Shown here: positions 1 to 64,000 of the stretch, piece after piece
Layout of the letters: each line of letters begins with the position of its first letter
Position numbering within the stretch: the first letter of the stretch is position 1
Assembly: GCA_934647195.1 (NCBI GenBank)
Contig: CAKUFD010000005.1
Location: 1 to 64,000, forward strand
Source: an uncultured Collinsella sp.
GTDB lineage: Bacteria; Actinomycetota; Coriobacteriia; Coriobacteriales; Coriobacteriaceae
DNA length: 64,000 bases
Direction: 5' to 3'
Notes under the pieces: generated by a model
Database searches by the model: none
What the model saw: only the letters and a program-made list of their open reading frames with translations
Told to the model about the DNA's origin: nothing
Position numbers and translations under genes: made by a program

Positions 1-77
1 AATCCCCGTCTCGACGCAAAAAGCCCCGGCGCCGTGGCCGGGGCTCATCAAAACAAGGGCTGGGGTAGAGGGATTCG
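1..77. repeat. 77-bp direct repeat, copy 1
   Basis: Bases 1-77 are identical to 183-259. The repeat contains a plus-strand tRNA 3'-end-like piece (the first 18 bases), a GC hairpin at 22-45, and the last 17 bases of the tRNA-Gln (read on the minus strand). The copy begins at the first base of the window, so it may extend further left. It breaks off inside the T-loop sequence TTCGAA of the tRNA-Gln copy. Confidence 0.9.
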
Positions 78-182
78 CGTGCGGCTGGCGCCGCACGGTC
101 CGCTGCGGGCGCTGGCGCGCCCTTGCGTGCTCCGCCGGCTAACGCTCGCGCGTTCGCTCGGCTCCGCACCCTCGCGGGTTCG
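78..182. other. Spacer between the two 77-bp repeats
   Basis: This 105-bp GC-rich stretch lies between two TTCG half-sites. It contains a perfect hairpin at 78-97 (8-bp arms, 4-base loop) and several GC-rich short repeats. Its right end runs into a tRNA T-loop-like sequence, but no complete tRNA can be folded because the 5' half of the T-stem does not pair. No gene is seen. Confidence 0.6.
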
Positions 183-259
183 AATCCCCGTCTCGACGCA
201 AAAAGCCCCGGCGCCGTGGCCGGGGCTCATCAAAACAAGGGCTGGGGTAGAGGGATTCG
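183..259. repeat. 77-bp direct repeat, copy 2
   Basis: Second, identical copy of bases 1-77, with a period of 182 bp. This copy runs into the intact tRNA-Gln gene, whereas copy 1 holds only the 17-base tail of that tRNA. Confidence 0.9.
199..227 (-). terminator. Terminator after tRNA-Gln
   Basis: A hairpin with 9-bp GC-rich arms (204-212 and 219-227) is followed, read on the minus strand, by a run of T (complement of the A run at 199-203). It lies just downstream of tRNA-Gln. An identical hairpin is in repeat copy 1 at 22-45. Confidence 0.7.
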
Positions 260-312
260 AACCCCCGTAACCGGCACCAAAAACCGGGGTCCTGCCGCTG
301 GACGATACCCCA
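242..312 (-). tRNA. tRNA-Gln (TTG anticodon)
   Basis: Read on the minus strand, the 7-bp acceptor stem pairs TGGGGTA with TACCCCA. The anticodon loop TTTTGGT gives anticodon TTG, and a standard GGTTCGAATCC T-arm follows. The discriminator base is G and the 3' CCA is not encoded in full. The hairpin at 204-227 probably ends the transcript. Confidence 0.93.
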
Positions 313-349
313 ATGCGGACGTGCTACTATTGCAGCTTGTCTAGTTTAC

Positions 350-1270
350 CTAATCACTCAAGGCAGCGCAAACGCCATCGAGAATGCGCACAGCGAGAGT
401 CTGCGCATCGCTTGACGTGAACGTGCCGTTGTAGCACGTGAGGCCGGTGAGCTCAATGCGCAGGTGTGCGGGCTTCGATGCGGCTGCCTCAAAAGCGGTG
501 CTAATGCGCTTGGCGAGGTTGTTGCACTGGGCGAGCGTAAGGGTGGGGCGCGGGTCTGCGCCCTCGGGAAGCTCGTCGCTTGCGAGCTCGAGAACCAAAT
601 CCATGCCCTCGGGAGCCTCGCCCTCGCTGAGCACCATGCCGCTATTCTCCGTTGTCGCCGAGGCGATGTTCCACATGCGCGATGCGATGTTGCGGGCGAT
701 GGCGTCCTGGCCGCTTACGGCGATACGATAGTGCTCGAGCACGTTCGCGGCGCGCGCAAAGCCCGTGCGCTCTTCTGCCTCCAGCACAGAGGGTTTCCCC
801 TCCCATACGTGGCGCAGACGATTGATGTAGCGGAACGTGTCCTGGAAGGCCATGCCGTCGGCAAACAGGCCGACGTTTTCTTGGAACTGCTGCAGGGCGT
901 TTTCGGTATGCGGGCCAAAATAGCCATCGACATCGCCGCAACCAAAGCCCAAAGCGTTCAAGGCCTGCTGCAACGCGATGACGTCGGCACCATGGAAGTT
1001 GGGGAGGCGCAGGTAAAGCGTGCGATCGCCCAGTTTATACGAGGCGTCTACCAGTGCGCTCCAGCAGATGATGTCGACATCGCCCAGAGCATCGAGGCCC
1101 GAGGAGACGCGAAACGACGCCACAGCGCGCGCAGTCGTATCTCCGTAGAGTTTCTGCTCGCATTCCTGCTCATCGATAGTAAAGCCCAGGCCAATCAGGC
1201 GCGTTTGAATATCTTCGACAGCGGGTCCTTGCATGCCCTTTGTAATCGGATCCAAGAGAACCCCTTTCAT
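350..1270 (-). CDS. Peptidoglycan-binding protein, CwlM-like, degenerate amidase
   Basis: This 306-residue protein has two peptidoglycan_binding_1 repeats. The first follows the start (KGMQGPAVEDIQTRLIGLGF). The second is near residues 80-130 (ALQQALNALGFGCGDVDGYF, then FGPHTENALQQF). The C-terminal 170 residues sit where CwlM-type actinobacterial proteins carry an Amidase_3 domain. I do not see the zinc ligands of that family (the GHGG and SIHaN motifs), so it is probably not an active amidase. CwlM homologues bind peptidoglycan precursors or regulate MurA, and a regulatory or scaffolding role is inferred here. I chose ATG at 1270 because the repeat starts directly after it. A TTG at 1312 would add 14 residues. 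Neither start has a strong ribosome-binding site. The binding repeats are sure; the CwlM link is tentative. Confidence 0.7.
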   Translation of the reverse strand: MKGVLLDPITKGMQGPAVEDIQTRLIGLGFTIDEQECEQKLYGDTTARAVASFRVSSGLDALGDVDIICWSALVDASYKLGDRTLYLRLPNFHGADVIALQQALNALGFGCGDVDGYFGPHTENALQQFQENVGLFADGMAFQDTFRYINRLRHVWEGKPSVLEAEERTGFARAANVLEHYRIAVSGQDAIARNIASRMWNIASATTENSGMVLSEGEAPEGMDLVLELASDELPEGADPRPTLTLAQCNNLAKRISTAFEAAASKPAHLRIELTGLTCYNGTFTSSDAQTLAVRILDGVCAALSD

Positions 1271-1501
1271 ATGCAATATGGCGCGGGCCGCCTGGGAGCG
1301 GCTCGCGTTCAAAGTTACCCATCAGTGTATCAAGTTAACGAGTTGCGCGCTAAGTCGCATGACATTTGCAGCCTGTGTACGCGCGCAAAACCATAAGTGC
1401 TCATTTGGCGCGAGCCTAACAAAACGCTCGGGCGCTCTTTACGCTCCCTTGTCATCCGTCCCATAGCCTAAAGAAAACACGGCTAAGAGAGAGGGGACGC
1501 C

Positions 1502-1645
1502 ATGAGCGATGTATGGGGCGAGGTATTGACGATGGACGATGGCACGAAGGCGGACGTGGTCCCGCTGTTGCAGGATCGCGCTGCGCTTGCCTCCATCGCG
1601 CTGTTCGCCGTGTTGGCTGTCGCTCTCGTTGTCCTTTATCTTTAG
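1502..1645 (+). CDS. Small single-pass membrane protein (47 aa)
   Basis: The short reading frame begins with ATG after a strong purine-rich ribosome-binding site (AGAGAGGGGACGCC). It encodes an acidic N-terminus (MSDVWGEVLTMDDGTKAD) followed by one hydrophobic helix that runs to the C-terminus (LASIALFAVLAVALVVLYL). Its stop overlaps by 4 bases the stop of the convergent polyprenyl synthase gene. The ribosome-binding site, the clean hydrophobic helix and the upstream non-coding space argue for a real gene. It is not a member of a family I recognise. Confidence 0.6.
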   Translation: MSDVWGEVLTMDDGTKADVVPLLQDRAALASIALFAVLAVALVVLYL

Positions 1646-2661
1646 TTCAGGCGTTCGACAAAGAAATCCGCCATGCCAAGAAGCAGATCCTTACACTGAG
1701 GGTCGAGCTCGACGCTTTCCAGTGCGGCTTTGGCGTGGGCGGTAAGGTCGAGCGAGTATGAGTGCGCGTACGCGATGGCGCCCGTGCGCTCGAAAATCTC
1801 GACGGCGCGGTCCAGGCGATCGGGGTCGGTGGTTCCGCTTGTGAGGATATCCATCAACTCGTCGTGCGAGGCGTCGTCGGCGTAGTTGAGGGCGTGGACG
1901 GCCACCAGGGTGCGCTTGCCCTCGGTGATGTCGCAGCGAAAGTCCTTGTTGCGCGCTTCTTTTTTGCCCACCAGGTTGAGCAGGTCGTCTTGAATCTGAA
2001 ATGCCAGGCCGGTGTGCAGGCCAAAGGTGCGTAGGGCAGAAATCTGTTCCTCGCTGCCGCCGCCGATGATGGCTCCGCAGGCAAGCGGGGTAGCGCCGCT
2101 GTAGAAGGCCGTCTTGTGTGTGGCCATGGTGAGGTAGTCCTCGATGCTTAGGTCAAAACGGCCATCGCGAACCCAACCCAGGTCCAGCGCCTGACCCTCG
2201 ATAGTCCGCGCCGTCATGGCGGTGAGCTCTTGGATGAGGCGAACCTTGAGGGGCGCGTCGAGATCGGGGTCGTTTGCTACGGCGGCACTGACGAGCATAA
2301 GGGCGTAGTCGCCGCAGTTGATGGCAATGCCTTCGCCCTCGGTGATGTGAAGGCACGGTTCTCCGCGACGGAGCTGTCCGTTGTCGGCGATGTCGTCGTG
2401 GATGAGCGCTCCAGTTTGGAAGTGCTCGATTGCGGCGGCGCAGGTGGCGGCACGGTTCCAATCGCCACCTACTGCGCGACAGGCGAGCATGCAGATGAGC
2501 GGCCGATGGCGTTTTCCCGCGTTGGCCGAGTAGTGGCCAAGGGGCGCATACAGATATCGTTCGATATCGGCGCTATCGGTCTGGTGGCGAAAATACGTGT
2601 CCAGATAGGCGTTGATCTCGTTGAGATGAGCGCTCAGGAACGCGGTGAAGGAACTCTGCAC
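1642..2661 (-). CDS. Polyprenyl (geranylgeranyl/farnesyl-type) diphosphate synthase
   Basis: Trans-isoprenyl diphosphate synthase of about 339 residues that condenses isopentenyl diphosphate with an allylic diphosphate. The first aspartate-rich motif lies in LIHDDIADNGQLRRGEP, with the arginine pair that binds diphosphate. The second is FQIQDDLLNLVG. Length and motifs fit the IspA/IdsA family. Product chain length cannot be read by eye; it could supply the precursor for undecaprenyl phosphate or menaquinone. I chose GTG at 2661 because GAAAGAGC stands 7 bases before it; a TTG at 2709 would add 16 residues. It is transcribed in the same direction as galE but separated from it by a terminator hairpin. 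Confidence 0.88.
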   Translation of the reverse strand: MQSSFTAFLSAHLNEINAYLDTYFRHQTDSADIERYLYAPLGHYSANAGKRHRPLICMLACRAVGGDWNRAATCAAAIEHFQTGALIHDDIADNGQLRRGEPCLHITEGEGIAINCGDYALMLVSAAVANDPDLDAPLKVRLIQELTAMTARTIEGQALDLGWVRDGRFDLSIEDYLTMATHKTAFYSGATPLACGAIIGGGSEEQISALRTFGLHTGLAFQIQDDLLNLVGKKEARNKDFRCDITEGKRTLVAVHALNYADDASHDELMDILTSGTTDPDRLDRAVEIFERTGAIAYAHSYSLDLTAHAKAALESVELDPQCKDLLLGMADFFVERLN

Positions 2662-2714
2662 GGTAATGCTCTTTCGGGTGAGGGTGCCGGTCACTGGCAG
2701 GTGGAACAAACGAA

Positions 2715-2752
2715 ACGTGGGGCAAATCCCTCATGCGGAATTTGCCCCACGT
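2715..2752 (-). terminator. Terminator after galE
   Basis: Thirteen-base perfect inverted repeat (ACGTGGGGCAAAT and its complement) with a 12-base loop, placed directly after the galE stop on the minus strand. Confidence 0.7.
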
Positions 2753-2765
2753 CGAATGCGATCGA

Positions 2766-3827
2766 TTACTCGGCGTCGGCGAAACCGTTGGGATTGTGGG
2801 ACTGCCAGTTCCAGGAGTCGCGGCACATGTCGGCGAGGTCATACTGAGCTTTCCAGCCCATCTCGCGCTCGGCCTTGCTGGCGTCGCACCAGTTTGCGGC
2901 GATGTCGCCTCCGCGGCGCTCGCGAATGACGTAGGGGAGCTCCTTGCCGCAGGCTTTGGAGAAGGCGTGGATCACGTCGAGAACCGAGCTGCCGGTGCCG
3001 GTGCCCAGGTTGAACACCTCAACGCCCTCACGGCCGTTCATCCAGCGCAGGGCCGAAACATGTCCGGAGGCAAGGTCGCACACGTGGATGTAGTCGCGCA
3101 CGCCGGTGCCGTCGGGGGTGGGGTAGTCGTTGCCGTACACCTGCACGGCCTCGCGCTTGCCCACGGCAACCTGCGCCACGTACGGCACCAGGTTGTTGGG
3201 GATGCCCTTGGGGTCCTCGCCGATGAGGCCCGAAGGATGTGCTCCAATGGGGTTGAAGTAACGCAGCAACACGACATTCCACTCGGGGTCTGCCGTGTGG
3301 AGGTCGGTGAGGATTTGCTCGATCATCCACTTGGTCCAGCCGTACGGGTTGGTAGCGCTCTTCTTGGGGCTCTCCTCGGTAAGGGGCAGGCTGTCGGGGT
3401 CGCCATAGACGGTGGAAGAGCTGGAGAACACGATGGACTTGCAGCCATGGTTGCGCATGACGTCCACGAGCACCAGGGTGTTCTCGATGTTGTTGTGATA
3501 GTACTCGATGGGCTTGGTCACCGATTCGCCTACGGCCTTAAAGCCGGCGAAATGGATCACGCGGTCGATCTTATGATCGGTGAAAATCTTCTCCATGGCA
3601 TCGCGGTCAAGTACGTTTGCCTTGTAGAAGGTGAGATTTTGCGCCTTCTCGTCTCCGACAATCTGGCGTACGCGCGATACGGCGACCTCGCTTGCATTGG
3701 AAAGGTCGTCGACGATGACGACCTGATAGTTGCAATTAAGCAGCTCGATAACGGTGTGGGAGCCGATAAAGCCGGCACCGCCGGTTACCAGCACACAGGT
3801 ATCCTGTGGCTCGAGCATCTGGGACAT
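2766..3827 (-). CDS. galE: UDP-glucose 4-epimerase
   Basis: Interconverts UDP-glucose and UDP-galactose with tightly bound NAD, in the Leloir pathway and for envelope glycan precursors. The N-terminus has the NAD-binding glycine motif (VTGGAGFIGSHT). The short-chain dehydrogenase catalytic residues are visible as SSSSTVYGDP and the tyrosine/lysine pair in NPYGWTKW. At 353 residues it has the normal family length. The start at 3827 follows an ideal ribosome-binding site (GAAAGGAGACTTT). It stands alone between two minus-strand terminators. Confident. Confidence 0.96.
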   Translation of the reverse strand: MSQMLEPQDTCVLVTGGAGFIGSHTVIELLNCNYQVVIVDDLSNASEVAVSRVRQIVGDEKAQNLTFYKANVLDRDAMEKIFTDHKIDRVIHFAGFKAVGESVTKPIEYYHNNIENTLVLVDVMRNHGCKSIVFSSSSTVYGDPDSLPLTEESPKKSATNPYGWTKWMIEQILTDLHTADPEWNVVLLRYFNPIGAHPSGLIGEDPKGIPNNLVPYVAQVAVGKREAVQVYGNDYPTPDGTGVRDYIHVCDLASGHVSALRWMNGREGVEVFNLGTGTGSSVLDVIHAFSKACGKELPYVIRERRGGDIAANWCDASKAEREMGWKAQYDLADMCRDSWNWQSHNPNGFADAE

Positions 3828-3922
3828 AAAGTCTCCTTTCGGAAATGGTTGCCGTGTCAATCAGTATAGAACACTGGTTCAAACGTTTTACGGGAGCGGG
3901 GTAACCGTCGCGTTATGGCATG

Positions 3923-3950
3923 AAAAAACCGGCCGCGGAAGCGACCGGTT
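3923..3950 (-). terminator. Terminator after the CHAP/NlpC-like hydrolase gene
   Basis: Inverted repeat AACCGG...CCGGTT with a further paired inner part. On the minus strand it is followed by six T (complement of the A run at 3923-3928). It is downstream of the gene ending at 3997. Confidence 0.75.
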
Positions 3951-3996
3951 GTTGAACATGAATGGCAGGTTCGAGCGGCGGAGGCGCTAGGACAAC

Positions 3997-5220
3997 CTAG
4001 GACAACACGATGCCCTTCGCCCAGCCCCAGCGGGGCGTGACGGTGGAGTTGTAGAAGTTGATCCAGTAGTCGGCACTGCAGGTGCGGATATAGCCGATGT
4101 TGTCCATGACGGTGTTGCCGCCCACGTAGATTCCCACGTGGCCGTAGATGGCTCCGGCGCTGGTGAAGGGATGCGAGGAAACGGCGATGATCATGCCGGT
4201 CTTCAGATTGCTGCGATTGGAGCTATAGCAGTAGTTGGCGTACATGTCGCAGGCGTTGCCAGGCACAGTGCCCAGGCCCGCGTTGATGAAGACGTCTGCG
4301 ACCCACCAGGCGCACAGGCCTGCGCCGGGGGAGGGGGTATGCTGCGCCCAATAGACGACCTTCGAGGCGGAACCCGTTCCACCGCCGCCCGTGTCGGCGC
4401 TGGAACCGCCGCTTGAGTTACCACCAGATTGTTGGGCCTTCTTTGCCTCTTCTGCGCGTTTGCGAGCGGCCTCTTCGTCTCGCTGGGAGGCGAGCAGCTC
4501 GGCGTCGCGCTTTGCCATAAGCTCCTTGACGTCGGAGTCCAGGCCATCAAGAACGGTTTGGACCTCGTCTTTTTTGGCGCTCATCTCGTTGAGCTTCTGG
4601 GTTTGCTCATCTTTCAGGGTCTCAAGATCGCTCTTTTGATTCTCAAGCTCCTCCTTCTTCGAGGCAAGCTCGTCTTGGATCTCCTGGATCTCGCTGATCG
4701 TCGCGCGGTCTCGCTCGTTCATCTTGTCAAGGTAGTACACGTTCGAGATGAGCTCGTCAAAAGAAGACGAGGAGAGCAGGAGGGTCAATGTATCGTTGCC
4801 TCCGCTTTTATAGCTTTCGCTTACGCGAGCAGAAAGGGTGCTTTGCTTTTGCTCGAGCTCCTCTTGCTTTTTCTCGATCTCTGCCTGGGTGTCATCGATA
4901 TCGTTTTGCACCGACTCGATGTCATCCATGGTCTTGTTGAGCTCCTCGGCAAGTGCCTGATATTCGCTGGCGATGGCGTTGAGCTGGGACTGAACCTCGT
5001 TGTACTTTGTCTGGGCCTCGTTGAGGGCGTCGGTGGTTTCCTTGGTGGCCGATGCAGCCGAGGCGGTGCGGGGGATGCCGTAGAGCACGGCAGCGGTGAC
5101 GGCGCCAAAGGCGAACTTGAGTGCCTCGCGGCGCGTCATGCCGTACGAGATGTATGAAGTGGATTTAACGTACTTGGCGTTGGCTCGCGTTCCCTCGCCA
5201 GTGCGTGGATGCTGTGACAT
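3997..5220 (-). CDS. Secreted coiled-coil CHAP-type peptidoglycan hydrolase (PcsB-like layout)
   Basis: The 407-residue protein has an N-terminal export signal (RREALKFAFGAVTAAVLYG, then an ASA-type cleavage site). A long coiled coil follows from about residue 60 to 260, rich in Glu, Gln and Lys, then a Gly/Ser linker and a C-terminal cysteine-hydrolase domain. The likely nucleophile is the Cys in GAGLCAWWVAD and the His is in YGHVGIYVGG. The coiled coil plus CHAP/NlpC arrangement matches PcsB/CwlO-type hydrolases, which are activated by FtsEX at division. No ftsEX is in the window, so that partner is inferred. The start has GGAGAACAT before it. The double arginine in the signal could indicate Tat export, but this is weak. 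Confidence 0.85.
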   Translation of the reverse strand: MSQHPRTGEGTRANAKYVKSTSYISYGMTRREALKFAFGAVTAAVLYGIPRTASAASATKETTDALNEAQTKYNEVQSQLNAIASEYQALAEELNKTMDDIESVQNDIDDTQAEIEKKQEELEQKQSTLSARVSESYKSGGNDTLTLLLSSSSFDELISNVYYLDKMNERDRATISEIQEIQDELASKKEELENQKSDLETLKDEQTQKLNEMSAKKDEVQTVLDGLDSDVKELMAKRDAELLASQRDEEAARKRAEEAKKAQQSGGNSSGGSSADTGGGGTGSASKVVYWAQHTPSPGAGLCAWWVADVFINAGLGTVPGNACDMYANYCYSSNRSNLKTGMIIAVSSHPFTSAGAIYGHVGIYVGGNTVMDNIGYIRTCSADYWINFYNSTVTPRWGWAKGIVLS

Positions 5221-5387
5221 ATGTTCTCCAGTGGTAGTTCGTTTATATGTCGAAAGCGCTATATGTGTATCTAGAATAGCGTATTTTGAGTGGTGCGTTA
5301 AGTTTTCCATCAAGCATCAACGCAGTGTAGCATCGAGGGGCTTGCGGTATAGTCTAGGCAGTCAATTGAGACCCAAGGCGGTATACC

Positions 5388-6350
5388 ATGCATGAATTTG
5401 ACGATTGCTTTGATACTAATTTCCTGTGTGTTCTCGCATCGATTGTGGGCGAGGACGGCGTGCTGATGGCAGAGCCCATGCGCGACCACACGACGTTTAA
5501 GATCGGCGGCCCTGCGGATGCCATGATTCTGCCGCGCACGCGCGATGAATTGGTTCGCGTTCTTGATATCTGCCTGACGGGCGGCGTGCCCTGCGAGATC
5601 GTGGGCAACGGGTCCGATCTTTTGGTGGGAGACCGTGGCCTGCGCGGGGCATGCATTCTTCTGCGCGATAACTACTCCGACATGACGGTGGCCGGCAATC
5701 GCATTCGCGCGGCAGCCGGAGCGCTTCTGCGCGATGTGGCGCTTACCGCTGCCGACGCCGGTCTTTCTGGCCTGGAGCCCCTGTGGGGCATTCCCGCTAC
5801 GGTGGGTGGCGCCTGTTTTATGAATGCCGGCGCGTATGATTCCTGTACGGCGAACGTGCTTGAGTCTGTGGAGGTCTACATCCCTGGCACCAAGTTAGAG
5901 GACGGTACCCGTGCAAGCGGTCAGGTCCGGACGGTCCCCGTGGCCGAGCTTGGTATGGGCTATCGTAAGAGCCGTATTCATGACGAGGATTGGATCGTGC
6001 TTTCTGCCACGTTTGCCTTGACGCCCGATGACCCGGATATGATTCGTCGTGCGATGGACGACTATCAGGCGCGCCGCGAGGAAAAACAGCCGCTCGAGAT
6101 GCCGAGTGCCGGTTCGACCTTCAAGCGTCCCGAGGGCTATTTTGCCGGAAAGCTCATCATGGACGCCAGCTTGCGCGGCGCTCGCGTGGGCGGCGCCCAG
6201 GTGTCCGAAAAGCACTGCGGCTTTGTGGTCAATGCCGACCATGCCTCTGCTGCCGATGTCTGTGCATTGATTGAGCATGTGCAGGAGCAGGTCAAGGATC
6301 AGTTCGGCGTTGACCTTGAGCCTGAGGTGCGCCGTATCGGCGAGTTCTAA
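5388..6350 (+). CDS. murB: UDP-N-acetylenolpyruvoylglucosamine reductase
   Basis: Flavoprotein that reduces UDP-GlcNAc-enolpyruvate to UDP-MurNAc, the second committed step of peptidoglycan synthesis in the cytoplasm. Visible marks are the FAD-binding opening HTTFKIGGPADA, the NGSDLLV motif, and GIPATVGGACFMNAGAY. The catalytic loop GSTFKRP and the closing NADH/substrate region GFVVN are also present. At 320 residues it has normal length. The order of the C-terminal motifs suits the shorter type II MurB. A TATAGT box at 5348-5353 may be its -10 element. It is divergent from the hydrolase gene and ends at a strong terminator. Confidence 0.95.
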   Translation: MHEFDDCFDTNFLCVLASIVGEDGVLMAEPMRDHTTFKIGGPADAMILPRTRDELVRVLDICLTGGVPCEIVGNGSDLLVGDRGLRGACILLRDNYSDMTVAGNRIRAAAGALLRDVALTAADAGLSGLEPLWGIPATVGGACFMNAGAYDSCTANVLESVEVYIPGTKLEDGTRASGQVRTVPVAELGMGYRKSRIHDEDWIVLSATFALTPDDPDMIRRAMDDYQARREEKQPLEMPSAGSTFKRPEGYFAGKLIMDASLRGARVGGAQVSEKHCGFVVNADHASAADVCALIEHVQEQVKDQFGVDLEPEVRRIGEF

Positions 6351-6401
6351 TTCTCTTTGCAGAAGGCTTGCGGCGGGTTCGATCGCTCGCTACGCGATGA
6401 T

Positions 6402-6446
6402 GCCCCGCGCATCTGCATTCCGAAGCAGATGCACGGGGCTTTTTCA
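6402..6446 (+). terminator. Terminator after murB
   Basis: Long hairpin whose arms match GCCCCG-GCATCTGC and its complement, followed by TTTTT on the plus strand. Confidence 0.85.
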
Positions 6447-6493
6447 TGCCAATGCCGTGGGGCTTGCTTTGACATCTACGGTTGTTGTCGATA

Positions 6494-6530
6494 CAAAAAG
6501 CGGGCGCATCCCGCATGGAATGCGCCCGCT
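6494..6530 (-). terminator. Terminator after pknB operon
   Basis: Perfect 12-base inverted repeat (AGCGGGCGCATC/GATGCGCCCGCT type) at 6499-6530, with an A run on its left that becomes the T run on the minus strand. It closes the kinase operon and converges with the murB terminator. Confidence 0.8.
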
Positions 6531-6556
6531 GCCTTCGTGTGCAATGACTGGCTTGG

Positions 6557-8497
6557 CTATTCGGAGCCCGTCGAGATGTAGAGGATGATCACCGTGCCCG
6601 CGGGCTGCTTGCCGCCGGGGCTGTACTTGATGACATGGCCCACTTCGACCGAGCTGCTGGATTGCTGGCGCGGGTCATACTTGAGGCCCGCGTTGGCTAC
6701 GGCCTCCTCGGCATCTTCGGCCGTCATGCCCGTGAGGCCCAGGGAGTCGACGTCAACCTCATCGCTCGAGGTGTCCTTGCCCTCGGAGATGTAGATGGTG
6801 ACGGTCGAGCCCTTCTTGGCGGTGCCGGTGGGGGTCTGCTTCATAACGTAGCCCTTGGCGTAGGTGTCGCTGGTGCCGCCGCTTTCGACGTTGACGCTAA
6901 AGCCGGCGTTGCTCAGCGTGTTGGTGGCGTCGCTTTCGGACTTGCCTACTACGCCGGGGACCGAGTCGGTCTCGGGGCCGGAGGATACGACGATGTCCAC
7001 CTTGGATCCCTTGTCGACCTTCTCGCCAGCCTTGGGGCTTTGGTTGACGATCTTGCCCTCGTCAGCCTCGTTTGCCTCTTGCGTGGTGCTTCCCACGGTG
7101 AGGCCGGCATCTTCGATCAGCTTCTTTGCCTCGTCAAGATCCGAAGCTTCCGAGAGATCGGGGACTTCAACTTGGTCGATGGGTTTCGGGCCCTTGGAAA
7201 TCACGATGTCGATTTTCGAGCCGGCGGCAGCGGTCTTGCCGCCATCCGGCGTTTGCTCGCACACCTGCCCCTCGGGGTACTGGTCGTTATAGCTCTGGTT
7301 CACGTTGCCGGGCTCAAAGCCACTGCTCTTGATGCTGGTAACAGCAGCTTCTTGCTTCATACCCAAGAGGTTGGGGACGCTCTTTTGCTCTCCGCCGTTA
7401 AGTAGGCCCGAGACGGCAAAGATCGCGATGGCCACAAAGGCGACGATTGCAATGACGATGGCAGCGATCTTGCCTTTGCCCATACCATGCTTCTCGTTGT
7501 CGTAGGAGCTGGTATTGATCTGATTGTTGGGTCGAATCACGGGATTCGATGCCGTGTCGCCGGGAGCGGTGGGGCGCACCATGGCCTGCGTCTTGTCGCC
7601 CATGCGCATGGTCTCGGTGCCACCAGCACCTGCCATGGCTCCGATGACACGGGTAGGCTCGGGAACGTCCACGGTACGACCAGCGAGATAGGAGTTGAGA
7701 ACCTGGCGCAGCTCGTCTGCCGTCTGGAAGCGGTTTGCCGGGTCCTTCTCCATGCACTTGAGGATGATGCGCTCGAGGTCGCCATCGACGTTGGCGTTGA
7801 TCTGACTCGGCGGAATGGGAAGCTCGTTGACCTGCTTGAGGGCGACAGAGATGGCGTCATCGCCGTCAAAGGGCACACGACCCGTGGCGCACTCGTACAT
7901 CACCACACCAAGCGAATAGATATCGGAGGTGGGGCCGAGCTCCTGGCCGCGCGTCTGCTCGGGACTTACGTAGTGGGCGGTGCCCAAGACGTTGTTGTCT
8001 TGAGTGAGATGGCTGTTCTTTGCGCGAGCGATGCCAAAGTCCATCACCTTGATGTTGCCGTCGGGCTGCACCATGATGTTTTGCGGCTTGATGTCGCGAT
8101 GGATGATCTCGTGCCTATGCGCGATGGAGAGCGCGCCGCAGATCTGCGAGCCGATCTGCGCGACCTTCTTGGGGTCGAGTGCGCCATGGCTGCGCACGCC
8201 GCTCTTGAGATCGGTGCCGTGCAGCAGTTCCATCACGATGTAGTAGGTGTCGCCGTCCTTGCCCCAGTCGTAGACGCCCACGATGTAGGGGCTCTGCAGG
8301 GCTGCAGCTGCCTGGGCTTCCTGCTTGAAGCGTGCGGCGAACGTGGGGTCGCCTGCATACTGGGGCAGCATGATCTTAACCGCTACGGCGCGGTTCAGAA
8401 CCTGGTCTTGGGCGCGAAATACCGTGGCCATGCCTCCGGTTCCGACCTTCTCCTTAAGGAGGTACCTTCCTCCCAGCAAGCGCTGTTGCTCCGCCAT
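6557..8497 (-). CDS. pknB: Ser/Thr protein kinase with four PASTA domains
   Basis: Transmembrane eukaryotic-type kinase that senses cell-wall fragments or lipid II and phosphorylates growth and division proteins. The kinase domain (residues about 10-270) is complete: glycine loop VGTGGMATVF, lysine in VAVKIM, HRDIKPQN, DFG in VMDFGIARA, and YVSPEQ. A transmembrane helix lies near 347-370. Four extracellular PASTA repeats follow to the end, with borders marked by the VPN/VPD/VPG starts and ISKGP/VSSGP/ISEGK ends. At 646 residues it has the usual size. The start has GAGGAGTAAGA before it. It is the last gene of the minus-strand operon that begins at 16447, so it is made together with its phosphatase and FHA partners. 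Confidence 0.96.
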   Translation of the reverse strand: MAEQQRLLGGRYLLKEKVGTGGMATVFRAQDQVLNRAVAVKIMLPQYAGDPTFAARFKQEAQAAAALQSPYIVGVYDWGKDGDTYYIVMELLHGTDLKSGVRSHGALDPKKVAQIGSQICGALSIAHRHEIIHRDIKPQNIMVQPDGNIKVMDFGIARAKNSHLTQDNNVLGTAHYVSPEQTRGQELGPTSDIYSLGVVMYECATGRVPFDGDDAISVALKQVNELPIPPSQINANVDGDLERIILKCMEKDPANRFQTADELRQVLNSYLAGRTVDVPEPTRVIGAMAGAGGTETMRMGDKTQAMVRPTAPGDTASNPVIRPNNQINTSSYDNEKHGMGKGKIAAIVIAIVAFVAIAIFAVSGLLNGGEQKSVPNLLGMKQEAAVTSIKSSGFEPGNVNQSYNDQYPEGQVCEQTPDGGKTAAAGSKIDIVISKGPKPIDQVEVPDLSEASDLDEAKKLIEDAGLTVGSTTQEANEADEGKIVNQSPKAGEKVDKGSKVDIVVSSGPETDSVPGVVGKSESDATNTLSNAGFSVNVESGGTSDTYAKGYVMKQTPTGTAKKGSTVTIYISEGKDTSSDEVDVDSLGLTGMTAEDAEEAVANAGLKYDPRQQSSSSVEVGHVIKYSPGGKQPAGTVIILYISTGSE

Positions 8498-8547
8498 TCT
8501 TACTCCTCACACTTCAAATGCATCGATTGCATAGTATTCATATACCA

Positions 8548-11439
8548 TCACGCGCCCTGAACGGCCAAGGCGACCTTCAAAACCTGGCTCGCAAGCTCCG
8601 CGGCATTGGCCTCGCCACTGTCTTCGGTGTAATCCTCCAACATGACCGAGATGGCCACGGTAGGCGTGTCATAGGGGGCAAAGCCGATGAAGACCGAGTT
8701 GATGTTGCCCGACCCGATCTCTGCGGTGCCCGTCTTGCCGGCAACCTTGACGCCGGAAACCTGGGCAACCTGTCCGGTACCGTCTTCGACGACCTCCAGC
8801 ATGGCTTCCTTGACCTTAGCTGCAGTGTCAGAGCTGATTGCCTGGCCAAGCGAACGTGACTGGGTGGTCTTGACTACGGTGCCCTCGGGGGAAAGCGTCT
8901 GTGCAACAATATAGGGCTTCATGGCGATGCCGTTGTTGGCGATGGCTGCTGCGATTACGGCGTTTTGCATCACCGTAGTCTGAGGGCCGGCGGTGTGGCC
9001 TTGGCCAACAGGCTGGCCGGCGCCTGCCCAGGCAAGCTCCCACTCCGTCATCTCGCTGGCGTCGGGAATGATCGATTCGGCGGTACCGAAATCTTGGCCA
9101 AGCGACTGACCGTAGCCGAATGCGCGTGCATATTGCGTAAGCGTATCGGCTCCGATATTGGTGGCAAGCTGGCCAAAGACAACATTGGAGGAGAGTGCGA
9201 AGGCGCGCTCGAGGCTCACGGTGCCGTAATCGGCGTTGAGATGGTTGGTGACATCGGCGTTGCCGATCTTCATGGACGAGGGAGACTCGAAGCTTTGGCT
9301 CAGGGTGGCTTTGCCCGAGTCGAGCGCCGCGGCGAGCGTGACGACCTTGAAGGTCGAGCCCGGTGTGTAGAGCGACTGGGTGGAGCGGTCTACGAGCGAG
9401 CCCTGGGATTCATCGTTGGTGCCCATGAGGGATTCGACATTGGAGTTGTCATAGCTGGGGGCACTTGCCTTGGCAAGCACGGCGCCGGTGCGTGGGTCAA
9501 GCACCACGATGGCGCCCTTCTTGCCGGAAAGTGCCTGCTCGGCTGCCTGCTGAATGCTCGAGTTGATGGTGAGCTTCACGGTGTTGCCGGGTTGGGTGAT
9601 ACCGGCAAGCGAGTTGACGGCGTTCTTCCAGCTGGAGTAATCGCGCGAGCCGGTGAGCGTGTCGTTCATGGACGCTTCGATGCCCGTGGAGCCGTACTGC
9701 GTGGAATAGTAGCCCACCGTATGCGCGGCAAGGTTTCCGTTGGGATACGAGCGTGAATAGGTCCCGTCGGCGTTTTGGACAGACTCGGCAAGCGTCACGC
9801 CATCGGAAGTGATGATGGAGCCGCGTTTGACGTAAGCGGCACGCATGATGGTGTGGTTGTTGCTCGGCATGCTTTGGATGCTCTTTGCCTGGAACACCTG
9901 GATATAGGTGAGATTGCCAATAAGGATGGCAAACAGGGCGGTGAAGACGAACACCGTGACCGTAAGGCGTTTTGCCAGCGCAACGCGGCCCAGCACGCCG
10001 GATTCGGGCGTGTCGAGTAGTCGACGGCGCATGCGCGAGTTGGGACGAGCGTGCGATCCCGCGGCGGTGTTTGTGCTGCCCGTGAAGAAACGGGTACCGT
10101 TTTTGCTGGTGGAAGCTCCTGCAACAGCGTTATCGGGAAGGGCGGTGGAGATGCCCGTACCCGCAAGCTCAACGCTGCGGCCGGTTGCCTCGTCGCCTGC
10201 GCGCATGAGCAGTGCCACGATGACGAAGCTCGCGAGCAGCGAGGAGCCGCCCTGGCTCATAAAGGGCAGGGTAACGCCGGTGAGCGGGATGAGCTTGGTT
10301 ACGCCGCCGACGATCAAAAACGCCTGGAACGAGATAGCGGCGGTGAGGCCCGTTGCCGTGAAAGCCGCGAGGTCGGATTTGGCGCGTGCGGCGGTGGTGA
10401 GGCCGCGTACGGCGAAGAGCATGAAGGCGAGCAGAACTGCAGCGCCGCCAAGCAGACCCATCTCCTCGCCGATGGCGGAGAAAATGAAGTCGGACTCGAC
10501 GATGGGGATGAGCTTGGCAAGTCCCTTGCCCACGCCGACGCCGGTCAGGCCTCCGTCAGCGAGGGAGTAGAGCGACTGCACGATCTGGTAGCCCTTGTTC
10601 TGCGCGTCTGCAAACGGGTTGAGCCAGATCTGGAAACGCACCTGCACGTGAGATAGGAAGTGATAGGCACCCACGGCTCCAATCGCCAGCAGGAAAAAGC
10701 CGATGATCACGTAGGAGACACGGCCCGTTGCGGCATAGAGCATCATCAAGAAGATAGTGTAGAACAGCAGGGCCGAACCCAGGTCGCGTTCGAAAACAAC
10801 AACCAGAAGGCAGATGCCCCATACCAAGAACAGCGGGGTGAGCAGGCGCAGACGCGGAATCTTGAAGCCCATGATCGAATGGCTGGAGATCGAGAGCAGC
10901 TCGCGGTTCTCGGAGAGGTAGCCTGCCAGGAACAAGACGATGAAGACCTTGGCGAACTCGCCGGGCTGGATGGTAAACGAGCCGATGCGAATCCACAGCT
11001 TGGAGCCGTAGATTTCGGTGCCGATGAACATGGGCAGGATGAGCAGCAAGATGCCGATGGCGCCAAAGGTGTATTTATAACGCTTCACGATGTCGAGGTT
11101 CTTGACCAAGGCGAGTGTGATGACCATGAGCGCGATGGACACGAACAGGATGATCAGCTGGTTCATGGCAAGGCTCGGTGCCAGGCGCGTGACGAAGGTG
11201 ATGCCGATACCCGAGAGGAAAAAGACGATGGGCAGGATCGCCGGATCGGCGCCCGGGGCGAAGATGCGCGCAGCGATGTGCGCCGCGGTGAAGGCGGCGA
11301 ACAGGCCGATGGGCACGGCGAGCGTCTGGAACGATAACGCGGCTCCGGTGCCCGCGACATAGAGCGCGTACAGAAGCGTTACCGGGAACGCGGAAGCGAT
11401 GAGCAAGAAAAGCTCGGTGTTGCGGCGGCTTCCCATCAT
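8548..11439 (-). CDS. RodA/FtsW-class II PBP fusion (glycosyltransferase plus transpeptidase)
   Basis: One 963-residue reading frame joins two proteins that are normally separate. Residues about 1-430 form a SEDS glycan polymerase with some ten membrane helices and conserved pieces such as [17 protein letters not shown] and FMSQGGSS. Residues about 490-963 form a class II penicillin-binding protein with a single N-terminal helix and a dimerisation part. The transpeptidase has Ser695 in GSTFK, the second motif SSN, and KTGTAE near residue 901. In actinobacteria the same operon position holds rodA and pbpA as neighbours, so this is a natural fusion and not a frameshift artefact. The linker (430-480) is Thr/Ser/Asn-rich. 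The start overlaps the PP2C stop (ATGA), which implies coupled translation. Confidence 0.93.
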
Positions 11440-13226
11440 GCGCCTCCTTTGGTGGTTTGAGTCGAATCGGTCGTATCGGTCTGATTGCCAGCGGCGGAGC
11501 TATCGGTGCCGCTCGAATCGGTCTTTCCTGCATCGGCGTCTGCGCTCTTGCGAATCGCCTCGGCGGTGAGCACCTGTTCGGTTTCGGCGGCATCGATTTG
11601 CGCGCGGTATTCCGAAATCGTGTTGCGCGCGTTTTCGAGGCTATCTTGCGGAATGCCCTCTTCAAGACGATTGCGCGTGTCGTCGGGCAGGTCTGAGAGC
11701 TGGACCGACGTGGTGTCTTCAATGTGATAGAGCTTTATGCCCAAGAAGTCGGCATGGACGCCGGTGTAGATTGCCACGGTGTCGTCGCTGTTCACACCCA
11801 AAAAGACGGAGCGCGTGATAGAGACGGCGGTGACGATGCCCGAAAGCACGAGTGCGACAACGAGCGCGACCAGGGCGATGATGAGGTTGCGGCGCCGCTT
11901 GCTGATGAGGGTCTTGATGCGCCCATCGTCCACCACGTCCACGACGACGACGGTCACGTTGTCTCCGCCGCCTGCCGCCAGGGCCGCGTCCACCAGATTG
12001 TCGGTGCAGATCTGCGCGGTCGAGGACTGGGTGGCGATGGTTTCGATATCGCCGTCCGGAACCATGCTCGATAGACCATCCGAGCACAGAATCAGGCGGT
12101 CGCCCTCTTCGATGTTGAGTTGGAAGTGGTCTGCGTACATGGCGGGATCGGACCCGAGTGCGCGGGTGATGACCGAGCGATTGGGATGTGTGCGTGCCTC
12201 GTCGGCGGTGATCTCGCCGGCGTCCACGAGCTCTTCGACATAGGAATGATCGCGCGTCACGCGGATGAGGGTGCCCTCATGCAGCAGATAGGCGCGCGAG
12301 TCGCCCACGTGGGCGATGGCGATGGTGTTGCCTTCAATATAAGCGCAGGTTGCGGTGCAGCCCATGCCGGATTTGCCCAAGCCGTTCGCTGCTGCCTCGA
12401 TGATGGCTGCGTTGGCGGCTTCGACCGATGCCGCAAGAAGCGCGGGGTCGGCGGCGTTCGGGGCCGTTTTCGCGATGGTCTCCACGGCAAGCGAGGAGGC
12501 AACTTCGCCGGCTGCATGTCCGCCCATGCCGTCGCAAACGCAGAAGAGCGGCGATTGTACCAGGTAGGAGTCCTCGTTATGGGAGCGCACGCAGCCCACG
12601 TCGGATCGCGCTCCCCACATGAGCGTGGTCGTGGTTCCGGCGTCATAGGTCGAATCGGTATCGATGCGCTCTTCGGTGATGGGAGCGAAGCTTTGTGTGC
12701 TGCCGGGATCTTTGAGTTGCGCCTCTACTGCCTCAACGTCAATCTCGGCGGTGTCGTCGAGCGAGGCAGTTGGCAAAGGCCGTGCCACGTGCGCGGCATG
12801 TGCCGGGACTGCGGGTTCGCTTTCGGGTGCGGTGTCCATCGCAGTGTCGAGCTCGTCGGACGGCTGGCCCGGGTTGGATTCTGCGGGGACCTCGATGTTC
12901 GGAATCGATTCTCCGGCAACCGGGGTGCTTTCCTCGGACAAATCGGCATCTTCATTCAGGATGTCGACGGCAGCGGCGTGCACAGCGGCGTCCTCGTTCA
13001 GGATGTCGAGAGCGGCGGCGTGCACGGCGGTGCGGTCGACATCGTCGATAGGCGTGGTGTCCTGCGGAGCATCCACGGGGTCTGCCATATGCGCTCCCAC
13101 TGGGGGAATATCGGCAGAATCGGCCGGGGAGGGGGCCATATGGGCAGCATGCGCCGCTGGTGCGGCGGTTTCGGCGCCAAGACCAGTATCGGTTTCGAAA
13201 GAGAAATTGTTCTCCTCGTCGATCAT
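11436..13226 (-). CDS. pstP: PP2C-family Ser/Thr phosphatase with long N-terminal extension and C-terminal TM
   Basis: PstP-type phosphatase that reverses the kinases of the operon. The PP2C domain starts near residue 200 and shows all metal-binding motifs: [35 protein letters not shown] and [10 protein letters not shown] transmembrane helix near residues 445-470 is followed by an extracellular tail of about 120 residues. The first 200 residues are acidic and Ala/Pro-rich with a duplicated 14-residue unit ([14 protein letters not shown], then [14 protein letters not shown]). That extension is unusual for the family. The gene overlaps both neighbours by four bases (ATGA), giving tight coupling with fhaB and rodA-pbp. 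Confidence 0.93.
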
Positions 13227-13636
13227 CGGCGGTTCACTTTCATCACGACATCGCCGATCTGCACCTCATCGCCTTCGCGCAGGGTGGCGGGCTCGGTGAG
13301 CGTGCGACCGTTGACGAGCGTTCCGTTCAGGGAGTTGAGGTCCTCGATCACGAGAGCGGGGCCCTGGGTGGTGAAGCGCGCGTGCGATGCCGAGACAAAG
13401 GGCTCGTTGATGCAGATGTCGGACGAGGGCGAGCGACCCACGATCACGGGGCCGAGCATGTCTACATGGATGCCACGGATGCCACGAGGGCCCTTGTCGA
13501 CGTCGATGGTCCAGATTGCCGAGTCGCGGCGCTGACCGCGTACCAGGCCCACGCCGGTCTTCATGACGGCGAACAGGAAGATATAGAGCAAGACGACGAG
13601 GACGATGCGCCCCGTGAACAAGATCAGATCGATCAT
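13223..13636 (-). CDS. fhaB: FHA-domain membrane protein, FhaB/FipA-like
   Basis: The 137-residue protein has one N-terminal transmembrane helix (LFTGRIVLVVLLYIFLF) and a C-terminal FHA domain that binds phosphothreonine. Typical FHA residues are visible in VIVGRSPSSDICI, VSASHARF and DLNSLNGTLVNG. In mycobacteria the equivalent protein links the kinases to FtsZ/FtsQ and the peptidoglycan machinery. The gene lies between fhaA and pstP exactly as in other actinobacteria, and its stop overlaps the pstP start by four bases. Confidence 0.93.
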   Translation of the reverse strand: MIDLILFTGRIVLVVLLYIFLFAVMKTGVGLVRGQRRDSAIWTIDVDKGPRGIRGIHVDMLGPVIVGRSPSSDICINEPFVSASHARFTTQGPALVIEDLNSLNGTLVNGRTLTEPATLREGDEVQIGDVVMKVNRR

Positions 13637-13645
13637 GGGCTGCTC

Positions 13646-14644
13646 CTAGCTTCTGAACTCGAAGTTGCTAAGACCAAAGGTGAGCAGGTCGCCGTTGCGC
13701 AGCGGGCAGCGCGTGATGCGGCGGTTGTTCACAAACGTGCCATTGGTGGAGTTGAGATCTTCGATGGACCAGTCGGATCCCGTGAAGGTAAGCTCGGCGT
13801 GGCGGCGCGAGACATTGGGGTCGCGAAGGATCACGTCGGCGGCGGAGCGCTCGCGGCCGACGACGCAGTGCGCCGAGTTGACTTCGAGGGTTTCGCGGGT
13901 CACAACATCGACAAGCTGCGCCAAAGGCTGTGCAGGAGCCTGGTTTGCGCGTGCGTTTGCCATGTTGGCGGCGATGCTTGCCGCGGCACCGATGGCTCCG
14001 CCGGTTGCGGCTGCTCCGCCCATGCCGGCAATGGCCTCGCGCGTTACGGTCTGCGGCACGGGGATGGGTGCCGCGGGATCGGGCGGATTGGGGGCAAAGG
14101 GGTCGTTCTCAACGGCAACCGGGCTGGGCACCTGTGCCACGGGACGCGGGGCGGGAGCCGGCGCAACGGGATTTTGCTGCGGAGCGGGAGCGGGCTGGCT
14201 CGGGCGCGGAGCCTGCTGCTGGCGCGGCATCGGTGCCGGCATGCCGTTTTGATATGCGCGTTCCTCTTCGTACAGGCGTCCCAGCGTGGGGGCGTCGACG
14301 TTCTCGGCAAAGACGGAGAACTTTCCGCCCTTAAGGGAGGGATCGATCATGAAGCGCACCAGGGGCTCTCCCACAAAGGTGTAGCGCTTCTTTTCTGCCT
14401 GGGCTTTGACGAACTCGCTTACTTCGCGCGAGAGCTGCGGGTAGTACGGGGCCATCAAGGGATCGTCGTCGTTGGCGATCAAGATCGTATAGAGCGCCGG
14501 CGCGGTGTTGACGCCATTGACCACAAGCGTCTGATCTTCCATCTCGTGAGCCGCCTGCTTGGCGAGCTTCTTGAAGGAAAATGGTGCGCGGGCGGCACCG
14601 AGGATGCCTGCCACGTGGTCTTCGAAGGTGTTCAGAAACTTCAC
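13646..14644 (-). CDS. fhaA: DUF3662 and FHA domain protein, FhaA-like
   Basis: The 332-residue protein has an N-terminal DUF3662 domain (about residues 1-120, beginning with MKFLNTFEDHVAGILGAARA). A Pro/Ala/Gln-rich linker follows (120-235), then a C-terminal FHA domain with CVVGRERSAADVI, VSRRHAEL and DLNSTNGTFVN. FhaA-type proteins read phosphorylated pseudokinase MviN and help control peptidoglycan synthesis; here that role is inferred from family and position. The gene sits six bases after the upstream kinase and nine before fhaB. Confidence 0.93.
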   Translation of the reverse strand: MKFLNTFEDHVAGILGAARAPFSFKKLAKQAAHEMEDQTLVVNGVNTAPALYTILIANDDDPLMAPYYPQLSREVSEFVKAQAEKKRYTFVGEPLVRFMIDPSLKGGKFSVFAENVDAPTLGRLYEEERAYQNGMPAPMPRQQQAPRPSQPAPAPQQNPVAPAPAPRPVAQVPSPVAVENDPFAPNPPDPAAPIPVPQTVTREAIAGMGGAAATGGAIGAAASIAANMANARANQAPAQPLAQLVDVVTRETLEVNSAHCVVGRERSAADVILRDPNVSRRHAELTFTGSDWSIEDLNSTNGTFVNNRRITRCPLRNGDLLTFGLSNFEFRS

Positions 14645-14650
14645 GTACGA

Positions 14651-16447
14651 TCACTCTTTCGACGGGCCGTGTTCATAGCCAAATAGATACATGTCAATCC
14701 AAATGATTATAGAGGATACAATTCCGGCTCCAAATGCATTTGCGATGTTCTCAGGGCGCAAGCTGGCAATTTCCATAGGGTGCGCAAGACAGAGGATGCC
14801 GACGCCAAGGACGATCGGGCAGGTCTCGGCGAGTAAAAAGAGCAGGCGAGAGCCCTGTTTTTCGTAATTTGACCATCCTCGATCAAGTAGATACGAGAGC
14901 CCCGCTGCGCCTGCGGCACAGATAAGGGCCGGGGCGATAAAGGACAAATCGAAGAGCCCTTGGACGAGCATATCGGCTCCAAGGGCTCCGCCTGCGGCAC
15001 AGGCGAGAAGCGAGAGCTTTCCCAGGACCATGCCGAGTGCGCATGAGATTCCCGCCTCGGCGGGCGTCGCGAGATAGGCGGCCAAGCAAGCTCCTGCAAG
15101 GCAGGCATCGATCGGCAGCGATGGCGATGCGGCCAGGGCACAGGTCACGATGAGCGCCGTTGATGCATGGCGTGAGGTGCGCCCCCATACGAGCCACCAC
15201 GATGTTCCCAATGCGGCGATGAGCGCAAGGGCAGGCAGGGCGGAGATGAGGGGCGTTGCATTGACGACCATGGTGAAGAGCCCGGTCGCGAGCAGAGCCG
15301 AGCCAATCTGAGGCGCGGCGCCGCCGGCGGCGCCGATGGCGATGGCCGAGATGACTGCCGGGATCTGAGTCAGGCCCATGGCGTGCAAGATGGCAAAGGA
15401 CGAGCAGGCGACAGAGAGGCCCGACACGATGGAGCCCAACAGCAATCGCGCCTGAGGATACCTGGTTCCCAAAAGGCCTTTTGCCGGATTGGTTGCGGTG
15501 GGCTCGTCGTCTTCGGGAAGCTCTGCGGGATCGATCTCGTCGGAAGTCATGCGCGCAATCATGCGCGCGAGGCTCTTTTTACCTTGGCGCGCGTGGCCCA
15601 TCTCCGATAGGAACGCATCGGCGAAGTCGTCCGCGCGGGCGGGACGGGATTCCGGTGCGGGGGAGAGCGCCTGCAAAAGCGCATGCTCAGCAGATACGGG
15701 GATGTCGGGCAAAAGCTCGCTCGGTGCCTCGACGCCTGCTTCAATGCGCTTGAGCGAATCTGCGGGGGTCGCTGCGACAAAGGGCTTGCCTCCACAGAGC
15801 GACTCGTAGAGCACACAGGCGAGGGAGAACAGGTCGGAGCGTTCGTCCACAACAGAGCCGTCGAGTTGCTCGGGCGACATATATCCGATGGTTCCGCCGC
15901 GCGCCCCGCCCCAGCCCGCAGCGCTCGTAAGGCACGCCATGCCAAAATCGGCGAGCTTGACATGGCCGCTGTGGTCGATGAGCACATTTGCCGGCTTGAT
16001 ATCCAGGTGCAACACGCCGTTTTCGTGCGCGTAGGCAAGCGCTTGGCATAAGGAGTCCGCGATGTGCGCTTCCTCGTCGTAGGTGAGTGAGTGGCCGTCG
16101 ACCTGCGCCAGAAACTCTTCGAGCGAAAGCCCGTCCACGTATTCCATGACCAGGTATGCGAAAGAGGCGTCGTAGGTGAAATCGATGACCGAAACGATGT
16201 TGGGGTGCTGCAGCATGCTCGCGGTGCGGGCCTCGGCAAGGGCTGCAGCGGTGGAGCCCGTCGGTGCGGGCATGCCTTCTGCGACGAGAGGGATGCGTTT
16301 GATGGCGACGCGCCGCTGCAGGCGCGTGTCAAGGCAGATCTCGACGCTGCCAAAACCGCCGGTTGCGCGCGTCTCGAGTGGGCGATAGCGGCGCAGAAGG
16401 GTTGCGGCGCCATTTTGCTGCGGGGTATGTTGCGAGAACAACGGCAT
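14651..16447 (-). CDS. Polytopic Ser/Thr protein kinase, first gene of the operon
   Basis: The 598-residue kinase has its catalytic domain in residues about 20-290. It shows glycine loop TRATGGFGSVE, lysine in VAIKRIPL, HLDIKPANVLI (Leu instead of Arg before the catalytic Asp, so a non-RD kinase), DFG in LADFGMACL, and GYMSPEQL. The C-terminal half carries about eight hydrophobic segments in place of PASTA repeats, so it is anchored very differently from PknB. It occupies the pknA position of the actinobacterial cluster. I chose ATG at 16447, preceded by AGGTGAC; a GTG at 16480 would add 11 residues. What the membrane part senses is unknown. Confidence 0.9.
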   Translation of the reverse strand: MPLFSQHTPQQNGAATLLRRYRPLETRATGGFGSVEICLDTRLQRRVAIKRIPLVAEGMPAPTGSTAAALAEARTASMLQHPNIVSVIDFTYDASFAYLVMEYVDGLSLEEFLAQVDGHSLTYDEEAHIADSLCQALAYAHENGVLHLDIKPANVLIDHSGHVKLADFGMACLTSAAGWGGARGGTIGYMSPEQLDGSVVDERSDLFSLACVLYESLCGGKPFVAATPADSLKRIEAGVEAPSELLPDIPVSAEHALLQALSPAPESRPARADDFADAFLSEMGHARQGKKSLARMIARMTSDEIDPAELPEDDEPTATNPAKGLLGTRYPQARLLLGSIVSGLSVACSSFAILHAMGLTQIPAVISAIAIGAAGGAAPQIGSALLATGLFTMVVNATPLISALPALALIAALGTSWWLVWGRTSRHASTALIVTCALAASPSLPIDACLAGACLAAYLATPAEAGISCALGMVLGKLSLLACAAGGALGADMLVQGLFDLSFIAPALICAAGAAGLSYLLDRGWSNYEKQGSRLLFLLAETCPIVLGVGILCLAHPMEIASLRPENIANAFGAGIVSSIIIWIDMYLFGYEHGPSKE

Positions 16448-16593
16448 GGAGTCACCTGATGCGTTTGAGTTTCGGTTCACACGAGGTACGTGCGGGTGTC
16501 ATGATTGCCGTTAGTTTAGCACGGCCGTTATGAGTGCGGTGTCGCGCGACACGGTAGAATAGACCCCGTTACCATTTGAGTTGAGGAGCACCC

Positions 16594-19062
16594 ATGGAAT
16601 CGCTCTACAGAAAATATCGCCCTCTCACCTTTGATTCCGTTGTGGGGCAGCGGCATATCGTGTCGACGCTCGAGCACGCGGTGGCGGAGGGGCGCTTGTC
16701 GCACGCGTACCTGTTCTGCGGCCCGCGTGGCACGGGCAAGACTACCATGGCGCGCATTCTCGCCAAGGCTCTTTTGTGCCGGCAGGCAGAAGGGGCTCGC
16801 GCCCAGGGCGCATCGGGCTGCATGCCTGATGGAACGTGCCCGGAGTGTGAGGCCATCGCTGCGGGGACGCACCCCGATGTCTACGAGCTCGACGCGGCTT
16901 CGCGTACCGGCGTCGACAACGTGCGCGAGGAGATCATCAATTCGGTGAGCTTCGCCCCTGTGCGCGGCGCCTACAAGGTCTATATCATCGACGAGGTCCA
17001 CATGCTCTCGCCGGCGGCGTTTAATGCCCTCCTCAAGACCCTCGAGGAGCCGCCTGCGCACGTGGTGTTCATTCTGTGCACCACCGATCCGCAAAAGATC
17101 TTGGAGACGATTCTTTCCCGTTGCCAGCGTTTTGATTTCCATCGCATCTCGATGGAGGATATCGAGGGCCGCCTGCGCTACGTATGCGAGCAGGAAGGCT
17201 TTGAGTGCGACGATGAGGCGCTGCAGATCGTTGCCCGCCATGCCCGTGGCGGCATGCGCGATGCCCTTTCTACCCTGGAGCAACTCTCTGTTTTTGGCGA
17301 TGGCGCCGTGCGGGTGGGCGACGCTCGCTCCCTTTTGGGTGAGGCTTCGGGCGCGATTCTCGCGCAGTTTTCGAACGGTATCGCCAAGCGCGACGTCGCT
17401 GCGCTCTTTGGGCTGGTCCGCGCGCAGGTCGAAGAGGGGAACGACCTGCTGGAGGTCACGCGCGATCTTGTCTCTCATATGCGCGATGTCTATACGGCAC
17501 GCGTGGCGGGTACCGCTCCAGAACTTTTTGATTGCCCCCCAGAGAATATCCCTGCCTTGGGTGAGGAGGCGTCTTGTTTCGAGACGTCCGACCGTCTTGC
17601 GCGCATTCTCACCGTACTGGACGATGCCGCTATCGAGATGCGCAACGCCTCCGATCCGCGCTTGGTGCTCGAGATCGCCCTCACGCGTCTTTCGCGCCCC
17701 GAGACCGATTTGACGCTCGAGGCTTTGGCCGAGCGCCTGGACATGCTCGAGGCAAAGCTGTCATCGGGCTCTTTTGCGGTTTCTGCCGCGCCGAGTGCCC
17801 CTGCCGCGCAAGCGTCTGTGCCGAGTCCTGGGCAGAAAGCGGTGCCGCAGGTTGCTGCATCGGCGGGCAAGTCCGCCTCGAATGCGGCGGCGCCTTGGAG
17901 CAATCCGGCGCCAGCGCCCAAGCCTGCTCCCGTGCAGGCGGCACCGGAGGCCGCACCTGCGCTTCAAGATAAATCTGCCTTCTCGGTTTCCGTCGTGCCT
18001 GCGCCTCAACCGACGCCTTCAGTTGCGCAGCCCGTGGCACAGCCGGTGCCAAAGGTTGCCGCCGCGCCCACACCTACTGCTGGGCATTCTGCTCCAAAGT
18101 CGGCGCCGCAGCAGTCTGCAGTGGCAGAGCGCGCCATCGCAGGCGCCCCCCAAACTCCCGCCGTGGCAGATCAATCCGATCTGCAGCGCAAGTGGAACGA
18201 GGTGGTGAAGCGCGTAACGGCGCAAAAGGCCTCGCGCGGGGCACTGCTTCTTCACGCCCGTGCACAGTCCGATGACGGGTCGCGTCTGGCCATCGAGCTT
18301 CCGGCAGGCTCCGTCTTTGCCATGAAGATGCTGCAGCGTGCAGACTCCCACGAGGCCATCGTGCCGGTGGTTTGCGAGATCTTTGGTTCTCGAACCGTTG
18401 AGTACGTTATGCCGGGTGCTCCGGCGCAACAGCTTGCGAAGGCGGCTTCCCCCGCGGCGACGCCTTCCGTTCCTGGACCGGCGGCAGCTCCGGCTCCGCA
18501 GCCAACTTCTGCCCCCAAAGCGCAGGCGAGCTCCGTCCCGGCTCCCGCCCCAACAGCGCCGAAATCTGCTTTCCAGCCGCCTGTTGTAAGTGCTGTTCCC
18601 ACGACTCCGGAAACGTCCGCGCCCCAAGCGGTACCCGCTCCCGCCGCGGCTCCGCAGAATCCCATGGTCGCCGCACCTCCGGCGAATGATCCGAGCGAGC
18701 GAGCGCCTTGGGAAGACGATCAGGTCCCTTATGACGATGCCATGATCGCTGGCTCCGACGTCGAAGAGCCTCCTTTTGACGAGCTCGTGTCCGAACCTGT
18801 CCCTGTTGCCTCCGCCTTCGTTGCCCCTGCTCTCGAGTCTGTATCCGCCGCGCCGGTTGACGCGGCCGCTGCTGTGCCCGCCGCCAGCCCGCAGCGCCCT
18901 GCTTCGGCGTCCAAGCCAGCGGCCCCAACGTCTCCGTTCGCTGCCAGCCCCTTTGGCGATGTCATGGTGAAAGATGAGCGCCCGCAGACGTTGGAAGAAG
19001 GAAAAGACCTGCTCAACAGCGTCTTTGGCGATGGCGTCGTGTTTAAGTCGACCGACGAATAA
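16594..19062 (+). CDS. dnaX: DNA polymerase III subunits gamma/tau
   Basis: Clamp-loader ATPase of the replisome. The AAA+ domain (about residues 1-240) has Walker A in CGPRGTGKTTMAR and a zinc-type cysteine group (Cys around residues 62-88, ending CPEC). It also has the Walker B-like IIDEVHML and sensor-1 SRCQRFDF. The collar domain follows to about 370. The remaining 450 residues are Ala/Pro-rich with a short folded part near 530-610, longer than in most bacteria (822 residues in all). GAGGAGCACCC precedes the start. A TAGAAT box at 16555-16560 may be the -10 element. The usual companions ybaB and recR are not next to it but 13.7 kb downstream. Confidence 0.95.
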   Translation: MESLYRKYRPLTFDSVVGQRHIVSTLEHAVAEGRLSHAYLFCGPRGTGKTTMARILAKALLCRQAEGARAQGASGCMPDGTCPECEAIAAGTHPDVYELDAASRTGVDNVREEIINSVSFAPVRGAYKVYIIDEVHMLSPAAFNALLKTLEEPPAHVVFILCTTDPQKILETILSRCQRFDFHRISMEDIEGRLRYVCEQEGFECDDEALQIVARHARGGMRDALSTLEQLSVFGDGAVRVGDARSLLGEASGAILAQFSNGIAKRDVAALFGLVRAQVEEGNDLLEVTRDLVSHMRDVYTARVAGTAPELFDCPPENIPALGEEASCFETSDRLARILTVLDDAAIEMRNASDPRLVLEIALTRLSRPETDLTLEALAERLDMLEAKLSSGSFAVSAAPSAPAAQASVPSPGQKAVPQVAASAGKSASNAAAPWSNPAPAPKPAPVQAAPEAAPALQDKSAFSVSVVPAPQPTPSVAQPVAQPVPKVAAAPTPTAGHSAPKSAPQQSAVAERAIAGAPQTPAVADQSDLQRKWNEVVKRVTAQKASRGALLLHARAQSDDGSRLAIELPAGSVFAMKMLQRADSHEAIVPVVCEIFGSRTVEYVMPGAPAQQLAKAASPAATPSVPGPAAAPAPQPTSAPKAQASSVPAPAPTAPKSAFQPPVVSAVPTTPETSAPQAVPAPAAAPQNPMVAAPPANDPSERAPWEDDQVPYDDAMIAGSDVEEPPFDELVSEPVPVASAFVAPALESVSAAPVDAAAAVPAASPQRPASASKPAAPTSPFAASPFGDVMVKDERPQTLEEGKDLLNSVFGDGVVFKSTDE

Positions 19063-19098
19063 TTCGATCGCTTCCTGCCGCCCTATATACATAACCGT

Positions 19099-19131
19099 GC
19101 GCCCGGTTGTGCATCGAGCATGGCCGGGCGC
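19099..19131. terminator. Hairpin between convergent dnaX and rpiR-type gene
   Basis: GCGCCCGG...CCGGGCGC inverted repeat with a 17-base loop, and no clear T run on either side. It may act as a weak bidirectional terminator. Confidence 0.4.
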
Positions 19132-19167
19132 GCGTTAACGGTTTGGGTAGTTGTCGAACCTTATATA

Positions 19168-20016
19168 TTAGTGGTCTTCCTTGGTGGTGCTGATGATCGT
19201 GCGAATTCGGCTCAGGGATTCGGAGGCGTTGGGGTTGCGGAACATCAGCGTGGTGTAGAGCGAGTCGATGATAGCGAGCTGCGGATAGCGGCTAGAGAGC
19301 GACTCGGAACGATAACCCGTCTCTTCGGACGTGGAGACAAACGTCACGTCGGCGAACTCGGAAATCTTGGCGTTGGGATAGCTCGTGATTACGATGACTT
19401 TGCCGCCCACGCTTTTGACCATTCGTGCGACGGTGAGCATCTCCTTGGTGACGCCCGTGTGGGTGACCACGAAGGCGCAATCTTCCGGCTGCGTAAGGGA
19501 GGCATGCATGAGCTGCATGTGCGAATCCATGATGAAATGGCAGTTGATGGGGGAGCGCAGGAACTTTTGGTAAGCGTCGAGCGCTACGACCGCCGATTCG
19601 CCGCATCCGTAGAACGAGACGATGCGTGCACTCGTTAAAAACTCAAGTGCTTTCTCCAGGTCTTCCTCGTGAATCATCGCAAGCGTGTCGGAAAGCGAGG
19701 TTGCCGAGGAATGGAATACCTTCTTTGCGATATCGAGCGCACCGTCGTCGGGACGTACGTTCTCATGAATCGAGATCTCGGGGTCGAATTCCTCCGAGAG
19801 CAAGTTGTTGCGGAAGTCGCGGAATCCGTTGTAGCCCAGGCTCCGTGTGAACTTGAAGACGGTCGAATCAGCGATATCGAGCGTGCTGGACATTTCCGAG
19901 ATGGTCATGCGCGACGCTGCTCGCGGGTCGTCGAGGATAAAACGCCCAATCTGTTGCTCTTTAGCGGAAAGGTTGGGCATGAGGGACTTGATTTTCAAAA
20001 GAACGGCGTCGGCCAT
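19168..20016 (-). CDS. RpiR/MurR-family transcriptional regulator
   Basis: The 282-residue regulator has an N-terminal helix-turn-helix of the RpiR type (residues about 1-75; LSAKEQQIGRFILDD and STVFKFTRSLGYNGFRDF). Its C-terminal SIS domain binds phosphosugars (residues about 120-250; SFYGCGESAVVALDAYQKF, FVVTHTGVTKE). It is divergent from the PTS operon across a 559-bp AT-rich region and very probably controls it. The effector would be the phosphorylated PTS substrate or an intermediate. SIS-domain regulators of this type act as repressors or activators; which applies here cannot be told. Confidence 0.93.
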   Translation of the reverse strand: MADAVLLKIKSLMPNLSAKEQQIGRFILDDPRAASRMTISEMSSTLDIADSTVFKFTRSLGYNGFRDFRNNLLSEEFDPEISIHENVRPDDGALDIAKKVFHSSATSLSDTLAMIHEEDLEKALEFLTSARIVSFYGCGESAVVALDAYQKFLRSPINCHFIMDSHMQLMHASLTQPEDCAFVVTHTGVTKEMLTVARMVKSVGGKVIVITSYPNAKISEFADVTFVSTSEETGYRSESLSSRYPQLAIIDSLYTTLMFRNPNASESLSRIRTIISTTKEDH

Positions 20017-20575
20017 CGGTGCTCCTGGTCAGAAAAAACTCATTTCTCACACTGCAGTGTAGACCGAAACCAAAAGAAAGTACCTCATCGACAAATATTT
20101 TTCGATGAATAGCATCCCAGGTAATTGAACGGCGCTCACTTTTGTATACATGTGAGGATTTGTTGCAGTAATTACCAATAGAATTTGCAGGTAATAGCGG
20201 ATATAGGGGGTTGGATATAGCAGTTTTGGCTACAGGGCTTAACCCATCGATAAAAAACTAACGAAAGGTGTCTCGAGCGGGTAACGGAAGGAATTCCGAA
20301 AGCAAAACAAAAAATGTTTTTTCAAACACCCTGTATCACGCAAAATCAAAAATATATATCGATAACCGTTCACCTTCAAGAGATTTTCTGTGAACGATGT
20401 GTTACATACCGTTTACCGGAAAATCAAAATTAAATATATGAATGAATCGTGTTTGCTCATAAAATTTTTTTCGAAAGGCACGGAGTTTGGCTGTTGGCGC
20501 AGTGTCGAGCTTCGTGGAAGAGGGAGCGGGTTAAAGAGAGCCCGATCCTAGAAAGAGGAGAGAAAGGAAGAGCCA
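20017..20575. promoter_or_regulatory. Divergent regulatory region between rpiR-type gene and PTS operon
   Basis: This 559-bp stretch is strikingly AT-rich against its surroundings and holds no gene. It contains an inverted repeat at 20086-20107 (CATCGA...TCGATG around CAAATATTTT). A second is at 20367-20396 (CGTTCAC...GTGAACG, 16-base spacer). A related A/T-rich site ending in TTTTTTTCGAA lies at 20458-20475. These resemble motifs in the ilvD-gnd intergenic region (31394-31414, 31474-31491) and are candidate RpiR operators. The PTS ribosome-binding site (AAAGAGGAGAGAAAGGAAG) is at the right end. No promoter boxes could be assigned with confidence. Confidence 0.6.
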
Positions 20576-21364
20576 ATGAGTGTCGTTCAAGCACTGCTGA
20601 TTGCACTTTTCGTCGCAGCAGTCGAGTCGCGTGCCCTCGGCTACGCAACCCTTACCATGCGCTTCTCGCCGCTGATGGCGGGTTTCGTGGTTGGTCTTGT
20701 TCTGGGCAACATGCCCCTCGCAATGACCACGGTTGCAACCATCCAGCTTATCTACATGGGCGTCGTCGCCCCCGGTGGCGCTATGCCGTCCGAGCCCTGC
20801 ATCGCTTCCGCGATGGCAGTTTCCACGGTTATCGTCGGCAACCTCAAGCCTGAGGCCGCCGTCGCCATCGCCGTGCCTGTCGGCCTGCTGGGCAGCTACC
20901 TGTATCAGCTCCGCTTCTTCATGAACACCTTCGCGGTCACCAAGATGGATGCCTGCGCCGTTAAGGCTGACTCCCGTGGTCTTGCCATCTGGATCGGCGT
21001 TATGCCCACCATCTTCTCCTTCGTGCTGTTCGTGCCCCTGATGTTCGTCGCTCTGTACCTTGGCGCTCCCGTGGTTTCCGCCTTCATGGACACCGTTTCC
21101 AACGGCCCTGTGCTCCACGTGCTCAGCACCGTCGGTGGCGGCCTTGCTGCTCTTGGTATCGCCATCACCATGCACGTCATCGGCAACCGCAAGCTGCTGC
21201 CGTTCTTCTTCCTGGCCTACTTCATGCAGGTGTTCGCCAACATGCTCAACACGCAGCTCAGCGCTGTTGAGGGTAGCTTCAGCGTCCCGATGATCTTCTG
21301 GGCCATCATCGGTGTCATCATCGCTGTCGTCTACGAGCAGCTCACCGAGAAGTCCGCTGAGTAA
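20576..21364 (+). CDS. PTS mannose/fructose/sorbose-family IIC component
   Basis: Membrane channel subunit of a mannose-type phosphotransferase permease, 262 residues, with about seven or eight hydrophobic helices. The family-typical opening (LLIALFVAAVESRALGYATL) and the glycine/proline-rich loop MGVVAPGGAMPSEPCIASAM are present. With IID it forms the translocation complex, and IIA and IIB deliver phosphate. It is the first gene of the operon and is preceded by a very strong ribosome-binding site. Codon use is strongly biased (AAG, GTT, CTG, TCC), typical of high expression. The substrate cannot be read from the sequence. Confidence 0.95.
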   Translation: MSVVQALLIALFVAAVESRALGYATLTMRFSPLMAGFVVGLVLGNMPLAMTTVATIQLIYMGVVAPGGAMPSEPCIASAMAVSTVIVGNLKPEAAVAIAVPVGLLGSYLYQLRFFMNTFAVTKMDACAVKADSRGLAIWIGVMPTIFSFVLFVPLMFVALYLGAPVVSAFMDTVSNGPVLHVLSTVGGGLAALGIAITMHVIGNRKLLPFFFLAYFMQVFANMLNTQLSAVEGSFSVPMIFWAIIGVIIAVVYEQLTEKSAE

Positions 21365-21400
21365 CGACCCTTCTAGATTAAAGAAAGGATGGGAATACGC

Positions 21401-22357
21401 ATGAGCGAAGAGATTTTGAACGAAGCTGTGGCTGAGGCCCCGCTTTCTCAGGATTATCACGATTACCTCAACGAGGACGGCCAGATCGTCGCCGATCCCC
21501 GTCTGATGCTGGGCGAGGAGAACAAGCCCGAGGAGATCACCACTAAGGACCTGATGAAGGTTTGGTTCCGCTGGTGGTGGTGCAACGAGGTCCCGCACTC
21601 CTTCGACCGCATGGTTGCTCCTTCCCTCACCTTCGGCCTGATGCCGGTTCTGAAGAAGCTCTACAAGAACCCCATCATGCTCGGCGAGGCTTATCAGCGT
21701 CACCTTCAGTTCTTCAACACCCAGGCTGTCTGGGGCGGCGGCATCATCTCCGGTATCACCGTCTCTCTCGAGGAGGAGCGCGCTAAGGCTCTGAACGAGG
21801 GCGACGTGGATGGCGCTATCGATGCTTCCATGATCCAGAACACCAAGATCGGTCTGATGGGCCCGCTCGCTGGTATTGGCGACTCCATCGACTCCGGTAC
21901 CGTCCAGTACATCTTCATCGCTCTCTTCCTGGGTATGGCTCAGGAGGGCAGCTGGCTCGGCGCCGTTCTGCCGTTCGTATGCTTTGCTACCGCAACCTTC
22001 ATCTACGGTTTCCTGTTCACCAAGATGGGCTACACCATGGGCCGTCGCGCAGCGCTCGAGATCATGAAGGGCGGCAAGATCAAGTCGATCATCAACGCCC
22101 TTGGTGTTTTGGGTCTGTTCATGATGGGTATCATGGCTGCGAAGTACGTTACTCTGTCCACCCCGCTCGCTTGGGAGATGTCTGGTAAGGCGTTCAACCT
22201 CCAGAGCATCCTCGACGGCATCCTGCCCGGTATCCTCCCGCTGTGCGCAGTTCTGGGCCTGTTCTTCTTCTTCCAGAAGCAGGGCATGAAGGTTACCAAG
22301 GCCATGCTTGGCTTCACCGCCATCCTGATTGTCCTCGGTGCCATCGGCCTTCTCTAA
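21401..22357 (+). CDS. PTS mannose/fructose/sorbose-family IID component
   Basis: Second membrane subunit of the mannose-type permease, 318 residues. Family marks include the long amphipathic N-terminal half with FNTQAVWGGGIISGITVSLE and the loop MGPLAGIGDSIDSGTVQYIF. The C-terminal part has several hydrophobic helices. I chose ATG at 21401, after AAAGGATGGG; an ATG at 21389 lies inside that site. Spacing to IIC is 36 bases and to IIA 13 bases, so the four PTS genes are one transcript. Confidence 0.95.
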   Translation: MSEEILNEAVAEAPLSQDYHDYLNEDGQIVADPRLMLGEENKPEEITTKDLMKVWFRWWWCNEVPHSFDRMVAPSLTFGLMPVLKKLYKNPIMLGEAYQRHLQFFNTQAVWGGGIISGITVSLEEERAKALNEGDVDGAIDASMIQNTKIGLMGPLAGIGDSIDSGTVQYIFIALFLGMAQEGSWLGAVLPFVCFATATFIYGFLFTKMGYTMGRRAALEIMKGGKIKSIINALGVLGLFMMGIMAAKYVTLSTPLAWEMSGKAFNLQSILDGILPGILPLCAVLGLFFFFQKQGMKVTKAMLGFTAILIVLGAIGLL

Positions 22358-22370
22358 GGAGTTACTCGGA

Positions 22371-22790
22371 ATGCTGAACAAGGTTCTTATCATTACGCAC
22401 GGCCTCTTTGGCATCGAGCTGAAGAAGTCCGCAGAGATGATCATGGGCGAGCAGGAGAACGTTGAGGCTCTTGGTCTGATCCCTGGTCAGTCCGTCGACG
22501 AGCTCCACGCTCAGGCACTTGAGATCGTCAAGAAGAACGAGGCTGACGGCTTCCACACCGTGGTCATGGTTGACCTCATGGGTGGTTCCCCCAGCAACGT
22601 CGCTCTCATGACGTGCCTCAAGGAGGTCGACTGTGACGTACTCGTCGGTGTCAACATGCCGATGCTGATCGCTGCCATTTCCGGCCTGACCTTCCAGGAG
22701 GACTCTGAGCTTGCTGAGAGCGCCTTCGCCGAGGGCCAGAACGGTATGTGGCTGATCAATCATGCTGAGAAGAAGCACGCACAAGCCTAA
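22371..22790 (+). CDS. PTS mannose-family IIA component
   Basis: Cytosolic phosphate carrier of 139 residues. The phosphorylated histidine is His10 in LIITHGLFG. The family signature DLMGGSPSNVA is present near residue 70. It takes phosphate from HPr and passes it to IIB. The start has AAGGAGTTACTCGGA before it. IIA and IIB are separate proteins here, unlike the fused ManX of E. coli, as is usual in sorbose/N-acetylgalactosamine-type systems. Confidence 0.95.
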   Translation: MLNKVLIITHGLFGIELKKSAEMIMGEQENVEALGLIPGQSVDELHAQALEIVKKNEADGFHTVVMVDLMGGSPSNVALMTCLKEVDCDVLVGVNMPMLIAAISGLTFQEDSELAESAFAEGQNGMWLINHAEKKHAQA

Positions 22791-22802
22791 GGAGTACAAA
22801 AC

Positions 22803-23294
22803 ATGGCAGAAATCACCCTTGCTCGCGTTGATGACCGTCTGGTTCACGGCCAGGTCATGCAGGTCTGGACTAAGGGCCATGGCACCAACGCCGCCTACGT
22901 CATCGACGACGCCACCGCCGCTGATGAGTTCATGAAGGAGATCTACGAGTCCACCCAGTCCACGGGCGGCCTCTCCATCAAGGTCTTCTCCTCCGACTCC
23001 ATCGTTGACGAGTGGAACAAGAACCAGTTCGGCGACGACAACGTTGCTCTGATCTTCAAGAGCATCGCTTATGTCAAGAAGGCTGTTGACGGCGGCGTGC
23101 CTATCAAGGAGCTGAACGTCGGTGGCATCGCCATCAAGCCCGGCACCACGAAGGTCATCGAGTCTGTTGGTCTTTCCAAGGACGATGCCGAGCTCTGCAA
23201 GGCTCTCGACGCTGCTGGCGTCAAGGTCTACTTCCAGAAGATTCCTTCTTCTGAGAATGTTTCTCTGTCCGCTGCACTCGCAAAGATGGGCTAG
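22803..23294 (+). CDS. PTS mannose/sorbose-family IIB component
   Basis: Sugar-phosphorylating subunit of 163 residues. The active-site histidine is His15 in RVDDRLVHGQVMQVW, and the rest follows the sorbose-type IIB fold (LNVGGIAIKPGTTKVIESVG). It phosphorylates the sugar as it emerges from IIC/IID, so downstream enzymes should act on phosphorylated intermediates. It lies 12 bases after IIA with AAGGAGTACAAAAC as ribosome-binding site. Confidence 0.95.
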   Translation: MAEITLARVDDRLVHGQVMQVWTKGHGTNAAYVIDDATAADEFMKEIYESTQSTGGLSIKVFSSDSIVDEWNKNQFGDDNVALIFKSIAYVKKAVDGGVPIKELNVGGIAIKPGTTKVIESVGLSKDDAELCKALDAAGVKVYFQKIPSSENVSLSAALAKMG

Positions 23295-23303
23295 TTCAAT
23301 ACC

Positions 23304-24293
23304 ATGGATTACCGTATCGCAATCGTTAACTCTTCTTCCTTTGGCACCCGCTTCCCCGATCAGATGGATCGTCTCCGCAAGATCGGCGAGGTCGAGCGCG
23401 TCCGCGTTGCCGGCACGTGCTGCGGTGCTGAGCTCGCTAAGGCTCTCGAGGGCTTCAACGTCGTCATCTCTTCGGTGACCCCGTTCTTCGACAAGGAGTT
23501 CTTCGAGAACAAGCGCGATCTTGTCCTGCTTTCCCGCCACGGTATCGGTTACAACAACATCGATATCCCCGCTGCCGAAGAGGCCGGTTGCCTCGTCACG
23601 ACCGTTTCCCCGCTCGTTGAGCGCGATCCGGTTGCCGAGGGCGCCGTCGCTATCCTGCTCGATGCCATGCGTCGCGTGAGCGATTCCCATGTCGCCGCCA
23701 ACGAGGGCCGTTGGGCTGAGCGTGCTAGCTTCGTCGGTAACGGCCTGTCGGGCAAGACCCTGGGCATCATCGGCTGCGGCAACATCGGTTCTCGCGTTGT
23801 CGAGATCCTCGCCCGCGGCTACGACATGAAGGTTCTTGCTTGCGATCCCGTCCACCACGACGACTGGGCTGCTAAGCTCGGCGTTCCCTTTGAGTACACC
23901 GATGTCGACACGGTTGTTGCCAACTGCGACGTCCTGACGCTCAATGCCGACCTTAACCCCACGTCCTTCCATATCCTGAACGCCGATGCGTTCTCCAAGA
24001 TGAAGAAGGGCTGCTACGTCGTCAACAACGCACGTGCCGATCTCATCGACCAGCCTGCTATGCTCGCTGCTCTCGAGGACGGTACGGTCAAGGCTCTGGC
24101 TATCGACGTTATGCACGACGAGCCGCCGCTGCCCGACGATCCGTACTTCAACCATCCTCAGGTTCTCGTTTGCCCGCACATCTCCGCTTACACGGAGGAA
24201 GGCCTGCGCGGCATGGGCGAGAAGTGCGTGGGTGACGTTGAGCGCTTCGTCAACGGCGAGGCTCCGGTTAACGCCAAGACCAAGCTTGCGTAA
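23304..24293 (+). CDS. D-isomer-specific 2-hydroxyacid dehydrogenase
   Basis: NAD(P)-dependent dehydrogenase of 329 residues that interconverts a 2-hydroxyacid and a 2-ketoacid. The dinucleotide-binding motif is KTLGIIGCGNIGSRVVEI (near residue 150). The catalytic Arg is in NNARADLID, Glu in DVMHDEPPLPDD and His in CPHISAYTEEG, so the active site is complete. The gene is nine bases after IIB and has the same strongly biased codon use, so it belongs to the PTS operon and probably acts on the imported sugar acid or its phosphate. A terminator follows. SerA-like or GhrB-like activities are possible; the substrate is unknown. Confidence 0.9.
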   Translation: MDYRIAIVNSSSFGTRFPDQMDRLRKIGEVERVRVAGTCCGAELAKALEGFNVVISSVTPFFDKEFFENKRDLVLLSRHGIGYNNIDIPAAEEAGCLVTTVSPLVERDPVAEGAVAILLDAMRRVSDSHVAANEGRWAERASFVGNGLSGKTLGIIGCGNIGSRVVEILARGYDMKVLACDPVHHDDWAAKLGVPFEYTDVDTVVANCDVLTLNADLNPTSFHILNADAFSKMKKGCYVVNNARADLIDQPAMLAALEDGTVKALAIDVMHDEPPLPDDPYFNHPQVLVCPHISAYTEEGLRGMGEKCVGDVERFVNGEAPVNAKTKLA

Positions 24294-24304
24294 GGTGCAC
24301 TGAC

Positions 24305-24348
24305 ATCCGCATCTCCTGGCCCCGGCTGGGGGATGCGGATTTTAATTT
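24305..24348 (+). terminator. Terminator after PTS/dehydrogenase operon
   Basis: ATCCGCATC...GATGCGGAT stem with a GC-rich loop, followed by TTTTAATTT. Confidence 0.8.
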
Positions 24349-24398
24349 CGAATTTAATCGAAATTATTTCGTAATTAGCCCCATCGAAATCGAAATTT
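24344..24398. promoter_or_regulatory. TCGAAAT-rich operator candidate upstream of HAD gene
   Basis: A 22-bp perfect inverted repeat (AATTTCGA, six bases, TCGAAATT) occupies 24344-24365. Further copies of TCGAAAT follow at 24384-24398, directly before the ribosome-binding site of the HAD hydrolase gene. The short region is AT-rich and looks like a regulator binding site for the second part of the locus. Confidence 0.5.
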
Positions 24399-24407
24399 GG
24401 AGGGAAA

Positions 24408-25133
24408 ATGCGCTCGATCCATGCGATTATATTCGACATGGACGGACTCGTTTTTGATAGCGAGCGCATTACCATGCAGGGTTTTATCCGCGCCGCCAAG
24501 CATTTCGGGTTTCAGATGAATGAGCTGATGCACCTTAATTTGACGGGACGTGTGGAAGAGGACTGTGTCACGGAGATGCAGCGCATGTACGGCGAGGACA
24601 AAGATGTTCGAGCCTGGCGTGTGTACCTCCGTGAGCAGAAGGCTTCCATTCGCAAGGCGCAAGGAGGCCGCGTTGGCAAGCGCCCCGGTCTCCTTGCTCT
24701 TCTGAGTTACTTGCATGAGCGCAACATTCCGTTTGCGCTGGCGAGTTCTTCCACCCGGCAGACCATTGATTCGTATCTCGAAAGCGAATATTTGCTTCAC
24801 GAGTTTACGAATATCGTCGATGGCTCCCAGGTGGAACGAGGCAAGCCCGACTCGGAGATTTTTCTCAAGGCAGCTGGCCTGCTTGATGTCGATCCTGCAC
24901 ATACGTTGGTGCTGGAAGACGGGCTGGCGGGTATTACTGCTGCAAATGCTGGCGGTTTCGTGTCCGGTTTTGTTTACGACGATTTGACCTTTGCCGGCTC
25001 GGTCGATTCCGGTTTCCCGATTCTTATCGACCTTAAGAGCGTTGATGATGTTCGCGCGATTGCGGATGTGTCGTTTGATACGCTTGATGACGTTATCGGA
25101 TACCTGGAGAAAGCCCATTCGGTGCGGCAGTAA
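24408..25133 (+). CDS. HAD-superfamily sugar-phosphatase/phosphomutase-like hydrolase
   Basis: The 241-residue hydrolase of the beta-phosphoglucomutase/GPH subgroup has all four HAD motifs. Motif I is FDMDGLVFDSE with nucleophile and acid/base aspartates, motif II is ALASSS, motif III lysine is in ERGKPDSEIF, and motif IV is VLEDGLAGI. The helical cap lies between residues 18 and 85. It could dephosphorylate or isomerise a sugar phosphate made by the PTS. It starts after TTTGGAGGGAAA and is followed closely by the next gene. Confidence 0.9.
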   Translation: MRSIHAIIFDMDGLVFDSERITMQGFIRAAKHFGFQMNELMHLNLTGRVEEDCVTEMQRMYGEDKDVRAWRVYLREQKASIRKAQGGRVGKRPGLLALLSYLHERNIPFALASSSTRQTIDSYLESEYLLHEFTNIVDGSQVERGKPDSEIFLKAAGLLDVDPAHTLVLEDGLAGITAANAGGFVSGFVYDDLTFAGSVDSGFPILIDLKSVDDVRAIADVSFDTLDDVIGYLEKAHSVRQ

Positions 25134-25147
25134 GCGAGGTTTTGGAC

Positions 25148-25711
25148 ATGGAAAAGCGCGAGATTTATACCAGCATCAGAAAGACCATCATGATCATGGT
25201 CTCATATGTGTTGATTGCCGTGGCTGTGACTGCCCTGGTCTTTACCCAGACTGATCTTTTGATTTTGAAGATCTTCGGCGTATTGATCGATGTCGTTATC
25301 GCCGCTGCGTTTGTTTTTACGTTCCGTAAGATGCTCAATCGCAAGCCGCTGTTTGTCTTTGACGAGAACGGCGTGACCGATTACTCCAAGCCCGAAGATA
25401 TCATCACGCTTCCGTGGAATCAGCTGGTGAGTGTGGGCCTCAAGGCTGCCAATAGCAACGACTTGATGCTCAATATCGTGGGTTACAAGACTGCCGATCA
25501 GCTTGAGAACATCACGCCCGAGATTCGCCAGCAGCTTGCTGCAAACGACAACAAGGCGTATTACGCCCTCGAGGTCTCTGGCCTATGGGTTGCTCGCAAG
25601 GATATTCGCGAGACCTTTGAATGGATGAAGGAGACGGTTCCTGCCCTTAACGGCGAGGTCAAGTTCGTCGATTTCGAAGATCCTTTGGCAAAGCTCGGGA
25701 AGAAATTCTAA
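25148..25711 (+). CDS. Two-helix membrane protein with PH-like domain, STM3941-like
   Basis: The protein has 187 residues. Two transmembrane helices lie near residues 12-33 and 38-62, followed by a soluble domain that starts with FVFDENGVTDYSKPEDIITL and ends LAKLGKKF. This layout resembles the STM3941 family of uncharacterised proteins; I base that on the general pattern only. It lies between the HAD hydrolase and the dehydratase genes with 14- and 11-base gaps and is therefore part of their transcript. I chose ATG at 25148 with GAGG upstream. The function is unknown. Confidence 0.75.
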   Translation: MEKREIYTSIRKTIMIMVSYVLIAVAVTALVFTQTDLLILKIFGVLIDVVIAAAFVFTFRKMLNRKPLFVFDENGVTDYSKPEDIITLPWNQLVSVGLKAANSNDLMLNIVGYKTADQLENITPEIRQQLAANDNKAYYALEVSGLWVARKDIRETFEWMKETVPALNGEVKFVDFEDPLAKLGKKF

Positions 25712-25722
25712 GGAGGTCCAAG

Positions 25723-26016
25723 ATGGCAAAGCGTGCGCTGCTCATGGCAGAAGCTGACGACGTCGCAACCGTGATCGAAGCGGTTTGCGCGGGCGATACG
25801 GTTGCCGTCGAGACCAAGCAGGGAGAGGCCGTGGAGGAGCTTGTCTCTGCGCACGACATCCCTCGTTTTCATAAGATCGCGCTGCGCGATATGGCCGCAC
25901 ATGACATCGTGCATAAGTATGGTCAAGTGATCGGCGAGGCAACGGTCCCGATCAAGCGCGGCGATTACGTGCACATCCACAATATCGAGAGTATCAAGAC
26001 GGGGGTGGAACGATGA
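25723..26016 (+). CDS. UxaA-family dehydratase, small (SAF-domain) subunit
   Basis: The 97-residue protein matches the N-terminal SAF domain of altronate/galactarate dehydratases (HDIPRFHKIALRDMAAHD, and IGEATVPIKRGDYVHIHNIE at the end). In E. coli UxaA this domain is fused to the catalytic part. Here it is a separate subunit, as in the sulfolactate sulfo-lyase SuyA/SuyB pair. Its stop overlaps the start of the large subunit by four bases, implying stoichiometric synthesis. Confidence 0.9.
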   Translation: MAKRALLMAEADDVATVIEAVCAGDTVAVETKQGEAVEELVSAHDIPRFHKIALRDMAAHDIVHKYGQVIGEATVPIKRGDYVHIHNIESIKTGVER

Positions 26017-27182
26017 AGGGTTATCGCAGACCCGATGGCCGTTTTGGCATCCGTAACCACGTATTGATTCTTTCGACCGTGGGATGCGCCAACATGATGG
26101 TGCGCAAGATCGCGGCCCAGGTTCCCGGTGCCGTAGCGCTCGAGAACTCCAAGGGATGCGGCCAGGTTGGTTCCGGTCGCGAGATCATGCGTCGCTGCCT
26201 GTTCAACCTGACACTCAACCCCAATGTCTATGGCACGCTGATCGTGGGCCTTGGTTGCGAAACTACCAAGCCTTACGAGCTGGCGGATGAGATTCGACAG
26301 GTGAGCGACAAGCCGCTCGAGGTCATCACGATCCAGGACTGCGGCGGCTCCGTACGCGCCCTTGAGCGCGGCGTCGAGATCGCACGAAAGCTCGTGGAGG
26401 ATGCCTCGAAGGTCGAGCGCGAGCCCATGGAGCTTGGCGACTTGCTGCTGGGTACCAACTGCGGCGGTTCCGATGCAACAAGTGGCCTTGCCGCCAATCC
26501 CGTTATCGGTGTCGTGAGCGACAAAGTTGTTGCTGCGGGCGGCACGGTGATGCTCGGCGAGACTACTGAGCTCATCGGTACTGAGGACATCTTGGCTTCC
26601 CGCGCTGCTACGCCTGAGGTTGCGGATGATATCTATAAGATCGTCCATGGGCTCGAGCAAAGCTTTGCCGAGGCCGGTGTGGACGTGCGCGGTGCCAATC
26701 CTTCGCCTGGCAATATGAAGGGCGGCCTCTCCACGCTGGAAGAGAAGGCTCTGGGCGGCATTAGCAAGGGTGGCACCACGCCTATCACTCAGGTGGTTCC
26801 TTATGGCGTGCATCCGACTGAGAGCGGTCTGACCATCATGGATACCCCGGGCTACGACATCGAGTCCGTTTCGGGCATGACCTGCGGCGGCGCTCAGGTG
26901 CTCATCTTCTCTACGGGCCGCGGAACGCCGATCGGCAACCCGCTCATCCCTGTCATCAAAGTTACGGGCAACTGCGAGACCTATGCTCGCATGAGCGACA
27001 ACATCGACTTCGATGCATCGGGCGCTGTCGAGGGAACCTCGACCATCGCCGAGTTGGGCGAGCGTCTCTATCAGATGCTCGAGGATGTGTGCGACGGTGC
27101 CGAGCCTGCGGCGGAGCGCCTGGGCTTCAATGACTTCTCCATCTTCCATAACCAGGAAGTGTGGTGTACCTGCATCCCCTAA
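26013..27182 (+). CDS. UxaA-family dehydratase, large catalytic subunit
   Basis: The 389-residue protein is homologous to the C-terminal part of altronate dehydratase and galactarate dehydratase, which remove water from sugar acids to give 2-keto-3-deoxy acids. Conserved pieces are YRRPDGRFGIRNHVLIL at the start, KGCGQVG, GLGCET, LGTNCGGSDATSGLAANP, the ENxSPGNxxGGLTxLEEK-like stretch (residues 230-245), and SGLTIMDTPGYDIESVSGM. The chain ends with cysteines (WCTC). With KDPG aldolase next door, the likely product is a 2-keto-3-deoxy sugar acid, probably phosphorylated because import is through the PTS. The real substrate is not known. Confidence 0.9.
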   Translation: MKGYRRPDGRFGIRNHVLILSTVGCANMMVRKIAAQVPGAVALENSKGCGQVGSGREIMRRCLFNLTLNPNVYGTLIVGLGCETTKPYELADEIRQVSDKPLEVITIQDCGGSVRALERGVEIARKLVEDASKVEREPMELGDLLLGTNCGGSDATSGLAANPVIGVVSDKVVAAGGTVMLGETTELIGTEDILASRAATPEVADDIYKIVHGLEQSFAEAGVDVRGANPSPGNMKGGLSTLEEKALGGISKGGTTPITQVVPYGVHPTESGLTIMDTPGYDIESVSGMTCGGAQVLIFSTGRGTPIGNPLIPVIKVTGNCETYARMSDNIDFDASGAVEGTSTIAELGERLYQMLEDVCDGAEPAAERLGFNDFSIFHNQEVWCTCIP

Positions 27183-27250
27183 TGCCTGGGCTTAAGGCCT
27201 GCGGTATTTGTCTTATCTACAAGTTCGACATGAAGAGAGAGGAAATCGAT

Positions 27251-27910
27251 ATGTCGACCGAGTACATGAAAGAGAACGGTTTTTACGAGCAGCTTGAGAA
27301 GACGGCTGTTGTGCCCGTCGTCGTGCTGGAGAAGGTCGAGGACGCTGTTCCTATGGCCAACGCTCTGGTCAAGGGTGGCCTTCCTGCTGCCGAGGTGACC
27401 TTCCGTACCGCCGCTGCTGCCGACTGCATCCGCGAGATGGCAGAGAAGTGCCCCGATATCCTCGTCGGTGCCGGCACCGTGGTGAACCTCGAGCAGTGCA
27501 AGCGCGCTGTTGAGGCTGGCGCTAAGTTCATCGTTTCCCCGGGCTATGACGACGCCATCATCGACTACTGTCTTGAGAACAAGGTCAATCTGATTCCGGG
27601 CGCTGTCACTCCTGCCGAGCTTACGCACCTCATCAACCGCGGCTTTGACATCACCAAGTTCTTCCCGGCAAACCTCTACGGCGGCCTCAAGGCTACCGAG
27701 ACGCTTTCTGCCGTCTTCGTCGGTCACCGCTTCATGCCTACCGGTGGCGTAAACCTCGAGAACCTGCCCGAGTTCCTTGGCTCCAAGTCCATCATCGCTG
27801 CTGGCGGTACCTGGATGGTCAAGCCCGCACTCTTCGCCGACGGTGACTTCTCCAAGGTTGAGGAAATGACCGCCGAGGCCGCTGCTGTGGTCAAGAAGGT
27901 CCGCGGCTAG
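27251..27910 (+). CDS. eda: KDPG aldolase (bifunctional 4-hydroxy-2-oxoglutarate type)
   Basis: Class I aldolase of 219 residues that splits 2-keto-3-deoxy-6-phosphogluconate into pyruvate and glyceraldehyde 3-phosphate. The catalytic Glu is in AAEVTFRTAAA. The Schiff-base Lys is in GFDITKFFPANLYGG, and MPTGGVNLENLPEFL binds phosphate. The length is normal. The start follows AAGAGAGAGGAAATCG. It lies 68 bases after the dehydratase and is the point where the pathway enters central metabolism. It could accept KDPGal as well. Confidence 0.95.
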   Translation: MSTEYMKENGFYEQLEKTAVVPVVVLEKVEDAVPMANALVKGGLPAAEVTFRTAAAADCIREMAEKCPDILVGAGTVVNLEQCKRAVEAGAKFIVSPGYDDAIIDYCLENKVNLIPGAVTPAELTHLINRGFDITKFFPANLYGGLKATETLSAVFVGHRFMPTGGVNLENLPEFLGSKSIIAAGGTWMVKPALFADGDFSKVEEMTAEAAAVVKKVRG

Positions 27911-27995
27911 GCTGCGCGCTCAGTTCTATTTACGCGTGTTCGAGGCGCCTTTTGGGCGCTGAAGATATGGTTGCTACACGGAAAAGGGGATTTCA

Positions 27996-29093
27996 ATGAG
28001 CAGCAATCAACCTAAGTTGGATACCGCAATCAAGTTTGGTGCCGGTCGTGTTCGTTGCGAGCAGGGTCTGCTTCCGCAGCTGGGCGAAGAGATCGCTCGC
28101 TTTGGCAAGAAGGTCCTCATCGTTGCCGGCCCCCGTTCCTGGGATGCCGTCAAGGATCAGCTTGAGCCCGCTCTGAAGGAGGCTGGCGTCGACTACCAGC
28201 TCGAGATCTGGACCGGTTGGTGCTCTAACGAGGCTGCTGACGAGCTGACCGAGAAGGCTCACGCCTTTGGCGCCGAGGAGATCGTCGGCGTCGGTGGCGG
28301 CAAGATCATGGACCTTGCCAAGGCTACCGGCGAGACCGCTCATCTGGGTACCGTCAACATCCCGACCTCTGCTTCTACCTGCGCTCCTTTCACCTGCATG
28401 AGCGTTATGTACACGCCTGAGGGCGGTAAGAAGACCTCCTGGCGCTTTGACCACGAGATCGACGCCGTCTACATGGATCTCGACGTTATCGCCGCATGCC
28501 CGATCCGTTACAACGCCGCCGGCATCATGGACGCTATGGCCAAGAAGATCGAGATGCTCAACGGTCGTCCCGAGATGCATATCGAGGAGAACCCCATCGA
28601 CGTCTACACGGCCTACAACATGGCTGCCTACGTCTACGATGTGCTCCACACCTATGGTCAGCAGGCTATTGCCGACAACCGTGAGGGTAAGTGCACCAAG
28701 ACCCTTGGCGACGTTGCTTTCCTCAACGTGATCACCACCGGCGTTATCGCCAACACCACCAAGAGCTTCCGTCAGTCCGAGCTCGCTCACGTCATCTATG
28801 ACGGCGTGCGCACCCACTTCACCCACGAGGCCGCCGACGCCATTCACGGCGAGATCGTGGCTATCGGCCTGTTCTGCCAGCTGTACTTCAACGGCCTGCA
28901 GGAGAAGGAGGCCGAGCTGCGCGATTTCATGCGCAAGATGGACCTGCCGCTGACCCTTGGCGAGATTGGCATCGAGCCCACCGAGGAGAACCTCAACACC
29001 ATCGAGGAGTACATTGTGAACTCCCGTCACTACAACAGCACAGATCCGGCAGATCGTCAGCGTCTGCACGAGGCTGTGCGCGAGATGGTGTAA
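27996..29093 (+). CDS. Iron-containing alcohol dehydrogenase family, GldA-like
   Basis: The 365-residue NAD-dependent dehydrogenase is related to glycerol dehydrogenase GldA. The nucleotide-binding part shows VGVGGGKIMDLAKATGE and the stretch VNIPTSASTCAPFT. The metal ligands are visible as Asp in NAAGIMDAMAKK and two histidines in THEAADAIHGEIVAIGL. The locus suggests a sugar acid or polyol substrate and not glycerol itself, but this is inference. It starts after AAAAGGGGATTTCA, 85 bases behind eda, and is followed by an HPr gene. Confidence 0.9.
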   Translation: MSSNQPKLDTAIKFGAGRVRCEQGLLPQLGEEIARFGKKVLIVAGPRSWDAVKDQLEPALKEAGVDYQLEIWTGWCSNEAADELTEKAHAFGAEEIVGVGGGKIMDLAKATGETAHLGTVNIPTSASTCAPFTCMSVMYTPEGGKKTSWRFDHEIDAVYMDLDVIAACPIRYNAAGIMDAMAKKIEMLNGRPEMHIEENPIDVYTAYNMAAYVYDVLHTYGQQAIADNREGKCTKTLGDVAFLNVITTGVIANTTKSFRQSELAHVIYDGVRTHFTHEAADAIHGEIVAIGLFCQLYFNGLQEKEAELRDFMRKMDLPLTLGEIGIEPTEENLNTIEEYIVNSRHYNSTDPADRQRLHEAVREMV

Positions 29094-29167
29094 TATACAA
29101 CCTTGTCATTAGGTAGAGCCTGCGCCGTGTCGACGCCGACCTCTGCTCAATCAAATAGGAGGCACTA

Positions 29168-29440
29168 ATGTATTCTGAGAACGTTACCGTTGTGAACGCC
29201 ACCGGCATCCACGCTCGTCCGGCTTCCCAGTTCTCCAAGATGGCCGCTGGCTTTAAGTCCAACGTCACCGTCAAGAAGTCCGACGCCGAGGGCGACGGCG
29301 TGAACGCCAAGTCCGTCCTGAACCTCATGACCCAGGGCCTGACCTGCGGTACCGAGATCACCATCGCTGCCGACGGTGAGGACGAGAACGAGGCTGTGGC
29401 CGCTCTCGTCGAGTTCGTCAAGGGTGGCTGCGGCGAGTAG
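29168..29440 (+). CDS. HPr-family phosphocarrier protein
   Basis: The 90-residue HPr has the phosphorylated histidine in GIHARPASQF. The regulatory serine region is present as NAKSVLNLMTQGL, so the HPr kinase site may be usable. The acidic C-terminus ends FVKGGCGE. Its position as last gene of the sugar-acid block suggests a dedicated or second HPr feeding the mannose-type PTS; without the rest of the genome it might be the only one. The ribosome-binding site is AGGAGGCACTA. A strong terminator follows. Confidence 0.93.
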   Translation: MYSENVTVVNATGIHARPASQFSKMAAGFKSNVTVKKSDAEGDGVNAKSVLNLMTQGLTCGTEITIAADGEDENEAVAALVEFVKGGCGE

Positions 29441-29472
29441 TTCGCCTGCGCGCTCTAATATATGAGTCTCGC

Positions 29473-29511
29473 AATGAGGCCTCGTACCGGTTGGTGCGAG
29501 GCCTCATTTTG
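29473..29511 (+). terminator. Terminator after HPr gene
   Basis: Perfect ATGAGGCCTCG / CGAGGCCTCAT stem followed by TTTTGTGT. Confidence 0.85.
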
Positions 29512-29602
29512 TGTGAGAAGGCATTGGTTTGGCTCATAGGCTGGGACAAAGGCTTCCTTTCATGTTCTGTGGCGCATGCTCGGAATGTAGCGGGACATGA
29601 AG

Positions 29603-29634
29603 AAAGCCCGGAGGACCTTGGCCTTCCGGGCTTT
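29603..29634 (-). terminator. Terminator after the IlvD/Edd-type gene
   Basis: AAAGCCCGGA...TCCGGGCTTT stem just downstream of the minus-strand gene ending at 29665. Confidence 0.75.
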
Positions 29635-29664
29635 ACTAGGGGGAAGCGTTGTTATCGCTGGCAA

Positions 29665-31317
29665 TTAGCAGCTCAGCAGGGCACCGTCCTTGGCGGGGCC
29701 GACCATCTTCTGATAGCGCTTGAGGAGCTTGCCGGGCACGGGGTGCACGACGGGCGTCCAGTTGGCGCGACGCTGCTCCAGCTCTTCGTCGGTGATGTCG
29801 AAGTTGATGGAGTTGTCGGCAAGGTTGATGTGGACCATGTCGCCATTCTGGATAAGGGCGATGTTGCCGCCCTCAGCGGCCTCGGGGCACAGGTAGCCGA
29901 CGGAGAGACCGCCCGAAGCGCCGGAGAAACGACCGTCGGTGATGACGGCAGAACCCGGGATGCCCTTCATGATCTCGGTAACGCGGTGCAGCTCCTTCAT
30001 GCCAGGGCCGCCCACGGGACCCTCATAGCGGATGATGACGGCGGTGCCGGCAGGAATCTCGTGCTTGCTGTAAGCCTCGAAGCACTCTTCCTCGCTGTTG
30101 AAGCACATGGCAGGGCCATCGAAGGTGTGCTGGTCGGCGGGGACAGCAGAGGTCTTGACGAGCGTGCCCTCGGGAGCCAGGTTGCCGTAGAGCACCTGGA
30201 TGCCGTTGGCCACAGAAGCGGGATCGTCCTGGGTGCGGATGACGGAGCGGTCAATGTCCTTCTCGACGTCCACCTGAGCGAGGTTCTCGCCCATGGTGTG
30301 GCCGTTGACGGTCATGACGGAGGTATCGATGGAGCCCTCGATGGTCTTGAGGACGCCCTGGATGCCACCAGCCTTGTAGAGGTTCACGCAGGAGATGTCG
30401 CCGTTGGGGACAACGTTGCAGACAACGGGAAGCTTGGAGGTAGCCTCGGCAACCTGAGCCCAGGTGCACTTCAGGCCAAGCTCAGCGGCGATGGCGGGAA
30501 GGTGCAGCAGAGCGTTGAGGGAACCGCCGATGGAGGCAAGGACAGCCACGGCGTTGTCGATGGCAGCCTGCGTCATGATATCGCTCGGCTTGATGCCGCG
30601 ACGGACGAGCTCCACGACAGCGGCGCCGGTGCGACGGGCGATGAAGCGACGCTGAGCGGAGGGAGCGGGCTGCAGTGCGCCGCCGGGGACCTCCATACCC
30701 AGGGCCTCGCCTAGGCAGCCCATGGTGTTGGCGGTGCCCAGGAACGGGCAGATGCCAGGGCCGGTGTAGTACTTGAGCGTACCCTCGATGACCTCGCGCT
30801 CGGTGGCCTCACCGCGGAGGAACTTAGCACGCAGGTTCTTGGAGTAGGAGGGCTTGACCTCGTCATAGCAGGGGCCAGCGGTCACGAGTGCTGCAGGCAG
30901 GTTGATGCGAGCAGCAGCCATGAGCAGGCCAGGGATGATCTTGTCGCAGCTGCCCATGTAGACAACGCCGTCGAAGCAGTTCTGACCCATGATCTGGGCC
31001 TCGCAGGAGTCGGCGACGATCTCGCGATGGGGAAGGCTGTAGTGCATGCCTGCGTGACCCTGTGCCAGGCCGTCGCAGATGGCGATGGTGTTGAACTCGA
31101 TGGGCTCACCGCCGGCCTCGAGGATGCCCTTCTTGACCTCCTGTGCGAGCTGGCGCAGGGGCTCGTGGCCCGGGCAGATCTCGTTCCAGCTGTTGGCGAT
31201 AACAATCAGCGGCTTGTCGGGGTTCTCGAGGGAATCGACGGCCACGCCTGCGGAGGCAAGGTGCGCCTTGGAAATGGCCCTCTGGAACGGCTCGAGTTTG
31301 TCAATTGCTCTGGTCAC
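29665..31317 (-). CDS. IlvD/Edd-family dehydratase (dihydroxy-acid dehydratase family)
   Basis: Iron-sulfur dehydratase of 550 residues. Three cluster cysteines are visible: NSWNEICPGHEPL, YMGSCDKIIPG and GPGICPFLGTANTM. The C-terminal active-site region reads ITDGRFSGASGGLSVGYLCPEA. Family members act on dihydroxy-acids in branched-chain amino acid synthesis or on sugar acids such as 6-phosphogluconate or xylonate. The motif after the third cysteine differs from the usual ACGGMYTANTM of IlvD, and the gene stands within a sugar-acid block, so a sugar-acid dehydratase is at least as likely as IlvD. I chose GTG at 31317, which has AAGGGAGCAATC before it. It is divergent from the 6-phosphogluconate dehydrogenase gene. 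Confidence 0.85.
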   Translation of the reverse strand: MTRAIDKLEPFQRAISKAHLASAGVAVDSLENPDKPLIVIANSWNEICPGHEPLRQLAQEVKKGILEAGGEPIEFNTIAICDGLAQGHAGMHYSLPHREIVADSCEAQIMGQNCFDGVVYMGSCDKIIPGLLMAAARINLPAALVTAGPCYDEVKPSYSKNLRAKFLRGEATEREVIEGTLKYYTGPGICPFLGTANTMGCLGEALGMEVPGGALQPAPSAQRRFIARRTGAAVVELVRRGIKPSDIMTQAAIDNAVAVLASIGGSLNALLHLPAIAAELGLKCTWAQVAEATSKLPVVCNVVPNGDISCVNLYKAGGIQGVLKTIEGSIDTSVMTVNGHTMGENLAQVDVEKDIDRSVIRTQDDPASVANGIQVLYGNLAPEGTLVKTSAVPADQHTFDGPAMCFNSEEECFEAYSKHEIPAGTAVIIRYEGPVGGPGMKELHRVTEIMKGIPGSAVITDGRFSGASGGLSVGYLCPEAAEGGNIALIQNGDMVHINLADNSINFDITDEELEQRRANWTPVVHPVPGKLLKRYQKMVGPAKDGALLSC

Positions 31318-31708
31318 GATTGCTCCCTTCTTGCGGCTCTCTCTCATAAACCGCGTTGCCAAACATGACTTTCTGTTAACAAACGACATCTATGCCGAAA
31401 ATATTTTTTTCGGCCTTTCATCATTATATATAGTGACGAATACCTCTGTCTTTAGCAACGTTTTATCGCCATTAGACAAAAATTTTTTCGAATTCGGCGC
31501 GATAAAATGTCGAGACTTTGCGAAGACCGCTCAAAAAATGATCGTGGTAAGACGTTTGACCAATTCAGCAGGCAAAAAAGACGCCGTTTCGCCCTTGCGT
31601 GCGGCGGGGCGAGGTGTGATAACGGGGGAGCCGGCGTGCGTATTTCTCTCCACGACACGCCGGCTTATGTTTGACAGTGTGGTTTTTGATGGAAAAGGGA
31701 CGGGCAGC
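31318..31708. promoter_or_regulatory. Divergent AT-rich regulatory region between dehydratase and gnd-type gene
   Basis: This 391-bp region has no gene. It contains an 8-bp inverted repeat at 31394-31414 (GCCGAAAA...TTTTCGGC) and a related A/T site at 31474-31491 that ends in TTTTTTCGA. A 9-bp inverted repeat spans 31461-31507 (TTTTATCGC...GCGATAAAA). A 10-bp hairpin lies at 31629-31665 (AGCCGGCGTG and its complement), followed by TTATGTTT. The first two sites resemble those upstream of the PTS operon and suggest the same regulator. A TTGACA occurs at 31671-31676 without a convincing -10 box. Confidence 0.55.
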
Positions 31709-32605
31709 ATGGAGATCGGAATCGTCGGTCTGGGCAAGATGGGCGCAAACATTGCGATGAACCTGAAAGATAACGGGCATCGCGTGGTGGGCTTCGACAT
31801 GAGCGAGGCTGCCCGCGCTGCAGTCGAGGCCGAGGACATCGAGACGGTCGATTTCATGGCAGGCCTGGTTCCTGCCCTTTCTGCTCCCCGCGTTGTGTGG
31901 GCCATGGTCCCTTCGGGTCCCATTACCGACGCGGTGCTCGCCGAGCTGTTCGAGATGCTCGATGAGGGCGATATCGTGATCGACGGCGGTAACTCCAACT
32001 ATCACGATTCCGTGGCGCATGCCGAGCAAGCTGCGGCGCATGGCATTCGCTTTATGGATTCGGGCACGTCGGGCGGCAAGTCCGGCGCTCGCAACGGTGC
32101 CTGCCTTATGATCGGCGGCGACCGCAGCGCATATGAGTACGTGGAGCCTATGCTCAACGACATGTCGTGCGAGGGCGGCCTGCTGTACACCGGCCGTGCG
32201 GGCAGCGGCCACTTCATGAAGATGGTCCATAACGGTATCGAGTACGGCATGATGCAGGCTATTGGCGAGGGTTTCGCGCTCATGGAGGCGAGTGACTTCG
32301 ATTACGACCTTAAGGCCGTAGCCCATAACTGGAATTGCGGCTCGGTCGTTCGCAGCTGGCTCATGGAGCTTATGGAAGAGCAGCTTGGCGAGCATCCCGG
32401 CTTGGAGGATATCCGCGGCGTGGTGGACGCAAGCGGCGAGGCCAAGTGGACGGTCGAGACGGCCCTCGACCTGGAGGTTCCGGTGCCCGCGATCGCGCTT
32501 TCGCTCATGACGCGCAACGCCTCGCATATCGAGGACTCGTTTGCCAACAAGGCGGTTGCGGCGATGCGCAACGGCTTTGGCGGACACGCAATTCATACTA
32601 AATAG
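31709..32605 (+). CDS. 6-phosphogluconate dehydrogenase, short GndA-like form
   Basis: Oxidative decarboxylase of 298 residues that converts 6-phosphogluconate to ribulose 5-phosphate and CO2. The N-terminus has the dinucleotide motif IGIVGLGKMGANIAMNL. The substrate-binding signatures are DGGNSNYHDS, DSGTSGGKSGARNGACLMIGG and the catalytic Lys in GHFMKMVHNGIEYG. The short length is typical of the NAD-type YqeC/GndA branch and not the 470-residue enzyme. Beside dehydratases for sugar acids, it gives 6-phosphogluconate a second exit into the pentose phosphate pathway. I chose ATG at 31709, after AAAAGGGACGGGC. Confidence 0.93.
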   Translation: MEIGIVGLGKMGANIAMNLKDNGHRVVGFDMSEAARAAVEAEDIETVDFMAGLVPALSAPRVVWAMVPSGPITDAVLAELFEMLDEGDIVIDGGNSNYHDSVAHAEQAAAHGIRFMDSGTSGGKSGARNGACLMIGGDRSAYEYVEPMLNDMSCEGGLLYTGRAGSGHFMKMVHNGIEYGMMQAIGEGFALMEASDFDYDLKAVAHNWNCGSVVRSWLMELMEEQLGEHPGLEDIRGVVDASGEAKWTVETALDLEVPVPAIALSLMTRNASHIEDSFANKAVAAMRNGFGGHAIHTK

Positions 32606-32743
32606 CACCGGTAATGTGGCGCGGATGTCACGGCGACACCGCGCCGCACGTCGTAATGGTGTACGGGCAAAGGTATTTGTGGTTGCCGCCGCGCGTGCAT
32701 GGTACGATTCTTCTGGTTAAAACGCCGAAGATAAGGAGCCATC

Positions 32744-33064
32744 ATGGCCGGTATGAACATGCAGCAGATGATGAAGCAGGCGCGCAAGATGCAGGAGCAG
32801 CTCGCCGCGGCCGAGGACAACCTCAAGACCCAGACCGTTGACACCAGCGCGGGCGGCGGCATGGTGAAGGTCACCATGACGGGCGATATGAAGATCGAGT
32901 CCATCAAGATCGATCCGGATGCGTGCGACCCCGAGGACGTCGAGATGCTGCAGGATATGATCATGGCCGCTGTCAACGAGGCCGTCCGCAGCGTGGGCGA
33001 GCTTGCCAACAAGCAGATGGGCGCCATCACCGGCGGCCTCAACATCCCGGGTATGCCGTTCTAA
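32744..33064 (+). CDS. ybaB: YbaB/EbfC nucleoid-associated protein
   Basis: The 106-residue DNA-binding dimer has the family pattern: Met/Gln-rich helical N-terminus (MQQMMKQARKMQEQLAAAED), central sheet (VKVTMTGDMKIESIKIDP) and a C-terminal Gly/Met tail. It normally sits between dnaX and recR; here recR follows after three bases but dnaX is 13.7 kb away. AAGGAGCCATC precedes the start. Confidence 0.95.
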   Translation: MAGMNMQQMMKQARKMQEQLAAAEDNLKTQTVDTSAGGGMVKVTMTGDMKIESIKIDPDACDPEDVEMLQDMIMAAVNEAVRSVGELANKQMGAITGGLNIPGMPF

Positions 33065-33067
33065 ATC

Positions 33068-33664
33068 ATGACGGCAGACCATAGCCTACAGATTCTTCTC
33101 GATGAGCTGGGCAGACTTCCGGGCATTGGTCCCAAGTCGGCCCAGCGCATCGCGTATTACCTGCTGGAATCGGACGTTGAGGAGGCGCGCCGCCTGGCTG
33201 ACGCCATCCTTTCCGTCAAGGAGCAGGTGCATTTTTGTAGCCGTTGCTTTAACTACGCCACGGATGACGAGTGCGCCATCTGCGAGGATTCCACGCGAGA
33301 CACCACGCGCATCTGCGTGGTGGGCGAGCCCCGCGACGTCACGGCGATCGAGCGCACCGGGTCCTATCACGGTCTCTACCATGTGCTCGGCGGCGTGATC
33401 AGCCCTATGGACAAGATCGGCCCCGAGCAGTTGCACGTTCGCGAGCTGCTGGCACGCCTGGGTGCCGAGGACATTCGCGAGGTCATTATCGCCACCAATC
33501 CCAATATCGAGGGTGAGACCACGGCGAGCTATTTGGCGCGCACCATCAAGCCGCTCGGCATCGAGGTGAGCCGTTTGGCGAGTGGCCTTCCCGTGGGCGG
33601 CGACCTAGAATATGCCGATGAGCTTACGCTCGGTCGCGCTATCGAGGCCCGTCGCACGCTGTAG
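33068..33664 (+). CDS. recR: Recombination mediator RecR
   Basis: RecFOR-pathway protein of 198 residues that helps load RecA at gaps. The helix-hairpin-helix ([18 protein letters not shown]), the four-cysteine zinc finger ([17 protein letters not shown]), and the Toprim domain ([17 protein letters not shown] and the end [16 protein letters not shown]) are all complete. It is cotranscribed with ybaB. Confidence 0.96.
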
Positions 33665-33727
33665 CTTTGGGTTCGGTCGTGAACTCGCGGCCCAAAACTG
33701 TCCGATAACCGAATAGTGGAACTTATG

Positions 33728-33765
33728 GCACGCCTTCGGTACGAGTTCCGAAGGCGTGCTGTTAT
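33728..33765 (+). terminator. Terminator after recR
   Basis: Twelve-base perfect stem GCACGCCTTCGG / CCGAAGGCGTGC with an eight-base loop, followed by TGTTAT. Confidence 0.7.
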
Positions 33766-33804
33766 GATTACGAACAGTGTGTCATATTCCCGTCCATTTG
33801 CGGC

Positions 33805-33813
33805 GGGGGGGGG
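33805..33813 (+). repeat. Run of nine G at the ribosome-binding site of the anchor gene
   Basis: Nine consecutive G lie five bases before the ATG at 33819 and take the place of a normal Shine-Dalgarno sequence. Such tracts slip in length during replication, which could alter translation of the whole cassette. A GTG at 33777 is in frame through the tract in the present length. Confidence 0.85.
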
Positions 33814-33818
33814 TATCA

Positions 33819-34829
33819 ATGAAGGCTTTGCCTAACTTAACCAAGCCGGCGACACGTCGGCGTTTGCGCTCGCTGTTGCCGTCGGCAATGATGGGTTTAG
33901 TCACGTTTTCCTTTACGTTGCTTTTTGTGGGGGCGGCGGCCTATACGGTCTCGCTTCCTTCGTTGATGAAAGATCCCGAGGGCAAGTCGTTTGTGCTGCT
34001 TGATGCTGCGGGCCGTACAGCGGGCTCTTCTGCATCGGGTATGTGGACGAGTCTCTTCCGTCAGATGATGTTTGGCGAGGACGCCGAGGGCGGGTCGTCC
34101 GCGAAGGCGGATTCTGGAACCAGCGCTGGTTCTGTGGGGAGCATGACGGGAATTTCCCTGTCTGGCTTCATGAACGGAACGGTTGCGGATGTCGAGACCA
34201 AGAAGGATGAGGCCAATGCCGGGCAGACCCCTGGCTCCGATACCGGCAAGACCGATCCGGATCCCTCTGTGCCCGATACTTCCTCCAAGCCCGATGACGG
34301 CAAGGGCGACACCGGGAAGGACGACACCGGCAAGGACGACACCGGCAAGGATGATGGCAAGGACGATAAGCCTGGTACGGAACTGAGCGAGGCGGACAAG
34401 GAATTCCGCCAGTGGATGCTCGGCCGCCTGACGAGGGTGGATGAGCTTGCCGCCGAAGTCAACAGCTTGACCGAGGAGTTCAACCGTTGCGCTCTGAGCA
34501 CAGATTCGGCTACTCGCCAAGCGGCTGCTGCCAGGGTGGAGAAAGCTAACGAAACGATTTGGGTCGAATTTAGCAAGACTCTTAACGGCCATGCCACGCC
34601 TGCGGGCACGCAGCTCGCAGATCAACGATCGCGCCTCATCGGTTCGTATCGATGCCTGAGGGACTACCTAGGTTGCCTCGACGATGCCTGGTCCAAAAAC
34701 CTCGAGTTCGCCGATCCCTCTCAGCATGTGAACGAGTTCATGCAGCCGCTGACTGAGACCATGAACGAAAGCGGCCAGAACAAATACCTTGCCGAGTACG
34801 GCCCCAAGCGTGCGGGAATCGTGCTATGA
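33819..34829 (+). CDS. Single-pass membrane protein with Asp/Thr/Lys repeat linker
   Basis: The 336-residue protein is of no family I recognise. It has a basic cytoplasmic N-terminus, one transmembrane helix near residues 24-46 (MGLVTFSFTLLFVGAAAYTV) and an outer part. The outer part holds a Ser/Gly-rich region, then an Asp/Lys/Thr linker with the unit GKDDT repeated (residues about 165-190), then a helical C-terminal domain of about 140 residues. Its stop overlaps the start of the next kinase by four bases. The order anchor, kinase, FHA protein suggests it is a sensor or target of that kinase. The start is set by the ATG after the G run. Confidence 0.75.
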   Translation: MKALPNLTKPATRRRLRSLLPSAMMGLVTFSFTLLFVGAAAYTVSLPSLMKDPEGKSFVLLDAAGRTAGSSASGMWTSLFRQMMFGEDAEGGSSAKADSGTSAGSVGSMTGISLSGFMNGTVADVETKKDEANAGQTPGSDTGKTDPDPSVPDTSSKPDDGKGDTGKDDTGKDDTGKDDGKDDKPGTELSEADKEFRQWMLGRLTRVDELAAEVNSLTEEFNRCALSTDSATRQAAAARVEKANETIWVEFSKTLNGHATPAGTQLADQRSRLIGSYRCLRDYLGCLDDAWSKNLEFADPSQHVNEFMQPLTETMNESGQNKYLAEYGPKRAGIVL

Positions 34830-36652
34830 CGGAGGAGATTCTCAAGGCGGCGGACACGCGTGTCGAACCCGCTCGTCCGCTGCGTGTTATCCACGTTGAA
34901 GATTTTGAATCCGCCGCACCGCTTTCCGATGGGGAGCGCGATGCGTGCCGCCGTCGTTTCACAACCTTGTTTGCAGACGAGGCGCGCACACGCCGCGGCG
35001 GTTTGGGCCGCGTAACCTACGTGACCAATGCGCTGGGCGAATGCTATGCGTGCAAGACCCTCGTCATGCCCGAGCGAGCCGCCGACGAAGACGCTGCCGC
35101 CTGCGACCGTCGTGACGAGCTGCTGCGCATCGCGTTTCGCAAGGAGTACGAGTGCCATCGCGCGCTTTCGGGCTTCAAGGGTTTCCCTCGTCTCTACGGC
35201 TATGGCTCTGTGGACGGTGCGCCCGCCATCATTATGGAGTGGGTCGAGGGCATGACGCTCGCGCAGGCACGCCATGCGCTTGCGGTCGATGACGAAGGCC
35301 GCCTGTCGCCGCTTACGGCGGCGCAGATCGGCCGCGGGCTTTTTGAGCTGTTGACGCGCATGGACCTCGCGGGCGATGGCTTTGTCCACCGAGATATCTC
35401 GCCATCAAACATCATGGTGCGCACGGTCCATCTTTCGCTCGAGCAGCAAGCGGACGAGGGCGAGTTCGATCTGTGCCTGATCGACTTTGGCTCTTCGTCC
35501 ATGGTGCAGCCGCCAGACCCCACCTTTACCGAACGCTTCTCCACGGCACGTCGCGCCACGCCCGCCTACGCCCCGCCTGAGATGCTCTCGGACGATATCG
35601 CGCACGTGGAGCGTCTTCGTACGTCTCCTGCCGTGGATGTGTACGCTGCCGCGAGCGTTGTGTACGAGCTGCTGTCCGGCGAGACGCCTTATGCTCAGGC
35701 CTTGCGGGGTGCCGAAGACGGTGACCATCCCGTTGCTTCGGCCTATCGCGTGAAGGTCGATGCGGCTCCTGCTCAGCTTGTGTGCGCTCATTGTTCCGGG
35801 GCCGACATGAAATCGGTTTTGGTGCGTGAACCCGAGGTGGCGGTTGCCGCCTATCAGGCCACAATCGATACGCCGCTGCTGCCGGAGTCGGAAGGGCTGC
35901 GCCTTTGCCTGGAGCTTGTTGACGATCAGCTTGCCGAGATGGTGATGGCCTGCTTGGTGACGTCGCAGGACAAGCGCCCCGAGGCGCGCGCCGTGCGCGA
36001 TGGCCTGGCGGCGTTTTGCAGGCATTATGCGCAAAACGTTCAGCGTGTCGTTGCGGGGGATCCGCTTATCCCCTGCATGATGGGCGCGTCTTGGCTCGAT
36101 TCCGCCTCGCCGTTTACGGTGCGCCGTGTGGCGCGCTCGATGGGAAAGGCCGTGGCTGCCGCCATTTGGTGCGCCGTGGCGCTTACTACCGCATGTTTAC
36201 TGCGCGGCACGTCTGCCACGCTGCGCTTTGACACGATGGTTTGGGCAGGCGAGCTTGGTTGGCTGCAGGTGTTTGCCGCTTTGGCTCTGCCGCCCGTGGC
36301 AGCCCTTGCTGCCCGCGGACGCGACCGTTGCTCGCGCGAGGGCTTTTTGCGCGGCACGCTCGGTTTGCTTGTGGGAGCTGCTTTCATCATGGGTTTGCTT
36401 GCGTGCACAGCGGTCGATCCCGCAGTGCGCGGCCGCGGTATGGTGACGGCACTCTTTACGGCGAGCGCAGCCGGTTGGTGTCCCATCGTGTTGGATTACG
36501 CGATGGCCATTGTCCCCGCGATGCTGCATGAGCGTCGTCGCCGTTTGGCGGCGGCAAGCGAGCGTCGTGCTGCCGCTTTTGGCGGGGCGCATGTGGGGCA
36601 GGTAGGAGAACTTCAATCCGCGCCGTCGGGTTCGAATAACGAGGAGCAATAG
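34826..36652 (+). CDS. Ser/Thr protein kinase with C-terminal membrane helices
   Basis: The 608-residue kinase has its catalytic domain in about residues 45-330. The glycine loop RGGLGRVTYV, the lysine in YACKTLVM, HRDISPSNIMV, DFG in LIDFGSSSMV and TPAYAPPEM are all present, so activity is expected. A large insert follows the activation loop. After residue 440 there are three or four hydrophobic helices and a short charged tail. It differs from PknB and from the kinase at 14651 in both the insert and the tail. It overlaps the anchor gene by four bases and is followed after three bases by an FHA gene, so the three are made together. Confidence 0.88.
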   Translation: MTEEILKAADTRVEPARPLRVIHVEDFESAAPLSDGERDACRRRFTTLFADEARTRRGGLGRVTYVTNALGECYACKTLVMPERAADEDAAACDRRDELLRIAFRKEYECHRALSGFKGFPRLYGYGSVDGAPAIIMEWVEGMTLAQARHALAVDDEGRLSPLTAAQIGRGLFELLTRMDLAGDGFVHRDISPSNIMVRTVHLSLEQQADEGEFDLCLIDFGSSSMVQPPDPTFTERFSTARRATPAYAPPEMLSDDIAHVERLRTSPAVDVYAAASVVYELLSGETPYAQALRGAEDGDHPVASAYRVKVDAAPAQLVCAHCSGADMKSVLVREPEVAVAAYQATIDTPLLPESEGLRLCLELVDDQLAEMVMACLVTSQDKRPEARAVRDGLAAFCRHYAQNVQRVVAGDPLIPCMMGASWLDSASPFTVRRVARSMGKAVAAAIWCAVALTTACLLRGTSATLRFDTMVWAGELGWLQVFAALALPPVAALAARGRDRCSREGFLRGTLGLLVGAAFIMGLLACTAVDPAVRGRGMVTALFTASAAGWCPIVLDYAMAIVPAMLHERRRRLAAASERRAAAFGGAHVGQVGELQSAPSGSNNEEQ

Positions 36653-36655
36653 GTT

Positions 36656-37606
36656 ATGGCTTTTTCCGACGAGTTGGCGCCGTGCGGCGTGATGTTCGAC
36701 GTGTTCAAACGCTCGTGCGCCATCAAGCACAACGAGCTTGCCGAGATGGTGCTTTCCGGCCGCCCGCTTTCTGATGGGCGCAGTCCAAAGAGTCGCACTT
36801 CCGACCGGTCTTGGGTTTCTCGCTTTATCGTGCACGCGCCCGCGGGTTCGCTGCAGGATCGCTACTTTGCCGATTACGGCCGTGCGGCCACGCGCGTCAT
36901 GAGCTGCCTGCGAACCCGGAGCTCCAAGGCCTTTGACCCTCAGCAGATTCTCGATGTGGTTTGCGGAGATGCGGGCCGGGCTATGGATGTGGCGCTTGCT
37001 GCGTGCCATCAGGATGCGCACTTGTACCGTAACATGCTCGATCGTATTAATTTGAGCTCCGGCACGACGGTGGGGGAGCGCGCCGAGGCTGCGCTCGTGC
37101 TGTTTGTGGCGGTTGGTTGCTCGGGCAACGTTGGCAAGGCTGTTGCCTACACGGCCGATTACGTGCGCTCCATGCACGTGAACCTCATGTCAACGCCGGT
37201 GATGACGGAGGTTACTGCTCCGGATTGTTCTCCCAACGAGGTGTGGGGACTTTGCCTGGGTCTTATCCGCGTGCGCGATGGATACGTGTGCGGGGCTCCG
37301 TACTGGATTGAGCCGACGGGGGAGGGCGTGACGCTTGGCACCCTTGCGCTGGGCGATAGCGACATCACCGATGTTGATCCAGATGTTTCGTCCGAGCATG
37401 CACGCATCTGGCGCAGCGATCACGATGGCTGGCTCGTGAAGGACCTGGGTTCCTCGAATGGAACGCTTGTTGTGGACGGCGCCAACCGTGCCGAGAACAA
37501 GGCGGAGGGAGATGCTGCGGTGCCGCTGCATGCGGGCGACGAGCTCCGTCTGGGCGCTAGCACCGTTTTTGCCGTGGTGGAGGGCATGCCGGAGCGCTGG
37601 GCGTAA
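36656..37606 (+). CDS. FHA-domain protein of the kinase cassette
   Basis: The 316-residue protein has a helical N-terminal part without a family I recognise and a C-terminal FHA domain (residues about 225-310) that binds phosphothreonine. FHA marks are LGDSDITDVDPDVSSEHARI and DLGSSNGTLVVDG. The usual opening GR of the FHA fold is changed to LG, so the phosphopeptide arginine may be lost. No membrane helix is seen. It is placed to read the phosphorylation done by the kinase immediately upstream. GAGGAG precedes the start by nine bases. Confidence 0.85.
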   Translation: MAFSDELAPCGVMFDVFKRSCAIKHNELAEMVLSGRPLSDGRSPKSRTSDRSWVSRFIVHAPAGSLQDRYFADYGRAATRVMSCLRTRSSKAFDPQQILDVVCGDAGRAMDVALAACHQDAHLYRNMLDRINLSSGTTVGERAEAALVLFVAVGCSGNVGKAVAYTADYVRSMHVNLMSTPVMTEVTAPDCSPNEVWGLCLGLIRVRDGYVCGAPYWIEPTGEGVTLGTLALGDSDITDVDPDVSSEHARIWRSDHDGWLVKDLGSSNGTLVVDGANRAENKAEGDAAVPLHAGDELRLGASTVFAVVEGMPERWA

Positions 37607-37726
37607 CGTTTCGGGGCGGCGGCTTGCGGCGCCGGTGCTCGCGCCGCTGCGCCGTGGCCTGCCGCTGCGCCTCCGCTGTCAGGTCGTTACGCCGTCGCGA
37701 CCTGCCGCCACGTCGCTCCCAAGTCA

Positions 37727-37792
37727 AAACCCACGCACAAACGACAACTTTTCGTCAAAAATAAGGAAAAGTGAACGTTTGTGCGTGGGTTT
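37727..37792. repeat. 66-bp palindromic hairpin repeat, copy 1
   Basis: The element has 17-base perfect outer arms (AAACCCACGCACAAACG and its complement). A small internal loop separates them from a second stem (ACTTTTC/GAAAAGT), around a 12-base loop. A nearly identical copy is at 40891-40956; only loop bases differ. The two copies flank the small-envelope gene set. It is followed by T-rich sequence, so it could also terminate transcripts. Confidence 0.85.
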
Positions 37793-37815
37793 CTTTTTGT
37801 CGCGGCGAGAGCGGT

Positions 37816-38133
37816 TTATTCCACGCTGCGTTTTCCGGCGCGTGCAATCATATGGACGCTATCGATAGCAGCGGCGATTGTGCATGCGGCAAGTATCAAC
37901 ACAAGGGGGTTCGACTTGATTGCCGCTTGGATATTTCCATGTAGCAACAAGACGATACCGGTTTTAACTCCACATCCTATGCACTGGTGTCCCGGTTGGT
38001 TGCATAGGTACGTAAAAGGGTCCGCGGTGAGCATAACTGCGCCGAGCACGAGCGTTGCCAGATAAACCGTCAAGCGCGCTTCGCACCAACTTGACATACT
38101 TGTCTCGCCGCAACGGCTCGTACGGCTAGTCAT
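37816..38133 (-). CDS. DUF2752-like small membrane protein
   Basis: The 105-residue protein has two or three hydrophobic helices and the DUF2752 hallmark (CNQPGHQCIGCGVKTGIVLL, then HGNIQAAIKSNPL): a cysteine pair before a Gly-rich turn and a closing NPL. The family's function is unknown. The start ATG at 38133 overlaps the end of the four-helix gene upstream by eight bases, so its translation may depend on that of the frame-shifted neighbour. It is the last gene of the minus-strand set; the hairpin repeat at 37727-37792 follows. Confidence 0.75.
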   Translation of the reverse strand: MTSRTSRCGETSMSSWCEARLTVYLATLVLGAVMLTADPFTYLCNQPGHQCIGCGVKTGIVLLLHGNIQAAIKSNPLVLILAACTIAAAIDSVHMIARAGKRSVE

Positions 38134-38579
38134 CGAGCTTCCAGATTCCCCTGAGGCATTGTATTGATCCGATGAGCTGGAGGACGAACGCCCATTCAAA
38201 CATCCAGTAAGCGCAGCAGATGCCAACGTTCCAAATCACAATGGAAGTAACGAAATTGAAGAGTGCCAGGGCAAGTTGAATGCAGCAGACGATCTTGAGG
38301 GGTTTCTTTGAGATTTTAGCAATCAGGATAACGACGGAAAGCGCCGTAATGACGAGCAGGACAACGAGCATTGCGCTTTCTAACGTGGGATAAGCCGTCT
38401 TGATAGTAACAGTAACATCGACCTCTTCTTTTGCCGTGTCAAGTGCGTAACCTAGCCACGCCACGAGACCGAAAAGGAAGAAGCCGGCGCCGCCGACGAT
38501 ATTGACGAGCGCGCCGGTTTTTAGAAGCGAGTGCTTGCGACCTGGTTGTTTATTCTGATTTTCTGGGGGGGGTTGGCAT
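38126..38579 (-). pseudogene. Four-helix membrane protein, out of frame at a C8 tract (phase-off or frameshift)
   Basis: An ATG at 38579 has a good ribosome-binding site (AAAGGATGACAGCC). Five bases after it comes a run of eight C (minus strand), and the frame then ends at once in TAA. Removing one C joins the ATG to a long downstream frame of about 150 residues with four hydrophobic helices. Examples are LVNIVGGAGFFLFGLVAWLG, AMLVVLLVITALSVVILIA and CIQLALALFNFVTSIVI. The shift exactly at a homopolymer next to a sound start is what a slipped-strand switch looks like. A sequencing error would look the same. No family is recognised. Confidence 0.65.
38565..38572 (+). repeat. Run of eight G (C on coding strand) at codons 3-5 of the four-helix gene
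   Basis: Eight G on the plus strand, immediately inside the minus-strand reading frame starting at 38579. Seven or ten would keep the downstream frame open; eight closes it. Confidence 0.85.
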
Positions 38580-38655
38580 GGCTGTCATCCTTTCTTAAAA
38601 AATGCCTGGCGGCTTGTTTGCCATCTTTAATTCTCGTTCTTTAGAGCAAGAGTTT

Positions 38656-38670
38656 GTTGAGCAACAAATT
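38656..38670 (-). promoter_or_regulatory. Shared 15-base upstream motif, copy 1
   Basis: GTTGAGCAACAAATT lies 77-91 bases upstream of the start at 38579. The same 15 bases lie at 40817-40831, 57-71 bases upstream of the start at 40760, on the same strand. It is a candidate regulator or promoter element shared by the two genes. Confidence 0.45.
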
Positions 38671-38752
38671 AGTCGGTGCTGTTGCGATAGCTGAGGACTG
38701 TTGCAACGGTTCATTGCCGCAAAGGGCTGTTCGCTTCAAATTGGGGCTTACT

Positions 38753-38784
38753 AAAAATGGAGCTCGCAAAGGCGGGCTCCATTT
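38753..38784 (-). terminator. Terminator after zinc-ribbon/Ltp gene
   Basis: AAATGGAGC...GCTCCATTT stem. On the minus strand it is followed by TTTTTAG. It lies 39 bases after the stop of the gene at 38823. Confidence 0.75.
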
Positions 38785-38822
38785 GGGAAGACTTGTCATG
38801 AGGGTTATGCGGGAACGCAGGC

Positions 38823-39990
38823 TTAATATCCGACAGCGGCAAGACCGTAAGCGATTTGGCTCGAGGTGAAGCCTTCGTATTCGAGTTGGTCGTAGAGCTC
38901 GGAGCGTGACATGCTCATGGAGTCCAGGTAGTCCTGGGCGCACTCGGCGCATTGCTCGTTCCAGTTTGCACCACAGTGCTCGATGGCGTAGTCGATTTCA
39001 GATGAGCTAAATCCTTCGTATTCAAGTTGATCGCGCAGACCCGATTCAGAGAAACCGCCGACATATTCAAGATAGTCTTGTGCACTTTCCAGGGCATTGC
39101 TCTGACCAAGGGTTGCGGAAGAGCTGGATGAGCGTTCGCCCGAACGGGAACTGGAATGCTCACGGGAGGATGAGCTATCACTTGAATGGGAACTGCTGGT
39201 CGGCGAAGAGCTGTCTAGCGAGGGAAGATCGGAGCGACTCCAGGGGCTGGACTGTGCTGCTTGTTTGTCTCGACAGAGTGCTAGGACCATGTCGGTGTCA
39301 ACGTCTGCAATAAGGCAGGCGAGTGACTGCTTGTCGTTGGGGTTGCTGCAGATTAACGTGTACTGAATGAAGAGGGCAGTGTTGTTGTCGCTTTTGAGAT
39401 GGAGTGCTGCCGTGTGAAGGCCCTTGCCGTCGTGCTCGTTTTCTTCCCAGGAACCAGTCCAATCGCTGTATTCGTCATTACCGCCGAGATGGAGTTTTGC
39501 GGTTCCGTCTGCCTCAATAACAAGGGTCGCTTTAGTTTCGTCGCTGAAGTGCAGATTCTCGATACCAAAGGTGGTGACGCCAGCGCAATACCAAGTGCCA
39601 ATGCACCATGGGTTGGGAGAGATCAAAGGAATCAGAACATTGACAAACAGGATGCCAAAGACGGCTACGGCGGCAAGGGCGGCAACGATGCGGGGGGGTG
39701 GGTTTGCCGTTTGGCTTTTTTGGTGTGGCAACGGGGCCTGTCGGGACGTTTGGCGTGCTGGGGACGTTCTGGCTAACGCTGGAGTTGGCGACGTTTGCCG
39801 TGTGGTCGGTGGAGCTCACCGCGTCTTCGACGGGAGAGCTGTCTCCTCTTTCCTGGGCGCTCGCATCGTCTACGTTTTCCGCTCGCGAGTTATTCGATGC
39901 TCCGGCCGCCGCTTCATCCAGACGAAAGCCGCATTCGGTGCAGAACGCAGCTCCCTCTTTGGGTTCATGGCCGCAATTGGGGCAAATCAT
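38823..39990 (-). pseudogene. Zinc-ribbon / TM / tandem Ltp-domain protein, split by a shift at a C7 tract
   Basis: From ATG 39990 (ribosome-binding site AGGAGATTGCC) the frame encodes a zinc ribbon (CPNCGHEPKEGAAFCTECGF) and a Ser/Val linker, reaching a run of seven C. The frame then leaves the natural protein. In the next frame the sequence continues sensibly: a transmembrane helix (IVAALAAVAVFGILFVNVLI), an extracellular domain, a Ser-rich stretch, and two C-terminal repeats of the Ltp/host-attachment type (DYLEYVGGFSESGLRDQLEY, then DYLDSMSMSRSELYDQLEYE). Six or nine C would restore one protein of about 388 residues. Ltp of a Streptococcus phage blocks phage DNA entry; a like role here is only a possibility. 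It may be phase-off, a real mutation or a sequencing error. Confidence 0.7.
39692..39698 (+). repeat. Run of seven G (C on coding strand) between zinc ribbon and TM helix
   Basis: Seven G on the plus strand mark the exact point where the two halves of the zinc-ribbon/Ltp gene change frame. Confidence 0.85.
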
Positions 39991-40103
39991 GGCAATCTCC
40001 TACTCTTGGATTTGGCGGCCGCACTTGCCGCCGAGTGCTCTTGCGTTGCGAATTGACTCAGTGGATGTTTGCTCAACCGCTTATCAAGATGCCGCCGACT
40101 ACC

Positions 40104-40760
40104 CTATGAGAGGCCGTCCAGTGAGGGAAGGTCCGATATGCTCCACGTGGAGGATTCCGCTACTTTTTTGTCTCGGCAGAATGCGAAGACGAGGTCGGTA
40201 TTCGTATAAAGGACGAGGCAGCTAGCCGATCCTTCATCCTCGGGGTCATCGCAAACTAGTGTGAAACGAGAAACGTTGTTCGTTCCGCTCTCCCTGAGGA
40301 AGAGCGTAACGGTATCGCGGTCCGAGCCTTTGTCTTCTACCCAGGTGCCCGTGAAAGAGGCCGAATCATAGGAGCCGATGACATTAAGTTCTGCTGTACC
40401 GGCAGGGCCGAGTTCAAGCGTCGTTAGCATGGCGGCTTTGACGTGGGCGTCGTCAAGGTCCATATCGTCGACGCCCGTGCTGGTTGCTCCGATGCCATAC
40501 CATGTGTCGACATACCATGGGCCCGAATGCGAGCTGCTTGTTGATTTTGATTTCGTTTTTGAGGACGAAGATACCCATTTTGCTGGGGATGAAGGCGTCG
40601 AGGTCAAAATGTCGGCAAACAGAATTCCGCCGATGCCCACAACGGCGATAACGACTGCGGTGATGCAAGCAATAAACCTGCCATGTTTTTTCCTGGGGGT
40701 ATTTTGTTGCTGCTCCACCGGGACGTTTGTCGTGTCGGGTGCAATCTGGTCGTCGTGCAT
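40104..40760 (-). CDS. Membrane-anchored paralogue of the zinc-ribbon/Ltp gene's outer domain
   Basis: The 218-residue protein has a short cytoplasmic part, one transmembrane helix (FIACITAVVIAVVGIGGILF, residues about 28-50), a Ser/Lys linker and an extracellular domain. That domain (WYVDTWYGIGATSTGVDDMD to ISDLPSLD) aligns with the matching part of the gene at 38823-39990 (WCIGTWYCAGVTTFGIENLH to RSDLPSLD). The two are paralogues, but this one lacks the zinc ribbon, the homopolymer run and the Ltp repeats. The start has AAAGGAGCAGATT before it. It is the first gene of the minus-strand set. No function is known. Confidence 0.8.
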   Translation of the reverse strand: MHDDQIAPDTTNVPVEQQQNTPRKKHGRFIACITAVVIAVVGIGGILFADILTSTPSSPAKWVSSSSKTKSKSTSSSHSGPWYVDTWYGIGATSTGVDDMDLDDAHVKAAMLTTLELGPAGTAELNVIGSYDSASFTGTWVEDKGSDRDTVTLFLRESGTNNVSRFTLVCDDPEDEGSASCLVLYTNTDLVFAFCRDKKVAESSTWSISDLPSLDGLS

Positions 40761-40816
40761 AATCTGCTCCTTTCGAGTACTGACTTCTCTATGGTCTCTT
40801 TCCGCTTCGCAAATCA

Positions 40817-40831
40817 GTTGAGCAACAAATT
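40817..40831 (-). promoter_or_regulatory. Shared 15-base upstream motif, copy 2
   Basis: Identical to 38656-38670 and in the same orientation, 57-71 bases upstream of the start at 40760. Confidence 0.45.
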
Positions 40832-40890
40832 GGACGGCACTCTCGGGTGGCTGGGCGTCTGCGTTGGAGTGATACGCGACGCCAAAGTCA

Positions 40891-40956
40891 AAACCCACGC
40901 ACAAACGACAACTTTTCGCCGAAAATAAGGAAAAGTGAACGTTTGTGCGTGGGTTT
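40891..40956. repeat. 66-bp palindromic hairpin repeat, copy 2
   Basis: Same 17-base outer arms and inner stem as 37727-37792, and also preceded by AAGTCAA. Two loop bases differ (GCCG for GTCA). The match in both arms suggests a mobile or conserved intergenic repeat family. Confidence 0.85.
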
Positions 40957-41435
40957 TTGATGCGTGCCCGCTGGGTAAGCGGGCGGGGCTCGAGCAGACG
41001 CGCGGGGCAAACGCGCGGGTGGGGCTTGAGTGGCGGCGCGGGCAACGCTCGGGGTAGGGCCGAACTGCCGTGTGTGCGAGGGCAACGTGCAAACAACGCG
41101 CGGGCCCCACGCAAGCGCGCCCACGCCGACATCGATACGGCTGTCAACCGGGTCTTTTATCCCTTCCGATTCATGCAGCGCCGCTTGCGGTTTTCGAAAA
41201 CGAAAGCGGCCGTGCGGAGTACAATAAAGCAACCTGTGAAATCGAAGCATTCACCATGATGGAGGCAGGGCCTCCCGTCGCGTTGCGCGCTGTATCGAGC
41301 GTGCGTTCGTGGGTAGAATGACCTGCGGTTCCAGCGCAATGCATCGCATCGCCCGCTGCATTGCAACACGTGGCTACATCCGAAAGGCGCCGTCTTTCGG
41401 AAAGCATGTACACCCAAACGAGAGGAGAGGGGTAT

Positions 41436-44975
<3,540 letters not shown>

Positions 44976-45030
44976 CGCTTCTCCATCGCAGGACCTTCCG
45001 AGGAACTTTCCTGGTGAATGTCCTCGGACA

Positions 45031-45075
45031 CGGAGACCCCCGACCGCATATAGTGCGGCGGGGGTCTCTCCTGTT
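45031..45075 (+). terminator. Terminator after the oxidoreductase gene
   Basis: GGAGACCCCCG...CGGGGGTCTCTCC stem with an inner CGCA/TGCG pair, then CTGTTGTG. Confidence 0.75.
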
Positions 45076-45151
45076 GTGCGGGGTGCTGCCCGGGCTCTTT
45101 GGTGCCGCATCCTGTTCGTACGATGGGGGTTCCTCCAGCTCGAAGGGCCGC

Positions 45152-45160
45152 TGCTATAAT
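45152..45160 (+). promoter_or_regulatory. Extended -10 promoter of murT-gatD
   Basis: TGCTATAAT is a consensus -10 box with the TG extension, 24 bases before the ATG at 45184. No -35 match is seen, as is common for extended -10 promoters. Confidence 0.6.
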
Positions 45161-45201
45161 GGGCGGGTAATTGAGAACTTCACATGGAAGGAAAACCCGC
45201 T

Positions 45202-46626
45202 GTGAGCAATGCCACTAAGGGTGCCAAGGGACCTCGTTTCCATCTCGCTATGGCCGTATCGAGAGCTGCGGCTTCGGCGCTCAAGCTTGCGCGCCGTAAC
45301 GCCGGCCAGATGCCGGGCGTTATCGCCGAAAAGATCGATCCCTCGTTCCTCGCCGATGTCGACAAGCCCGCGCGCGTCGTGTTCGTCTCTGGAACGAACG
45401 GCAAGACAACCACGAATAACCTGCTGTGCGATCTGCTGCGCGATAACGGCATCGAGATGATCGATAACCGTGCGGGCGGTAATGTCCGCAACGGCGTTGA
45501 GAGCACGCTTATCAAGAACGCTACCATTTCCGGTCGTCAGAAACTCGACGTGGCAGTGATGGAGCTCGACGAGCTTTCGTTCCGCACCGTGCTGCCCGAT
45601 CTGGTTCCCGAGGTTATCCTCGTTACGAACCTCTACCGCGACTCCTTCTCGCGCAACGCCAACCCCGATTTCATCTTCTCCGTGATGAGCGAGAACATCT
45701 CGCCCGCAACCAAGCTCATCTTGAACGCAGACGATATGATCAGCTGCCGTCTGGCACCGCAGAATTCGAACCGCGTGTACTATTCCATCGCGCGCCTCGA
45801 GGACGACTCGTCGGATCCCCAGGGTATCGTGTGCGACCTCACGGCCTGTCCTCAGTGCGGCGGCAAACTCGAGTACGACTATTGCCACCTGCGTCATCTT
45901 GGTCACGCGCATTGCAAGAGCTGCGGTTTTACCAATCCCGAGCCCGATTACGAGCTTGTGGCGCTCGACCGCGATGCACACACTTTTACCGTGTGCGAGC
46001 GAAGTCACGAGGGGGAGCCCACCCACACGTATCGCTTTGGCAACTACTCGATCACGAACCTCTACAACCTCTTCTCGACGGTTGTTGTTGCCCGCGAGCT
46101 TGGCCTTTCTGCCGAGGCTATCGCGGCGTCTCTTGAGCGCGGCATCAACGTGACGGCGCTGCGCTATACGGAAAAGACGGCTTGCGGCAAGCGCTTGGTC
46201 GCGGTGGCGTCCAAGGGCGAGAACAGCACGGCAACGTCGGTGGCGCTCGATACCATTCGCAAAGAACCCGGCAGCAAGGCGGTTATCGTGATGCTCGCCG
46301 ATGCCCACAAGGCGGCAAACCCCAAAGAGACCGAGTATATCGGCTGGTACTATCAGACCGATTTCGAGTATCTCAACGACCCCAGCATCGAGCAGATCGT
46401 GATTCAGGGTGCCACGAACCTCGACCTTCTCCCGCGTCTACGTATGGCAAATATCGACCCCGCAAAGCTCCGTATGGTCGAAACGCCCGAGCAAGCGGCT
46501 CAAGCGGTCGATCCCATGAGCGTCGATTCCGTGTTCTGGGCGTTCGACATCTTCAACGGCGACGACGTGGAGAAGAGCCGCGTGCTCATTGAGAAGAAGA
46601 TCGAGGAGGCATCTGATGCCCGCTAA
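45202..46626 (+). CDS. murT: MurT-like Mur ligase (lipid II isoglutaminyl synthase subunit)
   Basis: Mur-ligase-type ATPase of 474 residues with the DUF1727 C-terminus. The ATP loop is FVSGTNGKTTTNNLL, and the MurT zinc ribbon is CPQCGGKLEYDY...CKSCGF. In Staphylococcus and Streptococcus MurT with GatD amidates the glutamate of lipid II. The C-terminal stretch around WYYQTDFEYL differs from the W-x-WD-x-DFE pattern I recall in characterised MurT, so the aspartate that completes the GatD triad may be absent. I chose GTG at 45202 because AAGGAAAA stands before it; ATG at 45184 is the alternative. Its end overlaps gatD by 11 bases. Confidence 0.9.
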   Translation: MSNATKGAKGPRFHLAMAVSRAAASALKLARRNAGQMPGVIAEKIDPSFLADVDKPARVVFVSGTNGKTTTNNLLCDLLRDNGIEMIDNRAGGNVRNGVESTLIKNATISGRQKLDVAVMELDELSFRTVLPDLVPEVILVTNLYRDSFSRNANPDFIFSVMSENISPATKLILNADDMISCRLAPQNSNRVYYSIARLEDDSSDPQGIVCDLTACPQCGGKLEYDYCHLRHLGHAHCKSCGFTNPEPDYELVALDRDAHTFTVCERSHEGEPTHTYRFGNYSITNLYNLFSTVVVARELGLSAEAIAASLERGINVTALRYTEKTACGKRLVAVASKGENSTATSVALDTIRKEPGSKAVIVMLADAHKAANPKETEYIGWYYQTDFEYLNDPSIEQIVIQGATNLDLLPRLRMANIDPAKLRMVETPEQAAQAVDPMSVDSVFWAFDIFNGDDVEKSRVLIEKKIEEASDAR

Positions 46627-47371
46627 TGCAAAGACTGTCATCGAGGTGCTCTACCCCGAGTACGCAAACCAGGCGGGGGACAACGGCAACGCTATGTATT
46701 TGCGCGCGTGTCTGCCCCATGCCGAGTTTATCGAGACGACGCACGACGATGTTCCCTATTTTGCCGAGCATGCGCCCTCGTTGATCTTGTTGTGCGGTAT
46801 GTCCGAGGCGCAGCAGGTTAACACCATCAAGTTGCTGCAGCCTTATCGCGACCGTCTTGTCGAGCTTATCGACGCCGGCGTTCCCATGCTCTTTACGGGC
46901 AGCGCTCCGGAAGTCTTGGGCACCAAGATCGTGAATCCGGATGGCTCGGAGACCCCGGCACTGGGTCTTCTCGACTTTGTGACGCACTGCAATATTCCCG
47001 CGCGCTATCACGATGTGGTGATTGGCGACCTCAACGCTCCCGAGTGCGACGAGGTTATCAAGGTCGTGGGCTTTAAGATCCAGTTCACTCAGATGGAGGC
47101 TGGCGCGAGTGCGGACCAGCAGCCGTTCTGTCATAACGAGGTAGGCTTTGGCCTGAATAAGCAGAGCAGCGAGGAAGGCTTTAGGAAAAACAACCTGATG
47201 GCAACCTGGCTTATCGGTCCGCTGCTGCCGCTCAATCCCGATTTTACGCGCTACCTGCTCAACCTTATCGGCGAGAAGGATGCGCCGCTTGCGTTTGAGG
47301 AGGATGTGCGCGCGTCGTACGAGGAGCGTTTGAAGACGTTCCGCTTGCCGGGAATGGGCCTTGCGTACTAG
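46616..47371 (+). CDS. gatD: GatD-like glutamine amidotransferase, catalytic residues apparently lost
   Basis: The 251-residue partner of MurT keeps the overall family course (EVLYPEYANQAGDNGNAMYL, PDGSETPALGLLDFVTHCNI, WLIGPLLPLNPDFTRYLL). Laid against the S. aureus GatD that I remember, the nucleophile segment LTICGGYQFLG becomes LFTGSAPEVLG, with no cysteine. The catalytic histidine segment YLHGPILP becomes WLIGPLLP. The glycine triplet near residue 60 is also changed (LLCGMSEAQQ). So glutaminase activity is not expected. It may work with free ammonia, act as a structural partner, or do something else. The tight overlap with murT shows the pair is still maintained. Confidence 0.85.
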   Translation: MPANAKTVIEVLYPEYANQAGDNGNAMYLRACLPHAEFIETTHDDVPYFAEHAPSLILLCGMSEAQQVNTIKLLQPYRDRLVELIDAGVPMLFTGSAPEVLGTKIVNPDGSETPALGLLDFVTHCNIPARYHDVVIGDLNAPECDEVIKVVGFKIQFTQMEAGASADQQPFCHNEVGFGLNKQSSEEGFRKNNLMATWLIGPLLPLNPDFTRYLLNLIGEKDAPLAFEEDVRASYEERLKTFRLPGMGLAY

Positions 47372-47435
47372 ATTCCGTTTTCATTGCTTGCGTGCTGGCC
47401 GTTGACGGGGTTCGCGGAAGTTATCTAGAGGATTC

Positions 47436-47470
47436 GGGCGGTGAGGCCATTGGCCTCACCGCCCATTTTT
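47436..47470 (+). terminator. Terminator after murT-gatD
   Basis: GGGCGGTGAGGCCA / TGGCCTCACCGCCC stem followed by ATTTTTA. Confidence 0.9.
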
Positions 47471-47976
47471 ACGTTTGGCGGTGCCGGTCGTGATTTTAAT
47501 CCGCTTCGGACGCATGCTCGCATCTGCTTTCGTCGCTTTGGTGGAAAAGCCAAAATATGTACGATTGAAGGCTATCGATTTTGCATGCATAAAGCGCTAA
47601 GGGGCACAAGAGGGTTTCATACGGCATATGAACAATGTTCATATTTAATCGAGTGGCGTCTTAACCTGTTTTTGGATGTATCGAAACCTGTTTCATCGTA
47701 CATTTTTTAACTTTTCCACCACTTTGTGTCGTTGTGGATGCAAAATTTCCCGATGAGGAGCGTGTAAGCGTATTTTTTATGCATATACAGCTTATCTTTA
47801 TGCATTTTATCCTTATGGTGCCGCTGTGGGCGCGTTGGGCGGTGCGTTGCGGGTGCGGACGATAGAGTCTGCGGGCTGCTTGGGCGAAAAGCCGCTGCCG
47901 CGTCGGTTTGTTGCCATGTGCAGTCGAGGGTGTGACAATATGCTTGATGTGTGGTCGCATTCAAGGGGGAGTGGTT
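47471..47976. other. AT-rich intergenic region with 19-bp palindrome
   Basis: 506 bp with no convincing gene; the short frames here lack ribosome-binding sites. The middle (47560-47830) is much richer in A and T than the surroundings. It contains a perfect palindrome at 47626-47644 (ATATGAACA, A, TGTTCATAT) that looks like a dimeric regulator site. Repeated TTTATGCAT-like words lie at 47777-47806. The end holds the ribosome-binding site of the GH3 gene. Confidence 0.55.
47626..47644. promoter_or_regulatory. 19-bp perfect palindrome, operator candidate
   Basis: Nine-base arms with a single central base (ATATGAACA, A, TGTTCATAT), about 330 bases upstream of the GH3 gene start and 180 after the gatD terminator. 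Confidence 0.45.
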
Positions 47977-49185
47977 ATGGACGCATTCGTCTCACGTCGT
48001 GCACTCATATCTTCGGTGGGCCTTGTTGCGATGTCGGCGGGGCTGGGCGCGTGCAGCACTTCTGGCGGACGGAGTGCAGACATCTCCGGCTCGGATTCGT
48101 CTGCCAAGTCGGCCGAGCAGAAGCCCCTGGTCCAGCAAAAGCTTGAGTCCATGACGCTTGAACAAAAGGTGGCACAGCTTTTCGTTGTTACTCCCGAGCA
48201 GCTTACCGGTGTGTCCCAGGCGGTCGTCGCGGGTTCCGCAACGCAGCGGGCGCTCGATGATATCCCTGTGGGCGGCCTGTGTTACTTTGCGCAAAACATC
48301 ACGGGAGGCCAGCAGCTCCAAGACCTCCTTTCGGGCACCTTTGATATGGCGTCGCAGTCTGGTGCCGGTATCGCGCCGTTTTTGGCGGTGGACGAAGAGG
48401 GCGGCAGCCTGGTGTCGCGCGTTGCCAATTCGGGCTATTTCGATGTGCCATGCTTTCCGAACATGGCCGAGGTGGGGGCCACGGGAGATGTTGCCCAGGT
48501 TGCCCACGTTGGTGCAACAATAGGTGAATACCTGCATAAGATTGGCTTTAATGTCGATTTCGCTCCCGTTGCAGACGTGCTCACCAATCCCTGCAACGAG
48601 GTTATCGGGCCCCGTGCGTTTTCCTCTGATCCCGATGTGGCGGCGCAAATGGTGTCCGCTGAGGTTTCGGCGATGCTTGATGCGGGCACAATGCCCTGCA
48701 TCAAGCATTTTCCTGGGCACGGAGATACCGCTGGCGATTCGCATACCGGCGCTGTCGTTTCTATGCGTTCAGCCGAGGAGATTCGAACGTGCGAGTACAA
48801 ACCGTTTCAAGCAGGGATCGAGGCGGGCTGTCCCTTCGTGATGGTGGGACATATAGAAACCCCGAACCTGGCGGCAGATGGCTTGCCGGCATCGCTTTCC
48901 AAGACGATGATCACCGACGAGCTCCGGGGACGCCTGGGCTTTGAGGGCGTGGTGATATCCGATTCGTTTGTTATGGGTGCCATCACGCAGCGCTACAGCC
49001 CGGCTGATGTCGCTGTGCGCTTTATCCGGGCGGGCGGCGATGTGGTTTTGATGCCAGAGAATCTGCAAGATGCGTATCGAGGGCTGCTTGAGGCCGTGGA
49101 TGAGGGAGCGATCGAAGAGCAGCGGATCGATGAATCGGTCAAGCGCATCCTTGAGGTCAAGAAGCGTGCCGGCATCCTTGCATAG
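47977..49185 (+). CDS. Glycoside hydrolase family 3 lipoprotein (beta-N-acetylhexosaminidase-like)
   Basis: The 402-residue enzyme is close to NagZ and similar GH3 hexosaminidases, which release GlcNAc from cell-wall fragments. It starts with a lipoprotein signal (LISSVGLVAMSAGLGAC, lipidated Cys about residue 26). The GH3 catalytic motif KHFPGHGDTAGDSHTG supplies the Asp/His pair. The nucleophile aspartate is in VVISDSFVMGAI. A lipid-anchored outer-face location fits wall turnover. The start has AAGGGGGAGTGGTT before it. It converges on the C39-like protease gene. Confidence 0.92.
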   Translation: MDAFVSRRALISSVGLVAMSAGLGACSTSGGRSADISGSDSSAKSAEQKPLVQQKLESMTLEQKVAQLFVVTPEQLTGVSQAVVAGSATQRALDDIPVGGLCYFAQNITGGQQLQDLLSGTFDMASQSGAGIAPFLAVDEEGGSLVSRVANSGYFDVPCFPNMAEVGATGDVAQVAHVGATIGEYLHKIGFNVDFAPVADVLTNPCNEVIGPRAFSSDPDVAAQMVSAEVSAMLDAGTMPCIKHFPGHGDTAGDSHTGAVVSMRSAEEIRTCEYKPFQAGIEAGCPFVMVGHIETPNLAADGLPASLSKTMITDELRGRLGFEGVVISDSFVMGAITQRYSPADVAVRFIRAGGDVVLMPENLQDAYRGLLEAVDEGAIEEQRIDESVKRILEVKKRAGILA

Positions 49186-49241
49186 CGTGGCCTTGCGTAA
49201 GGCAGTGGGCCCGATGCTTCTTTGATGCGGTCACTAGGTAG

Positions 49242-50480
49242 CTACAGAGAGAAAACCCAGCTGTAGGTCGATTGGCTCACGATGGTATCGATGGGCCAGG
49301 TATGAGAGCTGCGCCATGCGCTCGCGGGGTCGTGGACGGTTACGTTTCCGTTGTCATCGATATCGGAAAGAACGATAAAGTGTCCAGCGTTGGTGAAATC
49401 GCCGATATTCATGAGCGAAACAACGGGCTTGCCTTGCGAAAGCGCGCTGGCGATCTGATCTTTATCGGTGTCGAACATCTTTGAGCTAACACCAAAGGCA
49501 TTCGCGCCTTCCGTCATAAACGACCATTCGGTGGCGCCGCTTGGGGCATAGTCGTGCGCGTCGGCCCAGGTGGCCATCGTGGCCGGCGTGTAGTCGACAT
49601 TGCCGGTGAGATAGATGTAGACCATTGTAAAGGCGGTTGGTCCGCAGGCATTATCGCGGACGGTGCCGCCGCCGTAAGGGCATTGCGCCCACATAGGGTC
49701 GGTTTGATAGAGATAAGGCATCGCACCTTGCTTCCATGTCTTCTTGGGCGTTGATATGGGAAGGTTCGCGGGGCTCATAAGGGGCATATCGAGTTGAGTT
49801 GCCTCAGCCGCTGGCTCTATACCTGCGGATATGGCACCAAAGAGAGCGCCCACGATACCAAAAATCACGATGAGGCTTGCCAAAAGCCCACGTCGAATGT
49901 GCAGCGTGCCGGTCGAGGCGGTCATTCCATGATGTGGCCTAAACCCTGCGCCGCGCATACCGGAACGTCCAGAGGCAAAGTACATGTGGTTGTTGGAATA
50001 GGCGCCGCGGCGGAGTGGCTGACCGATTACAGAGCCTTGCGAGCGCGCTGGGCGTGCGCCGGTATTTCGACGCGATGGATACTGGTCGCTTCGCGCTTGG
50101 AACTGAGCGCTGCGTGGTGGACGCTGATTGCTGCGTGGTGAGCGCGAGGTGCTGCGTTGTGGTCGGCTTGCGCTGCGTCGGGCCGAAGTCGGGCGTCCAA
50201 GATCGCCGTTGAGTTTGTGCCCCGACGCGGGGGTGTAGGTGCGCTGCGCGCGGCCGAGGTCATCGGCATGATGACGTGCGGGGTCGTGTGCGCGCCGGCG
50301 ACTTTCGGTTTGAGGGCGCTGCCCGAGCTCCGATTGAGAGGGGGCCTGGCGAAAATGGGGCGCCTGTTGAGGTTCGCGCGAGAGCGATTGCTGAGGGCGG
50401 CCTGGCCGCGCGGAGGCGAGACGAACCGTAGGGCGCTGGGCCCTGCTTTCGTAGCGGCTATTGTCTTCTCGTGCGTCCAT
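49242..50480 (-). CDS. C39-like peptidase with TM helix and long Arg-rich cytoplasmic tail
   Basis: The 412-residue protein has three parts. Residues 1 to about 190 are disordered and very rich in Arg, Ser, Gln and Pro (for example SASRPQRSTSRSPRSNQRPP). One transmembrane helix lies near 197-220 (LLASLIVIFGIVGALFGAI). The outer domain is of the peptidase C39_2 type, with the nucleophile Cys in DNACGPTAFTMVY, the His in AGHFIVLSDI and the Asp in VTVHDPAS. The outer domain may cut or bind peptides at the cell surface. The basic tail could bind nucleic acid, ribosomes or acidic lipids; this is unknown. GGAGG precedes the start by four bases. Confidence 0.85.
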   Translation of the reverse strand: MDAREDNSRYESRAQRPTVRLASARPGRPQQSLSREPQQAPHFRQAPSQSELGQRPQTESRRRAHDPARHHADDLGRAQRTYTPASGHKLNGDLGRPTSARRSASRPQRSTSRSPRSNQRPPRSAQFQARSDQYPSRRNTGARPARSQGSVIGQPLRRGAYSNNHMYFASGRSGMRGAGFRPHHGMTASTGTLHIRRGLLASLIVIFGIVGALFGAISAGIEPAAEATQLDMPLMSPANLPISTPKKTWKQGAMPYLYQTDPMWAQCPYGGGTVRDNACGPTAFTMVYIYLTGNVDYTPATMATWADAHDYAPSGATEWSFMTEGANAFGVSSKMFDTDKDQIASALSQGKPVVSLMNIGDFTNAGHFIVLSDIDDNGNVTVHDPASAWRSSHTWPIDTIVSQSTYSWVFSL

Positions 50481-50859
50481 GGTCCTCCGTTGCTGGCGTC
50501 AAATCGCCGAGTGCGCAAGATTGCCCCTATTCTATCTCAATCAACATATTTAGCCTCCTTGAGCTCGGCTTTGCATGCGCATGACCGCTGGTCCGGCGCT
50601 TGGGCCCTTTTGCCGCTGGCGGCTTGACGTACAGGAAAGGTTGAAGACGCCGTCAGGCTTTTGCGCTTTGGCGCGTTCGCGATGGAAGACGGTCTCTTTG
50701 CGAACGTTTCCGTTGGCGTCTGCCTTCTTTCTACATCGGTTGCGCGCGTTTCCTGCTAAGGTAGCTGCCGAGGAACAGGCGTCTATGCGCCGCGTCTGCT
50801 TGCGCCGCCGCGCGCGGGCGGGATGGCCCTCTCGCTAGGTTGGCCTCGGAGGAGGAATC
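50481..50859. other. Intergenic region without visible features
   Basis: 379 bp between divergent genes. Apart from the ribosome-binding sites at both ends (GGAGG at the left, GGAGGAATC at the right) I see no hairpin, repeat or gene that I can support. Confidence 0.5.
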
Positions 50860-52146
50860 GTGGGTAGGAAATATGCAATCGTCGGCGGAAAGCTCGTCGA
50901 CGGTACCGGTACTAAGCCGGTCGAGAACGCTCTCGTCCTTATTGGGGAGGATGGCAGAATCGAATATGCGGGCAAGCACGAAGACGTGCCCGCCGATGGC
51001 GGCTACGAGAGAATCGATGCTGCTGGAAAGACTGTCATGCCTGGCCTGATCGATACGCACCTGCATTTCTCGGGCAACCTGACCGATAACGACACCGATT
51101 GGGTCATGCAGCCGCTGCTGGAAAAGCAGGCGGTTGCTGTCAAGCAAGCCTACGACTGCCTGACCCATGGCCTTACTGCCGTGTGCGAAGTGGGACGGTT
51201 TGGCATCCACGTGCGCAATTGCATCAATAATGGCGTCTTCAAAGGCCCCCGCATCTATGCGACGGGCCTTGGCTTCTGCCGCACTGCAGGGCATGGCGAT
51301 TCGCATCACTGCAGTCAGCTTGAGAATAAGCAGTCGCATCCTTGGGGCGACCAGGTGGATGGGCCGTGGGAGTTGCGCCGTGCTGTTCGCCAGCGCCTGC
51401 GTGAGGATCCCGACGCTATTAAGATTTGGGCTACCGGCGGCGGTATTTGGCGCTGGGATTCCGGTCGGGCTCAGCATTATTGTGCCGAGGAAATCAAGGC
51501 AGTAATCGATGAGGCCAAGATGGTGGGTATCCCCGTTTGGAGCCATTGCTACAATTCGCACTCCGCCGCGTACGACTCCGTGCGATTTGGTTGCGAGCAG
51601 CTGATTCACGGTTTTGATATCGATGAGCGAACCATGGACCTTATGGCAGAGCAAGGTACGTTCTTCACGCCCACCATCGGCTTTTTGCCTACCTGGTACA
51701 GCACGTATCCGCCTGTTTACGTGCCCGAGATTCACGACAGGTTCCCCGGTGACACGTTGGTTGAGAAAGAGCTGCAGCGCAACTACGATTGCCTGCGTGA
51801 GGCCAGGAAGCGCGGCGTGGTCTTTACCATCGGTTCCGACTCCTTCTCGTTCGTGACTCCATACGGCTACGTCACCATCGACGAGATGTACGACTTTGTG
51901 GACAAAGTGGGCATTTCCCCGCTGGAGACCATCACGTGTGCCACGCTCAACGGCGCCAAGATGGCTCATTGCGATGACGAAACCGGATCTCTCGAGGCGG
52001 GCAAGTGCGCGGACCTTCTGATCGTGAACGGCGATCCTGCCGTGAACATCCACGACCTCACGCCCAAGAACATGGATGTCATCATGAAGGATGGCGAGAT
52101 TGTCGTTGCCGGGTCGTTTGGTGAGAGAAACAGGTGGAGCGCGTAA
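50860..52146 (+). CDS. Amidohydrolase, imidazolonepropionase/prolidase-like
   Basis: The 428-residue metal-dependent hydrolase belongs to the amidohydrolase superfamily. All expected ligands are visible: H-x-H in LIDTHLHFSG, the carbamylated lysine in AIKIWATGGG, histidines in PVWSHCYN and LIHGFDID, and the aspartate in TIGSDSF. The opening (AIVGGKLVDGTG) and closing (AGKCADLLIVNGDP) beta segments are typical. Close relatives cleave Xaa-Pro or Xaa-Arg dipeptides or imidazolone rings, so the exact substrate is uncertain. The start is GTG with GGAGGAATC before it. Confidence 0.9.
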   Translation: MGRKYAIVGGKLVDGTGTKPVENALVLIGEDGRIEYAGKHEDVPADGGYERIDAAGKTVMPGLIDTHLHFSGNLTDNDTDWVMQPLLEKQAVAVKQAYDCLTHGLTAVCEVGRFGIHVRNCINNGVFKGPRIYATGLGFCRTAGHGDSHHCSQLENKQSHPWGDQVDGPWELRRAVRQRLREDPDAIKIWATGGGIWRWDSGRAQHYCAEEIKAVIDEAKMVGIPVWSHCYNSHSAAYDSVRFGCEQLIHGFDIDERTMDLMAEQGTFFTPTIGFLPTWYSTYPPVYVPEIHDRFPGDTLVEKELQRNYDCLREARKRGVVFTIGSDSFSFVTPYGYVTIDEMYDFVDKVGISPLETITCATLNGAKMAHCDDETGSLEAGKCADLLIVNGDPAVNIHDLTPKNMDVIMKDGEIVVAGSFGERNRWSA

Positions 52147-52188
52147 GGGCTTGTCTTCCCATCGGGAAGCCGGGGCCGTTCCCCTTCG

Positions 52189-52549
52189 CTGGTCCTCGCG
52201 CTTCGCGCTGCGGAATCGCTCAGGGGAACGGCCCCGGCCTCCCTGCGACCCCGCCCTTGAAATCGCGTGGCGGGAAGGAAAGATGGCGCGCCTGCGGCGC
52301 CCCGTATGGGCTGGTCCTCGCGCTTTGCGCTGCGGAATCGCTCAGGGGAACGGCCCCGGCCTCCCTGCGACCCCGCCCTTGAAATCGCGTGGCGGGAAGG
52401 AAAGATGGCGCGCCTGCGGCGCCCCGTATGGGCTGGTCCTCGCGCTTTGCGCTGCGGAATCGCTCAGGGGAACGGCCCCGGCCTCCCTGCGACCTCGGCC
52501 TTGGGGCCGCGAGGCGGGGAAGGAAAGGATGGCGCGCCTTCGGCGATGT
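52189..52549. repeat. 122-bp tandem repeat array, about three copies
   Basis: The unit begins CTGGTCCTCGCGC at 52189, 52311 and 52433, a period of exactly 122 bp. Copies 1 and 2 are almost identical and copy 3 diverges after about 75 bases. Each unit contains GGGGAACGGCCCCGGC, whose reverse complement stands once at 52168-52183, so the first copy can form a large hairpin with it. Each unit also has a GC hairpin (GCGCGCCTGCGGCGCC region). The array lies between two plus-strand genes and is not a CRISPR: the units have no spacer. Confidence 0.88.
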
Positions 52550-52684
52550 GCATGCGTCGATCTTTGCACTCGCCAAAACGAAGAAAACATGCCGACGTTT
52601 GATGGTGGGGCGTCGGGGCATAATGGACGCATGCACGTTATCACGGAAGGGGACCCCTTTCGTGTCCATGAAAGGACGTTCCTT

Positions 52685-53629
52685 ATGCCTGCACTCATCA
52701 CGCATCATCTTTTTGGCGAGGAAAGCATCGACCGCTTGCCTGCCGGAATCGTCACGTCAGACGAGGAGCGCTGCGCGTTTTTGCTGGGAAACCAAGGCCC
52801 GGACCCCTTCTTCTTCCGCGTTCGCACGCCGCATATGCGCGATTGCATGCAGCTTGCCAAGGTGATGCACCGCTCGCGCATGTCAAAGCAGTTCGCCTGC
52901 CTGCGTGACGGCGTGAGCCATCTGCAAAAACACGATGCGCAGCTTGGGCGCGCCTTCACGTTGGGTCTTCTTTCTCATTACGTGCTCGATCGCAATGCTC
53001 ATCCGTTCGTCTACGAGCAGCAGTTTGGCGTGCTCGACGCCGACCCCGATCTGGAGTCGGCGGCAAGCCAGGTGCATGCGGTGATCGAGAGCGACCTGGA
53101 TGTGTTGATGCTGCAGCTTAAGCGCGGCGGCGCCACGACGGCGGACTATCCGCCGGTGAGCGAGCTTGTTACCAGCGACCGCATCGACAAGGTGGGCGGT
53201 GCGCTGATGAGCCATGTGGCGCGTAGCGTCTACGGTCTCGACGTGGGCGTTGCCGAGTACGGCGGCGCCGTGGCGGATATGCAGATGCTGTATCGCATCA
53301 TCGAGCCGGCGGGTTCGCTCAAGACCGATGTTATCGGCAAACTCGAGGGCCTTGTGTCCGATTATTCGCTGCTGGCGTCGCTTGCACACCCCGTGACCGA
53401 TGAGCAGCCGGTGCGTGCGGGCAACATGGAGCACATTGCGTGGAAAAACCCCTTTACCGAGGCCGTTTCGCACGAGAGCTTCCCCGAGGTTTTCAATCGC
53501 GCATTGTGCGACTACGAGCGTGCCGCTGCGTGCTTTATCGAGTGCGCCGACATGGAGCAGATGACGGGGCACGTCAACTATTCCGGTCGTCCGCTTGCTG
53601 CCGATGAGGAATTCGATCGCGAAGAGTAA
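52685..53629 (+). CDS. Zinc-dependent phospholipase C-family protein
   Basis: The 314-residue protein has the histidine/aspartate pattern of the Zn_dep_PLPC family: ALITHHLFGE at the start, GNQGPDPFFF, HYVLDRNAHPFVYEQQ, and VHAVIESDLDVLML. Members of this family in Firmicutes and Actinobacteria are mostly uncharacterised cytoplasmic or surface hydrolases; no signal peptide is seen here. I chose ATG at 52685, which has AAAGGACGTTCCTT before it. The frame is open far upstream, through the tandem repeats, but that part is not protein-like. Confidence 0.88.
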   Translation: MPALITHHLFGEESIDRLPAGIVTSDEERCAFLLGNQGPDPFFFRVRTPHMRDCMQLAKVMHRSRMSKQFACLRDGVSHLQKHDAQLGRAFTLGLLSHYVLDRNAHPFVYEQQFGVLDADPDLESAASQVHAVIESDLDVLMLQLKRGGATTADYPPVSELVTSDRIDKVGGALMSHVARSVYGLDVGVAEYGGAVADMQMLYRIIEPAGSLKTDVIGKLEGLVSDYSLLASLAHPVTDEQPVRAGNMEHIAWKNPFTEAVSHESFPEVFNRALCDYERAAACFIECADMEQMTGHVNYSGRPLAADEEFDREE

Positions 53630-53671
53630 TGCGTCGTCTGCCCCAAATCTGACACATAATTCGTTCTATCA

Positions 53672-53697
53672 AGCCCGCCTTGCGCGGGCTTTTTTCT
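53672..53697 (+). terminator. Terminator after phospholipase-like gene
   Basis: AGCCCGC CTTG GCGGGCT type stem followed by six T. Confidence 0.9.
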
Positions 53698-53897
53698 GCC
53701 TCTACCTGGGGTCTCCATGAAATGTGACAAAATAAACCTGTCGACTATCTGGCACGTTTTGGGGCGGTTCGACGGTGGGCGTGCACTCACACAGCATTGA
53801 CGGGTTCTTGACCTGCTCTTGATAAAACTTGTCGTACGATATTCTATTGATATTCTGAGCAACCGCCGCTGTGGCCAATCAAAGGGAGACACACACC

Positions 53898-55151
53898 ATG
53901 AAGTACACCAAGCTCGAGCGGAACTGGGTTATGTATGATGTGGGCAACTCCGCACTCGTGCTGCTGCAGACCTCCGTGGTGCCTATCTATTTCAACGCGC
54001 TCGCCGCAGGCGCCAGCTCGGCTGGTTTGGTCACCGCATGGGCCAACGCTCAGACGGTCGCCTCACTCGTGGTGGCATTCCTCATGCCGATCTTGGGTGC
54101 GCTTGCAGATTACGCGGGCAACAAGATCAAGTTCTTCATTGGCTTCTTTCTCACGGGTTTGGTGCTGTGCTTTGCGCAGGCTGTGCCCATGAGCGCCATG
54201 GCGTTCCTCGTGATCTACGTAGTGTGCACGATTGGACTCAACTCGTCCATGACGTTCTACGACGCCATGCTTCCCGACATCACCACCGACGAACGCATGG
54301 ATGCCGTTTCCAGCTCGGGTTATGCCTGGGGCTATATCGGCTCGACCATTCCCTTCATCATCTGCCTCGCGCTCATCATGGCTGGCCCTTCGGCGCTCGG
54401 CCTTGAAACGATGTTCTGCACGCGTATGGCCTTTATCATCACCGGCGTGTGGTGGCTCGCATTCACCCTGCCTTTGCTTCGTACCTATAAGCAGAAGTAC
54501 GGTCGTGAGCGCGGCAGCGAGGATACGCTCGGCCACATCGTTTCCGGCGTGTTCTCCGAGGTCGCTCATACCATGAAGGAGATTGCCCGTGACAAGGTGG
54601 TCCTCCTGTACATGGTGGCGTTCTTCTTCTATATCGATGGCGTGCACACCGTGATCTCGATGGCCACGAGCTACGGCTCCTCGCTGGGCATCGATTCGAC
54701 TCAGCTCGTCTTGGCCCTGCTCGTCACGCAGTTCGTGGCGTTCCCCTCGGCCATCATCTATGGCAAGCTCGCCGGCCGCGTGGGCACCCTGCGCATGATC
54801 ACCGTGGCGGTGGTCGCGTACATGTGCATCGTCCTGTTCGCCGCGTTCTTCCTCAAGACCGCTACCGAGTTTTGGATCCTCGCTATTCTCGTGGGCATGT
54901 TCCAGGGCGGCGTCCAGGCGCTTTCGCGCAGCTACTTTGGCAAGATCATCCCCAAGGAGAAGTCCAACGAATACTATGGCTTCTTTGACATTTTTGGACG
55001 CTACGCCTCCGTCATGGGAACTCTGCTAGTATCTGTCGTGACGTCACTCACGGGGGATCCTTCTTTAGGAGTGCTTTCCATCGGGATCCTTCTGGTTGTG
55101 GGTTTCGTTTTGCTAGTAAAGCTCTCCAAGATGCAGGGGTCTGCCGAATAG
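53898..55151 (+). CDS. MFS transporter, UMF1/Atg22-like
   Basis: The 417-residue protein has about twelve transmembrane helices. The opening LERNWVMYDVGNSALVLL matches the UMF1 (Atg22-like) branch, whose members begin with a W-x-x-YD-x-x-NSA motif. SMTFYDAMLPDITTDERMDAVSSSGYA is the conserved loop after helix 4 (given here by its landmarks YDAMLPD and SSSGYA). Related proteins export amino acids or other small solutes; the substrate is unknown. AAAGGGAGACACACACC precedes the start. A terminator separates it from the next gene. Confidence 0.9.
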   Translation: MKYTKLERNWVMYDVGNSALVLLQTSVVPIYFNALAAGASSAGLVTAWANAQTVASLVVAFLMPILGALADYAGNKIKFFIGFFLTGLVLCFAQAVPMSAMAFLVIYVVCTIGLNSSMTFYDAMLPDITTDERMDAVSSSGYAWGYIGSTIPFIICLALIMAGPSALGLETMFCTRMAFIITGVWWLAFTLPLLRTYKQKYGRERGSEDTLGHIVSGVFSEVAHTMKEIARDKVVLLYMVAFFFYIDGVHTVISMATSYGSSLGIDSTQLVLALLVTQFVAFPSAIIYGKLAGRVGTLRMITVAVVAYMCIVLFAAFFLKTATEFWILAILVGMFQGGVQALSRSYFGKIIPKEKSNEYYGFFDIFGRYASVMGTLLVSVVTSLTGDPSLGVLSIGILLVVGFVLLVKLSKMQGSAE

Positions 55152-55179
55152 GCGGACGCGCGCACACCTGTCTTGGAAC

Positions 55180-55216
55180 GGAGGGCTTTACGGCACAGTA
55201 AAGCCCTCCGTTTTCA
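55180..55216 (+). terminator. Terminator after MFS gene
   Basis: CGGAGGGCTTTAC / GTAAAGCCCTCCG stem followed by TTTTC. Confidence 0.88.
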
Positions 55217-55236
55217 TAGAAGGTGAATGAGGAACA

Positions 55237-55815
55237 ATGAAATCGAATTATCTTGCCCGTGTCGGTGTGATCGCTGCCGCTTATGCAGCTTGCACCCTGA
55301 TCGCCCTGCTCTTCTTGGGAAGCCTCGCATGGGGTCCCATCCAGTTCCGCGTGTCCGAGGCGCTGTGCGTGCTCGCCCTGTTCACGCCTGCTGCCATCCC
55401 CGGCCTGACGCTGGGCTGCGTGATCGCCAACGTGATGAACATCGTCATCTCCGGTACGGGTATGTTGGGCATGCTTGACGTGGTCTTTGGTTCGCTGGCC
55501 ACCTTTGCGGGCGCTCTCTTTACGTGGAAGATGCGCCGCCACCCGCTCGTGGCGCTTGCGGGCCCCGTGCTTGCAAACGCGCTGATCGTGCCTGCTTATC
55601 TTCCGCTTCTGCTGCAGGGCGTGGGCTTCTACACCATCCCCTTCACGACGATCTCGCTCGATAACTCCTGGCTGTTCATGTATCTGTTTGGCTTGGTGAC
55701 CACCGGCGTGGGCGAAGCGGTTATTATGTATGTACTTGGGTATCCTCTGGCGCGTTCGCTGGCAAAAACGCCGATGTTTTCTGCAGAGAGCGCCGAGTTG
55801 GGTATGAATAACTAA
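55237..55815 (+). CDS. queT: QueT-family ECF transporter substrate-binding protein
   Basis: Membrane S-component of 192 residues with five or six helices, of the QueT family proposed to import queuosine precursors with the shared ECF energy module. Family marks are FLGSLAWGPIQFRVSEALCV, AAIPGLTLGCVIANV and the closing GVGEAVIMYVLGYPL. No preQ1 riboswitch can be seen in the short leader, which holds only the preceding terminator and GAGGAACA. The energy genes are not in the window. Confidence 0.88.
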   Translation: MKSNYLARVGVIAAAYAACTLIALLFLGSLAWGPIQFRVSEALCVLALFTPAAIPGLTLGCVIANVMNIVISGTGMLGMLDVVFGSLATFAGALFTWKMRRHPLVALAGPVLANALIVPAYLPLLLQGVGFYTIPFTTISLDNSWLFMYLFGLVTTGVGEAVIMYVLGYPLARSLAKTPMFSAESAELGMNN

Positions 55816-55893
55816 CGGCGAGGTAGCACGCATGCGGGTCGAGTGGCGCCGCGGCTGACAGATGGGGCATGCGCGGCGATGGACGGAGCCAGC

Positions 55894-57102
55894 ATGAAAC
55901 CCGTTGTCGTGATTCCCACATACTGGGAAGCAAGCCAGGACGGCGTCTGCACGCCGGGCGGGTACGACCACGCTACCGATATCTTTTCGACAACGCCAGA
56001 TCTTGATCGCTGCCTGCGCTCGCTTGAGCAGGTGCGTAAGCTCCCGCGCGTTGTCATCCTTGTTGTGTGTCCTGCCGCGGCGACCGCGCGAGTGCGTCGA
56101 CGCGTAGAGGAGATCGCGGCGGCACACCCCTCAATCGATGCATTGGTTGTGACGAACGCCGAGGCATCGCGCATTGCCGACCATGTGGCAGAGCTCGCCC
56201 CCAATGTCATAGGGGAGCCCATATCGCTGCGCGGCTACGGAGCCATTCGAAATATGGGTCTGGCCGTCGCGGCGATTTTTGGCCACGACGCCGTTGTTTT
56301 CTTGGATGACGACGAGATGGTTCTCGGTCCCGATTTTATGGATAAGGCACTTTATGCCTTGGGGCAGCAAAACAGGCAGGGCGTTCCCATTTTGGCCAAG
56401 AGCGGCTACTTCTATGATCGCGCCGGATCGCCCATGGCCGACACCTCCCAGGCCGGCCCCACAACGCGTTGGTGGACCAAGCGTCTTGAATTCAATAGCT
56501 GGATGAAGCGTGCTCTTGCGGGAACGCGCATCTCTCGTTCCAACTACGTGTGTGGCGGATGTCTCTCCCTGCATGCGCGCGCCTATATGCACGTGGCGTT
56601 TGACCCGTGGATCACGCGAGGCGAGGACCTCGATTACCTCTTTAACATGCGCCTTTGGGGCTTTGAGATGTGGTTTGACAACCAGTGGGTGGTTCGCCAT
56701 CTGCCGCCGGTGGTAACCCAGCGCGCCCCGCGCTTCATGCAAGACGTATACCGTTGGTACTACGAGCGCGCGAAGATCGCCTATGCCAACCGCCAACACG
56801 ATTTGAATCCGGTAACGCCCGAGTCGCTTATGCCGTATCCGGGGCCGTGGATTTCTAAGCAGCTCGATGATCGCGTTCGCAAGACGGCTGCGGCACGCGC
56901 CATGCTGACGCCCGAGAAATTCGCCTATCTCAAGATTTTGAAAGACGGCATTCCCGAGGCGGAGTCCTATGCACGCGCGAATGCGAGCAATTATGTGCGC
57001 CTGCAGAGCTTTTGGCCCGCTATCATGAATGGGCTATGGAACGATATCGACATGCAGGCTATGCTCCTGCAGCACGAAGAGGGGGACGATGAGCGACAAT
57101 AG
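55894..57102 (+). CDS. Family 2-type glycosyltransferase
   Basis: The 402-residue cytoplasmic transferase has a GT-A fold. The opening VVVIPTYWE, the acidic metal-binding motif VFLDDDEMVLGPDFMD and the late acceptor-side motif WITRGEDLDYLFNMR are typical. There is no membrane helix. The donor and acceptor are unknown; it may decorate an envelope polymer. I chose ATG at 55894, with GGAG six bases before. Its last 14 bases overlap the histidine kinase gene, so the two are translated together. Confidence 0.85.
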   Translation: MKPVVVIPTYWEASQDGVCTPGGYDHATDIFSTTPDLDRCLRSLEQVRKLPRVVILVVCPAAATARVRRRVEEIAAAHPSIDALVVTNAEASRIADHVAELAPNVIGEPISLRGYGAIRNMGLAVAAIFGHDAVVFLDDDEMVLGPDFMDKALYALGQQNRQGVPILAKSGYFYDRAGSPMADTSQAGPTTRWWTKRLEFNSWMKRALAGTRISRSNYVCGGCLSLHARAYMHVAFDPWITRGEDLDYLFNMRLWGFEMWFDNQWVVRHLPPVVTQRAPRFMQDVYRWYYERAKIAYANRQHDLNPVTPESLMPYPGPWISKQLDDRVRKTAAARAMLTPEKFAYLKILKDGIPEAESYARANASNYVRLQSFWPAIMNGLWNDIDMQAMLLQHEEGDDERQ

Positions 57103-58441
57103 GACCACGCAGACCGAGGCTTCTTCGCAAGACGGCCTTACGTCGGGGGTGCGCATCCTGGTGGCGGCGTGCGCGACGTTGCTGATCTTCTATTTCATCT
57201 ATGCGCTGATGGTCAACAGCAAGCCCCTGGCGACGGTGTTTGCCTGCGCTCTCTTATGCGCATTCCTGCTGATTTTCATCTTCTTGTCCCTTAATCCCGA
57301 CATCCTTCGCTCGCAGTACACCGAGCAGACGCTTTCGTCGGCTTCGGAGATGCTGGAGGATATCAAGGACGGCTTGACCCCCGAGGGCGCCGAGGCAATT
57401 TGCCGCCGGCTGCTTACTGAGACGCGAGCCATGGCCATCGCGATGACGGACGATACGTGCGTGCTCGCCTGCGCAGGCGACCTTGCGAGCGATTTTCCGC
57501 CCGGCTCTCCAATCCATACGCCCGCCACGCATTACGTTCTTGAGCATGGCATCGTGCAGAGCTTCACGCACGCCGTGGACGTGAAGAGCGAGACCCGCGG
57601 GCATCGCGAGATCCCTGCGGGCATCATCGCCCCGCTCAAGGTACGCGGCAAGGCTGTGGGAACGCTCAAGTTCTACTATCGGCGCTCGCACGAGGTCAAC
57701 CGTACCCAGTATGCGCTGGCTTCCGGTTTTGCCGAGCTCATTTCCACGCAGCTTGCCATCCATGAGCTCGAGTTGCAATCCGAGCTCACCGCCCGTGCCG
57801 AGGTGCGCGCGCTGCAGGCTCAGATCAACCCTCACTTCCTGTTCAACACGCTCAACACCATTGCGTCCCTTACGCGCACCGAGCCGTTGCGCGCTCGCGA
57901 GCTCCTGCGCGAGTTCGCCTCGTTCTATCGCGCGACGCTCGACAATTCCGGATCGCTTATCCCCGTCAGGCGCGAGATCGAGCAGACGCTGCGCTACCTG
58001 ACGTTTGAGAAGGCCCGTTTTGGCGAGGATCGCATTGGGGTGAATGTCGATATCGACGAAGAGGTCGAGGATACGCTCGTGCCCGCATTTGTGATTCAGC
58101 CGCTGGTTGAAAACGCGGTTCGTCATGCGATGGGCGACGAGGACCCGCTCCATATCGATATCTCGGTTATTCCCGAGGGCAAGTCCATGGTGCAGATTCA
58201 GGTTAAGGATGACGGCGTGGGCATGGATGAGCAGACGGCGGCACGGCTGTTTAGCACGCAACAGAAGGCCCCGCGCACGGATGCTCCCCAGGGCGGCGGT
58301 GCGGGCGTGGCCATGCACAACATCGCCGACCGCATCGCGCGTTTTTATGGACCCCGCTCGAGTACGCAGGTTATTTCCTCCCCCGGGGCGGGCACTTCCG
58401 TTGTTTTGCATCTTGATTTGCAAAAAAGTATCCTTGAGTAG
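57089..58441 (+). CDS. LytS/YehU-type sensor histidine kinase
   Basis: The 450-residue sensor has two N-terminal transmembrane helices (residues about 20-42 and 47-70), a GAF-like domain (about 85-215) and a His_kinase catalytic part. The phosphorylated histidine is in QINPHFLFNTLN (near residue 250). The ATP-binding part shows VENAVRHAMG and DDGVGM. This domain order belongs to the LytS family, paired with LytTR response regulators such as the next gene. It overlaps the glycosyltransferase gene by 14 bases. Confidence 0.93.
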   Translation: MSDNRTTQTEASSQDGLTSGVRILVAACATLLIFYFIYALMVNSKPLATVFACALLCAFLLIFIFLSLNPDILRSQYTEQTLSSASEMLEDIKDGLTPEGAEAICRRLLTETRAMAIAMTDDTCVLACAGDLASDFPPGSPIHTPATHYVLEHGIVQSFTHAVDVKSETRGHREIPAGIIAPLKVRGKAVGTLKFYYRRSHEVNRTQYALASGFAELISTQLAIHELELQSELTARAEVRALQAQINPHFLFNTLNTIASLTRTEPLRARELLREFASFYRATLDNSGSLIPVRREIEQTLRYLTFEKARFGEDRIGVNVDIDEEVEDTLVPAFVIQPLVENAVRHAMGDEDPLHIDISVIPEGKSMVQIQVKDDGVGMDEQTAARLFSTQQKAPRTDAPQGGGAGVAMHNIADRIARFYGPRSSTQVISSPGAGTSVVLHLDLQKSILE

Positions 58442-58536
58442 GGTTAGAATAGAAGTTCAGCATTGTATGCCGGCTCGGTGCGATGTTTAATAGCGCCGAC
58501 ACGTCCGGTGGTTACTCCAACGAAGGGACCGTATTG

Positions 58537-59253
58537 ATGCTACGTGCGATGATCGTTGACGACGAAGCACCCGCACGCTCTGAGCTGCGTTTTCTGCTTG
58601 AGCAGACCGGAAAAATCGGGTCGATTAACGAGGCTTCGAGCGTTCGCTCGGCCATCGAGATGCTCATGGAGAATCGTGTCGACGTGGTATTTCTTGATAT
58701 CTCCATGCCGGGAGCCTCGGGCCTTCAGCTTGCAGAAGCGCTTCATCGTTTGAAGAACCCCCCTGCGGTGGTCTTCGTTACCGCCTACAGCGACCATGCC
58801 GTCGAGGCATTTGATGTGGATGCTGTGGACTACCTCATGAAGCCGGTTGAGGAGGCTCGCCTCGACCAGGCTATCGGCAAGGTGCTTGCGCGCGTCAAGC
58901 CGGTTTCGGAGAGCAAGTCGTCGATCGAGCGCATTCCCGTGGAGAAGGGCGGCCGCAAGGTCCTCATCCCCGTGGACCAGATTCGCTACATCATGGCTAA
59001 GGACGATTACTCCTGCATCTTTACCGAGGACGATCGCTATCTTTCCACGACCTCGCTCGCGCAGTTCGAATCCAAGCTGGGCGATTTTGGCTTCTTCCGC
59101 GTGCATCGTCGCTATATCGTGAACCTTGCGTGCGTCGAGGATGTCGAAACGGCTGCATCCGGTGCGATTCAGCTGGGCATCACCAGCGTGGAGGATCGCA
59201 TTCCCGTTTCGCGTCGCCGCGTGGTGCCGCTTAAAAAGGCGCTGAACCTGTAA
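58537..59253 (+). CDS. LytTR-family response regulator
   Basis: The 238-residue regulator has a receiver domain with the phosphorylated Asp in DVVFLDISMPG and Lys in YLMKPVEE. A C-terminal LytTR DNA-binding domain follows (GGRKVLIPVDQIRYIMAKDD, then FFRVHRRYIVNLACVE). It is the partner of the sensor just upstream. ATG at 58537 has AAGGGACCGTATTG before it. Its stop overlaps the next start by one base. Targets in this window are not evident. Confidence 0.94.
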   Translation: MLRAMIVDDEAPARSELRFLLEQTGKIGSINEASSVRSAIEMLMENRVDVVFLDISMPGASGLQLAEALHRLKNPPAVVFVTAYSDHAVEAFDVDAVDYLMKPVEEARLDQAIGKVLARVKPVSESKSSIERIPVEKGGRKVLIPVDQIRYIMAKDDYSCIFTEDDRYLSTTSLAQFESKLGDFGFFRVHRRYIVNLACVEDVETAASGAIQLGITSVEDRIPVSRRRVVPLKKALNL

Positions 59254-59720
59254 TGGATACGCTGGCGGACGCAAAGCGCATCGATGTCATTTCCGATACG
59301 CATGGCTATCTTTCGGATGAGCTGCTTGCTGCCCTTGAGGGCGCCGATTTGATTATCCATGCGGGAGATATGACGTCCGAGGCCGATTGGGATCACCTCA
59401 ACACCATCGCTCCTATCAAGGCGGTGCTGGGCAATAACGATTACTATCGCGATTACGGACCGGGGGTGCCGGCGCTCAATACGTTTTCGTATGAGGGCTT
59501 GAGCTTTGCGGTGGCCCACTATCGCGAGGAGCTTCCGGTGGGAACGGTCGATGTGGCCATCTGCGGCCATACGCATCGCCCTAAGATCGTGCAGCTGGGC
59601 AAGTGTTTGGTTATCAACCCGGGGTCGCCTACGTATCCTCGTGGTGTGCAGGGAGACACCATGGCCCGTCTTTTTGTGGCCGACGGTCGGGTTATCTCTG
59701 CCGAGATCATCAATTTATAG
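59253..59720 (+). CDS. YfcE/MJ0936-type metallophosphodiesterase
   Basis: The 155-residue calcineurin-like phosphoesterase has motif I DVISDTHGYLSDE, motif II IIHAGDMTSE, motif III VLGNNDYY and the late histidines in VAICGHTHRPK with INPGSP. All metal ligands are in place. Family members hydrolyse phosphodiesters in vitro; the natural substrate is unclear. It is translated with the response regulator through TAATG. Confidence 0.93.
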   Translation: MDTLADAKRIDVISDTHGYLSDELLAALEGADLIIHAGDMTSEADWDHLNTIAPIKAVLGNNDYYRDYGPGVPALNTFSYEGLSFAVAHYREELPVGTVDVAICGHTHRPKIVQLGKCLVINPGSPTYPRGVQGDTMARLFVADGRVISAEIINL

Positions 59721-59724
59721 CGTG

Positions 59725-59750
59725 GCGCGGGGTTTATGCCTCGCGCTTTT
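59725..59750 (+). terminator. Terminator after phosphodiesterase gene
   Basis: GCGCGGGG / CCTCGCGC stem (one G-T pair) followed by TTTTTTA. Confidence 0.8.
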
Positions 59751-59859
59751 TTATGCACAAGGGTGCTGTCTGCCTGCGGATTCATCAAGCATGGGGTGTG
59801 ATTAATCGCCCGTACGATCGTCCTATGCTCGGGCGTCGGAAAAAATTTTTAAAAAAGTG

Positions 59860-59889
59860 TTGCGCGCATCTCAGAGTTCTGTGTATACT
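59860..59889 (+). promoter_or_regulatory. Promoter of tRNA-Asp
   Basis: TTGCGC at 59860-59865 and TATACT at 59884-59889, spaced by 18 bases. An A/T run upstream (59841-59856) could serve as an UP element. Confidence 0.7.
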
Positions 59890-59914
59890 AGCTCTCGCAG
59901 CAACGCCTGCTGAT

Positions 59915-59991
<77 letters not shown>

Positions 59992-60000
59992 TCAAATGTT

Positions 60001-60032
60001 AAAAGCCTCGTCTCCGGACGGGGCTTTTTTCG
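60001..60032 (+). terminator. Terminator after tRNA-Asp
   Basis: AAAAGCCTCGTC / GACGGGGCTTTTTT stem-loop with a T run. Confidence 0.85.
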
Positions 60033-60098
60033 TATAGAAGCAAAATCGTCGTTGATATAGGATTGTCCCCGAGTGACCTGTTCTGAGGGGAGATTCCG

Positions 60099-62279
60099 AT
60101 GTTTTGTACAAAATGTAGAAGCCAACTGAGTGAAAACGCTCGCTTCTGCGCCAAATGCGGCGCACCAGTTGTCGCTTGTGATGGGGTCGGCGCGTCGGCG
60201 AGCGCTCAAGAGGGTGCTCGGGAGGATGCCCAAAGGGACGATGCCCTCGATGCGACCGTCGCGGCTCCCGCCCCTGCGCCTGCAGACACGGCTTCTAAAG
60301 TTGCACCGGACTCCGATGCTGCATCGGCCCCCGATGCCACGGCTGCCGAGCCCCAGGCCGCTCCTGTTGCCGACGCGCCCGCGGCTCCTGCCGCCTCCGA
60401 CAAGAAAAAGAAGACGCCGCTTATCATCGCCGCGGCAGTGGTCCTTATCGTCGCCGTCATCGGTGCCGTGGCGTTTTTCCTGTTGGGCAACAAGGGTACG
60501 GGCGATATCGAATTCGGTCAGGATGCCGAGGTCGAGCTTGCGGTGACAACCGTCATCAAGCCGCGCGGCAAAGATGGCAACCTCATGAAGTCCTACGATG
60601 CCTATCTCATCAACGAGGAGGACACGGGCGACCTTTCTTCTATCAAGACCACGCCGTATCACCTTACGGTGGCAGGAGACCAAGGCTTTAGCCCCTCGGA
60701 TTTCAAGGACCTTCCCAACAATCGCTATACGCTGGTGATCGTGGATCACGATGCCGATGAAGCCGATAGCGAGCAAAAGATTCCCGTCAATTACGACAAG
60801 GAGAACAAGAAGGCATCCTCCGAGGTGGTTATCGCGGTCCCCTCAAAGCCGCAGAAAGCTCCTGCAAAAGAGGATGAGAAGACCGACGAACAGAAGGCCT
60901 ATGGCCTGTTCCTCGATAAGATCAAGGAGCTGACCGACACATATGGCGCCTGCGGGTCGACCGAATGGGGCGGCTCTTATAACCTGGCGACCGGCCTTTG
61001 CGTAGCCGACCTTGTGGACTTTGACGGCGATGGCATGAACGAGTTGTTTGTGGTCTACAACACGCAGGTTGCTAATCCCAACGAGGACGGTTGGATGGAC
61101 AAGCAGGCTCAATCATTTAAGAGCGAGGTGTGGGCATATCGCGATGGCGAAATCACCAAGGTCTTTGACAAGTCGATCGTTGAACACGATACCGGTGGGG
61201 TGACGTGGGCGAGCGTGCATCAAAAGGACGGCAAACTCTACCTTATGTCCACTGACGATTCTTATACGGACCTTGGCGGCGCTGGCTATAACGAGACGAC
61301 CGATACGGTTTTCTATGCCTATAACGGCTCGGAGTTCAAACAGGAGGCGTTAACTCATTCCGACGTCAACGTATCACCGAATGCATCTGATTCCACCTGC
61401 ACCATCAACGGCGAGGACGCTACTGTCGATGAGCTCTCGGACTTCCGGGATTCCTATCCGTCGTATTTGAGCTACGCACTCATTAACTATCTTCAGGACG
61501 CTAGCTTCTATGGCGAGGGAACGTACTATCCGGTGAACGACCTTCCCGACGTTGTGGCAAAGACTACGCAGGCGCTCGAAGCGGGCGCTGCGACCAAGGG
61601 GGACGACACCGCAAAAGACGCATCGTATTCCGCCGAAATCAAGACGGTTCCCGTGTCTATGCCCGATGTCTTTGACGGCACTGCCCAATCCATCGATGTC
61701 GATTGGACGTATCTGCAGTTTTCCAAGGACGGAAAGACAGACGCTTGCAAAGATCTCAATGCCAAGCTCAAGGAGAGCTTTGACGCCGATGCCGCCGCTA
61801 CCTCATCTTGGAACCTCGACATGAGCGGCAACGGGAGCGGTGCCACCGAGATGCTCCAGAACCGCTACGACACCATGGTGTCTCTCGATGGCTCGATTGC
61901 CTGCGTGTTCCAGGAGCGCTACTACACGGCAGGCGGAGTTCACGGATGGAACGAGAACGCGGTGGTCTACTATGACCTTTCGAAGGGCACCGAGGTCGAT
62001 GCCGACGCTGCCCTGGGAATCGACAAGGATACGCTGGCAAGCCTGGCTTCCGACGCCATCGATGCATTCGTGCACGCCAATCCCGGCATCAGTGATACCG
62101 GTGATGTGCGCGATCACCTCTACGAGATGGATCGCTATGGCCGCGACGATGCGGGCATCTTCTTCATCACGCGCGATTACGAGATGGGCACGTATGCCGA
62201 TGGCTCGCATGTCATCTACATCAAGGCCTTCAACGGCGACGACGGCCTTGTGGGCACGTCGGGAGATTTTGGCAATTAA
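60099..62279 (+). CDS. Zinc-ribbon membrane protein with DUF3298-like C-terminus
   Basis: The 726-residue protein starts with a zinc ribbon (FCTKCRSQLSENARFCAKCG), then an Ala/Pro linker and a transmembrane helix near residues 108-130 (LIIAAAVVLIVAVIGAVAFF). The outer part contains an integrin-like calcium loop (VDFDGDGMNELFVVYN). The C-terminal 180 residues resemble the DUF4163/DUF3298 pair of RsiV-type lysozyme-binding proteins (VYYDLSKGTEVDADAALGID). The ribosome-binding site is GAGGGGAGATTCC. It has the same zinc-ribbon-then-helix opening as the gene at 39990. The function is unknown. Confidence 0.85.
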   Translation: MFCTKCRSQLSENARFCAKCGAPVVACDGVGASASAQEGAREDAQRDDALDATVAAPAPAPADTASKVAPDSDAASAPDATAAEPQAAPVADAPAAPAASDKKKKTPLIIAAAVVLIVAVIGAVAFFLLGNKGTGDIEFGQDAEVELAVTTVIKPRGKDGNLMKSYDAYLINEEDTGDLSSIKTTPYHLTVAGDQGFSPSDFKDLPNNRYTLVIVDHDADEADSEQKIPVNYDKENKKASSEVVIAVPSKPQKAPAKEDEKTDEQKAYGLFLDKIKELTDTYGACGSTEWGGSYNLATGLCVADLVDFDGDGMNELFVVYNTQVANPNEDGWMDKQAQSFKSEVWAYRDGEITKVFDKSIVEHDTGGVTWASVHQKDGKLYLMSTDDSYTDLGGAGYNETTDTVFYAYNGSEFKQEALTHSDVNVSPNASDSTCTINGEDATVDELSDFRDSYPSYLSYALINYLQDASFYGEGTYYPVNDLPDVVAKTTQALEAGAATKGDDTAKDASYSAEIKTVPVSMPDVFDGTAQSIDVDWTYLQFSKDGKTDACKDLNAKLKESFDADAAATSSWNLDMSGNGSGATEMLQNRYDTMVSLDGSIACVFQERYYTAGGVHGWNENAVVYYDLSKGTEVDADAALGIDKDTLASLASDAIDAFVHANPGISDTGDVRDHLYEMDRYGRDDAGIFFITRDYEMGTYADGSHVIYIKAFNGDDGLVGTSGDFGN

Positions 62280-62309
62280 TCGGTGCATGGTGCATCGATG
62301 CGAACATGC

Positions 62310-62343
62310 AAAGCCCGCCTGCGCCCGTCGCGCGGCGGGCTTT
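62310..62343 (+). terminator. Terminator after zinc-ribbon gene
   Basis: AAAGCCCGCC / GGCGGGCTTT stem with a 14-base GC loop. Confidence 0.75.
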
Positions 62344-62401
62344 GTCCGTCTTACGCGGTATGATAGGTGAGCACAACGAACACAATCGGCAAGGAGAGTT
62401 C

Positions 62402-63100
62402 ATGCCGACGATTGATATCCATAACGCGCCGGCCTTCATCACCCTGGAGGGTATCGACGGCTGCGGAAAGTCGACGCAGGCGCGTTTGCTCGCTGCCGCT
62501 CTAGAGCATGCGGGCTGCGCGGTGTTGCGCCTACGCGAGCCTGGCGGCACGGAGATTTCCGAGAAGATCCGCGCACTTCTGCTCGATCCCGCTAACGCGG
62601 CGATGAGCGAGACGTGCGAGCTGTTGCTCTTCGAGGCGGCGCGCGCCCAGCTTGTGGGGGAGGTTATCCTTCCCGCCCTGGCGGCGGGCCAGGTGGTGGT
62701 GTGCGATCGCTTTTACGATTCGACTACGGCCTACCAGGCATTTGCCGATGGCCTCGACTGCACGATGGTGCGCAGTGCCAACGCCCTTGCGGTGGGGGAG
62801 TGCACCCCGCGCCTCACGCTCGTCTACGACGTGAGTGTTGACGAGGCGCTTGCTCGTCGCGCAGCGCGTGCGGGCCAAGATCGCATGGAGCTCAAGGGCG
62901 ATGCGTTCCAGGAGCGCGTTGCCGCCGGATTTCGCGCCATTGCGGCGCAGGAGCCCGGGCGCGTGAGGCAGGTCGATGCCTCGGCGGGCGTGGCCGAGGT
63001 GTTTGCGCAGACAGTCGCCTGTGCTCGTGAGGCCGGCTTTGCTCTTTCCGATGCCGATATGCAGGCGGCCCTTGCTCTCGAACAGATCGAGGTGGCCTGA
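62402..63100 (+). CDS. tmk: Thymidylate kinase
   Basis: Phosphorylates dTMP to dTDP. At 232 residues it is slightly longer than usual. The P-loop is ITLEGIDGCGKSTQARLL, the DR-x motif VCDRFYDSTTAYQ binds the base, and the lid region is ARAGQDRMELKGDAF. The C-terminal 25 residues are extra. AAGGAGAGTTC precedes the ATG at 62402. It overlaps holB by one base, the usual tmk-holB order. Confidence 0.95.
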   Translation: MPTIDIHNAPAFITLEGIDGCGKSTQARLLAAALEHAGCAVLRLREPGGTEISEKIRALLLDPANAAMSETCELLLFEAARAQLVGEVILPALAAGQVVVCDRFYDSTTAYQAFADGLDCTMVRSANALAVGECTPRLTLVYDVSVDEALARRAARAGQDRMELKGDAFQERVAAGFRAIAAQEPGRVRQVDASAGVAEVFAQTVACAREAGFALSDADMQAALALEQIEVA

Positions 63101-64000
63101 TGGTTGCTGCCGCATCGCTTTTGGCAAAGCTGTCCGGCCAAAAGCGCGTTAAGAGCTTTTTGACGCGTGCGGTGGAAGGCGGGCGCGCCGCTCACGCCTA
63201 TCTGTTCGTAGGCGCTCCCGGTTCTGGCAAGCTCGAGGCCGCATGGGCGCTTGCTCAGGCCCTTTTGTGCGAGGACGGCGGGTGCGGAGCCTGCGACACC
63301 TGCATGCGCGCGGCGCGCCGTACGCATCCGGACGTGCACTACTACACTCCCGAGAGCGCCACGGGCTATCTCATCAGCCAGACGCGCGAGCTGCTGGAGG
63401 ACGTCGCCTTGGCGCCCATCCGCGCCAAGCACAAGGTCTATATCATCGACCGTGCGGAGCAGATGCGCGCAAATACGGCAAACGCCTTGCTCAAAACTAT
63501 CGAAGAACCGCCCGAGACGGTGACGTTCATCCTGTTGGGTACCTCGACCGACACCATCTTGCCCACCATCGTGTCGCGTTGCCAGTGCGTGCCGTTTCGC
63601 ACGCTGCCGCTCGACGAGTCTGCCCAGACCGTGGCGCGTGCAACCGGCGTCGACCTTTCACGCTGCCGCATGGCTGTTGCCGTGACGGGCGGACCCAACG
63701 CCGCCATCGGCTTTCTTAAGAGCGCCGAGCGTCAAGAGGTGCGCCGTCAGATGCTGCGCGCAATCGACATGCTCAAGCGCTCGGACGAGGCGGATATTCT
63801 GCTTTCCGTACGCGACTTGCTTGGCGTCATCAAGGCACCGCTTTCGGAGCTCAAGGATGCGCAGAAGGCGATGCTCGACCGCGATTCGGATTATCTTTCG
63901 CGTGGAGCCTTGAAGCAGCTGGAGGATCGCAACAAGCGCGAGCTTACGGCGCGCGAGCGTTCGGGTATCATGGAAGCGCTAGCGTGCGTACGTTCGCTGC
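63100..64000 (+). CDS. holB: DNA polymerase III subunit delta-prime, cut by window end
   Basis: The first 300 residues of the clamp-loader subunit are in the window and the frame is still open at the last base. Marks are HAYLFVGAPGSGKLEAAWAL (P-loop-like, but Leu replaces Ser/Thr, so ATP hydrolysis is unlikely, as in other delta-prime subunits). The zinc-type cysteines CGACDTC, the stretch YIIDRAEQM, LLKTIEEPPETVTFIL and SRCQCVPF follow. The start ATG overlaps the tmk stop (TGATG). Confidence 0.93.
   Translation, partial: MVAAASLLAKLSGQKRVKSFLTRAVEGGRAAHAYLFVGAPGSGKLEAAWALAQALLCEDGGCGACDTCMRAARRTHPDVHYYTPESATGYLISQTRELLEDVALAPIRAKHKVYIIDRAEQMRANTANALLKTIEEPPETVTFILLGTSTDTILPTIVSRCQCVPFRTLPLDESAQTVARATGVDLSRCRMAVAVTGGPNAAIGFLKSAERQEVRRQMLRAIDMLKRSDEADILLSVRDLLGVIKAPLSELKDAQKAMLDRDSDYLSRGALKQLEDRNKRELTARERSGIMEALACVRSL

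What the first reader, a model, noticed from the sequence alone, without database searches (positions are those of the whole stretch)
38823..39990. Zinc-ribbon/Ltp surface gene switched off at a C7 run
The N-terminal zinc ribbon and the membrane helix plus Ltp repeats are in two frames that meet exactly at seven C. Six or nine C would make one protein of about 388 residues. Ltp-type domains are known from a phage lipoprotein that stops DNA entry of other phages, so a phase-variable surface or anti-phage protein is a real possibility.
Basis: partly seen in the sequence, partly recalled or inferred. Interest (0 to 1): 0.75.

Follow-up and report, generated by a model that had tools for sequence, protein, structure and literature searches.

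The report
Slippage-broken Ltp surface gene island
A bacterium carries a small accessory island of membrane-protein genes in which two neighbouring genes are each out of frame at a run of C bases; the neighbour's protein also exists in nature in an otherwise identical longer form, so the pair may be a random on/off switch for surface proteins, one of which resembles a known phage-blocking protein.

Summary
On the minus strand, 39990-38823 is one gene broken into two frames that meet at seven C (39692-39698). Of the 14 closest database proteins (74-100% identical), 12 cross this point in one frame; ten of these are complete (369-395 aa: zinc ribbon, membrane helix, predicted barrel, serine-rich spacer, two Ltp repeats). 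A 302-aa database protein one residue from the window's second ORF reads through the run as the window does, so this is not a one-off assembly error.

The parts
38823..39990 (-). Gene 1: zinc-ribbon / membrane helix / barrel / Ser-rich / Ltp protein gene, broken into two frames in this window
   Evidence: one-frame relatives
39692..39698 (-). Run of seven C where the two frames of gene 1 meet
39532..39990 (-). ORF1: zinc ribbon plus linker, then an out-of-frame tail
   Evidence: the only protein hit is the window's own (P0147)
38823..39731 (-). ORF2 (302 aa, TTG): membrane helix, barrel domain, Ser-rich spacer, Ltp repeats
   Evidence: P0001 differs at one residue
39919..39984 (-). Zinc ribbon (C3, C6, C17, C20)
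39621..39692 (-). Hydrophobic membrane helix following the C run
   Evidence: sequence; helix 103-117, at low confidence, in the model of P0002
39255..39623 (-). Domain predicted as a beta-barrel (lipocalin/avidin-like arrangement)
39117..39227 (-). Serine-rich spacer (22 of 37 residues)
38841..39113 (-). Two Ltp repeats
38126..38579 (-). Gene 2: small membrane protein (family MPTPPENQNKQP...RGIWKLDD); its start codon is out of frame with the body in this window
38565..38572 (-). Run of eight C, from the second base of codon 3 of gene 2
37816..38226 (-). DUF2752 protein gene, overlaps the 3' end of gene 2
   Evidence: PF10825 E 3.1e-10
40104..40760 (-). Gene upstream of gene 1: hydrophobic helix plus a domain related to that of gene 1, no zinc ribbon and no Ltp
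   Evidence: (D1)
38755..38784 (-). Hairpin followed by a T run downstream of gene 1, likely terminator
   Evidence: fold -17 kcal/mol, z -3.7; not among the sites listed by the simple scan
37718..37792 (.). 75-nt palindrome at one edge of the island
40882..40956 (.). 75-nt palindrome at the other edge, 96% identical
38656..38666 (+). GTTGAGCAACA site upstream of gene 2
40067..40077 (-). GTTGAGCAAAC site upstream of gene 1
40817..40827 (+). GTTGAGCAACA site upstream of the 40104 gene

Best explanation
The window holds a natural out-of-frame ('off') allele of an accessory membrane-protein gene. DNA slippage at a short C run put the zinc-ribbon head and the membrane/Ltp body in different frames. 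The gene lies in a 3-kb accessory island with a second membrane-protein gene that has a C run from codon 3 and whose protein occurs in nature in long and short forms. In a genus where the MutS domain was not found, small changes in such runs should often be left uncorrected. The island therefore most likely works as a set of slippage-switched (contingency) surface proteins. The intact gene-1 product would sit with its zinc ribbon in the cytoplasm and its barrel and Ltp repeats outside, in a position to interfere with phage DNA entry as Ltp does. Shown: frames, run, intact relatives, the same broken form elsewhere, long and short proteins of gene 2, the accessory island, the Ltp fold. Inferred: slippage as the cause of the gene-2 forms, reversibility for gene 1, topology, shared regulation, phage exclusion.
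Confidence: 0.5

Rival explanations
1. Gene 1 is simply a null allele: a one-time slippage at a run that had recently lengthened by base change, now inherited by a clone and on the way to decay. Only gene 2 is a switch.
For: The 12 relatives covering the junction do not code for a long C run there; P0001 and the window share the same break with one residue changed, as for a clonal null; other relatives are cut or broken at other places (P0013, P0014).
Against: Away from the run both pieces stay open and align with the one-frame relatives; gene 2 beside it occurs in long and short forms.
Confidence: 0.35
2. Slippage during transcription or a ribosomal frameshift at the C run makes some full-length protein from the broken gene, so both short and long products are made without any DNA change.
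For: Homopolymeric C is a plausible slippery site (recalled, no call).
Against: The long run is absent at this position from the 12 relatives that cover it, so nothing suggests a conserved programmed site; expression could not be tested.
Confidence: 0.08
3. Sequencing or assembly error at the run.
For: Homopolymers are error-prone in some sequencing methods (recalled).
Against: The same reading through the run occurs in the representative of P0001, a cluster found in 6 contigs from sources labelled lgn and ena, with one residue different.
Confidence: 0.04
4. Two separate genes, with the 302-aa ORF translated from its own TTG.
For: The database records the 302-aa ORF as a protein (P0001).
Against: No convincing ribosome-binding site upstream of TTG 39731, judged by eye; 12 of the 14 nearest proteins are fused.
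Confidence: 0.03

Closest known systems
Ltp of Streptococcus thermophilus phage TP-J34 (PMC3952083, passages seen; structure 4eqq)
   Different: Ltp is a phage-encoded lipoprotein. Here there is no lipobox, but an N-terminal zinc ribbon, a membrane helix and a barrel domain; the island lies between chromosomal genes (kinase, FHA, nifJ; names by recognition); phage exclusion is untested.
CwpV of Clostridioides difficile (PMC4737114, abstract and outline seen)
   Same: The abstract describes a host-encoded, phase-variable surface protein with an anti-phage effect like superinfection exclusion, carried by its C-terminal domain, which is the working model proposed here.
   Different: Different protein. 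By recall, CwpV switches by DNA inversion and not by homopolymer slippage.
Homopolymer-tract genes of Actinobacteria: Gardnerella (PMC11287997, passages) and Cutibacterium acnes (PMC4746626, passages)
   Same: Runs in or near genes whose length changes can alter the reading frame (in C. acnes 96% are G or C). For Gardnerella the authors note that a number of such genes appear to be surface proteins.
   Different: Other genera and genes. In C. acnes the variation followed clades, suggesting slow accumulation and not rapid switching.

Membership tests
Ltp / superinfection-exclusion lipoprotein | Ltp repeats (PF07553) | tested here: met
   E 4e-27, two stretches; fold match to 4eqq
Ltp / superinfection-exclusion lipoprotein | Lipoprotein signal with lipobox cysteine | tested here: not met
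   by eye: N-terminus MICPNCGH with no signal peptide; none of the cysteines listed follows a signal peptide with a lipobox
Ltp / superinfection-exclusion lipoprotein | Serine-rich spacer between anchor and repeats | tested here: met
   22 Ser in 37 residues; feature named in PMC3952083
Ltp / superinfection-exclusion lipoprotein | Blocks phage DNA entry | not testable with these tools
   needs phage assays
Homopolymer contingency (phase-variable) gene, gene 1 | Run at which the reading frame of the product is broken | tested here: met
Homopolymer contingency (phase-variable) gene, gene 1 | Run conserved among relatives | tested here: not met
   junction residues in the 12 relatives that cover it allow at most five C
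Homopolymer contingency (phase-variable) gene, gene 1 | Long and short forms of the same allele in nature | tested here: inconclusive
   short form found (P0001); no intact form of this allele among the 120 listed of 567, cluster members cannot be seen
Homopolymer contingency (phase-variable) gene, gene 2 | Run early in the gene at which the frame is broken | tested here: met
   eight C from codon 3
Homopolymer contingency (phase-variable) gene, gene 2 | Long and short forms of the same allele in nature | tested here: met
   three short proteins are exact suffixes of long ones; protein level only, the DNA behind them was not read
Homopolymer contingency (phase-variable) gene, gene 2 | Run-length change seen within one clone | not testable with these tools
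   needs reads or colonies
Known anti-phage defence system (PADLOC-DB 2.0.0) | Match to a PADLOC model by the island proteins | tested here: not met
   0 matches at E 0.01 for P0002, P0122, the 40104 protein and the DUF2752 protein

The most novel reading that the evidence does not exclude
A palindrome-flanked accessory island in an actinobacterial genus without detectable MutS carries at least two C-run contingency genes for membrane proteins. They share an upstream site and so give four on/off states, one output being a membrane-helix-anchored, zinc-ribbon Ltp protein that blocks phage DNA entry: a host-owned, slippage-switched version of phage superinfection exclusion.
Probability: 0.2. Interest if true: 0.75.

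Novelty: new variant of a known kind. Interest (0 to 1): 0.5.

Why it matters
If the island switches, this lineage, in a genus where no MutS domain was found, would have a random on/off supply of surface proteins, at least one built like a phage-exclusion protein. That would add a slippage-switched, host-encoded Ltp to the phase-variable exclusion protein CwpV. As to print: 'Collinsella' with 'phase variation' gave 7 papers, none on this by title (listing only); 'coriobacteri' with 'phase-variable' gave 1 paper, where the second term stands only in the reference list (passages); a search with 'slipped-strand' and 'homopolymeric' listed 10 of 150 papers, none of the 10 holding 'Collinsella'. 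The genus name is my recall. It also shows that the telling evidence for a switch lay in the neighbouring gene, not in the one first flagged.

Tried and rejected
Own-genome search failed because no genome is held for the window. The genome-contig scan gave 91 relatives, 80 kept, matching query residues 110-302 at most and mostly only the Ltp repeats, in other taxa. Two viral-contig scans found no relative of gene 2 or gene 1. Plasmids gave 11 records and phages 140 (15 listed), none covering 80% of the query; the listed matches lie in the Ltp repeats. So no DNA of another isolate's run could be read. The gene-2 profile over 395 genomes of the order gave one match (1.3e-14). The full-length gene-1 relative matched at E 1e-20 only with its C-terminal part, from residue 234 or later, in 1 of 65 and 15 of 140 genomes of two families, and at E 1e-30 in 1 of 296 genomes of the phylum. 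ORF1 as a query found only the window's own protein. The AF2 model of gene 2 is too poor to use (pLDDT 54). The barrel domain matches many unrelated barrels with near-tied Z, among them avidins and the Cap15 receptor barrel; I reject any functional reading of that. NCBIfam gave nothing over a cut-off. Over-representation of G/C runs by base composition alone was rejected. NucS: 7 of 29 genomes match at E 0.001, 2 over cut-off, with partial matches, left open. A slip of mine: the query for the gene after recR was cut from 33820, one base past its ATG, so that row is a wrong-frame match and nothing rests on it; the remnant in G317 comes from blastn.

Full report
WHAT IS THERE. The coding strand is minus. 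From ATG 39990 a zinc-ribbon ORF runs to a run of seven C (39692-39698), leaves its family's frame and stops at 39532. The other frame is open from 39731 to 38823 and carries the hydrophobic helix, a domain with WCIGTWY, a serine-rich stretch and two Ltp repeats.

INTACT RELATIVES. The search with the 302-aa piece gave 567 proteins at E 1e-10, of which 120 were listed. Fourteen (P0001-P0014) are 74-100% identical. Twelve of these cover the junction in one frame; ten are complete, and two (P0013, P0014) are cut or frame-broken further down. The remaining two are P0001, the broken form itself (302 aa; its representative differs from the window at one residue and is identical across the run), and P0008, which starts downstream of the junction. 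P0001 stands for 9 sequences in 6 contigs, so the break is not private to this assembly. I read only its representative.

THE LONG RUN IS NOT CONSERVED IN GENE 1. At the junction the 12 relatives read PIPR, PIAR or VPR, which by the genetic code allows at most five C. The run in this allele therefore looks newly formed. No intact form of the window's own allele was listed; sequences inside the 90% clusters cannot be seen, so this stays open.

THE NEIGHBOUR IS THE BETTER SWITCH. Gene 2 starts at ATG 38579 and meets eight C in codon 3 (38572-38565). In the window its start codon leads to a stop after nine residues, while the body is open in another frame. The search with the 112-aa body gave 26 proteins. 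Seventeen are long (148-164 aa); 12 of these begin MPTPPEN, 4 begin with close variants and 1 has another start. Nine are short. Three short ones are exact suffixes of long ones apart from the start residue: P0121 (55 contigs, the window's own form) of P0122 (20 contigs), P0130 of P0131 and P0132, and P0140 (31 contigs) of P0133; the other six have no exact partner. So at least three protein sequences occur in both long and short forms. This is protein-level evidence. Contig counts are not counts of independent isolates, the short forms start where gene callers put them, and the DNA of those contigs could not be read.

THE ISLAND. The window's genome is not held and no tool named the organism. 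Twenty-three of 65 genomes of one family have a NifJ 95-96% identical. From recall I would call it a Collinsella-like Coriobacteriales, but no call names it; the gene names recR, nifJ and FHA are by recognition. In 22 such loci (L120-L141), 20 have the FHA gene 0.4-0.6 kb from nifJ, and none of the island proteins was found in them at E 1e-4. The remaining two have 0.4-0.5 kb of upstream sequence, too little to tell. In the window 3.8 kb lie between FHA (ends 37606) and nifJ (starts 41436), holding four minus-strand genes between two 75-nt palindromes that are 96% identical. Among 29 genomes drawn from the genus only G317 carries the palindrome (10 matches at 6 places). There two copies flank another gene. 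G317, the 23rd genome, is 90-92.5% identical in DNA around this site but lacks window 33669-33911 and 33997-41031 there. The island is therefore accessory.

REGULATION. The pattern GTTGAGCAAMM occurs three times in the window, once upstream of each of three island genes (expected 0.06). I chose the pattern after seeing the copies, and one copy is in the opposite orientation, so this is a lead only. A hairpin with a T run follows gene 1, though the simple scan did not list it and found no sigma-70-type promoter.

WHY SLIPPAGE. The MutS domain was found in 0 of 29 genus genomes and in 11 of 14 controls. A passage of PMC11551767 states that NucS of Mycobacterium smegmatis does not repair 1-2 base indels, and links this to phase variation. 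NucS itself is unclear here (7 of 29 match, 2 over cut-off, all partial). Runs of 7 or more G/C are rare in related DNA: 1 in 137,880 bases, at a contig edge, and 0 in 78,006 bases, against 3 in this window. By composition alone they would not be surprising, and runs of 7 and 8 are at or below the length that Gardnerella authors call likely to slip.

VERDICT. Switching is supported at protein level for gene 2, possible for gene 1, and the phage role is a reasonable but untested inference. New variant of a known kind.

Noticed in passing
33805-33813: Run of nine G five bases before ATG 33819 of the gene after recR, in the place of a ribosome-binding site; run-length change could tune its translation.
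   Followed up: partly
L160 6286-6394 against window 33669-41031: Sister genome G317 lacks nearly this whole 7-kb stretch (kinase, FHA gene, island) and keeps an 85-base remnant (window 33912-33996) next to nifJ.
   Followed up: partly
L155 6606-7920: In G317 two copies of the same palindrome flank a gene for a protein with an endonuclease-like C-terminus (by eye), next to a transposase-like gene (by eye): palindromes may mark accessory-gene slots.
   Followed up: no
gene-2 family P0121-P0146: Both ends of the protein are nearly invariant while the middle varies widely, suggesting mosaic exchange between alleles.
   Followed up: no
P0014, P0013: Gene-1 relatives truncated in or before the Ltp repeats, away from the C run; P0014 and the short gene-2 protein P0130 share a longest contig of 9621 bases, and P0003 and P0137 one of 45044, suggesting linkage.
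   Followed up: no
34826-37606: Kinase gene followed by an FHA gene; the FHA protein is only about 50% identical in relatives whose NifJ is 96% identical. The kinase matches 31 PADLOC models, best mad6 at 2.1e-26, perhaps just as a generic kinase.
   Followed up: no
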